NCBI GenBank assembly: GCA_022661535.1
Contig: JAKULF010000020.1
Span: 62,001 to 126,000 of the forward strand
Origin: Eutypa lata
Lineage: Eukaryota > Ascomycota > Sordariomycetes > Xylariales > Diatrypaceae
Length of the DNA: 64,000 nucleotides
Direction of reading: 5' to 3'
The position numbers and the translations under genes are program-made. Every line of letters begins with the position of its first letter. The first letter of the stretch is position 1. The notes under the pieces were generated by a model. The model ran no database searches and was not told the origin of the DNA. It saw only the letters and a program-made list of their open reading frames with translations. Shown here one piece after another: positions 1-64,000 of the stretch.

Positions 1-1025
1 CTCTAACTGATACTTACAAGTTTGCAGGTATGTCATAGGATAGCTATGATAGTGCACAATAGGAGCTACATAGCACTTAAGCTGTAAAGAGGGACCATGC
101 CATGGCTTTCTAATCTCTTATCGCTACGAGGCACAATATGATCTGAAAGGAGAGGCTACGGCCATGTACAATACCGTCCTGTATGTATGAGGCGCGGGGC
201 GGGGAAGGCGGACAGGCTATGCCTATGATGCGGGGCAGGTGACCTAACCTAGCACTAACCAAAGGCTGCCTAGAAATCCCAGTGCTAAGGAGTAATTAAG
301 ATAACGTGACCAAACCAAAAATAGCTTAGTGGCTAGGTAGGTATCCCAGATGTCTGACTTAACACTTGAAGTTGATGAGGCTCGTGATACTACCTATGTA
401 AGTAAGTAGGTAGTTCCATTAATTATAGCTTAATTGATGGATTCTCTCCGCTAGAGTGGAAGTGGCATTTATAATGTCTTTGTTCCAGCTGAAGAGCTAC
501 CGGGCCAGAAGCCTTTGATTACATCAACCCCTGAACGAGTTAGTTAGTACCTACCACTGCAAGCCATTTTGAGTATCAGGAGCTCCCAACAGTAGGTAAT
601 CTAGAAAGACCTGTAGCTGGCTTGGAAATTTTCATACCGCTATGGAATACTGTTCTATCCCATGATGACAAGATACAGTATCAACATGACTCCGGCACTA
701 CACCAACTACCTAGCTGCAAGCGACTAGGCCCGGGTACTCAGGGAGACTTTCCGTGTCTAGCCTCCAGAATGTCTAAAAATCATTCAATCAAGCATGACA
801 TCTCAAAACAAAAGAATGCATCGACGGGTTAAGATCTAATTCATGCCTCGATCTACCAGACATAACTAAGTACTGTTTCTATCCATGTCCTGCCAACCAT
901 CCATCCATGGATCCATCCATACCCAGCTAGTTAGAAGATCAAGCCCTCACTCAACCAATCTATCTAGCTCTCTCTCGTTCCATCCACAGCCATGTATGTA
1001 GGTCCGTCTCTCAGCTACCTAAGCC
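1..1025. other. Intergenic, left edge
   Basis: No convincing coding frame on either strand. It is the 3' flank of the AMA1-like gene and contains scattered short CCATCCAT and TAGGTAGG-type microsatellite motifs. The TAGGTAGG motif recurs throughout the window. Confidence 0.6.
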
Positions 1026-3082
1026 TCATCGAATCACATCACCCTCCTTGTCAATACCCTCGTTCATCTCCAAGATGTCGCTGCCGGCGAGCACTCCGCT
1101 ATCTAACCCCGTAGTGGCCTTGCGTCCGGCGGTCCACACCTCATGGAACTTGACGCTCTCGTCGCTGCTCGCAACGACAATACACCCCTCGGCTGCGGTC
1201 CGGCTGCGCAGCCGCTTCCTCGTGCGGTAGGTGTCGCTCGGGCCCCCGGGATACGGGATCGCGTAGAGGGCGCGGTGCTCGCCCTCCTAGGGAACGGCGG
1301 CAACCTGACGGCACTCGGGCCAGCTGAACACGGCGATGCGGTACGGGTGGTCGGGCTGCGCGTATCCGAACGTGGCGACTATCTCGCGCCGCGTCGTGCT
1401 CCAGATCAGCGACGTGACCTGGGCTGCTACCGAGATGCTGGCCAGTGCGGCTCCCGACGATGTGTGGAAGAAGTGGATGCACTTATCGTTAGATCCACCA
1501 CCTGTAGCAATTAAACCCTTGCGCCAGGGGCAGAAGGCGATCGCCTTCACGGCTGCGCCATGCTGCCATCTGTATCTCTCGGAACCAGCTGGTAAACTCT
1601 TACTGGTAGGAGGTGCCTCTTGACCCCCTAGTATCTCAGCATCTACATCGATGATCTTTTTCCAGTCAAATAGACAGCATAGATTATCATTTCCACCTGT
1701 AGCGAACTCTTCTCCAGTGTGCGACCATGCTATGCCGCAAACCTGCTGCGAATGCACTTTGACTTGTGCGAGGAGGGTTGTTGCTCCGGGCCAGTTGTGT
1801 TTATTTACTTCCTAGGGATCTGGCCATTCGACAGAGTAGAAATAGACATCTCCCAACTCGTCACCAAGTAGAAGACCCTCTGTTTGGACTGGCGCTCCTG
1901 CACTCAATGGGTTTAGTGATGCGTGGGTCATGGGAGTCGGACGCCAGCTTAGACATGCTACTGGCGCTACTTGCTGGGATTCAAATCGAGGTAACATGTG
2001 TTCGAAGGGAGACATCAGTGATAAGCGCCCGTTCGACCGACCAAAAGCCAAAATGGACTTTTCTCCTTGCTCCGACGAGAATGCCACCGAGGTGAGCCAT
2101 GAGCCATCGCTGAGGCCGGCATTGAGGATATTGACACCAGTAGACTCTGACCAGCCATACAAGAGATTGCCAAGGCCAACTGCGAGAGTGTTGCAATTGA
2201 CGTCGTATGCCATAATGGAGCAGTAGAAGTCATCACGAAGACCAGGTGCATCGAGAACTCTGACTATACGTCAACACACTCTACACAAGCCTTAGTCGGG
2301 GGTGGTGGGGTGACTCACTTGAAAGGAGCATTCGGGAGGGCTCGAGTTTCTTTCTGTATCTTGGGGACGAAGTCGTCATTGCTCCATTCCGTGCCATTCC
2401 ACGTAGTCCTCGAGTCGTCTATTCGAGACCGGATCCGAGGATTCCCCCTCCATCGGGGAAAGGTCGCATAGCCATCAAAATCTAGCACACGTTGGACACG
2501 ATCCATCTTTAGGGCTAAGGCTAGTCTTCCCTCGTGGCTCTCCTGCTCCTCGTCGACCCTGGGTCGCGTGTTGGAGAATGAAGTGCCATAGAGACGGGCA
2601 TTGGTACCTGGACTGAGAAGATGACCTCGGCCGGTATTAATGCCAGATCCTCCAGGTGCCAGACCTCCGACGGACTAGACGGTGCCGTGGCTGACCTGAC
2701 GCTCTAGACCACACGTGTTGGATCCTACACCTACGGTCAAGGTGGTACCTAGTTCGAAGGTAACCGGCAACCAGCTATTAGCCCTAATCCCACAACGTGG
2801 TGGTATCCCAGCCTACACGAGAAGACAAGGTTACGAGTCCAAGCACCTACCTACTCGACGATCCGTGCTGTCAGACCGTGAGACCCTGCGTGCGTTGGCG
2901 GGCAGCATTGCGATTCGACGATGGCCGGAGATAAAGACATCGGGTGCAAAGCTGTCGGTGCGAACCAGCCTCTCCGAAGTAGAGAGCTCTCGAGGGTGTT
3001 TGATGGTGCGGAAACGGTCACCTAAAGGCGGAGCGCTGCGGATGGGCACGAATCGATCTGGGTTTGATGTCGGGTTGGGCAT
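1026..3082 (-). CDS. AMA1: AMA1-like meiotic APC/C activator (Cdc20/Fizzy WD40), three internal UAG codons
   Basis: Activators of this family bind the anaphase-promoting complex and recruit substrates; AMA1 is the meiosis-specific member. Exons are 3082-2855, 2812-2319 and 2259-1026, giving 651 codons plus a TGA stop. The N-terminus carries a C-box (NPDRFVPIR). The middle has the family hallmark PFKVLDAPGLRDDFY across the 2260-2318 intron. WD40 blades follow, and the protein ends exactly in Ile-Arg, the APC-binding IR tail. The frame is broken only by three TAG codons at 2675-2677, 1812-1814 and 1287-1289. Their contexts are SHGTV*SVGG, EWPDP*EVN and VAAVP*EGEHRAL, places where I expect Trp in homologs. 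There are no indels. The first intron is short (42 nt) and its borders are the least certain part. It is either an editing-dependent gene or a pseudogene. Confidence 0.8.
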
Positions 3083-3955
3083 GGCGACGGCTATCAAAGT
3101 AATACCAGTAATAAAAACGAAGGAATATTATATATAACGCTGCCGTACTTAACGCCGTGCTTAAACCTACCTTTACCCAATGATCCCTCGAGTGCACGCG
3201 GATGATGCAATGTAGACCACGAGGGTCATGGTATTGACGATGATGATGTTGATAATGTTTGGTTATGATGAAGAAGATATTAATACTTCATAGGAAGGAG
3301 AAGGTATGCATGTAGTCCCTTAATGATGTAGGTAGGTTTGATCCGTGTAAGCGGATAAGTGCTCTCTAGGAGATGGCATAATTACTTAGTAGATATAATG
3401 ATACTACAGCGTTGATGTATGTATATAGTATGAAGATCACTCAGCACTTGGAGTAGGTACATATGATGCCCTTAATATATAATACGGGAAGTTACGTCTA
3501 TCGGAAGAGCTGTTGCTGTGATAAATCCTCATAGAAACACTCAGGAAGTGACATCATACATGTCCTCCACCATACTATCAGGCACGCGATGGACTGTGGC
3601 CAAGAAAGGATATATTGTTATTTCCCGTGATCGAAGATTTATATTTATACTCAATACATAGTATACCTCTGAGAAGGGAATGTCAAGTTCAATATTAAAA
3701 GGGGCTGCATGTTTAATGAAGAATACAGTGTTAATATCTGCAACAGCTCATATCATGCACTGTACTTCCTACACTTCCGGTAGTTATCGATAACCCCCCT
3801 CTATGCGCCAGCTCCGTCATAGCCAACACCTCCTCAAATCAACTCTCAATCAACGATATCACTTCTATTCACTTCTTCTTTCTTATTACCCTTCTTGCTT
3901 GAGCATCATCTTCTCCTGGTGATGCTCATGTGAGATCAAAAACCAAGGTTTCGGC
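3083..3955. promoter_or_regulatory. Divergent promoter region between AMA1-like gene and BET4
   Basis: About 870 bp between two divergently transcribed start codons. It is A+T-rich without an ORF. Pyrimidine-rich tracts near 3,880-3,910 precede the BET4 start, as is common in fungal core promoters. No specific operator is recognised. Confidence 0.4.
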
Positions 3956-5375
3956 ATGGCAAGTGTATGTACTTGAGTATCTACCATCATCGTTCGTCCC
4001 GTCCGTCCCTCCGTCTGTCCTACATACAATACACACGTGCTATAACAGAACAGGCGCTAATCATTGACCATTTGGGAGGGGTTCGTGATAGCATGGCGTA
4101 ACCCGCACCGACCGAGCGCGAACAGAAAAACAACGCCAACAAGAGCTCGTCAAGATCGAGACGTACCGAGACCTAGAGAAGCAAATCCGTGCCAAAGTAG
4201 CTGCCCCGGGGGCCTACGACGATCCCGACCCCGACTCCGACCTCGACCTCTTCAAGCTTACCACTAAGCTCCTGCGACTCAACCCCGAATACTACACAAT
4301 ATGGAACGTCCGTCGCCGCTGTCTAATCTCTGGCTTATTATGCAAACCGTCGGGTGGATCATGGCCCTCGAAGGAGTTGCCGAGTTCTTCACAGAGCGCC
4401 ACTACGAGACCGTCATCCGAAGCCTCATCGCCTTCTTTCTCGGCAGCGACCCGGCCAAGCCAAAGCTCCCCGACGACTGGGGAGAGTGGTACAACAGTTG
4501 ACGAGAAGAACAGCGCCACCACCACCACCACCACCACTACTACTACTACTACTATAAAGGAGCAAGAGTCGGACGCGGACGTTCTGAAGGCTGAGCTAGA
4601 GTTCACCATTCCCCTCCTACTAGAATATCCAAAATGCTACTGGATCTGGAACTTCCGCCGCTGGATCCTATCCCAAGCCATCATCCGCTTACCCGTATCC
4701 AAGGCGCGAAACATCTGGGAGATGGAGCTTGGTCTGGTGTCCAAGATGTTGACCAAAGACCGCCGCAACTTCCACGCCTGGGGCTACCGTCGTTACGTGG
4801 TAACCACTCTCGAGAGCCCCGCGCTGCAGGGCAAGAGCATGGTCGAGAGCGAATTCGCCTACACAACCAATATGATCGAAAAAGACCTATCCAACTTCTC
4901 GGCTTGGCACAACCGCAGCCAGCTCATCCTACGACTGCTCGAAGAGCGCGGCGCAGATGACGAAGCGAGGGCGAGATTTCTAGATAACGAGCTGGAATGG
5001 GTGAAGGAGGGGCTAAATGTCGGGCCTGAGGACCAAAGCCTCTGGTATTATCACCAGTTCTTGATGTCTCAGATTGCCAATTATCAAGGCCGGGCTACCA
5101 TAGCACCAGCTCTAACCCCGGATGAGAGAATTGACTACATCAGACGTGAAATTGACGACGCTAAGGATCTGTTGGAGGATTATCAGGACGTCAAGTGGAT
5201 CTACGAGGCTCTCCTGGAGTATAGCATCACGCTTAGACGGGTAGAACTCGCTGCAGGGCGCGAAGGCGGCAAGGATGAGGACCCGCGGGCTTGGCTGGAA
5301 AAAGTGCGAGCCCTCGATCCGATGCGCAGAGGTAGATGGAGCAATGTCGAAACTCAGCTACTCTCAGCTAAGTAA
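3956..5375 (+). CDS. BET4: Rab geranylgeranyltransferase alpha subunit (BET4)
   Basis: Alpha subunit of the type II geranylgeranyltransferase that prenylates Rab GTPases with BET2 and the escort protein, in the cytosol. Exon 1 is only nine bases (ATG GCA AGT = Met-Ala-Ser), followed by a perfect GTATGT donor at 3965. The acceptor at 4090-4091 gives a start MASHGV and then one open exon (4092-5375), 430 aa in total. Prenyltransferase-alpha repeats are visible as NPEYYTIWNVRRR, YPKCYWIWNFRRW, RNFHAWGYRRYV, SNFSAWHNRSQ and DQSLWYYHQF. A Ser/Thr-rich insert, including 12 consecutive Thr codons (4517-4552), separates the first two repeats and makes the protein longer than usual. The gene is likely essential and is intact. 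It converges on the acid phosphatase gene. Confidence 0.93.
4517..4552 (+). repeat. (ACC/ACT)12 trinucleotide repeat encoding poly-Thr
   Basis: Twelve in-frame Thr codons, seven ACC then five ACT, inside BET4 between two prenyltransferase repeats. Length polymorphism is expected but would keep the frame. Confidence 0.9.
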
Positions 5376-5597
5376 TTGTCTATATGAGTCTGTATTTAAG
5401 TATCTACGTCACATGAGATGAGATGGACTAAGGAATTGTTAGGATAGTCGCATGGACACTGATTGGCATCTTGTTCACTGTAGAATAAGTAAGGTTTCAT
5501 AATAATACAGCATGTCATATCGAAAGAACAGTGTATACAGAACATTTACCTGGTCGACAGCCGCCTTGAATTCTCATAACGCTTCCTGATATCCTCA

Positions 5598-7261
5598 TTA
5601 TAGGGGTAAAGATCCATCACACTTCCCTTTGATCAGACTAGCATTTTCACCAACTAGTCCTTCAAAATACGAGAGCAGCGTTTCAACAGGCAGCATATCC
5701 ATCACCCCGAGACTAGGGTTAGATGACGCAAGTGTCTGGCCACCGAAGAGGACTCGCGTATAGTAGCCTGTCTCGCTTGTGTTCTTGTTCTTGTTCTTAG
5801 GCATATACCCATTCTCAGATTTCTTGTACAGCTCAAACACGATCTCGCTCCCCATCCCGGGCCACACCTATCATATTCGAGGTTAGCAAAAGGAGACGGA
5901 CTTTGGAGACTAGAATGAAATGAGGTGATGACGAGACTAACCATGACGTCGGCCTGGAGTATACTCAGAACCCGACTTGTCGACCCATCGTGCGCAACAT
6001 TATGCAAATACAGCGTCCCTCCCTTCCCAGCCACCACATCCCGTAGGTGCGTGCTGAGTTCTGCAATCCACACCCCGTACGAGGCCACGGACGCAGAGAG
6101 CGAGGCATTCGCATCCCGGTAGATCTGCGAGTACTCCCACTGGCCCATGCGATACACGGCATCCGCCAGCTTCTGGTCGACGCAATCCGCAGTAGAGTTC
6201 TGTCCGTCCACCAATTTACACGGGAGAGGCTTCTCGTGGCACTGCCGGGCGGACAGGTTATCGAAATAATGATCGAAGCTAGCGTGGAACCCGGAGTCGT
6301 CTTCCGGCACCCCGGAGATGTCGTCTAGGGTGGCGAACAAGCCCGCGCTCGAGTCGAGATGCTGCTGCCAGTCCGGGTTGGAAGACGACTTGATCGCGTC
6401 GAATAGCGACGCTCCGGCATCGCAGCTGTACTGCGGCTCTAGGCTGTCAATGCCCGTGGCTTGGATCAGGAGCGGGATCGAATCGGTCGTGTCCCACATT
6501 CCGTTGATTACCATGCCGGCGACCTGGCTGGTGATCACGTTGTTCGTCACGCGGTACAATACCTTGCTGCGCCAATCGTTTGAGACTCGGTCGGGGAGGA
6601 ACGCCAAGAGGTCGTGGTAGACACCGTATAAGTCGTGGCCGTGGGTCCACGAATCCTCAAGCCCATCTGACGTTATCTGGGGAAATGAGCAGGTGCCTCT
6701 CCAACCCGACGGCACGAATGGGTTGATGGGTGAGGTGAAACCGTGCCAATAGCCATTAGCGGCTTGCTTGCTTCTTTCAGCGAGCGGCTGTCCGTAATAA
6801 TATAGCCCCTGGTCATCGCAATTCCACTCATAGGATTCCACGGGGAACGCGTTACTTGCGTATGGGGTTCTCTTGTGATGCCTTTGGATCTAGAGGGGAC
6901 GACTTAGCTTATACGTTTCATCCGAGCACTGGAATAAGGGGGCGTGAACATGGGGTGGATGACTCACTATCTCAACATACTGCAGCTCGTACTCATCCGA
7001 AGCCTTCACGTACTCCTTGCTTCGGACATGGGGCATATTGCACCAGTTGTATGTCCCATATACCTCGTCCGGCGTGTCAGACGTATTGAATATGAAGCCA
7101 TACACCCCTTCGCCAGCGAGCACGCTGGTCAGATTGTTAAGATCTGTTTTGCGCGGTGCATGCCAGTTCAAGTCCATAGCTTGACCCGTCGGTAGTAACG
7201 CCGACAAGGTTAATAAGGCTGAGCTCAGGTTGGATATGAACCGCATCGTTGCGACAGGCAT
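5598..7261 (-). CDS. Secreted histidine acid phosphatase family protein
   Basis: Predicted extracellular phosphomonoesterase of the branch-2 histidine phosphatase superfamily. Exons are 7261-6968, 6889-5942 and 5867-5598 (503 aa). The first splice joins ...LQYVEI to IQRHHKRTPYASN, which rebuilds the family RHxxRxP catalytic motif with His replacing the usual Gly. The HD-type motif appears later as NVAHDGSTSR. A signal peptide starts at the first or second Met (7261 or 7246: MRFISNLSSALLTLSALL). Several Cys and N-glycosylation sequons support secretion. All introns are GT-AG (78 and 74 nt). Substrate (phytate or general phosphate esters) cannot be told from sequence alone. Confidence 0.88.
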
Positions 7262-7920
7262 CGTGAAGACCGGGAGATACGCCAATTCAGCGGATGAGAA
7301 GCCCCATTTGAGGATGAGAAACTAGATATTAAGGTGACATATCAAGAATATGTGTATTTATTCAAGTCATCGCAAAAGCTAAATGAACTTGTAGGGAGCT
7401 TTATCAAGGAGATGAATGCACGTTGTGACAAGGGTTTATATTACTGGCCAGCCCCTCGGTGCTCCCTATAAGGAATATGTCTTGGCAGGCACCTCTCCAC
7501 TTAAGCCTTCTATTAGTCTTGTTCTAGCTCCCTAAAGGGCAGCTACTGTAGGTACTTAAAGGGGGGCGCTCTGCATTGTATCTTACCAGGGTCGAACCCC
7601 GCCTGTAACACTGTGCTGACTGTACTTCTACGAGAGGATTGATTATCGGAGTCTAACTCAACGATCAGTATATGTTTTATTCTAGACACGTGTGCTATGC
7701 CATATGCTAGACATCCTTGACGTCATTTTATAAAGATGTTGAACACCTGCAAAGTAGTTATAGATTATTAGATTATCTATTGATTGTTCCTAAGGTAAAA
7801 CCATGCTCTTGCACCTACACCACCCATTACTATATATACATATGCCGGTGCTTTCTTCCTAAGTAGCAGCTAGTTATTACCCTGCAAGATATTGACCAAG
7901 TCCGCACTCATATGTACTAT
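7262..7920. other. Intergenic between acid phosphatase and RidA-like gene
   Basis: Upstream of the phosphatase start and downstream of the RidA-like stop. No ORF or RNA gene is supported. Confidence 0.5.
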
Positions 7921-8679
7921 TTAGGTATGACAAGACGACTTGGCCGCGTCTGCTTTCCAGAACGTGCCTTCAACCTCAATAATATCATCCTCATTTAACC
8001 TGTCTACCTCAATGATAGTCCGTGGAGGATAACTATTGGTATTATTTCCCCAGAGCTCTACCTGGGCATCGTTGGCCATAGGCCTATAGCGATACATGTC
8101 GGTTGTGTAAACGACGACTGCGAAGCGTCAGTGAATGAATAAAGTATCAAAAACACCAAACCCTGGAGGTCCACGCGGTTGCGAATTCCCCTTTCACTAT
8201 GTATCTCTCTTGAACTCCCCCCATCTTAAGAGTAAAACTTCAGGGGTTTTGAGTTCTGTGTGGCTCTTGAAGGTTGAAGCACAACTCGGATCCGGAATTT
8301 CCTTACCCCTGACACATGAATCAATAGCATATCCAGCCATTTTCGCCAGCGACGCCATGTTGTTAAAGGCCTGCTGAACGCGAGGTTGACCTGTAGGAGC
8401 CAAGGTGCTATTCTCTGGGTAGATGCCCCTCATGCCTAAGACGAACGTTGTCAGGATCGCGGGGGAGGAAATAGGTAGCAGTATCAATAGCACCATACCT
8501 GCAATGTAAAGAGTATCGCCGGCACGAGACATCATGCTCCAAGGGCCCGTTGCGTCGAAGAAATCAGATGGGTTGAAGATCTCGACCCCGGATGGCGAGA
8601 CATAGTCTGGTGGTATCGAAGCCGATGCATATGCCAAGAAGGGCACGACGACCGCTAACAAAGTCGTATACACATTCAT
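7921..8679 (-). CDS. RidA/YjgF family protein with N-terminal signal peptide
   Basis: RidA proteins hydrolyse reactive enamine/imine intermediates; many fungal paralogs are uncharacterised. Exons are 8679-8499, 8435-8307 and 8117-7921 (168 aa). An upstream in-frame ATG at 8718 would add 13 residues. I chose 8679 because it opens a classic signal peptide (MNVYTTLLAVVVPFLAYAS). The core has GDTLYIAGMRGIYPE and, across the second intron, SCVRVVVYTTDMYRYRPMAND with the conserved Arg. A PPRTIIEV block follows, then DIIEVEGTFWK. Introns are 63 and 189 nt with good donors (GTATGG, GTAAGG). The secretion signal is unusual for a family that is normally cytosolic or mitochondrial. Confidence 0.85.
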
Positions 8680-8718
8680 ATTAGGTATCAAAGTTCTCTT
8701 AGAGACACCCAAAGTCAT

Positions 8719-9338
8719 GATTAAAGTGAATCGTGTTCACAGGCAAGCTAGGGAGGGGTCTCACTACCCCCTTATTTATATATCACATAGTCACGGAGCA
8801 GGCCGACTAATATCGGCTTTGATAACTAATATAACAACCCCGGAGAGCTTGGTTACGAAGCATGATGGTTTAACCCGATAAGAAGTTACAATGTAGGCAA
8901 TTCTAGGAACTAGTAGATAACGAAATCCGATCCTTCGGCTCCCCGTCTTGCTTGCCGAGTTGCGCGGAGAAAACGTGGGGAGAGTGAAGGGAGTGGGGTA
9001 TTTACTTGATAATAACACTCGGAAATTAGATACTGTTAACAGCATACGCGCTACCGATAACAAGTACGTGAATGAAGTTCGAACAAGAAGATCGCAATCA
9101 CTTCAGTTACGCTCAGAGAGTATTACGTAGTCTTTCTCAAAATATACATATAAAATTAGTATGTTTAAGTCGTATGTATGCCAGAGCAACAGGTAAATCT
9201 TAAGATACGATACTGAATGTCGGGTTACGTCATTCTCCTTCGGCATGTTCCGAACCATCTTGTACTACATATTGCAGTTCGGACTTCAAAGCGCGGTTAT
9301 CTTTCTCGGCCCTTTAACTGACTATTGAGTAGGTAATC
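8719..9338. other. Intergenic between RidA-like and RNase H-fold genes
   Basis: About 620 bp, with no supported gene or RNA. Confidence 0.4.
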
Positions 9339-11102
9339 TCATCCTTCCTTCTCGACCGCCCGCCATTTTCTAATACTACCACTAACACGTCGGAAAGGGT
9401 TCCTAAGACCAGTGAACATGTGCTTCCCCTTATTGTGCTTCACTGTGCTCTCTTGATCGGGCTGTGTAGATTCCACCATACCGGCAGTAGAACTATCCAT
9501 GCCAAGGGCTGCAGGGGCTACGGGTGAAGCGACCTCCACTGCTGTCGACTCGCTCGATTCCGATTCGAAATGTTGGTTCGCGGCGGTTGGGGTATCTAGT
9601 CTCATCGAGTCGACAGTCCTACCACCATTTGCCTCTGCCAATAGATTGGCTTGGTTGATGATGTTCCCTTCTACGGCCATCTTGATCTGATCGAGCAGGA
9701 GCAGTATTTCCTCGGGCGTCTTTGCCTGTCCGGGGAACCCCCCAGAAGAAGATGACTGCGTATCGGTCCTTACCATCTGCACTCGCTCCTGTTCCATCTC
9801 CCTGTTGATCCTCTCGCGCACCATCTCCCTCACGGAGATGATTTCAAAGTCTCTGCCATCGGGGGATACTGGATGGTACGGCATGATCGGCCTGACTGCT
9901 TCCACGGCGTCACAGGCAAGTCGGTCTGCGCGGGTGTTGCCAATAACCCCGCAGTGGCCGGGCACCCAATGGAGCTCTATATGAGCTCCCGCCTCGCTAA
10001 GGCTCTCAAGTAAGCCGGGAATCTCCGCAGAGGATTGCTGGTAGAGAAAGGCTTCTTTGACAGATGGCTTCCTGTCGCTAGAGAGGAACCTCTGGATGGA
10101 TTGTAACGACTCTTGCGAATCGGTGAAAATGAAGACACCGAACTTGGTCTGAGGCGTCTTCGTGACGGTAGGTTGGCTGTAGCGTAACATTTCGCGGACT
10201 GCGATCTTCAAGGCGCAACTTATCGCAAGCATCTCTGCCGTGCTAATGCTGTGTGTCCCAATGATTCCGTATGATTCGTCATTCCAGACCATGTCCTTGG
10301 ATTCGCTGGGGAAATACTTATACGTAACCCCTGCGCCTTGGATGCCTTCTTTATCATTCGAAGATGCGTCTGCGTAGAAGACTATTCGATTGGTCATGAG
10401 ACTGTTTGGTTTGATGGCTTTGGTGGCGAATGCTTTTGCATTGTCCCGATTCCGGATGACAACTTTGACATGTTTCGGTTCCGCTTTAACATCTTCTTCT
10501 TTCATTTCAGCCTCCACCTCGACAGTGCCATCTACGGCCTTTCGAGATTTGGGCTTTACACGCATTTTCTTGCGCCCATACTTCGGTGAGGCAGTTTCCT
10601 TTGGCGAGTCGTAAGATACAGGTGTTAGTAGTGCCGCACTCGTTGGGTTCTCTTGACAACTGATATCCATATTGCCAAGGTCACTGTGGAGGTCTGGACG
10701 TTGAGAGTCTGCAGAAAGATTGCTGGTGGGTTGGCTGGCTATTCCTGCTGCAGCCTTTCCGCAATCTTCTGCTCTCGACTCCTCGATGGCATCCTCCACA
10801 ATATCCCGAAGGACTTCAGTGGCGACCAGATCACATGATAAATCCACGTTGTGTGCTTTGTCACTGAGGAGCTATTGAATCGTATCAATCTTAAAGTTCG
10901 ACCAAAATAGGATGAGCATTCATACCTTGGGTTGTTTTGCCGCTTCCAGTTTATTGATTTGAGCTTCTACCCGTCTCATGAATAGCTGGAACCGCTCTGT
11001 TGTTTGAAGAAGGCCTACTTGTGACAATGGCCTGTTCCTTGAGCGACTTGATCCATCAAAGAGTCTCTGTGCTACTGAGAAACCAGTAGTCAAGGACTGC
11101 AT
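9339..11102 (-). CDS. RNase H-fold protein (reverse-transcriptase-type RNase H domain), 5' end uncertain
   Basis: Main exon from about 10861 down to 9339. It encodes a disordered basic/acidic N-terminal part, then an RNase HI domain with candidate catalytic acids in FYADAS, STAEMLAIS, FTDSQ and GNTRADRLACD, plus the WVPGHCGVIGN block typical of retroelement and fungal RNase H domains. An upstream exon (in-frame Met at 11102, frame open to about 11150) joins through an intron with donor AAG|GTATGA near 10924 and acceptor AATAG near 10862. The reading before 11102 (PCESLFNACAILHS) looks coding, so a further 5' exon is likely but I could not place it. No reverse transcriptase is attached; it may be a domesticated domain or a normal fungal gene family. 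Confidence 0.72.
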
Positions 11103-11150
11103 CTTGTTGATATTGGAGTGCAGGATGGCACAAGCATTGAACAACGATTC

Positions 11151-13355
11151 ACATGGCCAAAGTTCTTGTTAGGTTATCACAGACAGCTCTCTCTATGATG
11201 AATGGATGGTGGTCTGTGATTTCAGTGCTGTAAGGTGTTAATTTTCCGGTCGATAGTCCGAACACTTTTCATACCCTCTCATCCTCCACTCACGATCGCG
11301 CTTACCTATAAAGAAGCTCTAAGGTCTCAAATCTGAAGAGCTCCTCTAGCTAGATCAACCGGTAGCGATGATAGAAAACGGCAAGCTTTCAAAGGCAGTT
11401 GCTCATTTCATGGTGTTAGTGGCTTTACTCAGCCCGAACTGAATCATGGAGGTGCGATAGTGGTGTTGCTAAGCTCACCTGACTAATGGATCGGATGAAT
11501 GTCGGTTTACCAATGAATACAAGAACAAGTACTGGGAACGTCAGACAGATATCATGTATCTTTAACAGCTAGGTAGGACATGGGGATACGGATGCCAAAC
11601 TCTGAACTTATATGGGAAAATGTATTCAAGATTGGGACATGATGAATTCGAGCCTAATGAATCAGAACATAGCCCAACGCGATGACAGTTAATACTTTAG
11701 ATGATTCTCAAGTGTATGATACGGGAATCTACCATACCCAACCGTGCCACACCCTCTCAATGAAATGTAACCTCACAAGCTATTAGGGCGGCCTATCACA
11801 ACGAAGCATCGGCCAATGAAACCGGTATGCTGAGATACTAGGCAGCCAGTAGTGCAGAGACCTGAAAACCTGAGGATTGCGTAGATTGAGTTGTATAAAT
11901 GAAACACGTATGTTATTTACGAATCTACTTGGACAAATAGTTAGCTGGAGAGTGAGGTCCCTTCTTTCCTTGCTTATTAGCTACTTGATACATATTAAGC
12001 GTCTGTGTGTGCGGGATGTTGAATGAGTGATCATTACTCCCATAGGATAGTGACTATTGATCATATCCAAATCATTCTAGATGTAATAGGACGAGGCAAC
12101 CTTTACAGACTTTACTACAGCGCACATCAGTCGCCCACGCATTCCTATAGGAGAGAACCCAACCAAGTATCATCTTTCACGTGGGTTCATGATGCAATTA
12201 TTGACATTTCGTTGTTTTCCGAAACGTGTTAAGATCTTTCCCCTAAAGCTGATGGGATGTTCCCTAGGGAAGGTAAACTTCTCATGCTATCCCAGGGTAA
12301 GAACGAGTGGATGAGGAGAGGTCATGTGATGCTGACGCCTAGCTAGGGGTAGCATGATCATAGCCATGGGGGCGGGTTTCTTGCATGACCCCTCTTCGAG
12401 ATGTCTTGATGCTGATTAGTGGATGAGCCGCCAATGGATCGATGGGATACCTTGGAGGCCTTGACCTACCCGTAGGTTAGATATTTTCCACCAACTTATA
12501 TGAGGGAGATTTTTCCATCGCAACTTCACAATTCCGTATACTACTTGGCTCTATAGTTCAGTAGAAATAGGAGAGGACTACATAACTGTACAAGGAATCG
12601 TCAACAGATGATGCAATTTATCAAGATGTTCCAAGAGAGATCTTAGAATATTTTGCTACTTGAGCTCCTGCTGCAGGTTAATATCTATTCAAGACAATAT
12701 AAGAATTGCTAACTAGAGGACACAAATGCAGCTTCTATTTCAGAATAATAAGTAGACAAGTATTTCCCAAGTTCATTCAATATATTATGTTTCAGTTTCG
12801 TTACCCCTTACCCCTTTAAAATTGAGAATGCTGTATAATTATACCTACTAATTGCATATATAGAGAACAGGTGTCAAGGGGTTATACAATCAACAATAGT
12901 ACCAAGTATAAATAGATTTATGCTTAGCATATCATATCTATACATCTCTTCGTATCCACATAGTTTGACAGATCGTAAATCTACGGTACAGGTACCTTAT
13001 ACATCTGGATGTAGGTACTGTCGATCCCGCTAAAGCGATATCAGATAATGAATGACCTCATCAGTGAGCGAACAAAGAGATATATCCATCGATGAAGTCA
13101 CCATTTCGATTATCATATGGCACATGGGATGGTTGAAACGGATCTTGCGGATATACTACATAAATACAAACCATCTTGATCAGATTAAATAGTGAAAGTC
13201 TCCCCCTTTTCACAAACTCTAGATTTGTAATCCAAACAATTATCTGACTACTTATTGCAGTTCGCATCAGATGATTCCTGGCTATCTTATAAGCACCGTG
13301 TAGACAACAAAGTATTAGCAAGTATCGCTAAGCATCACTTAATTGACTCTTCATC
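11151..13355. other. Intergenic, about 2.2 kb
   Basis: Only short ORFs without codon structure or splice support. A region around 12,770-12,990 is A+T-rich. The last few hundred bases are the promoter of the small gene at 13,356. Confidence 0.5.
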
Positions 13356-13742
13356 ATGAGCAGCTGGGGCAAGCAAGAGTCGGTCGGCGGCAAGGCGGGC
13401 CAGCAGGGAGGTTCCAACGCTACCAACACGGGCGTAAGTCGATTTAACATGATCCTATGCTTATTACAGACAGCTGACAATATCATATTCTATCAAAGCT
13501 AACCGGTCCCAACTTCGATACCATGTACGAGCAGAAGCGCTCGAAGGACCCCTCGTCAACCGCACGCCGTGAGAGCATAGCAGAGCAGCGACCAGCAGGA
13601 TCTATCGGCGAGGCATTTAAGAAGTAGGTTGTTTGATCTATACAAGTATACAATGGCAGTATGATATCTCAGTTCTCTGACTCGCTATTTCCTACATAGA
13701 TTTGTCTCCGGGCCGGGTGGACCTAATACGAGCGGAAAATAG
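13356..13742 (+). CDS. Small hypothetical protein, 81 aa, three exons
   Basis: Not recognised. Exons are 13356-13433, 13499-13623 and 13700-13742, with donors GTAAGT and GTAGGT and AG acceptors. Splicing keeps one frame to TAG. The protein begins MSSWGKQESVGGK and is Gly/Gln/Ser-rich. The centre is LTGPNFDTMYEQKRSKDP and the tail GEAFKKFVSGPGG. It is hydrophilic, with no signal peptide or membrane segment. Two well-placed introns in so short a frame, and a conserved-looking charged middle, argue that it is a real gene and not chance. Confidence 0.7.
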
Positions 13743-15918
13743 CTTTAATAGCGATTCATATGGAAGGTATTGAAGAATCAAGGCGTTCTTTGTGAGGGCG
13801 ATTTTTAATTCAACAGTGTGTTGTCGCTAATGGCAGGCGGCTAAATAAATGACACCATGAGGCACCTAGAGATAGTATTTGGCGTTTTAGGTTACGGCAC
13901 ATTAGACACTCGTTTATCACGGGAACTGTTGCTGCCAGAAGCCTCTGTTAACATAAGGGGTACCTGACTACGATTAAAATATATGTATAGATAGGCAATA
14001 CTAGAACTGCTAACGTGACACCTATTTATCATATTTCAAAGTTGACCACATTGATCATTTACTAGTTAGGTAGAACCTCATCCATGTGTATGTACATACA
14101 TACTACGCATAAACCAACCAATATTCCTATCGAATATCTAGAACCCTTACTGAGTTCAATCTAACTAGCTGTCATGCGGTTGACATCGGTAAAGCCCGAG
14201 CACTGAAGAGACGTTATCATTATCATTTGAACACAAGGTCATGAATGATCTACCCACGATATTATCCTCTTATACCTCTGTATTTATAGCAGTAGCATGG
14301 AGCGAAACACTTTTCTTTCAACCTAGTCACCACATAGTACTCTTGAAAGTCTACTTATATATACACACATGAGATTATCAGACAGCCCCTGAGTAGTCCG
14401 CCCACCCGAGGTTCCAACTAAAGAAGGGCCCATTCTGCCCCAGCTCGAGCCTGTTTTCCGACTGCTACGGCTCTTTTATACATATATAGTCTCTTATCTA
14501 GTGATATCCAGAATGATATAAATACATACACGCACACGCATGCATGCACGCACGCAAAGGGCAGTTCTCACGAGTAGTACCTACCTATGTTAGGTACACA
14601 TCCATCTACCTTCAACCTTGTGATAACAGGGGCCACCATTCTCGTTCTCGTTCACACTCTTACACTTGCACTCATCTCATCCATGGTTTACTTAAAAGAA
14701 CTTAAAACCACCAATTAGGTAGTTTAGACATACACGAATCCCCCGGCACGCTCTGAACACAGACACAGAACGTAACATAGGACTCCGACGAAGAAAAGAG
14801 TCAGCATAAGGGGGTATACACATTTGCCACCAATCAACCAACTACCACGAGTATATATTTGTGGTAGTGGGCTTAATGAAGTAACTACCGTATCAATCAA
14901 TCAATGGGCCCAATCTATCGTAGCCGGCAAAAACAAGACGACTTCACTCTTAGGTTCGTAGTGAGTACACCACGAGCGGCTTGCGTTTTTATCACCTCTC
15001 CCTCCTCAGGACGGCTTGCTTGGACCAGATTTCAATTTTCGAATACCTACTTATCCTATGATAAGACAGGAAGATAGAATGGTACAGTAAAGTCAGGTAA
15101 AGTAAAGTGCGCAGTTCTGCGTCTTTCTCTCTTTATTTTGCCTCCTACACGGTGTCTCTCTTTAACCATTTTTTCGCCTTTCCCCCTTTCTCTCCACTCC
15201 ACTCCACCCCACCAAGACAACAACCAAGACGAATTACGAAAAAAATGAAAAAAGAGAACGCCGCCTAGATAAAGAACAGCTAATTCACAGGCGCGGAAAA
15301 TTCGGGAATATCGTACAAAATATGATGGGGGACGGGGAGGGGAAGGGACTCGCGCCGACCGAACTATGATTTCCAACCCAACTTGCCATCAAAACACAAT
15401 TAATGCTTAAGTATTTTAGTGCCTTTCCATTATCAAATGAACTCGTTCCAATGGCTCGTGGTTCGACCTAGGGTATTGTTATACGCGAAACCATGTTTGG
15501 GATGCGTTCATGAGAGGGGCAATAGACAACACCGTTGGAAGAAAACAGTAAGTTGAAACGCGCAGGAGGGGAAAACAGCCAGTGACCTTGCTTCTCATCA
15601 AACACGTCTAGATGTCCATATAAAAATAAAACCAGATTTGATGCGAAGCCAGATATCCTGAGTGTTGTAAAATCCAATAAACCAAGCCAGAGGACGAGTG
15701 AGAGAAATGAAAGATCCAAAAGACGCCAATATGCTGAGTACCCATGCCCGCAAAAGATACAAAAGATTATTTTTTGGATCCTAGTATCGAGATCATCGCG
15801 CTATTTTGACTCCTGCTAAGATATCAAGCAAAGACACCGAGAACCATTATCAAAGAAACGGCGGCGGCGCGTAGATGAGACGTAACGGCTCGAGGAGGAT
15901 GTGTTCCTATCGTCTGGT
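13743..15918. other. Intergenic, convergent 3' regions
   Basis: Lies between the small gene and the 3' end of the PtaB-like gene. It holds short low-complexity patches (CACGCACGC near 14,530; purine/pyrimidine runs near 15,120-15,250) and no supported ORF. Confidence 0.5.
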
Positions 15919-18602
15919 TTAGGCCGGATTACCCTTGAGACGCTTCTGCATCCTAGGCGTTGGAGGTTTCTTGCCGGCCATCGTAACACCATTGACCTGA
16001 GGACCAGCGCCCATGCTGGCGGGTGTTGGAGCACCACTTTCATCCTCCGTCTTCACCCCCGAGGGCCTCCTCCGCTTGTTGCTAGCAGGGCTTGTATTCG
16101 CACTGGGACCACTGGAATTTGTACCTTGTTGACTCTGCTGCAATGCCATGCCGGGGGCTTGCATGTGTCCTTGAGCTGGGCTGCCCATGCTGGGAGAGCC
16201 TGGAAGCTGCAGATGGGTCGCAGCTGGGGATGCGCCCATGGGGAACTGGGCAAAATTGGGCGTCCGGGGGCCTGGCGGAATGTTGCCTTGATGCTGTCCA
16301 TTTACAACCACTCCTTGACGAGAAGTGTCGGGAATCGACGACGAGACGTATCCCTTCAGAGCATCGATTGGCGATAGATTGGGATGCGTATGATAGAATT
16401 GGAACAAGGGCTGGGTGGAGCTCTATTATTAGTCATCCCATCGTTATTCCTGAACAAAAAGGGGAGGAAAGGATAAGAAAAGAAGTTGTTCTTTTTTTGT
16501 AGTGACTCACGTTCATTTGTCCCATAACCTCGACAATCTCGAGGAACTGGAACACGGCCTCGGTAATGCCCATTTTATGCTTGACGGCTGAGTCGGGAAG
16601 ATCAAGATCTGGCGGTGGGTTCTGGGGCGACTTCAACACCTTGGATTTCCCTTTCTTGCTGATTTCTGGGGAAAGCTTTGTGTCCTGAGAGTTGACCTTG
16701 TGCCAATCTTTGACCCAATTGTGAGCAGGCAAAGCTCGTTCGATGACCATCTTCCTCGAAATATACTCGTCATGGCTTTCCGTATGAAACTCTAATAACT
16801 CAATCTTCTGCTCGGGATCAAACGAGGCCCGCAGGCTTCCATTCGCCACAACCTATATTCCAGAGTGTCAGACGCCTCATACTACATGGCTCTATAGTAG
16901 TTGTAGTGTGCGGTGACTTACATGTGAGTTATCGTACCAGTATATCAAGCTAGCCTTCGGGTTCTCGATGAAGTGACTACCATTCGATAGGCTTTTGTCC
17001 ACGGTGCCCTTGTCGAAAGTGAGCTGCATATTCCTCATACCACTGGTGAAGTGCGTATGGAAGTATCTCGCTAATGCAGGCTGGGCTATCTCGTATTGCT
17101 TCGATGTCCCCTGTTCTTCGCCATTCGTTTCGTTATTGGGATATATAAACAAGTTGAGCCGAAAGACACCCCTCTGGGAAAAGAACTGGGAAACAAATGA
17201 CTGCCAGTAACTCAGATCATCCCTAGATTTGGAACTCTTTACTATATGTTAGCGGCTATGGAAAGAAACAGAAATATACGACTCTAATATCTAATACTAA
17301 CCGGATATCCACTGAGATGTTCGGCGAACAGCATAAGTTTTAATAAGCAATGTCCCTTTAATTCGGCATTTTTCTGTTGTTGCTGTAGTTGATGTTGGAT
17401 GTTGTTCGCTAGTTGGTGCTGTTGAGCGGCGTTGGTGTGGAGCATTTGAGGATTTGGTTGCTGAGGTTGATTCTGAGGTTGGTTAGGATGTTGGTTCGGA
17501 CCCTGTGGTTGTTGCGGTTGGTTGGCCTGGGCTGGAGTTGGTGGTTGGCTTTGTGGTTGACTAGCTTGTGACATAGCTGGAGTAGGGGCTCGCTGGGGAG
17601 GCTGAGAAGTTGGTTGTGGTTGTTGGCCTTGCTGTTGCGGAGGTTGTGGTTGATTTTGGGGCTGTGGTTGGGGTTGCTGTTGCTGTTGTGGATTTTGGGG
17701 ATTTGGCTGTCCTCCTTGTGATGATGCCTGAGCTGCCATCTGTTGTGCCATTTGTTGTTGCTGCTGGAGGTGTTGAATATGTTGAGGCGTCATCTGACTG
17801 GGATGCGGTTGACCACCCTGCTGCATCTGGTTGTTCGCGGCCTGTTGGTGTTGCTGCATCGCGATCTGCTGTGCCATCATCTAAGAGGATTTGTTAGCGT
17901 CGTGTCGTGTCATGTCTTGTTGTGTCTACAGTTGATGGAAGTATAATGTGGTGTAAGGGTGATGCTGGAGGGGATTATGAGAACTCACCTGAGCATGCTG
18001 TTGGGGATTTGGATGTTGCCCCTGTTGTTGAAGATGTGCCTGCTGCATGTGTGGTGGCATACCCACCTGGCGCATGTTATTATTTCTCATGGCGGCGAAC
18101 TGTGCCGCATTCATATTCATGTTCATAGGTATTCCGTTGGCTCCTATGTTACCATATCCCATCTGCTGGGCCATAAGTTGCCGTTGTTGAAGAACTCGTT
18201 GTTGTTGTAGGGCAACCATATTAGGGTTGTTGGCTACTATGATAATGATAGTTAGAATAGCGACGACATAAGAAGAGGGGAGAAGGTGGAAAGATGACAA
18301 GACTCACATGCGAACTGCTGCTGCTGTTGAAACATCTGGGGGTTAAGATGGTGCATGGCATGCGCATTGGGACCTGCGCCCGGGGCCATACCGCCGCCCA
18401 TCATGGCAGCAGGATTCACCTGGCCACCGGGTCCGGATACACCCATGTGAGCGGCTGCCATCTGTTGTGGCATGCCGGGTTGGGCGCCGGGTTGGCTGGG
18501 ATTATGAGCCATACCGGGTGCCATATGATGGCCTGGAGGGACTCCTGGGTGCTGCGGCGGCATACCACCGTGATGAAAACCACCTTGCATGGTCTGCATC
18601 AT
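15919..18602 (-). CDS. ptaB: LIM-domain-binding / PtaB-type transcriptional co-regulator
   Basis: Nuclear adaptor of the LIM-binding (Ldb) family; the Aspergillus member PtaB acts with SomA/Flo8-type factors in adhesion and development. Six exons: 18602-18308, 18236-17989 (acceptor could be 3 nt later), 17880-17302, 17236-16922, 16852-16511 and 16422-15919, about 760 aa. The first half is extremely Gln/Met/Pro-rich. The Ldb core starts at LFAEHLSGYP and continues SKSRDDLSYWQSFVSQFF, FRLNLFIYPN, then the block around YWYDNSHVVANGSLRASF. The C-terminus carries a basic stretch (NKRRRPS). All splice sites are GT-AG and keep the frame. The Gln-rich repeats make small in-frame length variation likely. 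Confidence 0.87.
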
Positions 18603-19250
18603 GTTTCTAGACTGACTTCCTTGGTCGATGATCCACCTGGGTGGATTATCGACGCCCCAGCTCTCCTTGCTCTCTCATACGTTTTCAAGGGAAATCCTCG
18701 ATGTGGATGTTAATTGCTAACAACAAGGCGCTTTTTCTTCTCTGGCGCCACGATGTTATGTATGACGTGAACCGTCAAGGGGACGCACGAGGCGGAGGAA
18801 TAGCGACTGGTCGGCAGTAGATGACGGGCGAGGCTTTTAGGGAGCAAGAGATAAGCTGATATTGATCGTCGCTAGTTGTCTTTCGCAGTGTCAAGTATTT
18901 GTCGCAAGATGTTTTATTTCTTATCGCGTTCTTGTCAGAATGGACATTACATAAGATTTAATCGAATACAGAACGCCGATCGTACTCGTCTTGCTAACGT
19001 GACGTTGGAATTTGGAGATGGTTGGCAATTGATATGGTTGGTAGCAACATGCGTTACAATGGTGGATGTAGCCGTGCAGTCGTGTAGTCGTGTATAGGAA
19101 CCGCAACGAAAGCGGTGAGGTGATGGGATTTACCTATTGATACAAAGTGTGAGTGAGTGGTAGGCCCTATATTGTTTGGTATGCGTGTGTATATATATGC
19201 ATGTATAAAGGTAGAGTGGTAGATAGAGGTGATTGTTATTATCGTGTTAT

Positions 19251-19279
19251 TGTGTCTGTGTCTGTGTCTGTGTCTGTGT
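19251..19279. repeat. (TGTGTC)n microsatellite
   Basis: About five TGTGTC units upstream of the PtaB-like gene. On the minus strand it produces a spurious His-Arg repeat ORF. Confidence 0.85.
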
Positions 19280-21519
19280 ATGGGTTTGGTTGAGTCGACC
19301 AGTGTTGGAGCGACACGCGCCCAAATTGCAGGCCAGAACAGGCCGGTGATGGACAGCAGCGGCAGCAGCGTTACCTGATAGCCCTGATAACCGATCGCTG
19401 ATAAAAAGTTCTCAACACGATTAATCATGTCTTGATTACTATACTTACGAGTTAGGATTCTCAATAATCTTTCCGGTTATGATACAGTTGTGCCTCGTAT
19501 CTGTATCTGTATCTGATCTCTAACTAGGCAGGATGTATGTAGTGTCTGCTGGCTGGCGTAGAGGCGTCGCGAATGAATTGACGGAACTTTAATTATTCTA
19601 GTACCTATCGTCCGAACCTTTCCCCTACCTTCTTTTCCTAGTCGCAAACCGTTAAAAAGCTAATTGCGACGAAATTCCTTGGTGTCGGGATCCAGCGATC
19701 GTAGTTAGAAGGTGAAATATGAACAACTGACGGCGATCTCCCGGCTGAGTGTGGATTGGTTTGGTCGTGTTTATTGAGGCGATGGGTTGCGAGTGACGGG
19801 TGAGGCTAAAAGAGGGAAGATGGACTGGGATGATGGGGCCGCCTGGGCTGGGGCTCTGGATCTGCTGTGCTGTGCTGTGCTGTGGTGGGCTGCCCAGTTG
19901 CTTCACTGCTACATATCCCTACTGAGCTGGATATGGTAGGTATTGTATTGTACAGTGAGATTAGATAAGCAGCTGAGTGTACTATAATTGTATGTATCTT
20001 AATACCTGCCCACCCATCAAACAGGCCTGGCTCTCGTAGATGGATTGTTGTACTAACGCCACAACAGTAAATACTAGGTAGAAACTGATTATGAAGTCTA
20101 CTTGATTATCATATACAAAATACCAGAGAGAGATGTAGTAGATCTACACGTATGTATGTAGGCTGTGATGCACAGCCGTTATGTAATGTGTAAGTCCTCC
20201 CGTTTATCTGTCTGTGCCTGATGAAGTTTTGGAGAGTAACACGGGATACACCGTATAGTTGGAGATCCTGAACACTGTGACAGTGAGAATGCACATACAG
20301 ATGCTACATACCTGTTAACAACTTCAATTTTGTTAAATTCTAGACTGCACTGGTTTCTTGTCCCTGTATATACAGGTTTGAATTGCCATCATTGTAGAAT
20401 ATTGCCATCAGAGACCCTGTTCCTAACGACTTCCATTTGTATAAGAAGAGTATTTCCCGGATGTAGGACGGTCATCCGATGTAAGCCGATGGATCTAATC
20501 GCATTAATCGAGGTTCTAGACCCGTCCCACTACACTGATCTACTACGTATGGTCTGAACATTATCTAAGAGCTACTGATGTTGGATAAGGTTTCATACTT
20601 AAGTATACAACCCCATAAACAGGTAGAAAATATGAAGAAAATCACAGTTGTCTAAGTGCCCTGAATTAGTTAAGCTATAGTGTAGTAGATATCTGGCTAG
20701 CTATTTCGTACTGGAGGGTTACAATGTGGTTTAGAAAAGAGGCTTACATGCCTACGTCTCCAGGCTATCTGATACGCATCCATGCGATCTGGTGGTAAGT
20801 GCAAGTCCACACGCGCATCTAAAGATGGACACTATGATACTACCTAACATCGACGGACGACGGACGTGGCGTCGGGATAATCTCGAATATAAATGGGGTT
20901 CCGGGCTGTCTTCTCGCTGGTCCCTTGCAGCCCTACGCATAGGCAGTAGGTACGCATCTGGGGAACGTAAATTATGTATGTAGGTCTAGGCATATGAAGT
21001 GTGGTCTAGAGCTTTACAAGCTACTCTTTGCGCTCTTTGCAATGCTTATTACATAACGCTTATGGTAGTAGACTAACTGACTCCTTGACTACGTCCACTC
21101 TGTCTATATCAAGACATGCTGTAGTTCGACCATCACACATTTTACCTTCGGTAATGACAGATGCCTTGCTAGATGATCTAAAAAGGGGAAGGGTTTTAGT
21201 TAAACGTTCCTATAATTGACAATTAGGTTTAGCTAGCTGCGCCTGCAGAGACTTCCATGATGGCAGATGGCTGGAGGCAGGAAATCTTCAAAAGCGACAC
21301 AGTGTAAATGAGTGCAAGGAAAACGGTGGTGATAAGTTAGTAACAACCGAAGAAAAAATTGGAAGAAAAAAAATCTATTTTTGGTTAGGGCCGGCCGGCA
21401 TTTGCACCGACGATCAAATCGCACCCTGGCCATCAGGCGCCACGTGATAACTATCGGCAACTTTGAAACATTTTTCTCCGGCTGTAACCTTCAACTGCAA
21501 GTTTGAGATTGGTAAGATT

Positions 21520-21534
21520 GGGGGGGGGGGGGGG
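21520..21534. repeat. Homopolymer of 15 G
   Basis: Uninterrupted run of 15 G between ATT and TCC. It is a possible G-quadruplex and sequencing-error hotspot, in an intergenic setting. Confidence 0.9.
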
Positions 21535-23560
21535 TCCTTCTTAGGTAACAGATGGAACAGCTGCAGACAACTGCTGGACACCGGCTCAGGTGTCAAAGAG
21601 ACCAAATACCTACCTAGGTACTTAGTTAGGTAGTTAAATCCCGGTGCGCGCAACGGCTCGTGCACCATCTAACAAGCTTGAAGTGCGAGAAAATTTTACT
21701 CCAGTCGTAAATTCCTTACCTAGCACCTAGAAACGAGGGCACTTGAGGTTGAAGGTTTGAAGGTTGTTTTCAAGCAAACAGATTGAACAACTAGAGACAC
21801 CTAGTGCCAAGTGTAGAACAAGCTATCCAAGCACGCCAATATAGTTTGTCAGCTGAGCAATGCATCGATGAAGAAACGTTATGGTACTATGGTAGCTGCA
21901 TCAACTGTCCACAGATGGAAGGGAGTTAAATGTCAGCTGGCTGAGATTTGATCTAATCTGACCGTAATCACCTATGCAACTAACTAATGATCCCTGCCCC
22001 ACTTCAACTATTTTTTTTCGCGACTTGAAAAAAGCTTTCTGCATATAAAATGCGATTGACTGCAACCTTCCTTCCTTCTTCCTCACCAAATCATCATCAC
22101 CCGATTTTTCCAATCCATACATACCATACCACACCACGTCTCCCATCATGTGAATGGAGAGATCAAGTCAAGGTTTGAGCTCTTACTCTCCTTGAGCTTG
22201 AGAAACAGTTCTAGATTCATTCTATTATGTATGATCATGATTTTGATCCATTTGTCTGGATGTAGACGAGAGAGGCTCAGCATGATCCTCCCTCCATCCA
22301 GACAGACTGTAGTCCACAATGGTAAGCCTCAATCAACAACCCCTTCACTCATTCCGAGCTCGTCTTGTGTGTGTGACCCTTCCCCTTCCTCTCTATCATT
22401 TAATATGATGACATCCAAACAAATTGTCTTCTTTTCCCAACTGAATCGACCATGAAGAAATTCAGATCTGCTCGGGCTCAACTAAATGCGCGTTGCTTTT
22501 TCAAGGCGCGCGCAAGCCTGTTACTTGCCAGTATCACTTGTCTGATTTTATGAGGAAGGGAAACATTCTTTGTATCACATTCCCGACGAGCTCGGTGATG
22601 TCGCACAGACGAAGTTTTTTTGCTAACTTGAAGTGCTCCCCCCTTGTAGGTAAATATAACAGACATGTATGCATTGGTATGGTGCATACCTACCTCGGTA
22701 GTTGCAGTGACACAAACACCAATTCTTGACAGCAACAGAGCATCATCGTCGCCACTACACCGGATTCCCATTACTCACAAGGTTAGTCCAACCCCTTCCC
22801 TCATATTTCGAGGCAACGAACGACACGACAAGACATAGACGGTTTTGGCTTGTTTTTTATGATGAAACTTCCTACCACATTCGCAGTTTTCACTCGAGCT
22901 CCATTAGAGCCTTTTCGGAGCAGATGAGGGCCACAACCTTCCTTGGATGTCTGATTACACAGCAAAACCGTCTATGATCTTTGTTGACCTTGTTTCTATT
23001 CTCGCTCTCGCTTCAGGTCAATAGCTAACAGACAAAAAGATTTACTAGGTACTTAACTACGAGATATGGTCTCATCGTTCCCTTGAAACAGTGTAATCGT
23101 AGATCTCTGATGTTGTACGTTGGTATTCACATCTACCTAGCCTGATGATTGTCTGCATTTGACATTCACATTCCCATAGCACTATACCATCGCCTAGAAG
23201 CTCTTAATATAATTCATCCTTGTACATCAAGACAACCCTAACCGTTCAATGGAAGCATGTGCCTGTGTTTTCGTATAATGTAATGCGCCTTGTGAAGTAG
23301 GTAGGTCAAGTAGGTATCCGGAACCGTAGTTCCTAGCCTTTCCTGAGCCCTCCCCTGCCTGAACGCCCAAAGTAGACCGGATCGCACAGCGACTTCCATA
23401 CGCCAGCCCGAAACAACCCAACCCAGACGACGCTGTAAATACCATCGTAAATCATAATGCGGAGTTGCCGAGACATGTGCTGAATAAAATCACAGCACAA
23501 CACACCTTAGCCTCAGCCCCAGCGCTGTTGCATGCATGGTATCTCCATCCCATCCATCCA

Positions 23561-25756
23561 TCATACGCCAACTTCAACTCCTTCCCTAATGCCCTCCCTC
23601 ATAATACCACTCATCCCACTAGTCCTTCCGCTCCCACCGCCAATATTAACTCCCGACCCCGACCCCGACCCCGACCCTATCCCCGTCCCCGTCCCCGACT
23701 CTTCCCTCTTAACCCTGCCACCAACCATCCCTCTCCTATTCCTGCCCGTGCGTCCCCTACCCAGCCAATTCAATTTAAGCAGTCTCCCCAACTCTACGAC
23801 CATCTTGTTGCCTTCATCCCCGTTAGACGACGCCGTCGCCGTCACCGTCACGCTAGCGAGCACGCTCATGCATTGAAGCATCCTCCCCACCATTTCGGTG
23901 ACCTGCTTGCTGTCCTCGACGTTCTGCTCGCGGTCCGTCGCCGCCGCCGTCCTCGTCATCTGTGGTGTGAACGGCCGAAGTAGGCTCCCGGAGCCTCCAC
24001 CACCACCAGCGGACTGCGGGTCGGAGCCAGCGCTTGCATAGCTCACGTTGCTGATGGCGCGACTGCGGCTTGGATTGGAGCCCCCGTCGCCCAGTAGCGT
24101 CGTGCTGCTCGAGTTGTAGCTCGATGCTATGCTTGGATCTAATGACATGGCGGTGCCGGGGCGGGGGAAGCTGTCGTTGGGAGACGTAGATAGGTTTGAG
24201 ACGAGGGTGTCCTGTTGGGTCAACGTTGTCGGTGGAGGGGACGTCAGGGCCAGAGATGACACCAGAGAGGAAGGTAGATGTTCTAAGGATAGTCGGGAGA
24301 AGATGGTCTTGAGCTTCTCATACCGGGGTAGGATGATGGTGTCCCGGTAGGCGATCAGTACTAAGCTCCGGATGTCGCGGAGGCTAGACGAAGACAACGG
24401 AAATGATTCCGACGTCCAAAAGTCACGAACCTGTTCTGGTGGTATGATAGAACCGCATCCTTGGAATTCTAGATCTAGAGGGAGAAAGACGGCCTGCATG
24501 TAAGGCAGAATACTAGTAAATGTAAAGATCCACAGCTCGACGAGTGTGGGTATGAGCCTCTCCACGGGGCTATTGCGTAATGTATGGTCGAGGGAAGCGA
24601 ATCCGGTGTTCAGCAGATCCCTAAGGTCCTCGAGAATGATATTTCCTGAGCGACGCTGGACACAATATTGTATATGCAGCACGACCATGCGGTTGTAATC
24701 CTCGATACATAGTGGTGGATCTTCACCCTGGAAGACATTCAGGAGAGCAGCTTGAAGAACAGGCCAGGCATCAACGGGTCCCATGCCGTTGTTGAGACCG
24801 TACCGGCTGGGGTCGACTGTATCTGTGTAGTGTAATGGCGTAGCGGTACCGGCACCACCAGTCCCGAGACTACCAGGACCTGGCCATTCCGATGCAACCG
24901 TTAGCACAGACTCGTTATCATGGCGCATTATTACGTCTAGTTTGTCTTCTCTCCTCCTCTCCCGCAGCGCACGGCCGCCGTGTCGTAGGTCGAGACCGCT
25001 GACGCTCTTACCTAAATTACTACTGGGCACAGGACTAGGCGGGGCATTAAAGTTGTATAAACTGATGGGGGCAGCCGGATCGACGGGTCGAGAGTTACTG
25101 GCGGCGGATGATAGTGGGAGGTGGTATTCGTCCTTGTTACTACTGAGTTTGTGCTTCTGTCTCGATAAGAAGTGGTGCTTCTTCTCCTTGGCTTCCTTAT
25201 CCACGGCGGAATCGATGGGTCGGATGGTGGCAGACGATGAATTTCCGAGGTTGTAGAATGACTGGGTGTCAGCTAAACTTGTCGTACTGTAGTTCCCACG
25301 TTGTAAAGAAGCTAGAGCAGACCCTATCTTGCCCGGACTGGGTAGAGGCTTCTCCTTGACATCACCTTTCGTATCTATCTTCTTGGGTCTCGAGAACAGC
25401 TTGACCTTGGATTTCTCGTACTTGGTCGGTTTCTCTGGTATGATCAAGGGCGGTGGTGGTGGAGGATCATGGGATGGATGACCTGGAGTAGGTGTTGCCT
25501 GAGGTGATTGTCTTGGAAAGACGACATTAGCTGCTGCAGTTGCGGCTGATGATGGATTTCCTGCCAGGCCATGCTGGTAACTCTGAGTTCCTTGATGTCC
25601 AAACCCATTATCTCTAGGGGCGCTCGCTTCTGTCAGACTTAGCATAGGCGGGCTGAGAGGACCGGTATTCGGTTTAGATACGACTCGCTTTCCCGGCTCG
25701 TAGGTCCCTTCGCTTCCAGGGAATGGAACGGTCTGAGATCGATGTCGGTTATGTTG

Positions 25757-25799
<43 letters not shown>

Positions 25800-26425
25800 T
25801 GTTGGTGTTGCATGGCAACTTGAGCTGCTGCTTGACTAGCAGACAGCGCATCGTTTCGTTGGGCCATGGCAATATGTGAGAGATTGGAGGTACTAGTAGA
25901 AGGGAGAGTAGGTTCGAAATGACCCTGAGTGTGTGAGTGCTTGCGTACGTGACCGGAACGACCAGGTGGTAGGGTCAAGGGAGATGAGGTTCGCGCCGAA
26001 GAAGAGGAGGCGTAGTCGTTTCCCGGTCGGGTAGGTCTCGAGTAGTTCTGCTGTTGCTGTTGCTGAAGACTGCTAGTACTAGAATTCGCATGTAGTCCAA
26101 AACTAGCAAACGGGGAACCAGCTGCGCCGCCTGGGGTTTGAGGTGATCGTGTCTTGTTGAAGCTGCTATTGCTGACATTGTTCAAGTTACTAGTGTTGAG
26201 ACGGAGGGGGGTGGAAGCCGTGTTGGTATCGTCGCTCGACGACGAATCAATTCGGCGTATCTGAGGTCTGGGAGGAGGGCGGGAATTCGAAGGCGCTGCC
26301 GAAGATGCTGCCGCAGCGGCTGCTGACGAAGAAGCAAAAGCGGAAGCGGAAGCAGAAGCGGAAACACTCCCGGGAAGAGGAGAGAAACTCCCCGGGGCTC
26401 TTTGCTGCATTCGCGACGGTTGCAT
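23561..26425 (-). CDS. hbrB: HbrB-like TORC2 subunit (Bit61/PRR5 family)
   Basis: Component of target-of-rapamycin complex 2, involved in polarity and hyphal branching in Aspergillus (HbrB). It is a single 954-codon exon. The N-terminal half is Ser/Ala/Gln-rich and includes a long poly-Gln tract. The HbrB domain starts near WPVLQAALLNVFQGEDPP and runs through DYNRMVVLHIQYCVQRR, LIPTLVELWIFTFTSILPYM and QAVFLPLDLEFQGCG to LRDIRSLVLIAYRDTIILPRYE. After a Ser-rich linker, MVGRMLQCMSVLASV may complete the domain. The extreme C-terminus is a Gly-Ser/Thr repeat encoded by hexanucleotide repeats around 23,650-23,700. Start ATG at 26425. Confidence 0.9.
25753..25812 (-). repeat. CAG/CAA poly-Gln tract in HbrB
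   Basis: Roughly twenty Gln codons in the HbrB N-terminal region, mostly CAG in the centre with CAA at the ends. Likely length-polymorphic. Confidence 0.85.
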
Positions 26426-28594
26426 GATCGTAGGTTTTAGGTACGTTAGTAGTTAGGGAGATCAAAGCGTAGTACAGGTACCCAAATTATATTAAGTGGT
26501 GTGGAGACGGATCTGTCACATCTTGACCCTGTCTAATTCAAGTATGTAGATACTGTAAGTGGGTGGTATGTAGTAAGTATTTTGCTACCTAAGAAGCGGT
26601 AGGTGTGTAGGTGTGAGGGAAGTCATGAACAGGTGTTCAACTTGAAAAGAAGACAATGGATCAAGTAGTACAGTTGATTTAGGTTCTTAGAGGCTCTAGC
26701 AGTTGAGATTAGGTTATGGCTGGAGGTTTGAGGTGGGAGGTCGCTGGCTGATAGTGAAGTTAAGTTGCACAGGGCCAATTAAATGGAAACGATAAGATCA
26801 GCGAGCCCACTAAACTTGCTAAAAATAGATACCTACTTACCTAGGCACTCTAAATAGGAGCGCGAACAACAACATCTGGCTATAAGGTTATATAGATACG
26901 TGTAGGTAGTGCTTGAAAGGGTAATATCATCATCTCCCTATTAGTTTGAAAATTTTGCTCTTGTTATTAGAAGAATCCATGTAACAGAACGTCCGCGACA
27001 AGCGGGTTGCTCATGCCCAAGTCCTTGAGCTGCGCGTTATCATCATGTTAGAGAGTCAACTGCAAGCTTCACAAAAAAAAAAAAGGATGCTATAGTCTAT
27101 CCTGTGAGAACGAGACCCTGCGAGGTCGCCAAAGTCAGCTCCACCATCATGTGACATCGTCGACCAACCATACGCCACAAGATGTTGATTCCTTGGACAG
27201 CGCAGCGGATTCCGCCTTGGGCACCGCTGACGCTCTTTTCTCACTTAGAGCCCATTGTTCTATGTGTGAAGGTAGTGGTGCGGAGGGTGTGAAGTCGTAT
27301 ACGCCGGTGATTTCGAAACTCGCTGTTATATAAACCATCCAGCCTATCTAGCTCAACACCCCCGGAAACCCATAGATAACCAACTCCGTAAAACGCATCC
27401 CACCTCTATTCGCTTCATATTTTGGCCGGCGCTTCGGGCTAATCTCATTCTAAACCAATATATCTACGACAGCGAAGATTGTATTAACATACTCTTTTGT
27501 TGTCTCAGACTCAGATGGCCTTGGAACGAGTCCGTCTTGGAGCCAACCGACAACGAGGAACTGAAATTCCGAGCTACCTAACTTTTAATATAACACCTTC
27601 ACGAAGCTTGAGGGCTGGGGCTTGACTAAGGGGTTTATAGACGGATATCCGTCGCTGTTTAAAGATATGGATTCTTCGTCTATCCATTACGAGCTCAGTT
27701 AGGATTCTTCTTCGTGTAATAGTACTACTCAGGCACTGGACCGTGTAAATTCTCCGGTATAATTGATTTCCACTTCCTAGACGCCCACTTCTCCCAAACT
27801 GCCTATAAATTGGGCTGGTAGATACTCTAGACACGGTTAATATACTTATTTGAGAAAGGGGGAGGTTGTTGTCCGACTTCATCATATTGATGACTATTTT
27901 AACACTTATGAGGGACCGTAGACTGAAACATGACCCCTTTTTGTTTCTGTCATTTCCACGTCATGCCTTGGCATACAAATGATAATTTGGTTTGCCCTCT
28001 AGCTGCTATCGAACGTGTGCGATATTGTAACAATCCACCATAGGGTTAATGATCTTAATACTAGCGTATCCCGAACGAACTCAAGACCAATCCGGTGCTA
28101 CAGTCGTAGTAACTGTTAGTAATATAATGTGAGTATAAATACTGAGCCTAGTGACGCACCAGACTCTTTTAAGTTGCCTATACAGTACTGTCAGCCCAGC
28201 TACTAGGTATGGAATTTAAGCCATCAGCATGCCAATAACAGGTACCTCAGTTTGCTATCTTGGGCTATGATTATAGGTCGAGGGTCCTATCTTACTCTTA
28301 GTGAACCATTATATTCGTCTCATCCACGTAGGTTATGAATGTGGCAACGTAAGACTACAAAGAAGGCAAATGTATAGTCTATAAACTCTGTAATGACAAC
28401 CTCTTACTAGCTGCGCACTTCTACAATCTTCCTGAACACTTATAACCTTCCCCTGGGGGTTCTTACTCCATAGCCTATTCGGGTATCGGGGTCTGGGGAT
28501 CACCCGAATCATCCATAATGAGATGATTGCCCGTATCATTCATTGACATGGCACTGCAACCCAACTGAAACATACGACTGGCTAAATAGGGATC
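26426..28594. other. Intergenic upstream of HbrB
   Basis: About 2.2 kb. Short ORFs here have no codon bias or splice support. The right end adjoins the uncertain 3' end of the STAND-type gene. Confidence 0.45.
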
Positions 28595-30269
28595 AGAAGA
28601 GTTCATCTACAAGAGTAAGGAATGGTGATTAACGTATAACTCACATTGCGCACTGCTGAAACTCAAGTGTTGTAACCCATTCTTTCGATATGAGATCCGC
28701 CTTGCATCTGTGCGTTGGAGTTCGATAAGCCAGACAGGCAAGGCGAGGTTCAGTTTCCCAGATAGAGACGAGAGACTATCATCCACTACTATATATCTTG
28801 TCAGCTCATTGGAACTTTCGTCGATCCTGGATCTGGAACTTACAGTCTTGGCTCAATATGGTGCAATTGTCAGAGCTGACGATGATCAGGCGGTGTTTCC
28901 TACCCGAGGCACGAACCACAGTGATACTCGCGTCTTGAATGAAGATCTCATCACATTTCACTTGTGCAGATTGCCTGGGACTCCGTTAGCCACTAGGGGA
29001 TGAGAATTGATAGTTATTTCGATTACAAGACAAGAAGTGTGCTCTCGTCCTCCCGAGGATATTTCAGACTCGAGACGAAAAGTTCTTCGCGAGCATTGTT
29101 GACCTTAGCATAAAATCTCCTTGCGGCTGTGGGGTCGATCAGTATCGTCTTGGGAGAATGATTTTATTCTCGTATCATAACAGGACTCGAGACTAACCAT
29201 CTTCTTGTGTAAATTCAATGGTCACGTCAGAGTTGGGTAGTTTCAACGTCCGTTCATCAAGGAAGATGCCTATAACTTCCACGCCTGCAACCTTTGTGAC
29301 GAAATCTTCCATATCCAGGCTGGTTATTGTGTCGTGCTTAACTTGTTCGGATATCAGCTACTCATAAGAAGAACATGCTTATAATAGGGACTTACGTATG
29401 ATTGCAGTTTGCGCAACATCTGTGCTGCCTTCGTCGCAATCGCCGTACGATATCATCATTTCAGCAGAGCTCAGATGTTGGGAAGAATCTGAATTCGTAG
29501 CTGTGTCATATGAAAATTGAATGTCGTTGACCCAATTCCGAGTGAGAGTTCTACCCGCCAGCTGGAATGTGATCGATTCTACAGTAAACTGCGCTTCGTC
29601 CACGTCCATGCCACTGGCTGGAGATCCATTACTACTTCGTGGAATTGTCTCAACGTCTTTGAGATTGTCAATATACCAAGTGTGAATATCTTTGAGAATG
29701 GTGGACGTCTCTTGCATTCCGGTCTCGATTCGTGTGGCCTGAGTACTAGGCAGATTTAGTTGCAATTGTCTTAGGTCATATCCGATCAGCAGCACCTACT
29801 TATTAATCACGCCAATTATTAGGTTGAGACTGCTTGTATGAACCACCAACTGGCTCCTTAAAGTCGCGAGGTCTCCAGATTCTGTCGTCCATGCCACTTT
29901 CTTCCAATTCTTATATAAACCCCGACGCCGTTTCTTAAAGCGTGGTCTCGTGGGATCCTGCGGCTCAACAATATTCCCATACTTTTCGATAACGGACTCT
30001 AGATGGCCTAGAGTTTGCCCGCAGTTTTCAAGAATGGACTGAATTGCATCCCAGTCGTGGCCGGCCCCTGGACTTCCGGCCCTCGGGGAGTCATCTGGGT
30101 TTTGGACCTTACTCAGAGACTTTAATGCTGAGCTGAGGGAATATAGCTGGTTTTCAACTTCTCGAAACTGACTTGGTGCGGACTTTCGTCCTTTCGTAAT
30201 TGCCTGGGCAAGTTTCCATGCGATCTGACCCATGAGCACCACATCACCTATGGTGACTAGAGCAGACAT
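28595..30269 (-). CDS. Protein with fungal STAND-associated N-terminal domain; 3' gene model uncertain
   Basis: Starts MSALVTIGDVVLMGQIAWKLA, resembling the N-terminal domain of many fungal NACHT/ankyrin (STAND) proteins, here without a visible NTPase. Exon 1 is 30269-29800. Intron 29746-29799 (donor GTAGGT, acceptor CCTAG) removes an apparent in-frame TAG and gives GVINNTQATRIETG. Exon 2 ends at 29396. Exon 3 starts 29341 (acceptor ACAAG) with LKHDTITSLDMEDF and ends near 29198. Further coding-like segments follow on the same strand: DPTAARRFYAKVNNAREELF (about 29,130), DASITVVRASGRKHRLII (about 28,930) and a segment near 28,770. Their phases do not all join cleanly, so introns are missed or the 3' half is decayed. 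Transcribed divergently from the vWA gene. Confidence 0.6.
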
Positions 30270-30750
30270 AGTGCTCTAGTAGTAACAAGAAGGGGATATA
30301 ATGAGTCAGAGTGACAGTGGTATGTCATGTAAGAAGCTCGTTTTTGACTCGTTGATGTTTGGATTCTTATTATTATGTGTTGTTTCTGGTCTTTTACTAT
30401 TATAGGTCTAATCCTGTATGACGATAACTAAAAAGAAGGCTTGTCTCACCATAGAGCTATGGTGTGGGAGCCTTATTGGAGCCTAAAGCTGCGCCTCCGT
30501 CCGTCGATTGTGCTACCTAAATTTCCAATTAGTGAATATCTTGCTCTGTATAAGATATATGTATTTATAAGCCTAGAGCCTTGCGCCTGTGAGGAGACCT
30601 GAAAACCAAGCCACGTCATCATTTGAGCAAGTTTAGTCTTTGAGACCTTTCAACTTTTCTTACCTCTTCGTTTACTCTCAATTGATATTAGTTTAAGTTA
30701 TCTCAAGACCGTAACGTACCACTGATATATCACTGATATCTCTCCATGAA
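30270..30750. promoter_or_regulatory. Bidirectional promoter, STAND-type gene and VIT/vWA gene
   Basis: 481 bp between two head-to-head start codons. No ORF. A CTCCATGAAATG leader precedes the vWA start. Confidence 0.5.
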
Positions 30751-31541
30751 ATGTCAGGCCGAATTTTCGCGCATGGGATTGTTTGGGATCCGCGGGAGCC
30801 ACTGCCCCCCGAACTTGAAGATTTGCAAGCGACCAATAGTCGCTCTAGTACCGTTCGTACTGTAGGCACGGGCAATACGACTCTTACTTCGGTCCATATT
30901 CCAACTGGAGCCTGGAGAACAATCTCATCTGGTGGCAATAATGTACCGAATTTGCCAATACGAGCAAGATTGCCCAAGACAGTACCAGAAACTGCTGTCT
31001 GTGAGCCGAACCGGAACGTCCTTCCACCATTATCAATTGCCCTGAACGCTCAGGTCATCCAAGATACCGCGAGGGTCACGGTAACCCAACAATTCTGGAA
31101 TGATGCGGATGTGCCTATTGTTAAAGCTTTGTTTACATTTCCCTTGCCTACTGGTTGCACCCTGACAGAATTCAGCTGTCGCATTGGCCGAGGAGAGATC
31201 TTGAAAGCTACCGTTAAACCCAAGCAAGATGCACGGGACGAATTCAATGATGCTATTCTAAGAGGAGCTACCACTGGCCTGCTTGACCAAAACACACCTG
31301 AGATATTCACGTCGTCGCTCGGAAACATTCCACCAAACACAAGATTGAAATCAAAGATTACCTTCATCACCCTCCTGAAACATCAATTCAACGATAAACG
31401 AAGTGTTACGACTCTTACAATACCTACGAGCATTGCTAGTCGATATGGCGAAGCTCCCTTCGAAGACCAAGGATCTGCGTCTACCGATATGCGAAAAGGG
31501 CTATCGATCGAGATAGATATCGTTGACGTTAATCGAATCCT
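30751..31541 (+). pseudogene. VIT + vWA domain protein, 5' half (split by retrotransposon)
   Basis: Encodes the VIT (vault/inter-alpha-trypsin) domain of a fungal protein that pairs VIT with a von Willebrand A domain. The VIT core is visible as VTVTQQFWNDADVPIVKALFTFPLPTGC (residues about 110-135) and AILRGATTGLLDQ. The frame is open from ATG 30751 and hits TAA at 31543-31545 only because of the insertion. Removing 31542-38781 (element plus one target-site copy) fuses it in frame with the 3' half to a 953-codon frame, with no stop at the junction. The function of such proteins in fungi is poorly known. The gene is disrupted, though both halves are still open. Confidence 0.85.
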
Positions 31542-31546
31542 TTAAT
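31542..31546. repeat. Target-site duplication, left copy (TTAAT)
   Basis: Five bases before the left LTR. The right copy is CCAAT (38782-38786). The two differences are C-to-T, as RIP would produce. Confidence 0.7.
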
Positions 31547-31720
31547 TGTTGCAGTTAAAGCTGCTTACTAAGCTCTCGGAGCAGGGTAAATTTATATCCG
31601 GGGCTTTTATAATATATATAAATCTTTTTAATTATTTATTTTTAATTTTAAAGCTTTTTAAATAATATTTATATTACGCTTTATATTATATTTTACTTTT
31701 AAATTAATTTATACGTAATA
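31547..31720 (+). repeat. Left LTR
   Basis: 174 bp, the same length as the right LTR. The first 70 bases are nearly unmutated (TGTTGCAGTTAAAGCTGCTT...), then it becomes RIP-mutated from about 31,615 onward. Confidence 0.85.
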
Positions 31721-34700
31721 ATTATAAACTTAACGTTTAATTAACTTTAATTTTAATATATTATATTAATTTTTAAATTATTTTATATATTAATTATTAC
31801 GTAAAATTAATTATTTATATATTTATTATATAACTTTTATTTATATATTATTACGTTTTATTAATTAATTAAATATTTTAATTTTATTTATAAAGTTTTA
31901 AACGAGTTTTTTAAATTATAATTTTTTTTAATAAAAACGAAAAAGTTTTTTTAATTAACGTTTTTATAATTAATTAACGAATATTTTTTTATTAATATAT
32001 ATAATTTCGCTTTAACGTTAAAAATTATAAAATTTAATTTTATATTAACTTTAAAAGCGAATTCGTTAAAGATTATACTTTTACGCTTTTTATATTTATA
32101 TATACGTAATTTTTTAAAAGCTTTTATAAATAAAAGAATAAAAATTACGAAAAGCGTTTTAAAACGTAAAAAAAATTTTCGCTTTTAAATAAAAAAACGA
32201 AGTTATAAATAATTAAAAAAAGCATTTTAAAAGTTAAAAAAAAATATAAATAAAAATTTAAGCGTTTTTTAATTAAATAACTTAAATATATATAAATTTT
32301 TAATTAAATAATTAATATTAATAATTAAATTAATAAAATAATTATTAAAAGTATTTTAAACTTTATTTAAATTAAATAAATTTAAAATAATAATTTTATT
32401 ATTTAAAAGTTTATAAAATATATTAAAAAATATTATAAACTTTTTAATTTTATTATTTTATTTAACGTTAAAAAAAGTATAAGTTTATATTTAAAAAAAC
32501 AAAACGTAATAATATTAAGTTAAATATTTAATATTATAAATAATTAAAAGCTTTTTAAAATATTTAAATAAATAACGTTTTTAACGTATAAAAGTTATTT
32601 TTAATTAAAGATTTTTTATATACGTTAAATTATAAAATAATTAAATTTTAAATAAAATAAAAAATTTAAAATTTAATAAAAAAAAACGCATTTAAAATTT
32701 TAATTTTTAATTTAAACGTATACGAAAATATATTTTTTATTATATTTAAAAAGAATAAATTTCGTATTATTTTAAACGAATTAAAAGTATTTATAACGTT
32801 TAAAAAAATTTACTTTTAGTTTTATAAAAAAAATTTAATTTTAAATCGAAAAAGTTAAAAAATTAATAAAATAATAATTATAAATGCTTTTATTATTTTA
32901 ATTTTAATATAAAGTATATTTAAAAGTTTATTATTTATAATAAATTCTTTTATACGTTTATTAAAAAGCTTATTAAAAAAGTTATTTAAATAAATAATAA
33001 AGTTTATAATAAAAGTTTTAAAAATTTAAAAGCTTTATATTTTAAGAATTTTCGCGTTAAACTTATTAAATTTAATTTATTAAACGATTTCGATAAATTT
33101 AAAAAAAATGCTTTATAAAGTTTATTAAAAAGAAAAAATATCTTTATAATAATAATTAATTTTTTTTTATTAAATTCGAACGTTTTTAAGGTTTATTTAA
33201 TGTTTATTTATAATTGTTATTTTTTTATAAACTTTATTTTAATAAATAATTATAATATTATTTATTTAATTAATAATCGAAATTTATTTATTTTTAATAT
33301 TTTTAAAAAAATTATAAAAGAAAAAATAATAAAAATAAAAATTACGTTGTTTTTAATCGATAAAATTAATATTTAAATAATTAAAAAAGTTTTTAATAAA
33401 TAATAAAGTTTTAAAATTATTAATTTAATTTTAAAAAATATAATAATAATTAAAAGGTTTTATTTAAACGTAATATTAAAAGCTTATTTAAAAAAAAATA
33501 TTTAATATTACGATTTTAATATTTTTTTAAAAATTAATAATATTAAATAAAATTATATATTTATTATATTTAAACGTAAATAAAACTTTACTTTTTTTAA
33601 ATATAAATTTATTACTTTTTATTTAAACGTTTTTATTAATATTTTTATAAGTTTTATAAGCATTATAATTTTTTTTTTTATTAAAACGTAAATAAAAATT
33701 AAAAGCGTAAAAACCTTTAATAAGTTATTTACGCTTTTAAAAAGATTTAAAAAAGTTATAATATTTAAAAATAAAATACTTAAATTTAATAATGTTTAAA
33801 AAACTTATTAATTACTTTTAAAACGTTTTTATTAATAATATAATACGTTACGAAAATAATATTAAAAAATTATTAAAAAATTAAATATTTAAGTTATTTT
33901 AACGTATTTATTAAAATTAATTTAATTACTTTTTAAAATATAATAAATATAAATAATTATTAATTATTAAAAATAATTATAACGATAAACTTTTCGATTA
34001 TTTAATTATAAATAAAAATAATAAAGTTATTATAAAAATTTTATAAAATTTTAAAAATTAAATATATAAATATAAACGGCTTATAATTTATATAATTTAA
34101 TAAAATAATAATATTAAAATAATTAATATTTAAAAAAATATTTAATATTAATATTAAATTAAAGTTAAAAGTATAAAAATCGAAACTTTTCTTTTATATA
34201 TTAAAGAATTAATAAGTAAAGAAAAAAGCGTTAAAAATATAATTATTTTAAAATATATTATAATAATAATTATAATAAATCTTTCGAAAATTTTTTAATT
34301 AAAAATAATTTAATATAAAACGATTTAACTTTATAATATAAATTTAAATTTTACGAATTATAATAAAAGCTTAAATAAAGTATTTAAAAGTTAATTTTAA
34401 TAATATTTTCGATAATTTAATTTAAAAATCTTTAAAGTATTTATAATAAATCTTCGATTTAATTTTAATTTAATATAAACATTTAAATATTAAATTTATT
34501 CGTTAAAAAAAAACCGAAAAGTTTATAAAAATTAAAAAGCTTTTAAAGTAAATCTTAAAACGTATATAAATTATTTAATAAATTATATTATAATAAATCT
34601 TTATAAAATTTAAATTTTTAATTTAAATTAAATAATTATTACGCGTAACGTATGTTTTAATAAATATTTTTTTTATAAAAGAAAAATAAAATAAAAAAGC

Positions 34701-35859
34701 GATTTTTATAAATATTAATTAATTACTTATAAAATATTTTTATATAAACGAAAACGTTATAAATACTTTATATATTATTTAAATATTAAAAGCGTAAAAT
34801 TTTAAAAATAAAATAATCTTTTTTATTTTTAAATTAATTAAATACGATTTTAATTTTTTAAATAATTAATTAAGAAATTTAAATTTAAAAATAATAAAGC
34901 TTATATTATAAAATAAAAAAGTTATAAAACTTTAAATCTTTAATTTTATATTTAATTTCGATTTCGAGTAAAATTTTAAATTAATAAAAGAAAAATAATT
35001 TACTTTTTTTAAAAATAAAGTATTTATTATAAATAATAAAAAAGCTTACGAAAACTTTAAAAAAAAACTTATATAAATATAATAAAAATTTACGAAATTA
35101 ATAATATTTTTAATATTTAATATAAAGTTAATATAAATAAATCTTTATTAAAAAATAAAAAGTTTATTTATAATATTATCGTTATAATTTAAAATAATAA
35201 TCGAAATGTATATTTAATCGATTTAATTAATGTTTAAAATGCCGTATATAAACTTTTTACTTATAAAAAAAACGAAAAAGTTATTTATAAATAATATAAA
35301 TAATTTAATTAATATAATATAACGTTAAACGATATTTATATATAAATTATAACTTTATAATACGTTAAAATATAAAACTTTAAATTATAAAAAATTAAAA
35401 TAAATTAAAAAACTTATAAATTAAATAAAGTAATTATATAATAAATAATTTAATTATTAAAAATAACGTATATAAAGTATAATTTATTAATAAATTCGAA
35501 AATATAATAACTTTAAAAGTTATAAAAATAAAAAAAATAATAAATTTTAATTTATTTTTTTTAAAAAACGCTTTAAATAAAAAAAATATTAATAATTTTT
35601 TATATTATTATAATTATAATAATTTTTTAAAAATATATTATTTACTTTTTAATAACTTTAAATAAAAATAAATTATATAAAAATAAATTATTTAAATCGT
35701 TTAAATTATAAAAAAATTTAATTAATTATTTATTAAAAAAAAACTTTATAAAAAATATATACGTAAAAATAAAAACTATAATTATTAAAGATATATTTAA
35801 AGAAATAAATTATTAATAAATTAAATTTTAATTTATTTTATTAAAATAAATATTTAATT

Positions 35860-36480
35860 ATAAATTCGATAAAGATAATTACTTAAAACGTTATAAATTA
35901 AAATTAATTATATATAATAATTTTTAAAAAAAAATATATTTAATTTAATTTACGTTATAACGTTTATAACGAAAACTTTTAAAGTTATTATAATTATAAT
36001 AATAAAGTTTAATTTAAAAATTAATTAATATAACGTTAAAATAACGTTTTTAAATATAATAAAAAACGATAATATATTAATAATTTACGAATATTCGAAT
36101 AAATTTAAAAAATATAATATTTTATTAAAAGTTAAAAAAGCTTTATATAAATTAAAAAATTTATTAATATTATAATATAAAAAGTTTAACTTAATATTAA
36201 AAAAAATTAAACTTATTATTTTAATAAAAAAGCCGTATTTATTTTATAACGAATAATATATATTTTTAATTATATTTTTTATAAACGATATTTTAATTTT
36301 ATATAATAAAAAATATAAAGCGAAAGTTTAAAAGCTCGAAAATTAATTTAAAGCGAAATATAAACTTAAAAAATAAAGTTTAATAAATTAATTTTTTAAT
36401 ATTAAAATAATTAAAAATCGCGAAATGTATAAAATTTATTTATTTTATAATTTATATATTAAAAAAATAATAATTTATTT
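35860..36480 (+). pseudogene. Remnant of copia reverse transcriptase
   Basis: Translated fragments still align in order with copia RT: KDNYLKRYK, KALYKLK, YKKFN, LFYNE, FFINDILILY and KYKAKV/KLEN. They are interrupted by TAA codons created by C-to-T and G-to-A changes. The catalytic Asp pair is degraded (NDI instead of VDD), so it is non-functional. Confidence 0.75.
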
Positions 36481-38607
36481 TAATTTAATTAATAATACTT
36501 ATAAATTAATAATATTTTTAAAACTTTAAATATTTAAAAAAAACTTATATTAAATTTTAAAATATTAAATTAAAAATTATTAAAAACGTATAAATTTTAT
36601 ATTTTATATTACGATTATAATATAATTAAATATAACGTTTATAATATTTAATTTATTTAAGTTTTTTATTAATTTATTTTTAAAATATATAAAAGTAATT
36701 AATAATATAATTAAATATTTTTATATAATAAAGTATTTAAATATTATTTATAAAAATAAAATTAAGAAAATATAAGTATTATTAATAATAAAAAAATTAA
36801 GCGATTTTTTTAAAAATATTTAATATTTTTATTTAAAAGATTTATAATATAAAAAGTAATTCGTTAAAATATAATTATTATATTTATTATAAAAATAAAA
36901 ACGTTAATATTTAAATATATAATTAAAAAAATTATTATTTTAAAACGTTTATTTCGAAATTTATAACTTAAGTTTAATAAAATATAAATTTTTTTTTATA
37001 ATAATTAATAAATAATAAAATTAATTATAAAATAAATTAAAAAAATTAATATAAAGTTTTATTATATAAATATATAAAATATATAACTTAAATAAAAATA
37101 AATAAAAAAAACTTTTAAAGTTATTTATTTATTTATAAATTAAATATTTATTAATAAATTAATAAAAATATTTAATAAATAAAAATTTAAATATTTTAAA
37201 GCGTTTTTAACTTTTAAAATATAAAATAAATTATTTTAAAAAATATAAAATAAAATAAATAGTTTTAAATTTTTATTTAAAATATAACGATTTAAATTTA
37301 AAAGTTAAATTTTTATAAAGTATAAAAGTTCGTTAAATAATAAAAGTATTAAAAGGTTAAAATTTTAAAAATAATAATAAAAACGAATATTTAAATTAAA
37401 ACTTTAAAACGATAAAATAACTTAATTAATTATATAAGCTTATAAAATCTTTATTAAAGTATAAATTATATTAACTTTATTATTATTATTATTATTATTA
37501 ATATTAATATCGTTAACTTTTAAAAATAAAAAGCGAAACTCGTTTTATTTAAAATTATCGTTTTTTTTTTCGTTTTTTTTTTCGTTTTTCTTTTTGTTTT
37601 TTTTTAAAAAAAAAACGCGTAAACGATAATAAATTATAATAACGAGCTTTATATAAACGTTAATATAAAAGTATAATAATAAAAAATTAAAATTATTTAT
37701 TTAATTAAAGTTAAAAAAATTAATTATTAAAAAAATAACGAAAAAACGCGCGATAAAACGAATATAATATAAATTAAAATATATATAAATTAAACTTAAT
37801 ATTAATAATAAATAATAATATAATAAAATTAATATTTATTAATAAAAATATTTAAATAAATAACTTTAATAACGAAAATTATAACTTAAAATATTTAAAT
37901 ATTAATCGTTAAATCGGCCGATAAACGCGTTACGAATGCATTTTAAATACGAAATACGTTATATAATAATCGTTATTAAATACAATTTACGATTAAACGT
38001 ACGCGAAAATAAAAGCGAAAAAAAAATAATATAATAATAATAATATATATAACGCGAATATACGTAACGTTAATTATTTATATAATTTTAATAACGTATA
38101 AAAAATAAAAAAACATTTTATTATTATTATTATTATTATTATTTTTTATTACGAATATATTAATTTATAATTTTATAAGCGTTATAAATTAAAAGCGTAT
38201 ATATAAAAGTTATAATAATATTAAAGAAAAAAAAATAATAATAATAATAAAATAAATAATTTTTATAATTTAAATTTTTAAATAATAATTTATATTTTTA
38301 TTTATTTATATTTAAAAAAAATATATATAACTTTTAATTAAATAAAGTATAAAATTTAATACGAATTTTATATTTATAAAAATTAATAAAAATATTATAA
38401 TATATATAATTACGTATAATTTTTTATATATAAATAACTTTATTTTAAAAATACGATTATTTAAACTTTAATTAAAATGTTTCGAATTACGAAAAATATT
38501 TTTAAAGTTAAAAATATACTTAATAAAACAAAAGAATTATAATTTTATAAGTTTAAAACATCGTAAAATAATTAAAAGCATCGTGAAATACTTCGACTTA
38601 AAAGGTA

Positions 38608-38781
38608 TGTTGCAATTAAAGCTGCTTATTAAGCTTTCGAAGCAAGGTAAATTTATATCCGGGGCTTTTATAATATATATAAATCTTCCTAGTCACTTAT
38701 CCTTAGTTCTAAAGCTCCTTAAATAATATTCACATTACGCTTTATGTTATATCTTGCTCCTAAATTAGTCTGTACGTGATA
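38608..38781 (+). repeat. Right LTR
   Basis: 174 bp. The 5' part carries RIP changes relative to the left LTR (GCAG to GCAA, TTACTAAG to TTATTAAG). From about 38,687 it is essentially unmutated (CTTCCTAGTCACTTATCC), so the RIP tract ends inside this LTR. Confidence 0.85.
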
Positions 38782-40849
38782 CCAATTAACAAGCAATACG
38801 TATGGGATTTCGGTAGAAAGATTGGCCGGTAATCAGGTTGCCCAAAGCTTTGAGGACCTTGCAGGAGACAACCCGAGTTCGATTATCCATACGGCGTTGG
38901 TCAAACTTCAAGATGGATCAACGTCTCTGCACCGAGACTTTGTTTTAGACATCGAAGTCGAACCACCTACTGGTTCCGAACAACCGAAGGCCTGGCTCGA
39001 GACTCATCCGACCCTTGAGAATCATCGAGCCTTGATGGTAACTGTTCCACCACACTACTTCATGCGGGGTACCGAGAACGAAGGAACGGGCGAGATTGTG
39101 TTCCTTGCCGATCGTTCTGGATCTATGAGTGACAAGATTACCAGTTTAAAGTCGGCTTTGAATTTCTTTATCAAAGGCATACCGTTGGGAAAAAAGTTCA
39201 ACATTTGGTCTTTCGGGTCTGGCTATAGATCTCTATGGCCTGTTTCTAGAGACTATACTGAATCAAACGTTCGGGAAGCTCTAGAACATGTCGCGACGTT
39301 CGAAGCCGACATGGGTGGGACTGAGCTTCTCGGAGCCTTAGAGACACTTGTTAAAGGCAGGGACACCTCATGTTCTTGTGATATCATTATCCTGACTGAC
39401 GGCCAGGTGTGGCGGCTTGATGAGACTTTGAACATTGTCCAGCGCACGCGTACCTACTCTGAAGGAAACGTTAGGTTCTTCTCGCTTGGAATTGGGAGTG
39501 CAGTATCACATGCTCTCGTGGAAGGAATCGCGAAGAGCGGTGGCGGTTACTCCGAAGTTATTCCTGCGGCAATACAAGATGGATGGGAGGATCGAGTTGT
39601 TGCTATGCTTAAAGCGGCGTTAACTCGACACATCGGACCAATTCAGATTGATACTGGATCAAAAGCCGATGGACTCAGGGACTTGAGATCTCCCGCTAGA
39701 ATCGAGTTTCTGAACCCGTTTCAGAGCAACAGAGTTTTCGTTCTCTTCGAAGAAGATCCCAAGGCTCTCCAGGGGAGAACTGTAACAATAAAAACTCGTA
39801 TCTCGAATGGCTCTACCCTCTCTACACATGTTCCTATTAATTCCATTGAGCCCGGGGACTCGACGCTCCATTGCCTCGGGGCTCGTGCTATCCTCGAAGA
39901 CCTCGAGAGGGGACGTAGTAAAATCCACGTGAGTGCAACTCGCCCAATTCCCAGTTCCCATGAAGAGTGGCAACTCGTCCAAGCGGAGATGGAACAAATT
40001 GCTTGTAGATTTTCCATTGTGTCAAAGTGGACAAGCTTCTTCCTGGCCGAAGGAAGGTTCGGATCGATAAATGAACCTATGAAGAACACGACTAGCTTAG
40101 CCGTTAGGAAAGCAGGCGTTGTGGAAACACGTCGTATGAGTAGACGCGGTTTCAAAGGATGTAGGCGATCAAAGGGGCATTCAGAGTCAAAGGTTCCTTT
40201 GGTGGCGTGCGGCGATGACAGACTTCAGAGACTTAATACATGCGAGTCTATTACACCACGCCAGTATATAAAGGAGCTGCCACTTGTGTCGACAGAAGTC
40301 CCCAAGGGTCCTACGAACTCATCTACCTGGGAAAGCCAGAAACATACATCTAGCCTGGCCGAGGTGAAAATCTATATCAGGGAGCTTCTTAAATATCAGA
40401 AATTTGATGGCTCTTTTGATGTTGATGATGTCACTTTGGAGGGGCTGCTTGGCTCGCTCGCTGTAGATGCCAGGTCCGTGGCCTTAGGCAAAATACAGGG
40501 CGTACAGAATGTGTCTGAGGAGTCATTACGGTCACTAGCATCTACTATGACCATAATGGCCGTTCTTGAATTCAGAATGCATGAGGGGAAGGAGATGTGG
40601 CAACTCATGTGGGACAAAGCCTTGGCATATATTGAACACAATCTCCCACGGAATGCCGATGAAGCTGAACTCCGAGGCGAGGTAGTCGAGTGGCTCAAAC
40701 GTCGAGAGGAATTGTGCCAAGGCAATCGAGGAGATATGGCCCTGCCTCCTACAAAAGAGGGAAGCAGCATTCAATCAAGTTCAAAGAGACCGTCCCAGGA
40801 GCAATCAAATCAGCAAGGGGCTTATGAACGACATAAAAAACAAAAGTAG
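38782..40849 (+). pseudogene. VIT + vWA domain protein, 3' half (vWA and C-terminal region)
   Basis: Continuation of the gene begun at 30751. It is open from the target duplication through TAG at 40847-40849. The vWA domain starts near IVFLADRSGSMSD, a canonical MIDAS (DxSxS), with later vWA features CDIIILTDGQV and VRFFSLGIG. The C-terminal part has a helical region (EVKIYIRELLKYQKFDGSF...) typical of these fungal proteins and a basic, Gln/Ser-rich tail. No ATG initiates at its 5' edge; the first downstream in-frame Met candidates lie before the MIDAS, so a truncated vWA-only product is conceivable but unproven. There is no RIP in this half. Confidence 0.85.
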
Positions 40850-42741
40850 AGGAAATAAATTTCACGATGATATTTAGATTATCGGGGGCGCTTGAAGAGT
40901 TCTGGATCCCGATTATGACACTATTGCGTCCATGGGAATTTCCGGTTTCTCCAACCAATTCTAACTATATCTTACTTTGTTTTATCACTGTTTAATTCTC
41001 GTATGTGGATATGTTTCTCTATTTTTCATTAGTTAGCAATACGAGAGTCATATTAGCAAAATGATTTTGAATGGAAAGCTTAACGGCTTCCTTCTTAGAC
41101 TCTCGAATGTTTCTACAGTAATAGTCCAGTGCGACAGAAGTTAAGCCACCTAGGACTTTTATAAGGGTGCAACTATATACACCATCGCTGCTTGGTATAA
41201 TTCGCATGGCCTTTCCGGCTAGCTCAACAAGGGGAGACTGAAAATAAAAGGTATAAACACTAGTGCCTAAAGCACTAACTTCGATATCGATATCGATATC
41301 GATGGCGTGGCCGTCAAGGCCTCATGTTCTCAATGCGCTAGCAAGACAACTGTAGGTTAGGGTTTCAGCTACGAAACACCCAAACCTCCTCATGTGTTTT
41401 CGCCTCTTTGGTTATTTACTTCGTAATTGCTAGTTATGATGTAAACCTTCTTTATCACTAGAATCTAATACTAATTGCACCCCTTTCTGATTGCAGTTAC
41501 CTGAAATGTAGAAGCCAGTAGAAGCAGACTTACTTATATTGTGTGTTCGAGGTTGCTAGGAGCACAAACACAGCAGTCTATGTATTAATGATGTGCACCT
41601 TATCCTATATATGTGGCTTGCTGAATGAATCGGAATTATAGGACAAATATCTGTATAAAAAACACAGTAATTAGCCACCATCGAGTATGCTCTGTAGTAC
41701 GTTCATAGTGGCAAATGATTTTTTAAGGTGAAGCAAATTTTGCAAGCCGGAATTGTCTATCTGCTTGTATGACCTAAACTCTCTCTGTGAAGGCCCCGAT
41801 ACTGTAGTTGATGCTAATATTCTTCAATCTCCTATTATTGAAATTGTCTATATTGGACCCCCTCGTAGTAGCATTCTATGTGCCGTATCATCAACAACGC
41901 AAGGTAGAAGGTAATGGAGAAAATTGTAAGGTATCCAAGTTTCTCATGCTTGGTTTTGGAGGAGCTTCGTTGTTTCATTTGAAAAAGTCAAGGAAACATT
42001 AGATACCACTCTAATACTAGTATTAAGGGAGGATGGTACCTTGGTATTCCTATTTACAAAATGATGACACTTTAACCTGGAATATGATGAATTTTCTCTC
42101 TCCTTTGTAGTTAGATAGATGACAGAAAGTCGAACTACGCCCTCTCCGCATCAACGACCTATGTACAAGACCTAATCACCTAATCAGGCATTAGATAGTG
42201 CTAATAGATTACACCTTAGGCAACAACGGCTGTACCATACCATCAACATACGCATGACGCGTTCGTTTAATTAAAAGGCCCTTGGTACATAATAATGTAC
42301 TGCTGTATGTAGTGGACTCAGGTTAAGTGACGATGCTATCTAACTACATACTGCATAGCTATATATTTATGCAATCCTAAATAGAATCAGCTTCTAGTTC
42401 TTGAGGTATCTCTCTTATAAGCATTTCCTTCACATGACGAAGCTTTTACGCCCTTAATTTCCCATCCCAGGGTGTCTAGTTATACCATCTAGCACAGTAC
42501 ACAATGTACTGATTCCTTCTTACACACTTTCAGCTTGTTGATTATTTTCATTACTATTCCGCTTCACCTGTTTATTGGCCGCCTTGCCTCTATTGCCACC
42601 TTTCCATCTCCACCAAGGACAATCCTTGATACGCCTTTCACCTTCTACCTAACCTATCGTTTTGAGCTCGTCTCAACCACTTTGACCTTGTCCTTTTCAC
42701 TCGGTGCCCCGATTTAGCCTTTAGGGGGTTTGATTGACACG
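40850..42741. other. Intergenic upstream of HMG-box copy 1
   Basis: About 1.9 kb without a supported ORF. It contains a GATATC-type microsatellite (about 41,282-41,303) and an ACGCGT box at 42257-42262, about 480 bp before the HMG copy 1 start. A similar context recurs upstream of copy 2. Confidence 0.5.
42257..42262. promoter_or_regulatory. ACGCGT (MCB-type) box upstream of HMG copy 1
   Basis: Sits in ATGACGCGTTCGT. The second HMG gene has ATGACGCGTTCAT at a similar distance. MCB boxes are bound by MBF-type factors in yeasts; use here is inference. Confidence 0.35.
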
Positions 42742-44396
42742 ATGCAGCCAGATAATGACGTCTTCGGAGAGTTCTTCGACATTGATCTCAACTACGCTGA
42801 GGATGTATCTCGACAGCCCGAGGCTATAATTACGCCAACAGCCTGACGCTGGCTTTCAACAAACAGATGCCGACATCATGCAGCAATACATCCACCCAGA
42901 CCAGGTCCTAATGACATGGAACAGCTTGAAGCTACAAATTAGTGACTTCAACAAAATAGTTGTCATCCCAGTTGAAACCTTCGTGGATTGGGGACCAGAT
43001 GATAGAGCTCAGGTAGCATTATACATGAGGTAAGCATTTAAATATGACATGTTTCTTTTACATCCTGTGTTTTACATAGCCATGATCACGTGTCTATAGA
43101 TTGCATGTAATTGTCAATTGATTGCTTGGCCCCCTTTTCATTTCACATTCTGATCACCCACTGCTACTATTCCTAATTCCCTTCTCTGCCTATTTGTGGT
43201 ATCGTCCGTATCATACTTTATTGTTAACCTTTCGTGCTAGTATGGAGATGAGTCAAGATAATATCTGCTTTGCTATCAATCTCAACGTCTCCGACAAGGT
43301 CTATCTAGGCGCACTGGCCGACTTCAAGGCGTCAGGCATCCTTTTGTTCAAGTCTCTGAAGTATTACAAACTACCGATCATGCACATCCAACCGCAACAA
43401 ATCGCAGCATCGATGGCTACCCTACCGACCATGCCTGCTCCAACTTTGGACATGAATCCGGCTGAGCACCTAGCAACTCAGCAGGACGGTTTAGATGCCG
43501 GCCAGGGCGAATCTACACCGGCCCAGGGAACCGGTGCAGTTTTGCCCATGTCCAGGCCGAGACCACCTCCGTTCGGTGTTAGACGTCCTCGTACTTCCTG
43601 GAATCTGTTTTGGAGCGCGAAACGCGCGGAGATCAGAAAGGAGGGATCAGTAGTCTCTACCGCCGAGTTGTGTAAGTTGGCAGTATATTCTTTCACTTAG
43701 GTATTTTTCATATAAACCAGTATTAGTGTTGACCAGGGTTGAAAGTAACGCAATCCACTTCATTGAGCACCTAAATGGAGTGGATTGCAACCCATTTACC
43801 GCCATACGAATTCGGTGGATGGATATGGATTACTTTCTTAAATGGATGGCCATCTAGTGGATAAATGGACGACAAAAATACATCGAAATGTACGTAAATT
43901 ATTAGGAATTATATGTACCCTTGGCAAATACGCGACGCGTTCCGTCCCGCGTCTTTAGTATGGACGGACTAAGTGGCTAGTAATTTCAACGACGCCACAA
44001 ATATTTGTATGGTAATGCTATATCCATTTATTATGGACATAATGTCCATGTGAATAGTTTCAAATGGATGGATGGCCATTTAGGGCCAGGTTGAATAGAT
44101 GGATGGAGCGCTAAGATTGCGCAATATATGGTTCACTTGGTGGACCAGATTGCGTTGCTTTTAACCTTGGTGATGACAATGGCCCTGCAGCCCATCAGAT
44201 TATCCGAGAGTGGAAAGCGCGCTCGCCGCAGGAAAGCAACCTTGGACGAAACTCGCAGAACAGGAACCGCTTGACTTCGACACCCGAATTCCAAGTTACA
44301 GCTTCGGACAAGTGCCATCCAACGACGGATGAAGAAGATGTAGACCCCGTCGAGTCTTCCATCTACGACTCTTTTATGTCTGGTATGAACAGCCCC
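42742..44396 (+). pseudogene. MAT1-2-1-like HMG-box gene, copy 1 (degenerate)
   Basis: Paralog of the gene at 45731. The N-terminal region (FFDIDLNYAED ... MTWNSLKLQISDFNKIVVIP) ends at 43029. It shifts frame near 42,830 unless a 37-nt GT-AG intron is spliced. Exon 43241-43671 encodes SMEMSQDNICFAI, a Pro-rich linker, then the HMG start RRPRTSWNLFWSAKRAEI. The HMG intron (donor GTAAGT at 43672, acceptor at 44188) splits a Ser codon, as in copy 2 and in MAT1-2-1 genes, and contains a 434-bp hAT-like MITE. The last exon (44189 on) reads SHQIIREWKARSPQE, then needs one extra base to continue KQPWTKLAEQEPL. It is therefore probably a pseudogene. Confidence 0.75.
43734..44167. mobile_element. hAT-like MITE (434 bp)
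   Basis: Imperfect 23-bp terminal inverted repeats at 43734-43756 (CAGGGTTGAAAGTAACGCAA...) and 44145-44167, matching at 19 of 23 positions. An 8-bp target duplication flanks it: GTGTTGAC (43726-43733) and GTGATGAC (44168-44175), with one mismatch. CAGGGTTG ends and 8-bp duplications are typical of hAT elements. The interior is made of AAATGGAT/ATCCATTT repeats with no ORF, so it is non-autonomous. It lies in the HMG-box intron, about 20 bp before the acceptor. Confidence 0.82.
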
Positions 44397-45730
44397 TAGT
44401 ATGGTGAATGCGGGTTTCCTCGACGGGGTAAACAGCGAGGCGGATAATCAGTACGAGGCTGTGTGATCGTGGGGAGAGAACGGAACTGAGGCTTGAGTAG
44501 CACCAACTCAATAGAGATTTTGTAGACTATGAATTACGAAAACGAGCGGTAGACTGATCGTTATATGACGAGATATGATAGACTCCTGATACAGATACGT
44601 ATCACGGATTATACAGTATTAGTCTCATTATGGCGAGGAAGTCAAAGGATGGACTTTTCCACTAGGAACATGTATAGTATTGCTCCCTAGATATATTCCT
44701 TGGTGTCAGGCCACTCGCCACTAGCAACGGAGCATCGACATGGTAACAAATTAACCAGTTCGCTTCTGCATGGTGGTGTATTGAAATATTGTGACTCTCT
44801 ATATTAGCATGTAATTAAATAAACCCTTTCCCAAGCCGAGAAACTCCGAGGCACCGTTAAGACGATCTGTGATAGATATTATCCTGTGATCTCTTGGTAT
44901 TCCTGACTTAGCAGAATATAATGTTACCTGGAAATAGATACCAGGACTTTATTACTCAATGTAGTTTGGCCGTGATAGCTTGCACATAGTCCAAGATTGT
45001 CCACTCACAAGGACCAGCTAGGTTAGCGAGGCAACATTTAAAGCAAATCTAAAGGGAAACAGACAATTTGCAAGCAATCCTGTCATTGCTTCTTCAGCCA
45101 CTATGCTTTTCATAGGTATTTAAAGCATTGGAGAGGGGCTGATCTAGCTTCAAGTCCTTTGGCATGCCACATGCCGCCACGAAAGCTAGTCGTAGGTGCT
45201 GACATGTGAACGGATCTTGAATGGATTAAGCATATTGGTTACTACACAGAGTATCCCAAGGCAACAGTTATTCCATTTCTATATATATGACGCGTTCATC
45301 AAATCAAAACGCGTTTAGTGCGTTGCCCTGGCGTTTAGTACGTCGTCCTGTATGTATGTATGTATGTATTTCAGTCAACTGAAGTGACGGTATGCATCAA
45401 CTAAGATACCGCACAAGTATTTAATTAAAGGTGCTTATCACCGAACTAATTTCCCTTTCTAATCACTTTCTTTCCTCTACTTGACCAATGCCACCAAGTT
45501 TCTTCACGTCTGAAGATTTTCATCACTCCGTACCATCTTTCTACACACTCCCAAATATTCCATTCCCTACTTACGCTACTTATTTCTGAACCAGTTTCTC
45601 TGCATCAGTCTTTTCATTAATTTTCATCTCAACTGACTTCTTGAGGTCTTCTGCATTGCATCTTTGGTTTCCTGTTTGGATTTCTATTCGGAATCTCATC
45701 TCCAGTCCATCACCTACTACCCACGTCAAT
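44397..45730. other. Intergenic between the two HMG-box genes
   Basis: No ORF. It contains ACGCGT boxes at 45290-45295 and 45309-45314 and a TATG microsatellite at 45351-45369. The pyrimidine-rich leader around 45,450-45,640 precedes the copy 2 start. Confidence 0.5.
45290..45314. promoter_or_regulatory. Two ACGCGT boxes upstream of HMG copy 2
   Basis: ACGCGT at 45290-45295 and 45309-45314, about 420-440 bp before the start codon. The first shares the ATGACGCGTTC core with the copy 1 promoter, so it was kept since duplication. Confidence 0.35.
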
Positions 45731-46866
45731 ATGGATTCAACTCGCAATGGCTTTGACGATTTCTTCGACTACAACCTCTATGAATCCGAACACGGTCCTC
45801 AACAGCCTGATGGCAATCTGGTACAGCATCAATCCGTATTAGACCAGGCCATGGTGGTCTGGAATGAACTAAAGCTGCAGATCAGCAACTTCAACAAGAT
45901 CATTGTTGTACCTGATGCTACCTTTGAAGCCTGGTCTGAAGCTGATCAAACTCAGGTGGCTGACTTTATGGCGTGAGTATTTCAAATATCGTCTAATTCC
46001 TATGCTTATCCCTATCTGTCTTCATGCTATGCTTTACGCTATTGGGATAATTGCTTCTGTTGATTTGATACTAAAATCGTGTTTCGTTTCACGTCAAAAT
46101 TACTTATATTGCAGCTTTCGTCTACACCCTTATGTAACATTATCATTTCTTCTATTCTGTTGCTAATCCTTTCGCATAGTATGGAGACCACCCACAGTGA
46201 TATCAGTTACGCTATCGATCCCACTCTGCCTGACCGAGTGTATCTTGGTTCAATGGTGCATTTCGATGATGTGGGCATCCTCCTGTACGACTTCCCAGAC
46301 TACGCGTTGCCTGTAATGGTAGCTAAAGCCCCTCAAATTCCCAACCCGGCACCTTATCCTGCTCCGGCCCCTGCTCCGGCCATGCCTACTCCGGCCCAAG
46401 TCGACTTCTCGGTGTCCCATAGCAATGGTGGTGGTGCTCTACCGGTCCAAGCTTCGCCAGCTTAGGGAGCTGGCCAAGCTTCTACCATTGAGAAGAGATC
46501 ACGGTCGAAGAAGCCTGCATCGGGAATTCCTCGTCCCCGAAACTCATGGATCCTGTACAGGAGCGCAAGACAAGCTCAGATCACGAAAGAGGCCGAGGTG
46601 ATGAAAGAAGAAGGACTAGAACCTACCGTGAAGATGTGTATGTTTTTAATACACTTCTCTCTATCTTACTCGTACGAATTGGTACTAACAACTATTTTAC
46701 AGCCAAACGCATCAGCTTGGAGTGGAAGACACTTCCTCTGGCAGAAAAGCAGGTCTGGAAGGACCGCGCTAAGGAGGAGGCACGGCAGTTCAAGCTGAAA
46801 TACCCTACTTATCGATTCCAGCCACGCAAGTCTAGCGCTATCAAGAGACGCGCGAAGAAGACCTAG
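45731..46866 (+). CDS. MAT1-2-1-like HMG-box transcription factor, copy 2, with in-frame UAG
   Basis: Exons are 45731-45972, 46180-46637 and 46703-46866. The N-terminal half (VVWNELKLQISNFNKIIVVP ... DRVYLGSMVHFDDVGILLYD) resembles the pre-HMG region of mating-type MAT1-2-1 proteins. After a Pro/Ala-rich linker the HMG box runs IPRPRNSWILYRSARQ ... KMS|KRISLEWKTLPLAEKQVW ... YRFQPRKSSAIKRR, the last motif diagnostic of MATA-type boxes. The HMG intron interrupts a Ser codon in phase 1, the conserved MAT1-2-1 position. TAG at 46463-46465 interrupts the linker; the paralog has CAG (Gln) at the aligned codon. The terminal TAG (46864-46866) is followed by 74 more open codons to TGA at 47091. Either decaying, or recoded/edited. 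Confidence 0.75.
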
Positions 46867-47091
46867 ATGCCTTCAGGTGCCGCTAGTTTAAGGAAAGGTG
46901 TCACTAGAACTAACGAATCTGGTGTGGATCTTGTCAACGGACAAGTAAAGGAGGAGATGGAAGATGATGAAACGTTTCTACGATGCTGGGTGGAACTGAG
47001 AGTTCATTTCTGCGAAGATCCTACGAAGTTAGAGTATGTTTTAGGAGAAGCAGGGAGTTATGGTGGACTGGGTTTTTCTGAAGGATCATGA
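46867..47091 (+). other. In-frame extension after the HMG copy 2 stop
   Basis: Seventy-four sense codons in the same frame after the TAG, ending TGA. The reading is acidic and protein-like (KEEMEDDETFLRCWVEL). It could be translated if the UAG is edited or read through; otherwise it is a 3' UTR open by chance or former coding sequence. Confidence 0.4.
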
Positions 47092-47748
47092 ATGGTATAG
47101 AGTAGGCTTCTCTAAGGATAGAGAGACTACAACATGTGTTTTCCCACGAGGAACTGATAGGAATGATTGCCTTAGCAGCTAAAGAGCTTGTTAGTGTTAG
47201 ATAATGTGCCAGCAGCGGAAGAGAATTCTAGGTGCTGATCGGAAAAGTTTTGCATTTGCTAAAAAGGTGACCTGATACGAATATTTGTGTACGCATGGTT
47301 ACAACCGCCAGCGAGAAGAGCCGGGTTAACAGGTAAGCTAAGAAAGGTTTAAGTATCTAGCATTGCCACTCCCGACAGCTCATCACAAATCCCGATGAGC
47401 TAGAGGGATTAAAATATGTATTTACGTAATGTAGTACATTAGGATAGGGTAAACCATAAAAAGTAACTGTGCAATATTGATGTCTCCGTGGCAACATTGA
47501 ACTATCACGTTATTGTGTCTCACACTGCTGTATACGAACCATATTTTACTAAATAAGAAAATAGAATCGAAACAAGTATATGGCTCCCGAGCATTCCTTA
47601 GGGATAGACCAGTGCAACTTATTATCTGGACGGTCACAGTCTCTTCACACTTTGCCTAATTGTCTACCTAGTATGAGCTATCACAAATGCTAAAAGTAAG
47701 TACCCCAGGTCTTCTTCAAATCCAATAAGTTCATTGCGAACGCTAGGT
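47092..47748. other. Intergenic
   Basis: 3' flanks of the HMG gene and the FMN reductase (convergent). No ORF or RNA supported. Confidence 0.5.
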
Positions 47749-48381
47749 TCACTTCAACGAGGTGATCTCAGGGTCTACGTTAGGCTGTAGAAGCAAATGC
47801 TTCAGTTCAGCAAAAGCCTTCGGGATTCTTTCATCCTGCTCCCAAGCCGCCCTGGTATCCTCTCCCAACTTCCCCTCGGCCGCTGCAGCAGAAAGGTCCG
47901 GTCCTCGACCGCCAGAAAATAAAAGGGTCGGGCACGTTTCGGTGATCTTAAGTCCCATCATAGTGAGAGCCGACTTGACCTGTTCATTTGCATTCTTCCC
48001 GCCTTCTAGCCCGTAGCTGAAAATGGTTGCTGGCTTGCCCCTCCACTCGTGCAGGAGATAGTCGATGGCATTCTTGGTGCTGCCGGCTACGCTGTAGTTG
48101 TACTCGGGGATGACGAGAACGTAGCCGTCGTGCTTCTTGATCTCGCTGGACCATGCCTTGGAGTGTTCGTATTGGAAGGAGCCTTTTTCGGGAATGGTGG
48201 TCGGAATGATTGCCTCGTTGAAGATTGGTAGGTTGAACGATGCGAGATCAACGATGGGAAGACTGATATTGGCGTCTGCAGCGGGCTTTTCGAAGCGTTC
48301 CTTGACAAACTTGGCGATTTGTGGTCCGACTCGGACGCCCCTGGCGCCTAGAATTAGGAGAGCAACTGATTTGGATGCCAT
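47749..48381 (-). CDS. NADPH-dependent FMN reductase family flavoprotein
   Basis: Single exon, 210 aa. Members reduce FMN or quinones with NAD(P)H and can supply reduced flavin to partner enzymes. The N-terminal strand ALLILGARGVRVG and the flavodoxin-like PEYNYSVAGSTKNAIDYL motif match the family, and a second family-like block is SYGLEGGKNANEQVKSALTMMG. No signal peptide. It sits at the left end of the catabolic-looking cluster and is transcribed toward the HMG genes. Start ATG at 48381. Confidence 0.88.
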   Translation of the reverse strand: MASKSVALLILGARGVRVGPQIAKFVKERFEKPAADANISLPIVDLASFNLPIFNEAIIPTTIPEKGSFQYEHSKAWSSEIKKHDGYVLVIPEYNYSVAGSTKNAIDYLLHEWRGKPATIFSYGLEGGKNANEQVKSALTMMGLKITETCPTLLFSGGRGPDLSAAAAEGKLGEDTRAAWEQDERIPKAFAELKHLLLQPNVDPEITSLK

Positions 48382-49098
48382 GTTGATAGTGATTTGCGAT
48401 TTACGATTTGCGATTGGTGATGTGAATTATAGGATATGATAATATATGGGATAGATGTACCAAGTCGAGGAAGATGAGCGAATGCAATTTCTGTTAGGTA
48501 TGAGTGTGATACTGTGATCTGTCGTGGTTGTCCTTGCGAACTTATATAGACATAAATACTCTTCCACAGCGTGCTACATTATAAATCACTGATGCATCCC
48601 TATTATACCTTACCACATTCGCTTATGATCAATAATCAGAGAACTACGTACTACTCTTTCTTTGACATGTGAAATATTATAGATGTCTACTGCGAAGCCC
48701 CCCATATTCGCTGCCAGAATACCTATAGAGTGATACTATGTCAATTGCTTATATCTGATACTACTCCACTTCACCAGCGGGATCTCCTCCAATTGGTTGG
48801 ATGTTCCACGCTTCAGGAGGCTGGCGGGTCGCTGATTTGACTAAATTGGTGGTGGAAGACAAGTGCTGACGCGAACAACAAATACATAAGCACCCGCGCG
48901 GGCTTCTGTGTGATCTTCATTCGGCCTCTTGTATATTAAGTGATATCTCCACCACCTTCCTAACGAGTATAGAGGTAGGGAGGTAGGGAGGTAGTCACAT
49001 GCATAGGCTTCTATATCCCAGAGCTATTAATACCACAGATCACATAATTCGGCGGGAATAATTACCCATATCTCGTGCAACCGATACAATACTGTTCT
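48382..49098. other. Intergenic
   Basis: Promoter of the FMN reductase and 3' flank of the dehydrogenase. A GAGGTAGG repeat lies near 48,972-48,993. No gene seen. Confidence 0.5.
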
Positions 49099-50166
49099 CT
49101 AATGTTCTTTCCAATCTTCCTTACCACCCAGATACCGAAACACGACTCTTGAATCCAGATCTTTGCAGTCTGCAGCCTCGCTCGCAGCCGAGTATACCCC
49201 TAGACCGCTGGATCCCAAGGCATTTCTCGTACCGAGCCGGCGCGCCATGTCCATCGCCAAGCCAAAGTCCTTCCTCATTAGCTGAACACGGAAGCCACCC
49301 TTATAACCATTCGATGATGGCGCTTTGGGGCACACGCCTGGCACGGGGTTGAAGACATCGCAGATGGCATTTTGTGCGGTTCCCGCAGCGAAGACGGATG
49401 CTAGGACCTCGGCATCGATGCCTGCGCGCATACCCATGTCCATCGCCTCTGCACAGGCAATCGTGATAATGCCGGATAGATAGTTGTTGGATAGTTTTGC
49501 GGCAAGCCCAAGAGATGGTCCACCGCAAGGGATCACTTTGCTTCCCATGGGTTGAAGCAATGATGTTAGGCGGGAGACATTAGGGTCGGAAGGTGAGCAG
49601 CCAAGGAAGAAAGCAATGGTGGCATTCACGGCTCCAATGACTCCGCCGCTGACAGGCGCATCGTAGAATGAATGCTTGAATGGAGAGAGTTTGTCTTTGA
49701 CGTATAGATTCGTAGCCGTGTCAATAGTGGATGAATCAATTAAAAGCTTTTCGCTTTCTGAAGTGTCCTGACTAATGGACGAGAGCGCGGCGATGATGCC
49801 GGTTGTCGGGTCAAGGTAAACCGACTTGACATGGGCTCCTTCAGGGAGCATAGTAAGAACAACATCCTATAGGCAAACCGACGATTAGTTTAGAGTGCTA
49901 CTACACCAGAATCGAAATAGGAATGATGAATTTCATACAGATTTCTCCGCCACTTCTCTAGCACTAGCACATTTGACAATGCTGATAGGAAGCGAGGCGC
50001 AAAGCTCTTCTACTTCGTCTACGGCAGCAGCCACAACGTCGTTTATGTATAAATACGACGAAGTAGGAAGATTTCTCGCGAGGTTCATGACCATGGGTTT
50101 CCCCATGGCCCCAAGCCCAATGAAGCCTATTGATCCAGCAGGAGGATCAGAACCGTTTGATGCCAT
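49099..50166 (-). CDS. 3-hydroxyisobutyrate dehydrogenase-like oxidoreductase
   Basis: Beta-hydroxyacid dehydrogenase family, NAD(P)-dependent oxidation of a short 3-hydroxyacid. Exons 50166-49939 and 49866-49099 (331 aa). The N-terminus holds the Rossmann fingerprint IGFIGLGAMGKPMVMNL. The substrate-side motif is DAPVSGGVIGA, and the catalytic Lys region is LAAKLSNNYLSG. The intron falls just before DVVLTMLP, the same place as in the paralog at 59788. Divergent with the double-CMD gene (419 bp between starts), which suggests co-regulation. True substrate unknown. Confidence 0.9.
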
Positions 50167-50585
50167 GATCGATTGTCGTCGTATAATCTGTTGCAGAGGA
50201 TATTTTGCTCTGTGGTTTTACTGCACTATAATTCACCCCGTAGCTCCAATACCTATCTAATTAGGTCTAAAAGCAATATGCATAATGCATGTCTTTATTA
50301 TATGCCGGCTTCGATAGATGAATGCGGGGAAATGCTACTCGATGAATTAGCCTGGCGCCCCAAATAGGGGATCCCGTGACGGGGGCTATGCATGACGTAC
50401 AGGAGGTGGGATTGGGGAATCCTTGTTCGAAGGAAACTGCACTACTACTGCTGCTAATCAAATGGGGTAGATAGGGGGTGATGGATTGAACATCCACATG
50501 GTTTATTAAGCTATTAAGCTACGGTGGCCAACTAGTGACTCCATCCATAACCGATATTTTCGTGGTCAGAGACAGGAAATACATC
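50167..50585. promoter_or_regulatory. Bidirectional promoter, HIBADH-like and double-CMD genes
   Basis: 419 bp head-to-head region with no ORF. Confidence 0.5.
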
Positions 50586-51448
50586 ATGGCATCAGAAGAG
50601 CAGAAGAAGCAACTCCAAGAAAGGTTCACGGCGCAACTGGACGCAAAGGCCTTTCATTCCGGATGGGAGTCCCTCCTCTCGCTTGACCCCGCCTTCTTCT
50701 CTGCGAGTGTATCGCTCGCCTCTGTGCCGCGAAAGAAGTCACACCTTTCGCACAAGGACCAGGCGCTTATCTCACTTGCTGTGGACAGCGCTTCCACGCA
50801 CCTGTACTCTCCGGGGATACGTGCGCACGTCGCTGCTGCGTTGGACGAAGGCGCTAGCGTACATGAGATACTCGAGGTCATCGAGCTGTCAAGCACGCTA
50901 GGCATACACGCATGCAACATCGGCGTGCCGCTACTAGTCGAGGTGCTGAAAGAAGAAGGGGAGAAGTACCAAGAGGAAATCACAAAGCCGTTCGATGAGA
51001 GGCGAGAAGAGTTGAAGGAGGACTTTACCAAGAAGCGAGGGTATTGGCATCCGTTCTGGGAAGACTTCCTCAGACTCGACCCCGAGTTCTTCGAGGCCTA
51101 CCTGGAGTTTTCGAGCGTGCCCTGGGTGAAGGACGTTGATGGGAGTGGATCGGGTGGAGTGCTTGAACCAAAGGTAACGTGGTTGACAATCCCCTCATCA
51201 CATCAATGCTCCCCCACTAACTTCTTGAATAGATGAAAGAGCTTGTCTATTGCGCATTCGACTGCGCGGCTACGCATCTCTATGTACCGGGACTAAAGCT
51301 GCATATGAAAAATGCGCTCGGGTATGGTGCCACTCCACAGGAGATACTCGAAGTCCTCGAGATCGCTACTCTACTGAGTATACACACAGCACATGTGGCT
51401 GCACCGATCATACAGGAGTTGACTTCGTCTTCGAATTCTTCCAAGTAA
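50586..51448 (+). CDS. Two-domain carboxymuconolactone decarboxylase (AhpD-like) family protein
   Basis: Exons 50586-51173 and 51233-51448 (267 aa), intron donor AAG|GTAACG and acceptor ATAG. Two CMD-type repeats are visible: DQALISLAVDSASTHLYSPGIRAH with HEILEVIEL, and KELVYCAFDCAATHLYVPG with QEILEVLEI. Each is preceded by a domain-leading WESLLSLDP or WEDFLRLDP box. CMD/AhpD folds include gamma-carboxymuconolactone decarboxylase and peroxiredoxin-like enzymes. The two-domain fungal form has no assigned reaction that I can name. Confidence 0.85.
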
Positions 51449-51703
51449 TAGAATGAGCAACTTAATTGAACTATAGTCCATGGGCCAACATGTGTATATG
51501 TCAGATGTGTAATGATCTAATTTGCTATCACGTACTATAACGAGCTATTTCTTCATGGTGATTGTACTCCAGTTGACACAATATAATTGTAGGCGTATTA
51601 AACGGACTAATTACTAGGTAAAATATAAATCGCTGAAGTTGTAGATCATATTCAAACCTCTCTCTTATTTCATTGTCTCTTGCGCAGACGAGATACTATA
51701 AGT

Positions 51704-53649
51704 CTAAATCTGATACTTGAAATCTGGAGCCCGATCGGTGTATTCATCAGGTGCCACCACCACCCCCTCAGCTAAAGCCCTCTCCTTTTCCTGCTCACGT
51801 CGCTTATAGACCCACCTCACAACCCACCATCCGAACCACGCAAATGCTAGGCAGCCGAGGGACCACGCATGACCCAACGTAAACGCAGGGGCAGCATTGG
51901 ACTGGTAGATCTGCCCCGATACGACGCCGCCGATATTGGTCAAACTCAACAGGATGCCCAAACTAGCAGCACGTTTGCCATCGGGGGCGCAGTTGCCAGA
52001 TAACCAAGCACTATAGTGATATACTCCATTAGCGAACTCCGATAAGAGCTTTGGGTTTCAGTTCCATGTTATACACTTACATGTTACCCCCAGTGCACAA
52101 GAAACAGGCCGTGGCGATCAAATATGTAGCAAAATATTGCACTGCTGGCGGGACATCGCATAGCAAGATGGCGTAACCGGCGATTCCAAAAGGGGCGCAT
52201 ATAACCAGAGGAAGAAATCTCGTCCTATACTTGTCTGATAGGATAGCACCAACAGCGTACACAACTGCACCCCAGAGGTTGACGGGAATAACTAGATATT
52301 GTGCTTGGACGGTGGAGTAATGAAACCCTTCCTTGATAATGATGGGCAAAAAGGTGCCAAAGCCTTGCCGTAAGAGTTAATATTCTGGTCCATTTTCCAA
52401 TATGACGTAGAGAACTTACCGTAGAGGATGGTAACAACGCCGATCTGGATGACTCCATGCATCCAACTTTTCACGTCCTTGGCGGCTTGTTTGATCTCTT
52501 GTTTTCCATAGTGTCCGGTCCCACCGCTGTAAGCCTCCATCTCTTCAGCCCGCCGTCTCATAATAGCTTTCTCTTCGGAATTCAGGAAGTATGCGGTCTC
52601 GTAGTTTTTAGGGACCACAAACAAACAGCATGCTGCCCAAAATACTGTAATTATTCCTTCAATGATGTATAGCCTATGTCTTTCAAGTCAGAGGTACAGC
52701 TCTAGTCATATACGTAGTTCAAAATTAAAGAGACACTTACCATCGCCACCCAGCAATGTTTGCTACTCCATCCATACTCAACATAGCCCACGCTAAAAGC
52801 CCCCCAAAGGCTCCAGAAAGCGCCGACGCGACTGGAATATTGTTAGAAATCGTAACAAACGTCTTCTCAGAACAGGTATGCACGTACTGAAAAGAAAAGC
52901 AATACGAAAACCAAGCTCTTCGCGCTTATACCAGTTGCATAGGAATAAAGTCATGGAAGGGAAGAGGCAGCCTTCACTGAAATGATATCTAGAGTAAGCT
53001 TCTGTTCTTTCCAATTTTTAAATACGAAGACGCAACACAATGGACAGAGTTACGGGAGCCCGAGCTCTCGAGAACCTTTACTGGCCACTTTCTGCCCGTC
53101 AATGAAGGGGCATATGGGGACAGATATCTCTAGGAATTCCTTACAAGAACCCAAGCAGTACGCGGGTTACTACGAGCGGACCAAAGGACCGAACGAAACC
53201 GGTGCATAGGCACACAAGGCCCCAACAGAACGTGATGGCTGGGATAACACGGTTGAACTGTAGCCGCTTAACAAGGAGCGAAGTTGGAAACTCGGCTAGG
53301 ATATAGAATATGTAGAAGACAGATATAGCCGTCTACGGTTATGGATATTAGCAAATGAATGGTATATAACATGAGGCACGAGGCAAGTAGTAGTACGCAC
53401 ATTCAACTGGGAGCCCTTGAGTCCAATTTCCGTAGTCATCCCTTGCGTCGCAGCAAACCCAATATTGCCACGGTCCAGGTAGCTAATCAGCATAAGTAAC
53501 ATCATGACGGGCGCTATGAAGCAATCCAGTTTTCGAACCAAGGCCTTTTCCTTGATCCGGTGTTCTGCATCGTCCACTGGTCTATTCTCATCTTGTCCCA
53601 GCTCTACTAGTTCAGTGGTGACTTTCTCGTCTAAACTGTTGGAAGACAT
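51704..53649 (-). CDS. MFS transporter, anion:cation symporter (allantoate permease-like) family
   Basis: Multi-exon gene (about eight exons) that splices into a complete 12-helix transporter. Exon 1 (53649-53401) has the cytosolic N-terminus and the first helix IAPVMMLLMLISYLDRGNIG, a motif typical of the ACS/Dal5 group. Later exons read AISVFYIFYILAEFPTSLL, GCLFPSMTLFLCNWYKREE, IASALSGAFGGLLAWAM and NIGGVVSGQIYQ, ending in a basic cytosolic tail. Introns are GT-AG and I could join every exon in frame. ACS members import organic anions, consistent with uptake of the cluster's substrate. Divergent with the single-domain CMD gene. Confidence 0.87.
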
Positions 53650-54483
53650 CCTTAGCAGGACTATAGAAACGAATATCGCAACAGAGAAGACAGTAATTGG
53701 ATTTTGGAATAGAGGTAAAGGCAAAACGAATCAACTAAGCGCTCTTCGCGGGAGAGCTCTTCCTGTTGGGAAATTAACTCAAGAGTGACATTTGATTCTT
53801 GAATAACCGGTTAGTGAAGTTACCCGCTGGTTAGTCAGTTCTATGTTGAGATGCTCGATCCATCGGCTACGGTGATTGCCAACGCAAGCGGTGAGTGCAA
53901 ACATGTAGACGACATTTCGGCGTATAGGCCGATGAGTAAGTAGATCCCGCCATGTTTTCTTGGAGTAGTGAAACCCACCTGGATTGGAAGGATTTGGAGA
54001 CGAGTTGAAAGAGCCAATAGGGTCGCTTACTGATTGGGTACCCCCTGTCGGCTAAAGATACCCCCCTGAGGACGATGTGCTCGATATTGTGAGGGGAAAT
54101 AAACGAATTAGGTTCTCTAATATGCAATATGCTGACATGATATCATGCATGTGTACTTCGTATCTTTAAGAATATGATCTGCCGGACCTTAAATGGCCCC
54201 CATGACTAAACACCATTGTCGAGACTGTCAGAAGGTAATCCGTTCTCGGAAGCAATCTAGGAGTGTAATCTACCCATGATACTGCAAAACACGCATCCTT
54301 CTTCTCCCTTCAGGCAACGAACTAACCGACCAACTACTCTGAAGAGTCTCACCCCTCACCAATCAGAACTCTAAATAAAACGTTAATTTTCAAATTCTCC
54401 TCCTTCACCCATTCCGTCAAACACCCAGGGTCTCTAAAAAGAAAATCTAAACAAAAACAAAAACAAAAACAACAAAAAGCAAA
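53650..54483. promoter_or_regulatory. Bidirectional promoter, MFS and CMD genes
   Basis: 834 bp head-to-head region. It contains a CGG-N8-CCG palindrome at 53918-53931 that could bind a Zn2Cys6 factor. An (AAAAAC)n leader lies directly before the CMD start. No ORF. Confidence 0.4.
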
Positions 54484-54930
54484 ATGAGCACCGACCCCAA
54501 GTTCAACGACCTGCACAAGCAGCTCTTCGACGAGGGGCTGAAGATGCGGCGCAGCGTGGTGGGGGACACGTACGTGGACCGGGCGCTGGCGAACGGGTCG
54601 ACGGAGTTCTCGAAGCCGGGCCAGGAGCTCGTGACGGAGTGGTGCTGGGGGTACGCGTGGACGCGGCCCGGGCTCGAGAAGCGGCAGCGCAGCCTGCTCA
54701 ACATCGGCATGCTCATGGCGCTGAACCGCGCGCCCGAGCTGGCCGTGCACATCCGCGGCGCGCGCAACAACGGCCTCTCCGAGCTCGAGATCCGCGAGGC
54801 CATTCTCCACTGCACCACCTACTGCGGTGTCCCCGCCGGTGTGGACGCTATGAAGATCGCTGAGAAGGTCCTTGATGAGATGGCGGAGAAGGGGGAGGCC
54901 GTTAGGGAGCTCGGTGCTAAGGTGGCGTAA
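54484..54930 (+). CDS. 4-carboxymuconolactone decarboxylase family protein (single domain)
   Basis: Single exon, 148 aa, family-normal length. Motifs [35 protein letters not shown] and the C-terminal box [19 protein letters not shown] match bacterial-type PcaC decarboxylases, which remove CO2 from gamma-carboxymuconolactone in the protocatechuate pathway. Codons are strikingly G/C-ending (CTG, GCG, CGC) compared with neighbours, from either high expression or past transfer. It starts after an A-rich leader with AAAATGAG. Confidence 0.9.
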
Positions 54931-55235
54931 TGGATGGTGGGAACTTCTGGATGTTGCTATGGTTGAGGGAAGAGAGGGGGAGAGGGGGAGAGGGGGAGAG
55001 GGAGGAAGGAGTAGTATGTCCTGTGTCATGGGAACCAGGTAATTCCATCTAGAATGAATAGAACGTTTATTATAGTTTCAATACATTCTCTTGAAATACC
55101 AGCATCAGCATATCTTGAGCAGTAATATAATATGTAAAAGCCTCCTATTACGGAGAGACCCCAATTTTAATACTTCAACACCTCCTCCTAGTGCATATCC
55201 ATATCTAAAAAGGCATTCTTATTAATACTACCATT
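54931..55235. other. Convergent intergenic region
   Basis: 3' ends of the CMD and alcohol dehydrogenase genes. A (GAGAGGG)n purine repeat lies at about 54,970-55,002. Confidence 0.5.
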
Positions 55236-56381
55236 TCAATCCCCATCAGGAATCGACATATCAATGGCCAGTTTTCCACCCCGCCCCTTGTGGTACTCTT
55301 CCACCAAGTCATTCAGCTTCGACAGAGGGAACGTCAGAACGCTCGCCTTGACCCCATGCTGCGCAGCAAACCGCAGCATCTCCCTCAAGACTTTATTACT
55401 CCCCACCAAGCTCCCCACGATCGAGATGTCCCGAAACACGACGTCGCGAGCCGAGACGTGGAACCCCGCTTCCGGAAACGACACGACGACGCACTTCCCG
55501 TGGTTCCGGAGCAGCGCCACGCCGTAGTCGAAGGCCTTCTGGCTCTCGGGCAGGACGATGACCGCGTCCAGACCCACGTCTCCCCTGTCGTGCTTCCCGT
55601 CTTCCCGGCCGAGCTGGGCCGCAACGTCGCCTGCGTCTTCGGCTCGCGCGTCGACTATCCTCGCGTCGCTGGCTACGCTTCTCGCTAGCTGTAGGGGCGC
55701 GTCCGCGTTATCCACGCCTAGGACCTTGAACCCCATGCTGACGGCGAACTGCAGTCCTAGGTGTCCGAGCCCACCGCCACATCCCATGATGCCGACGCGC
55801 TGTCCCGGTTTTAGTTGGCACCGCTTCAATGCAGCGTAGACGGTGACGCCGGCGCACATGAGCACAGATGTGTCAACAGCAGGCATTCCATCCGGGATAG
55901 GCGCCACCTGGCGACTATCCACAACGGCGTACTCCCTGAAGCCACCAGGGGCGCTGATGCCATTGTTCTGGGAACGTGGACAATACACGGAGTACCCGGG
56001 CGGATCCACGTCGGTGTCCTCAGGGGTTGGTTCTGATGCGCACTCGAAGCAGGTGCCGCACGGGTGGAACGAACGACCTGGCACTCCTACTCGATCACCT
56101 ATCCGGAATGGCGAGACGGAATCTGTTGGCAATTCAACGACGGTGCCCGCAAATTCATGGCAGCCAACGTGCGGGAACTCAGGCGGGAATGGGGGCATCT
56201 GCCCTGCCGCTAGGACGGCATCGGTATGGCAATAGGAGGCGGCATCCACTTTGATCAGGACATCATTAGGAGACGTGAGAGTAGGGAGGGGAACGGAGCG
56301 AAGTGCGTAAGGTGTATTGAAGGCCTCTAGGAATTGGGCTTTCATTAGGCGTGGTAGCTTGGTCGCATTAGAGACTGTCAT
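55236..56381 (-). CDS. Zinc-dependent alcohol dehydrogenase (MDR superfamily)
   Basis: Single exon, 381 aa. The catalytic zinc site appears as SYCHTDAVLAAGQ and HVGCHEFAG. The structural zinc Cys cluster is HPCGTCFEC with a later Cys in YSVYCPRS. The Rossmann motif is GIMGCGGGLGHLGLQ. The family oxidises alcohols to aldehydes or the reverse with NAD(P). Divergent from the MBL hydrolase (621 bp), part of the catabolic cluster. Substrate unknown. Confidence 0.9.
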   Translation of the reverse strand: MTVSNATKLPRLMKAQFLEAFNTPYALRSVPLPTLTSPNDVLIKVDAASYCHTDAVLAAGQMPPFPPEFPHVGCHEFAGTVVELPTDSVSPFRIGDRVGVPGRSFHPCGTCFECASEPTPEDTDVDPPGYSVYCPRSQNNGISAPGGFREYAVVDSRQVAPIPDGMPAVDTSVLMCAGVTVYAALKRCQLKPGQRVGIMGCGGGLGHLGLQFAVSMGFKVLGVDNADAPLQLARSVASDARIVDARAEDAGDVAAQLGREDGKHDRGDVGLDAVIVLPESQKAFDYGVALLRNHGKCVVVSFPEAGFHVSARDVVFRDISIVGSLVGSNKVLREMLRFAAQHGVKASVLTFPLSKLNDLVEEYHKGRGGKLAIDMSIPDGD

Positions 56382-57002
56382 GACTTCGCTTTGCTGGTTT
56401 GTTGTCTCCTTTCATCATGAACTTAGGTATGTGGTGATATCAATAGGTAGGTACAGGGATTGGTAGGTTATAACTAACTACCTAGTACATGTACTATCGC
56501 AGCAATGCCCAGACAGCTAGAGCAAATGCCAATAGGATCCCTTTCAGCCCCCGATATGTCGGACTAAACTTTATCTCTGTCCCTCAACTTTTCTTGTACG
56601 AGCGGGGTGTATCTAACACAGTCAATATTAACACAACTACCGATGATCACTGACAGATCCCCCTCCTTGTCCTTCTTCCCCTCTTTCTATTTCCCTCTTA
56701 TCTCCCACGTAGGATCGATGGCACATGGCCATGCATGTGCCGGGATCGTCTTGAAGCTGGTAAAAATTATGCAATGGGCATGTTATGACCTATGTGGTAA
56801 TATGAGGTTAATGATTTCATTGACTTCGCTAACCTCTTCAAGTCTCATCAACATTCATTTTTTTTCCCTCCCCATCGATGTATTAAGACTTTGTATATAA
56901 TGATTTTCCTGGGTTGTTATCCCCAAATACTAGAACACACGTGCTTCTCGTGAACAGTTCGGTGCTTTGATTTATGTAATTAATTAAAGCCCTTCTCCAG
57001 AC
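56382..57002. promoter_or_regulatory. Bidirectional promoter, ADH and MBL genes
   Basis: 621 bp head-to-head region. It contains CCG-N6-CGG at 56551-56562, an everted Zn2Cys6-type site by inspection. No ORF. Confidence 0.4.
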
Positions 57003-58058
57003 ATGACAGCTACAACTGATCCCAAACCGCCGGTCTTCGTGACCGTATCTGCCTTAGACGCCGGCCATCTCACACTTCCAGAGCGTCTTTTCATTACGGA
57101 CGCCGATCCGGAGAAGCGCAACACAGTCCCATCTCTCTCGTTCCTAATCCAGCATCCGTCGCCTTCCCCTTCACGTGAAGGCAGCCAAACCACCAATCTC
57201 GTCTTCGACTTAGGCATCAAGCGAGATTTGGATCGCTACACCCCCTCGCAGCAGATACACACTGCTCAACGGCAACCCGTAATCACCGACCCGGACTGCG
57301 CCGCAAGTCTACGCTACGGTGTCCCAGGCAAGGGAAACCCCAAACCTAAGAAGGATGAGGTGCTTCTCGACCCAGGCAAAGACATCGACCTCGTGATCAT
57401 CAGCCACGTCCACTGGGACCACGTAGGAACGCCATCCGACTTCTCGAGCGCTACGTTCGCGGTGGGCTCCGGCACGCTCGACCTGCTCCGGAACGGCGCC
57501 GGACACCTGTATCCGGCCGACTTGTTCGACGAGGACGAGCTTCCCCGGACGCGCACCGTGGAATTCCCCGTTGTTCCAGGGGCTACCGAATACGCAGATG
57601 GGTCGGATATCCCGACGCACACAGCGACGCCCGAGAATTCCGAGGCCAAGCTACCGCCGTCGGCGAGCCAGTGGTCCTGGGGTCGTCTGGGGGGTTTTCC
57701 GAACGCGCTTGATCTCTTCGGGGACGGTAGCGTCTACGTCATCGATAGTCCGGGGCACCTGTACGGGCACGTGAACTTGCTCACGCGGATCAGCGAGGCC
57801 AAGTATGTGTACCTGGGGGGCGACTGCTGCCACGACACGAGGATTCTGTCCGGGAAATCGGACATTGCGATGTATGGGGATGGCAAGGGGGGGCTGCGGA
57901 GCGTGCACGTCGACACGAATGCGGCTAAGAAGACGCTGGATCGGATCAGGGCGTTCGTCAGGGAGAAGAATGGGGAAGTGGAGGTGGAGGTCGTGCTAGC
58001 GCATGATGGGGTGTGGAGAGAGGGGAATGGGCATCGGTTCTGGCCTGGGAGTTTGTAA
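57003..58058 (+). CDS. Metallo-beta-lactamase-fold hydrolase (lactonase-like)
   Basis: Single exon, 351 aa. The zinc-binding HxHxDH motif is SHVHWDHVG; further metal ligands are likely in SPGHLYGHVN and GGDCCHD. The arrangement resembles N-acyl-homoserine lactonase and fungal gamma-lactamase-type MBL enzymes. No signal peptide, so cytosolic. In this cluster a lactone-opening role is plausible but inferred. Start ATG 57003 follows TCCAGAC. Confidence 0.88.
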   Translation: MTATTDPKPPVFVTVSALDAGHLTLPERLFITDADPEKRNTVPSLSFLIQHPSPSPSREGSQTTNLVFDLGIKRDLDRYTPSQQIHTAQRQPVITDPDCAASLRYGVPGKGNPKPKKDEVLLDPGKDIDLVIISHVHWDHVGTPSDFSSATFAVGSGTLDLLRNGAGHLYPADLFDEDELPRTRTVEFPVVPGATEYADGSDIPTHTATPENSEAKLPPSASQWSWGRLGGFPNALDLFGDGSVYVIDSPGHLYGHVNLLTRISEAKYVYLGGDCCHDTRILSGKSDIAMYGDGKGGLRSVHVDTNAAKKTLDRIRAFVREKNGEVEVEVVLAHDGVWREGNGHRFWPGSL

Positions 58059-58782
58059 TCACGAATCAAATAGTTAGTTGGTTGCTTCACTGTAAACATC
58101 CGTCTTCGGTTTATGGAAGGGGGGACTTGCACCAATCAGCAACTATAAAAATTACATTTAATCTATTGTATACTATTTGCAAGTGGTCCGTTTCGTTGCT
58201 ATCATGACTTATCGATTTATTCATAATATATCATATCATATCTCATCTGACTTTATATATGAAAACGATATCGTCATCGGCCATTTTACTGAATCCCGAG
58301 AATCAGGATCCAAGCCTAAATGCGGGGGTGGATCCTAGTGACAGTTACCCCACGTTACGCTTGTCATGTACCCCACTTTCCTCATCCGGTAATCCACGAT
58401 ATTCTACTATCGAGGTTGATAAAATCATATCGGGTTATATCTACTCTCACTATATTTTATTAAGCCATAGCCACCCAACCTGACCAATTAGCACGCAAGA
58501 TCTTACCCCAGACTTTGTCATTCTCGACGTCGCTGTACAACCACTTTAGGTCCTTTTCAAATGCACTTTCTTTTAGGTAATAATGCATTGTACATTTTAC
58601 CTTTTGGCATTAATTATCAAGTTTTTTATTCGGTCGTCGTCGAGCATTATTACATGGCCCGCGAAAAGCTGATCAATGCGCAGATCTGTGGCGTACCGGT
58701 TAGTTCGTGGCGGTGGTGGCGTCGACATCTAATCTAGATAATCTTATCGATAAGGGCCGAAAAGGTAAGGTAACCAGCTAAC
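58059..58782. other. Intergenic
   Basis: A+T-rich 3' flank of the MBL gene, leading into the repeat array. No ORF. Confidence 0.5.
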
Positions 58783-59062
58783 CTACACCTACCTTCGACC
58801 TACCTACCTACCTTCGACCTACCTACCTACCTTCGACCTACCTACCTACCTACAGACCTACCTACCTACCTACAGACCTACCTACCTACCTACAGACCTA
58901 AGTGTCAACAGCACCACCACCTAGCTGTACGGAGCTGTACGGAGCTGTACGGATGCGGAGCTGGCTATACGGAACTGGCCGGATGCGTAGCTGGCTATAC
59001 GGAGCGGGTCGGATGCGGAGTTGGCTGTACGGAGCTGTACAGGTGGTTTTAGGGTGCACCGA

Positions 59063-59101
59063 GGAGCGGATAGGAGCTGCGAAGCAGCTACTATCCGCTC
59101 C
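59063..59101. repeat. 39-nt near-perfect hairpin, copy A
   Basis: 18-bp stem (GGAGCGGATAGGAGCTGC) with one mismatch and a GAA loop. The same unit recurs at 59178 and 59376. Confidence 0.9.
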
Positions 59102-59177
59102 GACCCATTACTTAAGTAGGTAGGTCGTCGAAGGTGTACGGAGCCGAAGCTATACAGGTGGCTTCAAGGTGCGCCGA

Positions 59178-59216
59178 GGAGCGGATAGGAGCTGCGAAGC
59201 AGCTACTATCCGCTCC
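59178..59216. repeat. 39-nt hairpin, copy B
   Basis: Identical hairpin to copy A, in a repeat unit that also shares the flanks GGTGCGCCGA and CGACCAA...CTTAAGTAGG. Confidence 0.9.
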
Positions 59217-59375
59217 GACCAACAACTTAAGTAGGTAGGTCGAAGGTAGGTAGGTAGGTCGAAGGTAGGTAGGTAGGTCGAAGGTAGGTAGGTAGGTCGA
59301 AGGTAGGTAGGTAGGTAGGTAGGTAGGTCGTACGGAGCCGTACGGAGCTGTACAAGTGGCTTCAAAGTGCGCCGA

Positions 59376-59414
59376 GGAGTGGATAGGAGCTGCGAAGCAG
59401 TTACTATCCGCTCC
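59376..59414. repeat. 39-nt hairpin, copy C
   Basis: Same unit with a C-to-T change in each stem arm (GAGTGG; GCAGTTAC). Confidence 0.88.
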
Positions 59415-59787
59415 GACCAATTACTTAAGTAAATCGTCAAAGGTAAGTCGTCGAAGGTAAATATAAATTTTAAAGATAAATACACTTATCGATAAGCGTT
59501 ATCGGGCAAAATAATATATTTACAAGATAAGTTAGCCCTTATCTATGCGTTAACCCTTAAGCCGATTGCAAAGCAGGCGCAAGCGTCAGCTGGTTATATT
59601 ACTATATTGTTATACGCGATGTAGATTTATACCACTTAGGCTTCGTACACTATGTGTGTGATGTATGCAGTTAATATAGCCCGTGTAAATTCAACCTACT
59701 ATCACCTGTAGTCTCTTGCAGACATCATTCATCGCTCTCCTATCTCCCGATCGTGCCTAAGAAAATAAAATAATAAGGCGTAGCAAC

Positions 59788-60931
59788 ATGTCTTCCTCAC
59801 CAGCAGATACAGTCGCGTTTATAGGTAAATAACGAATTACTACGTGGTAAGTTTGGAAGGGGTAGAATGCTAATGGTGATCTCCTAGGTCTCGGGGTCAT
59901 GGGCTATCCCATGGCCAAGAACCTCCGTGTTGGTTTGGGTCCAGAAACGACCCTACTCATCTGCGATGTGAACACCGAAGCCATTGCCCGCTTCCAGAAG
60001 GAAACCGAAGGTCAGGGACCGGTGAGCGTCGTCACCAACGGTTTCGAAGCAGTGAAGGCAGCAGTAAGTATACCTGAATGCATAATCAATCAACTTACAC
60101 TCTTCTCACCGTGATTAGAATACCGTCATCACCATGCTTCCCGGCTCAGCAGCCGTGAAAGCCGTCTACCTCGACCCAGAGACAGGCGTTCTAGCCGGCG
60201 CAGTCGCAGCCGCAGCCGCAGCCGAAAACGAAAGCGGCAACGCGCTGCCCCCGCCAAAGCTCATCATGGAATGCGGGACCATCGAAACAGACACCATCAC
60301 GTCGGTGGCCGAGGCAGCGCAGGCGACTAGCGCGGCGGAGCTGCACAGCACGCTGACCTTCGTGGACGCGCCCGTGTCGGGGGGTCCCATGGGGGCGCAG
60401 GCCGGGACGCTAACCTTCATGGTGGGGTGCCAACCTACCGCGTCGGCGCAGATCTTCCCCGTCGTGAAGTCGTACCTGCGGCACATGGGCAACGCGGACG
60501 GTATCTTCCTGTGCGGGGACGTGGGGGCCGGCACGGCCTTCAAGATCATCAACAACTACCTGAGCGCCATCACGTCGCTCGCGGCGTCCGAGGCCCTGAA
60601 CATCGGCGTTAAGGCCGGCCTGGACCCTAAGCTCCTGACTGATGTCATCAACGGGAGCGGCGGCCAGTGCTGGGTCACGAGCAAGAGCAACCCCGTGCCG
60701 GGCGTCCAGGACAACGTCCCGAGCAGTAGGGGGTACGAGGGCGGCTTTCGCATCGAGTTGTGCGCTAAGGTCCTGGGCATGGGGAGTCGGTTGGCGGAGA
60801 CGGTCGGCGCCAGGACGGTCCTGGATAGGCCGACGTTGGACGCGTTTGGGGAAGCTATTGCGGATGAGAGGTATGCGGGGAAGGATGCGAGGGTGGTGTA
60901 TAAGTGGCTTAATGATAGTGAGAGGAAGTAA
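59788..60931 (+). CDS. 3-hydroxyisobutyrate dehydrogenase-like oxidoreductase, second paralog
   Basis: Exons 59788-59824, 59888-60063 and 60119-60931 (341 aa). The Rossmann motif is rebuilt across the first intron (VAFIG|LGVMGYPMAKNL). DAPVSGGPMGAQ and FKIINNYLSA are the substrate and catalytic regions. The second intron falls before NTVITMLPG, matching the intron before DVVLTMLP in the paralog at 49099, so they share ancestry, but they are well diverged. It has an Ala-rich insertion (AGAVAAAAAAENE). It forms the right boundary of the catabolic-looking cluster. Confidence 0.9.
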
Positions 60932-62313
60932 TGAGGAAGTTAGGCGGTTTCGTGGCAGGCAGTGTTGAGTATGATGTAAGCGTAGACATAAGGAAGGCTG
61001 AAGAAAGGTACATAGAATGTTGAACTTGACTAATGATGTTCCCTTAATTCACGATATTGAGGATGCCGCTGTCGTTGTCCGTTACTTATAGTCTGAGGTT
61101 TGAGGCACCTCAACCAAAAATCACTACGGGCAGGGGGTCTTGGGTAGAGCAGATAGGTCTCGATGATACCAAAGTCTTATGCTCTACGGCATGCCCATAA
61201 TATAGCTGCTGACCTCTAGGAGCGCTGAGACTACAGAAGTTACTGTGTATGATTGGAATCTAAGAGCACACTCTCATTCTTGAGATTTACATGATATCAT
61301 GGATTATTTGACCGCTAGAAACTGCCAATGGCATGATAATAAGACGTGCAAGGGATATCTTATTGTGTGCTGTCGTTCTTGGTAGGTAACGGGGGGTTTG
61401 AAACGCACCCAAGCCTATACAAAGGACTATTCGTAAGCGGATTGGCGTTTAATATACCTCTCCAGTAGGATTCATGAAGATGGTTTCTTAACTAAGCTTG
61501 CATGGTTCGAATAGAGATAGTAGAGTCCGCTGGTCAAAGAGCCACGGTATTTCTGCCTGTTTATAAAGCGTATGATTCATCAGTACCTATTGACTGGAAA
61601 TGATCCCCATGCCATGGGTATAACCTAGAAGCCCAGGTGCGCAGTAAATATCTCAAATTTCGGCCACTAGCCAGTGAATGAATGCGGGCTATGGTAAGGC
61701 TACACTGGAATAAGGGAAGAAAGAATACGCCAGGATTTGGGTGGTGTTTTAAGCACGTCAATACGACAATGTATTTTCGGCGTATCCGCAAGTCTCTAGT
61801 ATTAGATTGAAGTTTTATTTTTATTTTCCATTTTTAGCACATTAACAACTACTCTGGTTAAAATTTAGGACAGAGACTGACTACACGAAGGTCATCCTCT
61901 ACCCTTGGCTTTAAAAGGGGGCGCGTCAAGAATTATTATCAAAAAGTGGACCATCACGTGAATGATGGTCATTCTGAATCAACGATGATAGGTGATACTG
62001 AAAAAAGGAGGCGGCTTCAATTCGGGTTGAGAACGAATCATCGAGGGGGAGGCGACTCAGCCCAGTCTAGACCGATTGACTCATTTCGATTTGAAAGGAC
62101 AACAACTATTATATAAACGACATCGTGAGCGATGAGGATGTCTGGTTTTGTGATCCTGCAGCAGTTGAGCAGACACAGACAAGTCTGGCGCATCGAAGAC
62201 ACTTTGAAGTGACGAAAAGAAGAAAGAACAAAAAGACAATAATGATGCTCGACTCTCATCTTATTACCATATTACCGGCTACTCCACAAGCGACGCAGAA
62301 ACCTACAAACAAA
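60932..62313. other. Intergenic, about 1.4 kb
   Basis: No supported gene. The frame of the next gene is open from 62125, but the better start is 62314, so 62,125-62,313 is probably leader. Confidence 0.5.
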
Positions 62314-63588
62314 ATGGAGGAGGAATACACCTACCCCTCCATACCCGGCACTCAACCACTCGACTACGAGTTAAAACCAGCCACAGGAGACAACGAACCC
62401 TTACCCCAGGCCCTGACGCATCCCAATCGACCCGTCCGGGGCGGAAAATCCGTATTCGCCTTCTGGCACTCGGGCATCGATACACTGCCGCCCTACCTCC
62501 GCCGCAACGTGATATCATGGTACCGACGCCTAGCTCCTCTCGGCTGGACAGTATACGTACTCGACTCGGTCCCGGATTCCCCGCTCAGCATATCCCGGTA
62601 CCTCGACACGACCTCATCCTCCGTCGTGCCAGCCGCCTACACCGACGGGCGGATCTCGGGCACGTACGCGCACCAGCACGCCTCGGATCTGATCCGGTAT
62701 CCGCTCCTCCTCGCCTACGGCGGCGTCTACATGGACGTGGGGATCCTGCTCTTCGGCGACCTCGATCGCCTGTGGAGCGACCTGCTCGTAAACCCGGACT
62801 CGGCTTGCGAGTTCGCGGGTTTCACGATGGGCGGCGCCGATGACCCCACGATTGTCAATTTCGCGTTCGCGTGTCTGCCTGATAACCCGCTTGTGGCGCG
62901 CGCGCACCGCATACTGCTGGGGCTCTGGAAGGATGGCGATCGCACTGATACGGTGGGCATGCATCGCCATCCGCTGGTTGATGGCGTTCCGCTGATGCGT
63001 ATGCCATCTGATACGAAGCAGAGTGGTAGTGATGGTGCAGGTGGTGGAGGGCGCGTCGACGCGATTACCGATGAGTCGATGACGGATTATGCCATCCAGA
63101 TCCAGGCTATGAGCGCTGCGCAGAGATGGGTCGATCCGTCGGATGGATGGGATGGCCCATGCTACGTGAGCGAGAAGACCTGGTTACTGGGGATGCTGGA
63201 TGGAGCGAATATCCCCGATCAGCTGGCGGGTTGGGATGGGAAGCGGTTGTTTGACTTGTTATCTCTGCAGATCCCGCGCGATGGAGAGATCAAGACCGAA
63301 GACCATAAGTTGGCGCGCGAGATGGTGGAGAGGACCGTTAGTGATAGCTTGTGCTTTAAGCTGTCTCATGGGTTCACGGCTAAGCTGTTTGGGGGCGACA
63401 CGGTGGGCATGCTCTGGAGAAAGCATGTTGGGAGTGATGCTGTACCGGGCACCTATGCCGGCTGGATGAGATGGGCCATGGCGAGCTGTAAACAGGATCG
63501 CATGTTGGAGCCGATTGAGGTGCCTGTGTATGAGCCGAGTAAGGTTGCACGATTGGACGATTTCATTCACGGACGATTACATTTATAG
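62314..63588 (+). CDS. Capsule-synthesis/GT32-type glycosyltransferase
   Basis: Single exon. I chose ATG 62314 (AAAATGG context, MEEEYTYPSIPG), giving 424 aa; the frame is open 63 codons further up. Family features: FAFWHSGIDTLPPYLRRNV, then HASDLIRYPLLLAYGGVYMDVG, the nucleotide-sugar-binding DxD-like block (MDVGILLFGDLD) of capsular polysaccharide synthesis and GT32 mannosyltransferase-like enzymes. No N-terminal membrane anchor is evident, unlike Golgi GT32 enzymes. Substrate unknown. Probably not part of the catabolic cluster. Confidence 0.8.
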   Translation: MEEEYTYPSIPGTQPLDYELKPATGDNEPLPQALTHPNRPVRGGKSVFAFWHSGIDTLPPYLRRNVISWYRRLAPLGWTVYVLDSVPDSPLSISRYLDTTSSSVVPAAYTDGRISGTYAHQHASDLIRYPLLLAYGGVYMDVGILLFGDLDRLWSDLLVNPDSACEFAGFTMGGADDPTIVNFAFACLPDNPLVARAHRILLGLWKDGDRTDTVGMHRHPLVDGVPLMRMPSDTKQSGSDGAGGGGRVDAITDESMTDYAIQIQAMSAAQRWVDPSDGWDGPCYVSEKTWLLGMLDGANIPDQLAGWDGKRLFDLLSLQIPRDGEIKTEDHKLAREMVERTVSDSLCFKLSHGFTAKLFGGDTVGMLWRKHVGSDAVPGTYAGWMRWAMASCKQDRMLEPIEVPVYEPSKVARLDDFIHGRLHL

Positions 63589-64000
63589 AGGTATTTAGAG
63601 GATTAGATAGATTAGACACTCATAGAAGGCGTAAATATATACTTACATATAGACTAGGATAGAAGCCCATTGTTATTGGCCATTTTTTATAATCATGGAT
63701 TCGTCGATTCATTGAGGAGCGTGACTCCTAACCCCTAAACTAAAGATAAGATGTAAAATGTCAAGTGTTTGTACGAGCCACAACTCCAGTTTAAGGCAGG
63801 TAAATAGTTACTTATACTTACTACTAGCACAGCCACAAATTACCCCACCATATCATCACAAGTAAATTCATTCTCCTAAGGGCTGAGATCAACTCTGCCC
63901 CTCCTTCTATCAACATCGACATCAACACTCATCAATGAACGAACAGACAGCAACTTTTCGTATATCAAGTACCTACCTACTCACCTCATATATACACCAC
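63589..64000. other. Right edge, 3' flank of the glycosyltransferase
   Basis: No ORF. Pyrimidine-rich sequence near the end (63,880-64,000) may be the leader of a gene beyond the window. Confidence 0.4.

Follow-up and report, generated by a model that had tools for sequence, protein, structure and literature searches.

Three in-frame UAG codons at conserved tryptophan positions in Eutypa lata AMA1 point to stop correction by sexual-stage A-to-I editing

The DNA analysed here is a 64-kb stretch of Eutypa lata (hereafter, the window) from a genome assembly of 54.5 Mb in 29 contigs. Reading of the raw sequence, aided by a script, placed an AMA1/Cdc20-Fizzy gene at window 3082-1026 on the minus strand. 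Its exon/intron structure is a sequence-based model, in which the spliced frame comprises 631 codons followed by TGA. The features of the gene are as follows:

Exon 1, window 2851..3082, minus strand: ATG at 3082-3080 and C-box DRFVPIR at 3058-3038; placed by frame reading and alignment with Monosporascus proteins
Intron 1 (102 nt), window 2749..2850, minus strand: inferred from the splice signals GTAGGT...CTAG and the downstream peptide in Monosporascus
Exon 2, window 2319..2748, minus strand: placed by frame reading and the Monosporascus proteins
Intron 2 (59 nt), window 2260..2318, minus strand: inferred from GTGAGT...GTCAG and the listed acceptor that preserves the frame (FK/VLDAPG)
Exon 3, window 1026..2259, minus strand: WD40 propeller, then the Ile-Arg tail (1034-1029) and the TGA stop; placed by Pfam PF24807 and the predicted fold
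TAG 1, window 2675..2677, minus strand: residue 102, Trp in relatives
TAG 2, window 1812..1814, minus strand: residue 370, Trp in relatives
TAG 3, window 1287..1289, minus strand: residue 545, Trp in relatives

Exactly three in-frame stops interrupt the frame internally, every one a TAG; there is no internal TAA or TGA and no frameshift or indel. An earlier note on this DNA had described a 651-codon frame with these three stops. The stop positions, their identity as TAG and the lack of indels stand, while the length is corrected to 631 codons. The note had also called the C-box and the terminal Ile-Arg intact, and both are: the protein begins with MPNPTSNPDRFVPIR, which contains the C-box DRFVPIR (residues 9-15), and ends in GDVIR directly before the TGA. 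The homologue search and the first comparisons with Monosporascus and Fusarium used a 616-aa read-through protein with another intron 1 acceptor; all alignment counts given by residue number refer to the 631-aa model.

Close to AMA1, an intact frame on the plus strand (window 4092-5375) encodes five repeats of the protein prenyltransferase alpha type (PF01239). This frame is convergent with a gene on the minus strand (~5600-7200), called mannanase-like by eye, for which the piece searched gave no Pfam match. Further along, a sharp-edged AT-rich island of ~7 kb (window 31500-38600) is full of degenerate AT repeats and for the most part has 6-15% G+C, in a window of 43.6% G+C; it is perhaps made of RIP-eroded repeats or centromere-like DNA. 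A cluster of tandem arrays at window 58787-59328 is built from 19-nt units (ACCTACCTACGACCTACCT and GTAGGTAGGTCGAAGGTAG), 30-nt units and 115-nt units.

A Pfam search assigned the AMA1 protein to the WD40_CDC20-Fz family (PF24807; 207.8 bits against a cut-off of 200, residues 6-337 of P0001). Proteins of this kind bind APC/C through the C-box and the C-terminal Ile-Arg. Among the 184 relatives retrieved, 172 end in IR and 116 carry the motif DR[FYW][IV]P within their first 400 residues. There are at least 120 homologues, and among the matches listed are Bcama1 of Botrytis and two records with names of the form 'related to ... AMA1'. The nearest named proteins among the matches listed come from Monosporascus and share 74% identity along the entire query. 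The closest listed match, P0034, reaches 83% along 67% of the query, and its residue at both site 2 and site 3 is W. In the genome search AMA1 occupies one place, the other two matches being pieces of a single gene of ~40% identity that is free of stops, and the Cdc20/Cdh1-type gene of the genome is distinct from the AMA1 gene. Exon 3, translated with Trp at sites 2 and 3, gives a beta-propeller in structure prediction (pTM 0.75, mean pLDDT 74.7, with pLDDT < 50 over the last 34 residues), and the best 28 PDB matches in a fold search with this model are Cdc20/Cdh1 or checkpoint-complex entries. We take the prediction and the fold search to confirm the family only. On its sequence, we regard the gene as orthologous to AMA1, which activates APC/C in meiosis.

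The earlier note had expected Trp at all three stops, and the ortholog alignment bears this out: in the 43 outgroup rows from outside Xylariales and Hypocreales (Leotiomycetes, Sordariales and related), sites 1, 2 and 3 are Trp in 43, 42 and 43 rows, respectively. Before rows were counted, 15 of the 120 rows of the first homologue listing and 12 of 64 added rows were excluded by hand. Xylariales rows (n = 60) were assigned by organism name in a wide sense, with P0034 counted among them. The present frame offers 210 single-base routes to a stop, or 216 if the three stops are counted as Trp codons, and 18 of these 216 are TGG-to-TAG. If all routes are assumed to be equally likely, the chance that all three stops are of this type is ~6e-4. 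The frame has 18 Trp codons, 15 of them TGG and the other three TAG. Translation of UAG without editing, through readthrough or codon reassignment, would fit the fact that the stops are all one codon, yet the 15 TGG codons argue against reassignment, and we consider this explanation exceedingly unlikely.

The protein models of relatives break at the same positions. Residue 370 is missing in 44 of the 60 Xylariales models, of which 29 restart exactly at 371 and 7 at 372, and residue 545 is missing in 26; the Trp residues 257, 452, 466 and 507 are missing in none. For the 270 columns conserved in the outgroup, the median number of Xylariales rows lacking a column is one, and the columns missing in at least 20 of the 60 models all fall within 352-370 and 543-545, ranges that end at TAG 2 and TAG 3. 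Site 1 Trp is absent from seven of the 60 models, namely from five Monosporascus proteins and two later-starting proteins. All five Monosporascus models are broken at residues 102 and 370. At residue 102, two of them restart directly after the site and three end in Tyr, which may be what a predictor makes of TA/GT. At site 545, all five have Trp, so TAG 3 is probably a separate gain here, or was lost in Monosporascus. Across the 60 Xylariales rows, the patterns at 102/370/545 are W-- (22 rows), W-W (17), WWW (10) and WW- (4), with Y-W (3), --W (2) and -WW (2, the later-starting proteins) being rarer. The 10 models with W at all three sites count against the editing reading, as does W at sites 2 and 3 of P0034. 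The most frequent gap end in the Xylariales alignment, residue 89 (49 rows), lies in a poorly conserved stretch and was set aside as a length difference.

From these apparent annotation artefacts in protein models we infer UAG codons in the relatives, and sites 1 and 2 appear to be common to Monosporascus. Gaps of the kind that false introns at UAG would leave are seen in 44 and 26 of 60 protein models at sites 2 and 3. In F. graminearum, introns placed at UAG were errors of annotation in PUK1 and in 69 further genes, according to passages of Liu et al. (PMC4817773). Many public Xylariales AMA1 models are probably wrong at sites 102, 370 and 545. The same gaps could instead be genuine, if real or alternative introns with each TAG as acceptor removed the stops and gave shorter proteins. 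The 29 models that restart exactly past residue 370 fit such splicing, and FgBUD14 transcripts are edited at UAG and also alternatively spliced at the intron containing the site, according to a part of PMC11156358. However, residues 352-370 are ungapped in all 43 outgroup rows and largely conserved there, the predicted fold would be expected to lose a propeller strand along with them, and similar introns are what Liu et al. trace to annotation errors in PUK1 and the further 69 genes (PMC4817773, in part). For TAG 1, use as a splice acceptor is rejected: the start of exon 2 is supported by the peptide GTTLA-GLGSNTCGLERQVS directly upstream of TAG 1, kept in three of the five Monosporascus proteins, and this start places TAG 1 ~70 bases inside exon 2. 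Overall, removal of the stops by splicing strikes us as very improbable.

The sequence around the three stops is consistent with editing. According to passages of PMC9600606, editing sites are enriched for C or U at position -2, U at -1, A or G at +1, G at +2 and A or G at +3 and +4. TAG 2 and TAG 3 have six of the six preferred bases and TAG 1 has three, the U at -1 of all three being given by the codon. When the 15 other Trp codons are scored as UAG, none has all six bases and the best has five; among 407 adenosines scanned, covering the frame minus its outer 30 nt, three have all six. With flanks of 25-50 nt, all three UAG adenosines lie in predicted hairpin loops, compared with 6/15 control Trp codons at 25 nt, 3/15 at 30 nt and 4/15 at both 40 and 50 nt. 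TAG 1 is in a predicted hairpin loop at six of six flank sizes. TAG 2 is outside the predicted hairpin with flanks of 15-20 nt and inside with flanks of at least 25 nt; at 15-20 nt, 8-9 of the 15 control codons are in hairpins. The two small-number odds for the editability of the sites, ~0.025 and 0.020, are supportive, not decisive. In a scan of the window for stops with coding sequence on both sides, TAG 3 ranks first and TAG 2 23rd of 60 junctions with open flanks, and TAG 1 is absent from the best 25 of the 60. Readthrough does not predict these features: the three replaced residues are all Trp, after U and in hairpin loops, and a suppressor tRNA needs none of this. No tRNA genes were found in the 64-kb window.

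The stops could also mark a recent pseudogene, its function lost in this (perhaps asexual) strain and its frame interrupted by chance or by RIP. Under RIP, G-to-A at TGG is C-to-T at CpA on the opposite strand. TGG-to-TAG is a RIP-type transition, and the AT-rich island elsewhere in the window has RIP-like indices. The gene itself, however, has a RIP index of -0.31 versus -0.145 for the window, and 57 transition routes to a stop lie unused in its frame (15 TGG-to-TAG, 15 TGG-to-TGA, 11 CGA, 10 CAG and 6 CAA), which also carries no frameshift. Conservation does not decay past the stops. Despite the seemingly common sites 1 and 2, residues 103-369 are 67-81% identical to Monosporascus (the low values include mis-modelled stretches), and identity is 80-83% over 371-544 and 91-94% over 546-631. 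The 86 residues past the last TAG are the best conserved, 78-81 of them being identical to the five Monosporascus proteins. With site contexts and hairpins that match editing as a further point against it, a pseudogene seems to us unlikely by a wide measure.

The genome has two DUF726 genes. The copy on contig C11 (L004) is of the Ame1 type, with the residues MV ahead of the conserved RA[ED]K stretch and 82% identity to Diatrype stigma Ame1. The AMA1 and Ame1 matches together suggest a place within Xylariales close to Diatrypaceae. Among the 120 relatives of this copy listed, 104 have MV and 12 have KN, with KS, KT, VI and LV found once each; the named leotiomycete rows of the alignment have KN in 11 of 12 and KS in one. 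A section of PMC11087585 reports that the replacement of KN by MV is critical for Ame1-Tad3 binding and mRNA editing in Sordariomycetes. Together with that report, the MV residues suggest that the C11 copy is competent for editing. Stops in the C9 DUF726 gene, like the one at window 6892 in the mannanase-like gene, are by eye intron ends and were set aside.

A second gene of the genome carries an exonic TAG:

NDR-type kinase (L074), G000:C10:2806000-2810200, minus strand: one exonic TAG (C10:2807541-2807543) in the subdomain IX motif

Subdomain IX of this kinase reads GAT-TAG-TGG (peptide GEYDARCD-TAG-WSLGIILYECLYGH), with 207 open codons upstream, up to a previous stop that is by eye intronic, and 398 downstream. 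CBK1 is the closest among solved structures. The adenosine of the TAG lies in a predicted hairpin loop and has five of the six preferred bases. Elsewhere in the genome, at C2:4446553, lies an intact kinase that reads CDWWSLG. A TAG at the subdomain IX motif was found in one of 40 distinct kinase loci read, a further argument against codon reassignment. According to passages of Liu et al. (PMC4817773), PUK1 has its stops in kinase subdomain IX, with UAG-UGG in Neurospora, and N. crassa NCU03242 is the PUK1 ortholog with this arrangement. The C10 kinase is probably orthologous to PUK1 and, after AMA1, a further candidate for stop correction here. The kinase survey gave 141 family matches, 39 of them containing a stop and 30 of these 39 a TAG; because TAG is a common intron acceptor, such raw counts are uninformative. 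By eye, every stop in these 39 matches apart from the one at subdomain IX falls within an intron or at its border, and was not taken as exonic. In Fusarium, editing affects SPO22 and RID (PMC4817773, in part); here, the Pfam-matched portion of SPO22 has no exonic stop, and neither do the Pfam-matched portions of the DNA-methylase genes (seven matches), which is a point against the editing reading.

We consider it highly probable that AMA1 mRNA in E. lata depends on A-to-I editing in the sexual stage to correct its premature stops. The earlier note had proposed stop-loss editing of this gene; the base context, hairpin loops, Ame1 copy, kinase UAG and breaks in the relatives' models favour that proposal, which is not new in kind. 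The genomic frame carries three UAGs at Trp codons, and, from the sequence and gene model, the unedited mRNA would give a 101-residue stub with the C-box but without the propeller. The tRNA deaminase Tad2-Tad3, together with Ame1, would deaminate the A of each UAG in fruiting bodies to yield U-I-G, read as Trp; this step is suggested by the base context, the hairpins and the MV residues of Ame1, along with what is published on Fusarium. Only multiply edited transcripts would then encode the full propeller and the Ile-Arg tail, and the activator would therefore be confined to the sexual phase. Both the occurrence of editing in AMA1 and its restriction to the sexual stage are read from DNA and protein sequences and stay conditional. 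A three-stop 'lock' on the sexual phase is plausible. Selection may have kept the stops as a lock, instead of merely tolerating them; the alternative is that restorable stops accumulated neutrally.

The dependence of AMA1 on editing has already been published for F. graminearum, the primary paper on FgAMA1 reportedly being Hao et al. 2019. FgAMA1 is among 70 F. graminearum genes with an in-frame UAG (PMC4817773, in part), and editing of FgAMA1 (FGRRES_10728) is required for the full-length protein and important for ascospores, according to portions of PMC11156358, PMC9499528 and PMC12582100. The E. lata gene resembles FgAMA1 as its ortholog, whose in-frame UAG is edited to UGG in perithecia, as these partial accounts have it, to give the full-length protein; it differs in belonging to another order and, judged by gene-model gaps, in the Trp positions concerned. 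In 54 rows from Hypocreales and Pyricularia, residue 275 is missing in 20 and residue 326 in 11, both being TGG in E. lata. Both F. graminearum rows lack residue 275, and one also lacks 326. Many Fusarium AMA1 models among P0122-P0153 are without Trp at the equivalents of residues 275 and 326. This suggests that UAGs arose at differing Trp codons in differing lineages, in Fusarium at ~275 and 326.

PUK1 and NCU03242 (STK-21) share with AMA1 an exonic UAG at a Trp position, and annotation has recast the exon as an intron in these kinase genes and apparently also in AMA1 of relatives, but they belong to another protein family and have one or two adjacent stops, whereas those of AMA1 are three and spread across the gene. 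OLD-ZAO and CHE1 likewise involve stop correction through RNA editing; as described in sections of PMC12754623, however, these are antiviral or hyphal genes, not meiotic ones, and the ZAO enzyme is OLD. New here are the other order, the three sites, the order-wide pattern and the signs of recurrent UAG gain, with the editing itself presumed from this evidence. Words beginning with 'xylari' do not occur in PMC11087585 and PMC12754623, the word Xylariales is present in PMC11708053 and PMC6660238, and nothing here is meant to imply that editing in Xylariales has gone unreported.

Individual editing sites are not necessarily conserved, as a passage of PMC5381528 states. AMA1 may be a hotspot in which Sordariomycetes repeatedly turn conserved Trp codons into editable UAGs at differing places (in E. 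lata at 102, 370 and 545; in Fusarium probably near 275 and 326), with site 370 kept across most of the order, so that three serial edits would form a multi-key lock on meiotic APC/C activation maintained by selection; we put this forward tentatively, giving it slightly less than an even chance. If the E. lata gene is edited, editing-dependent AMA1 extends from Fusarium to a xylarialean fungus, with three serial sites in one gene. A comparison of which Trp codons were converted, and of how long they have been retained, would make adaptive versus neutral restorative editing directly testable.
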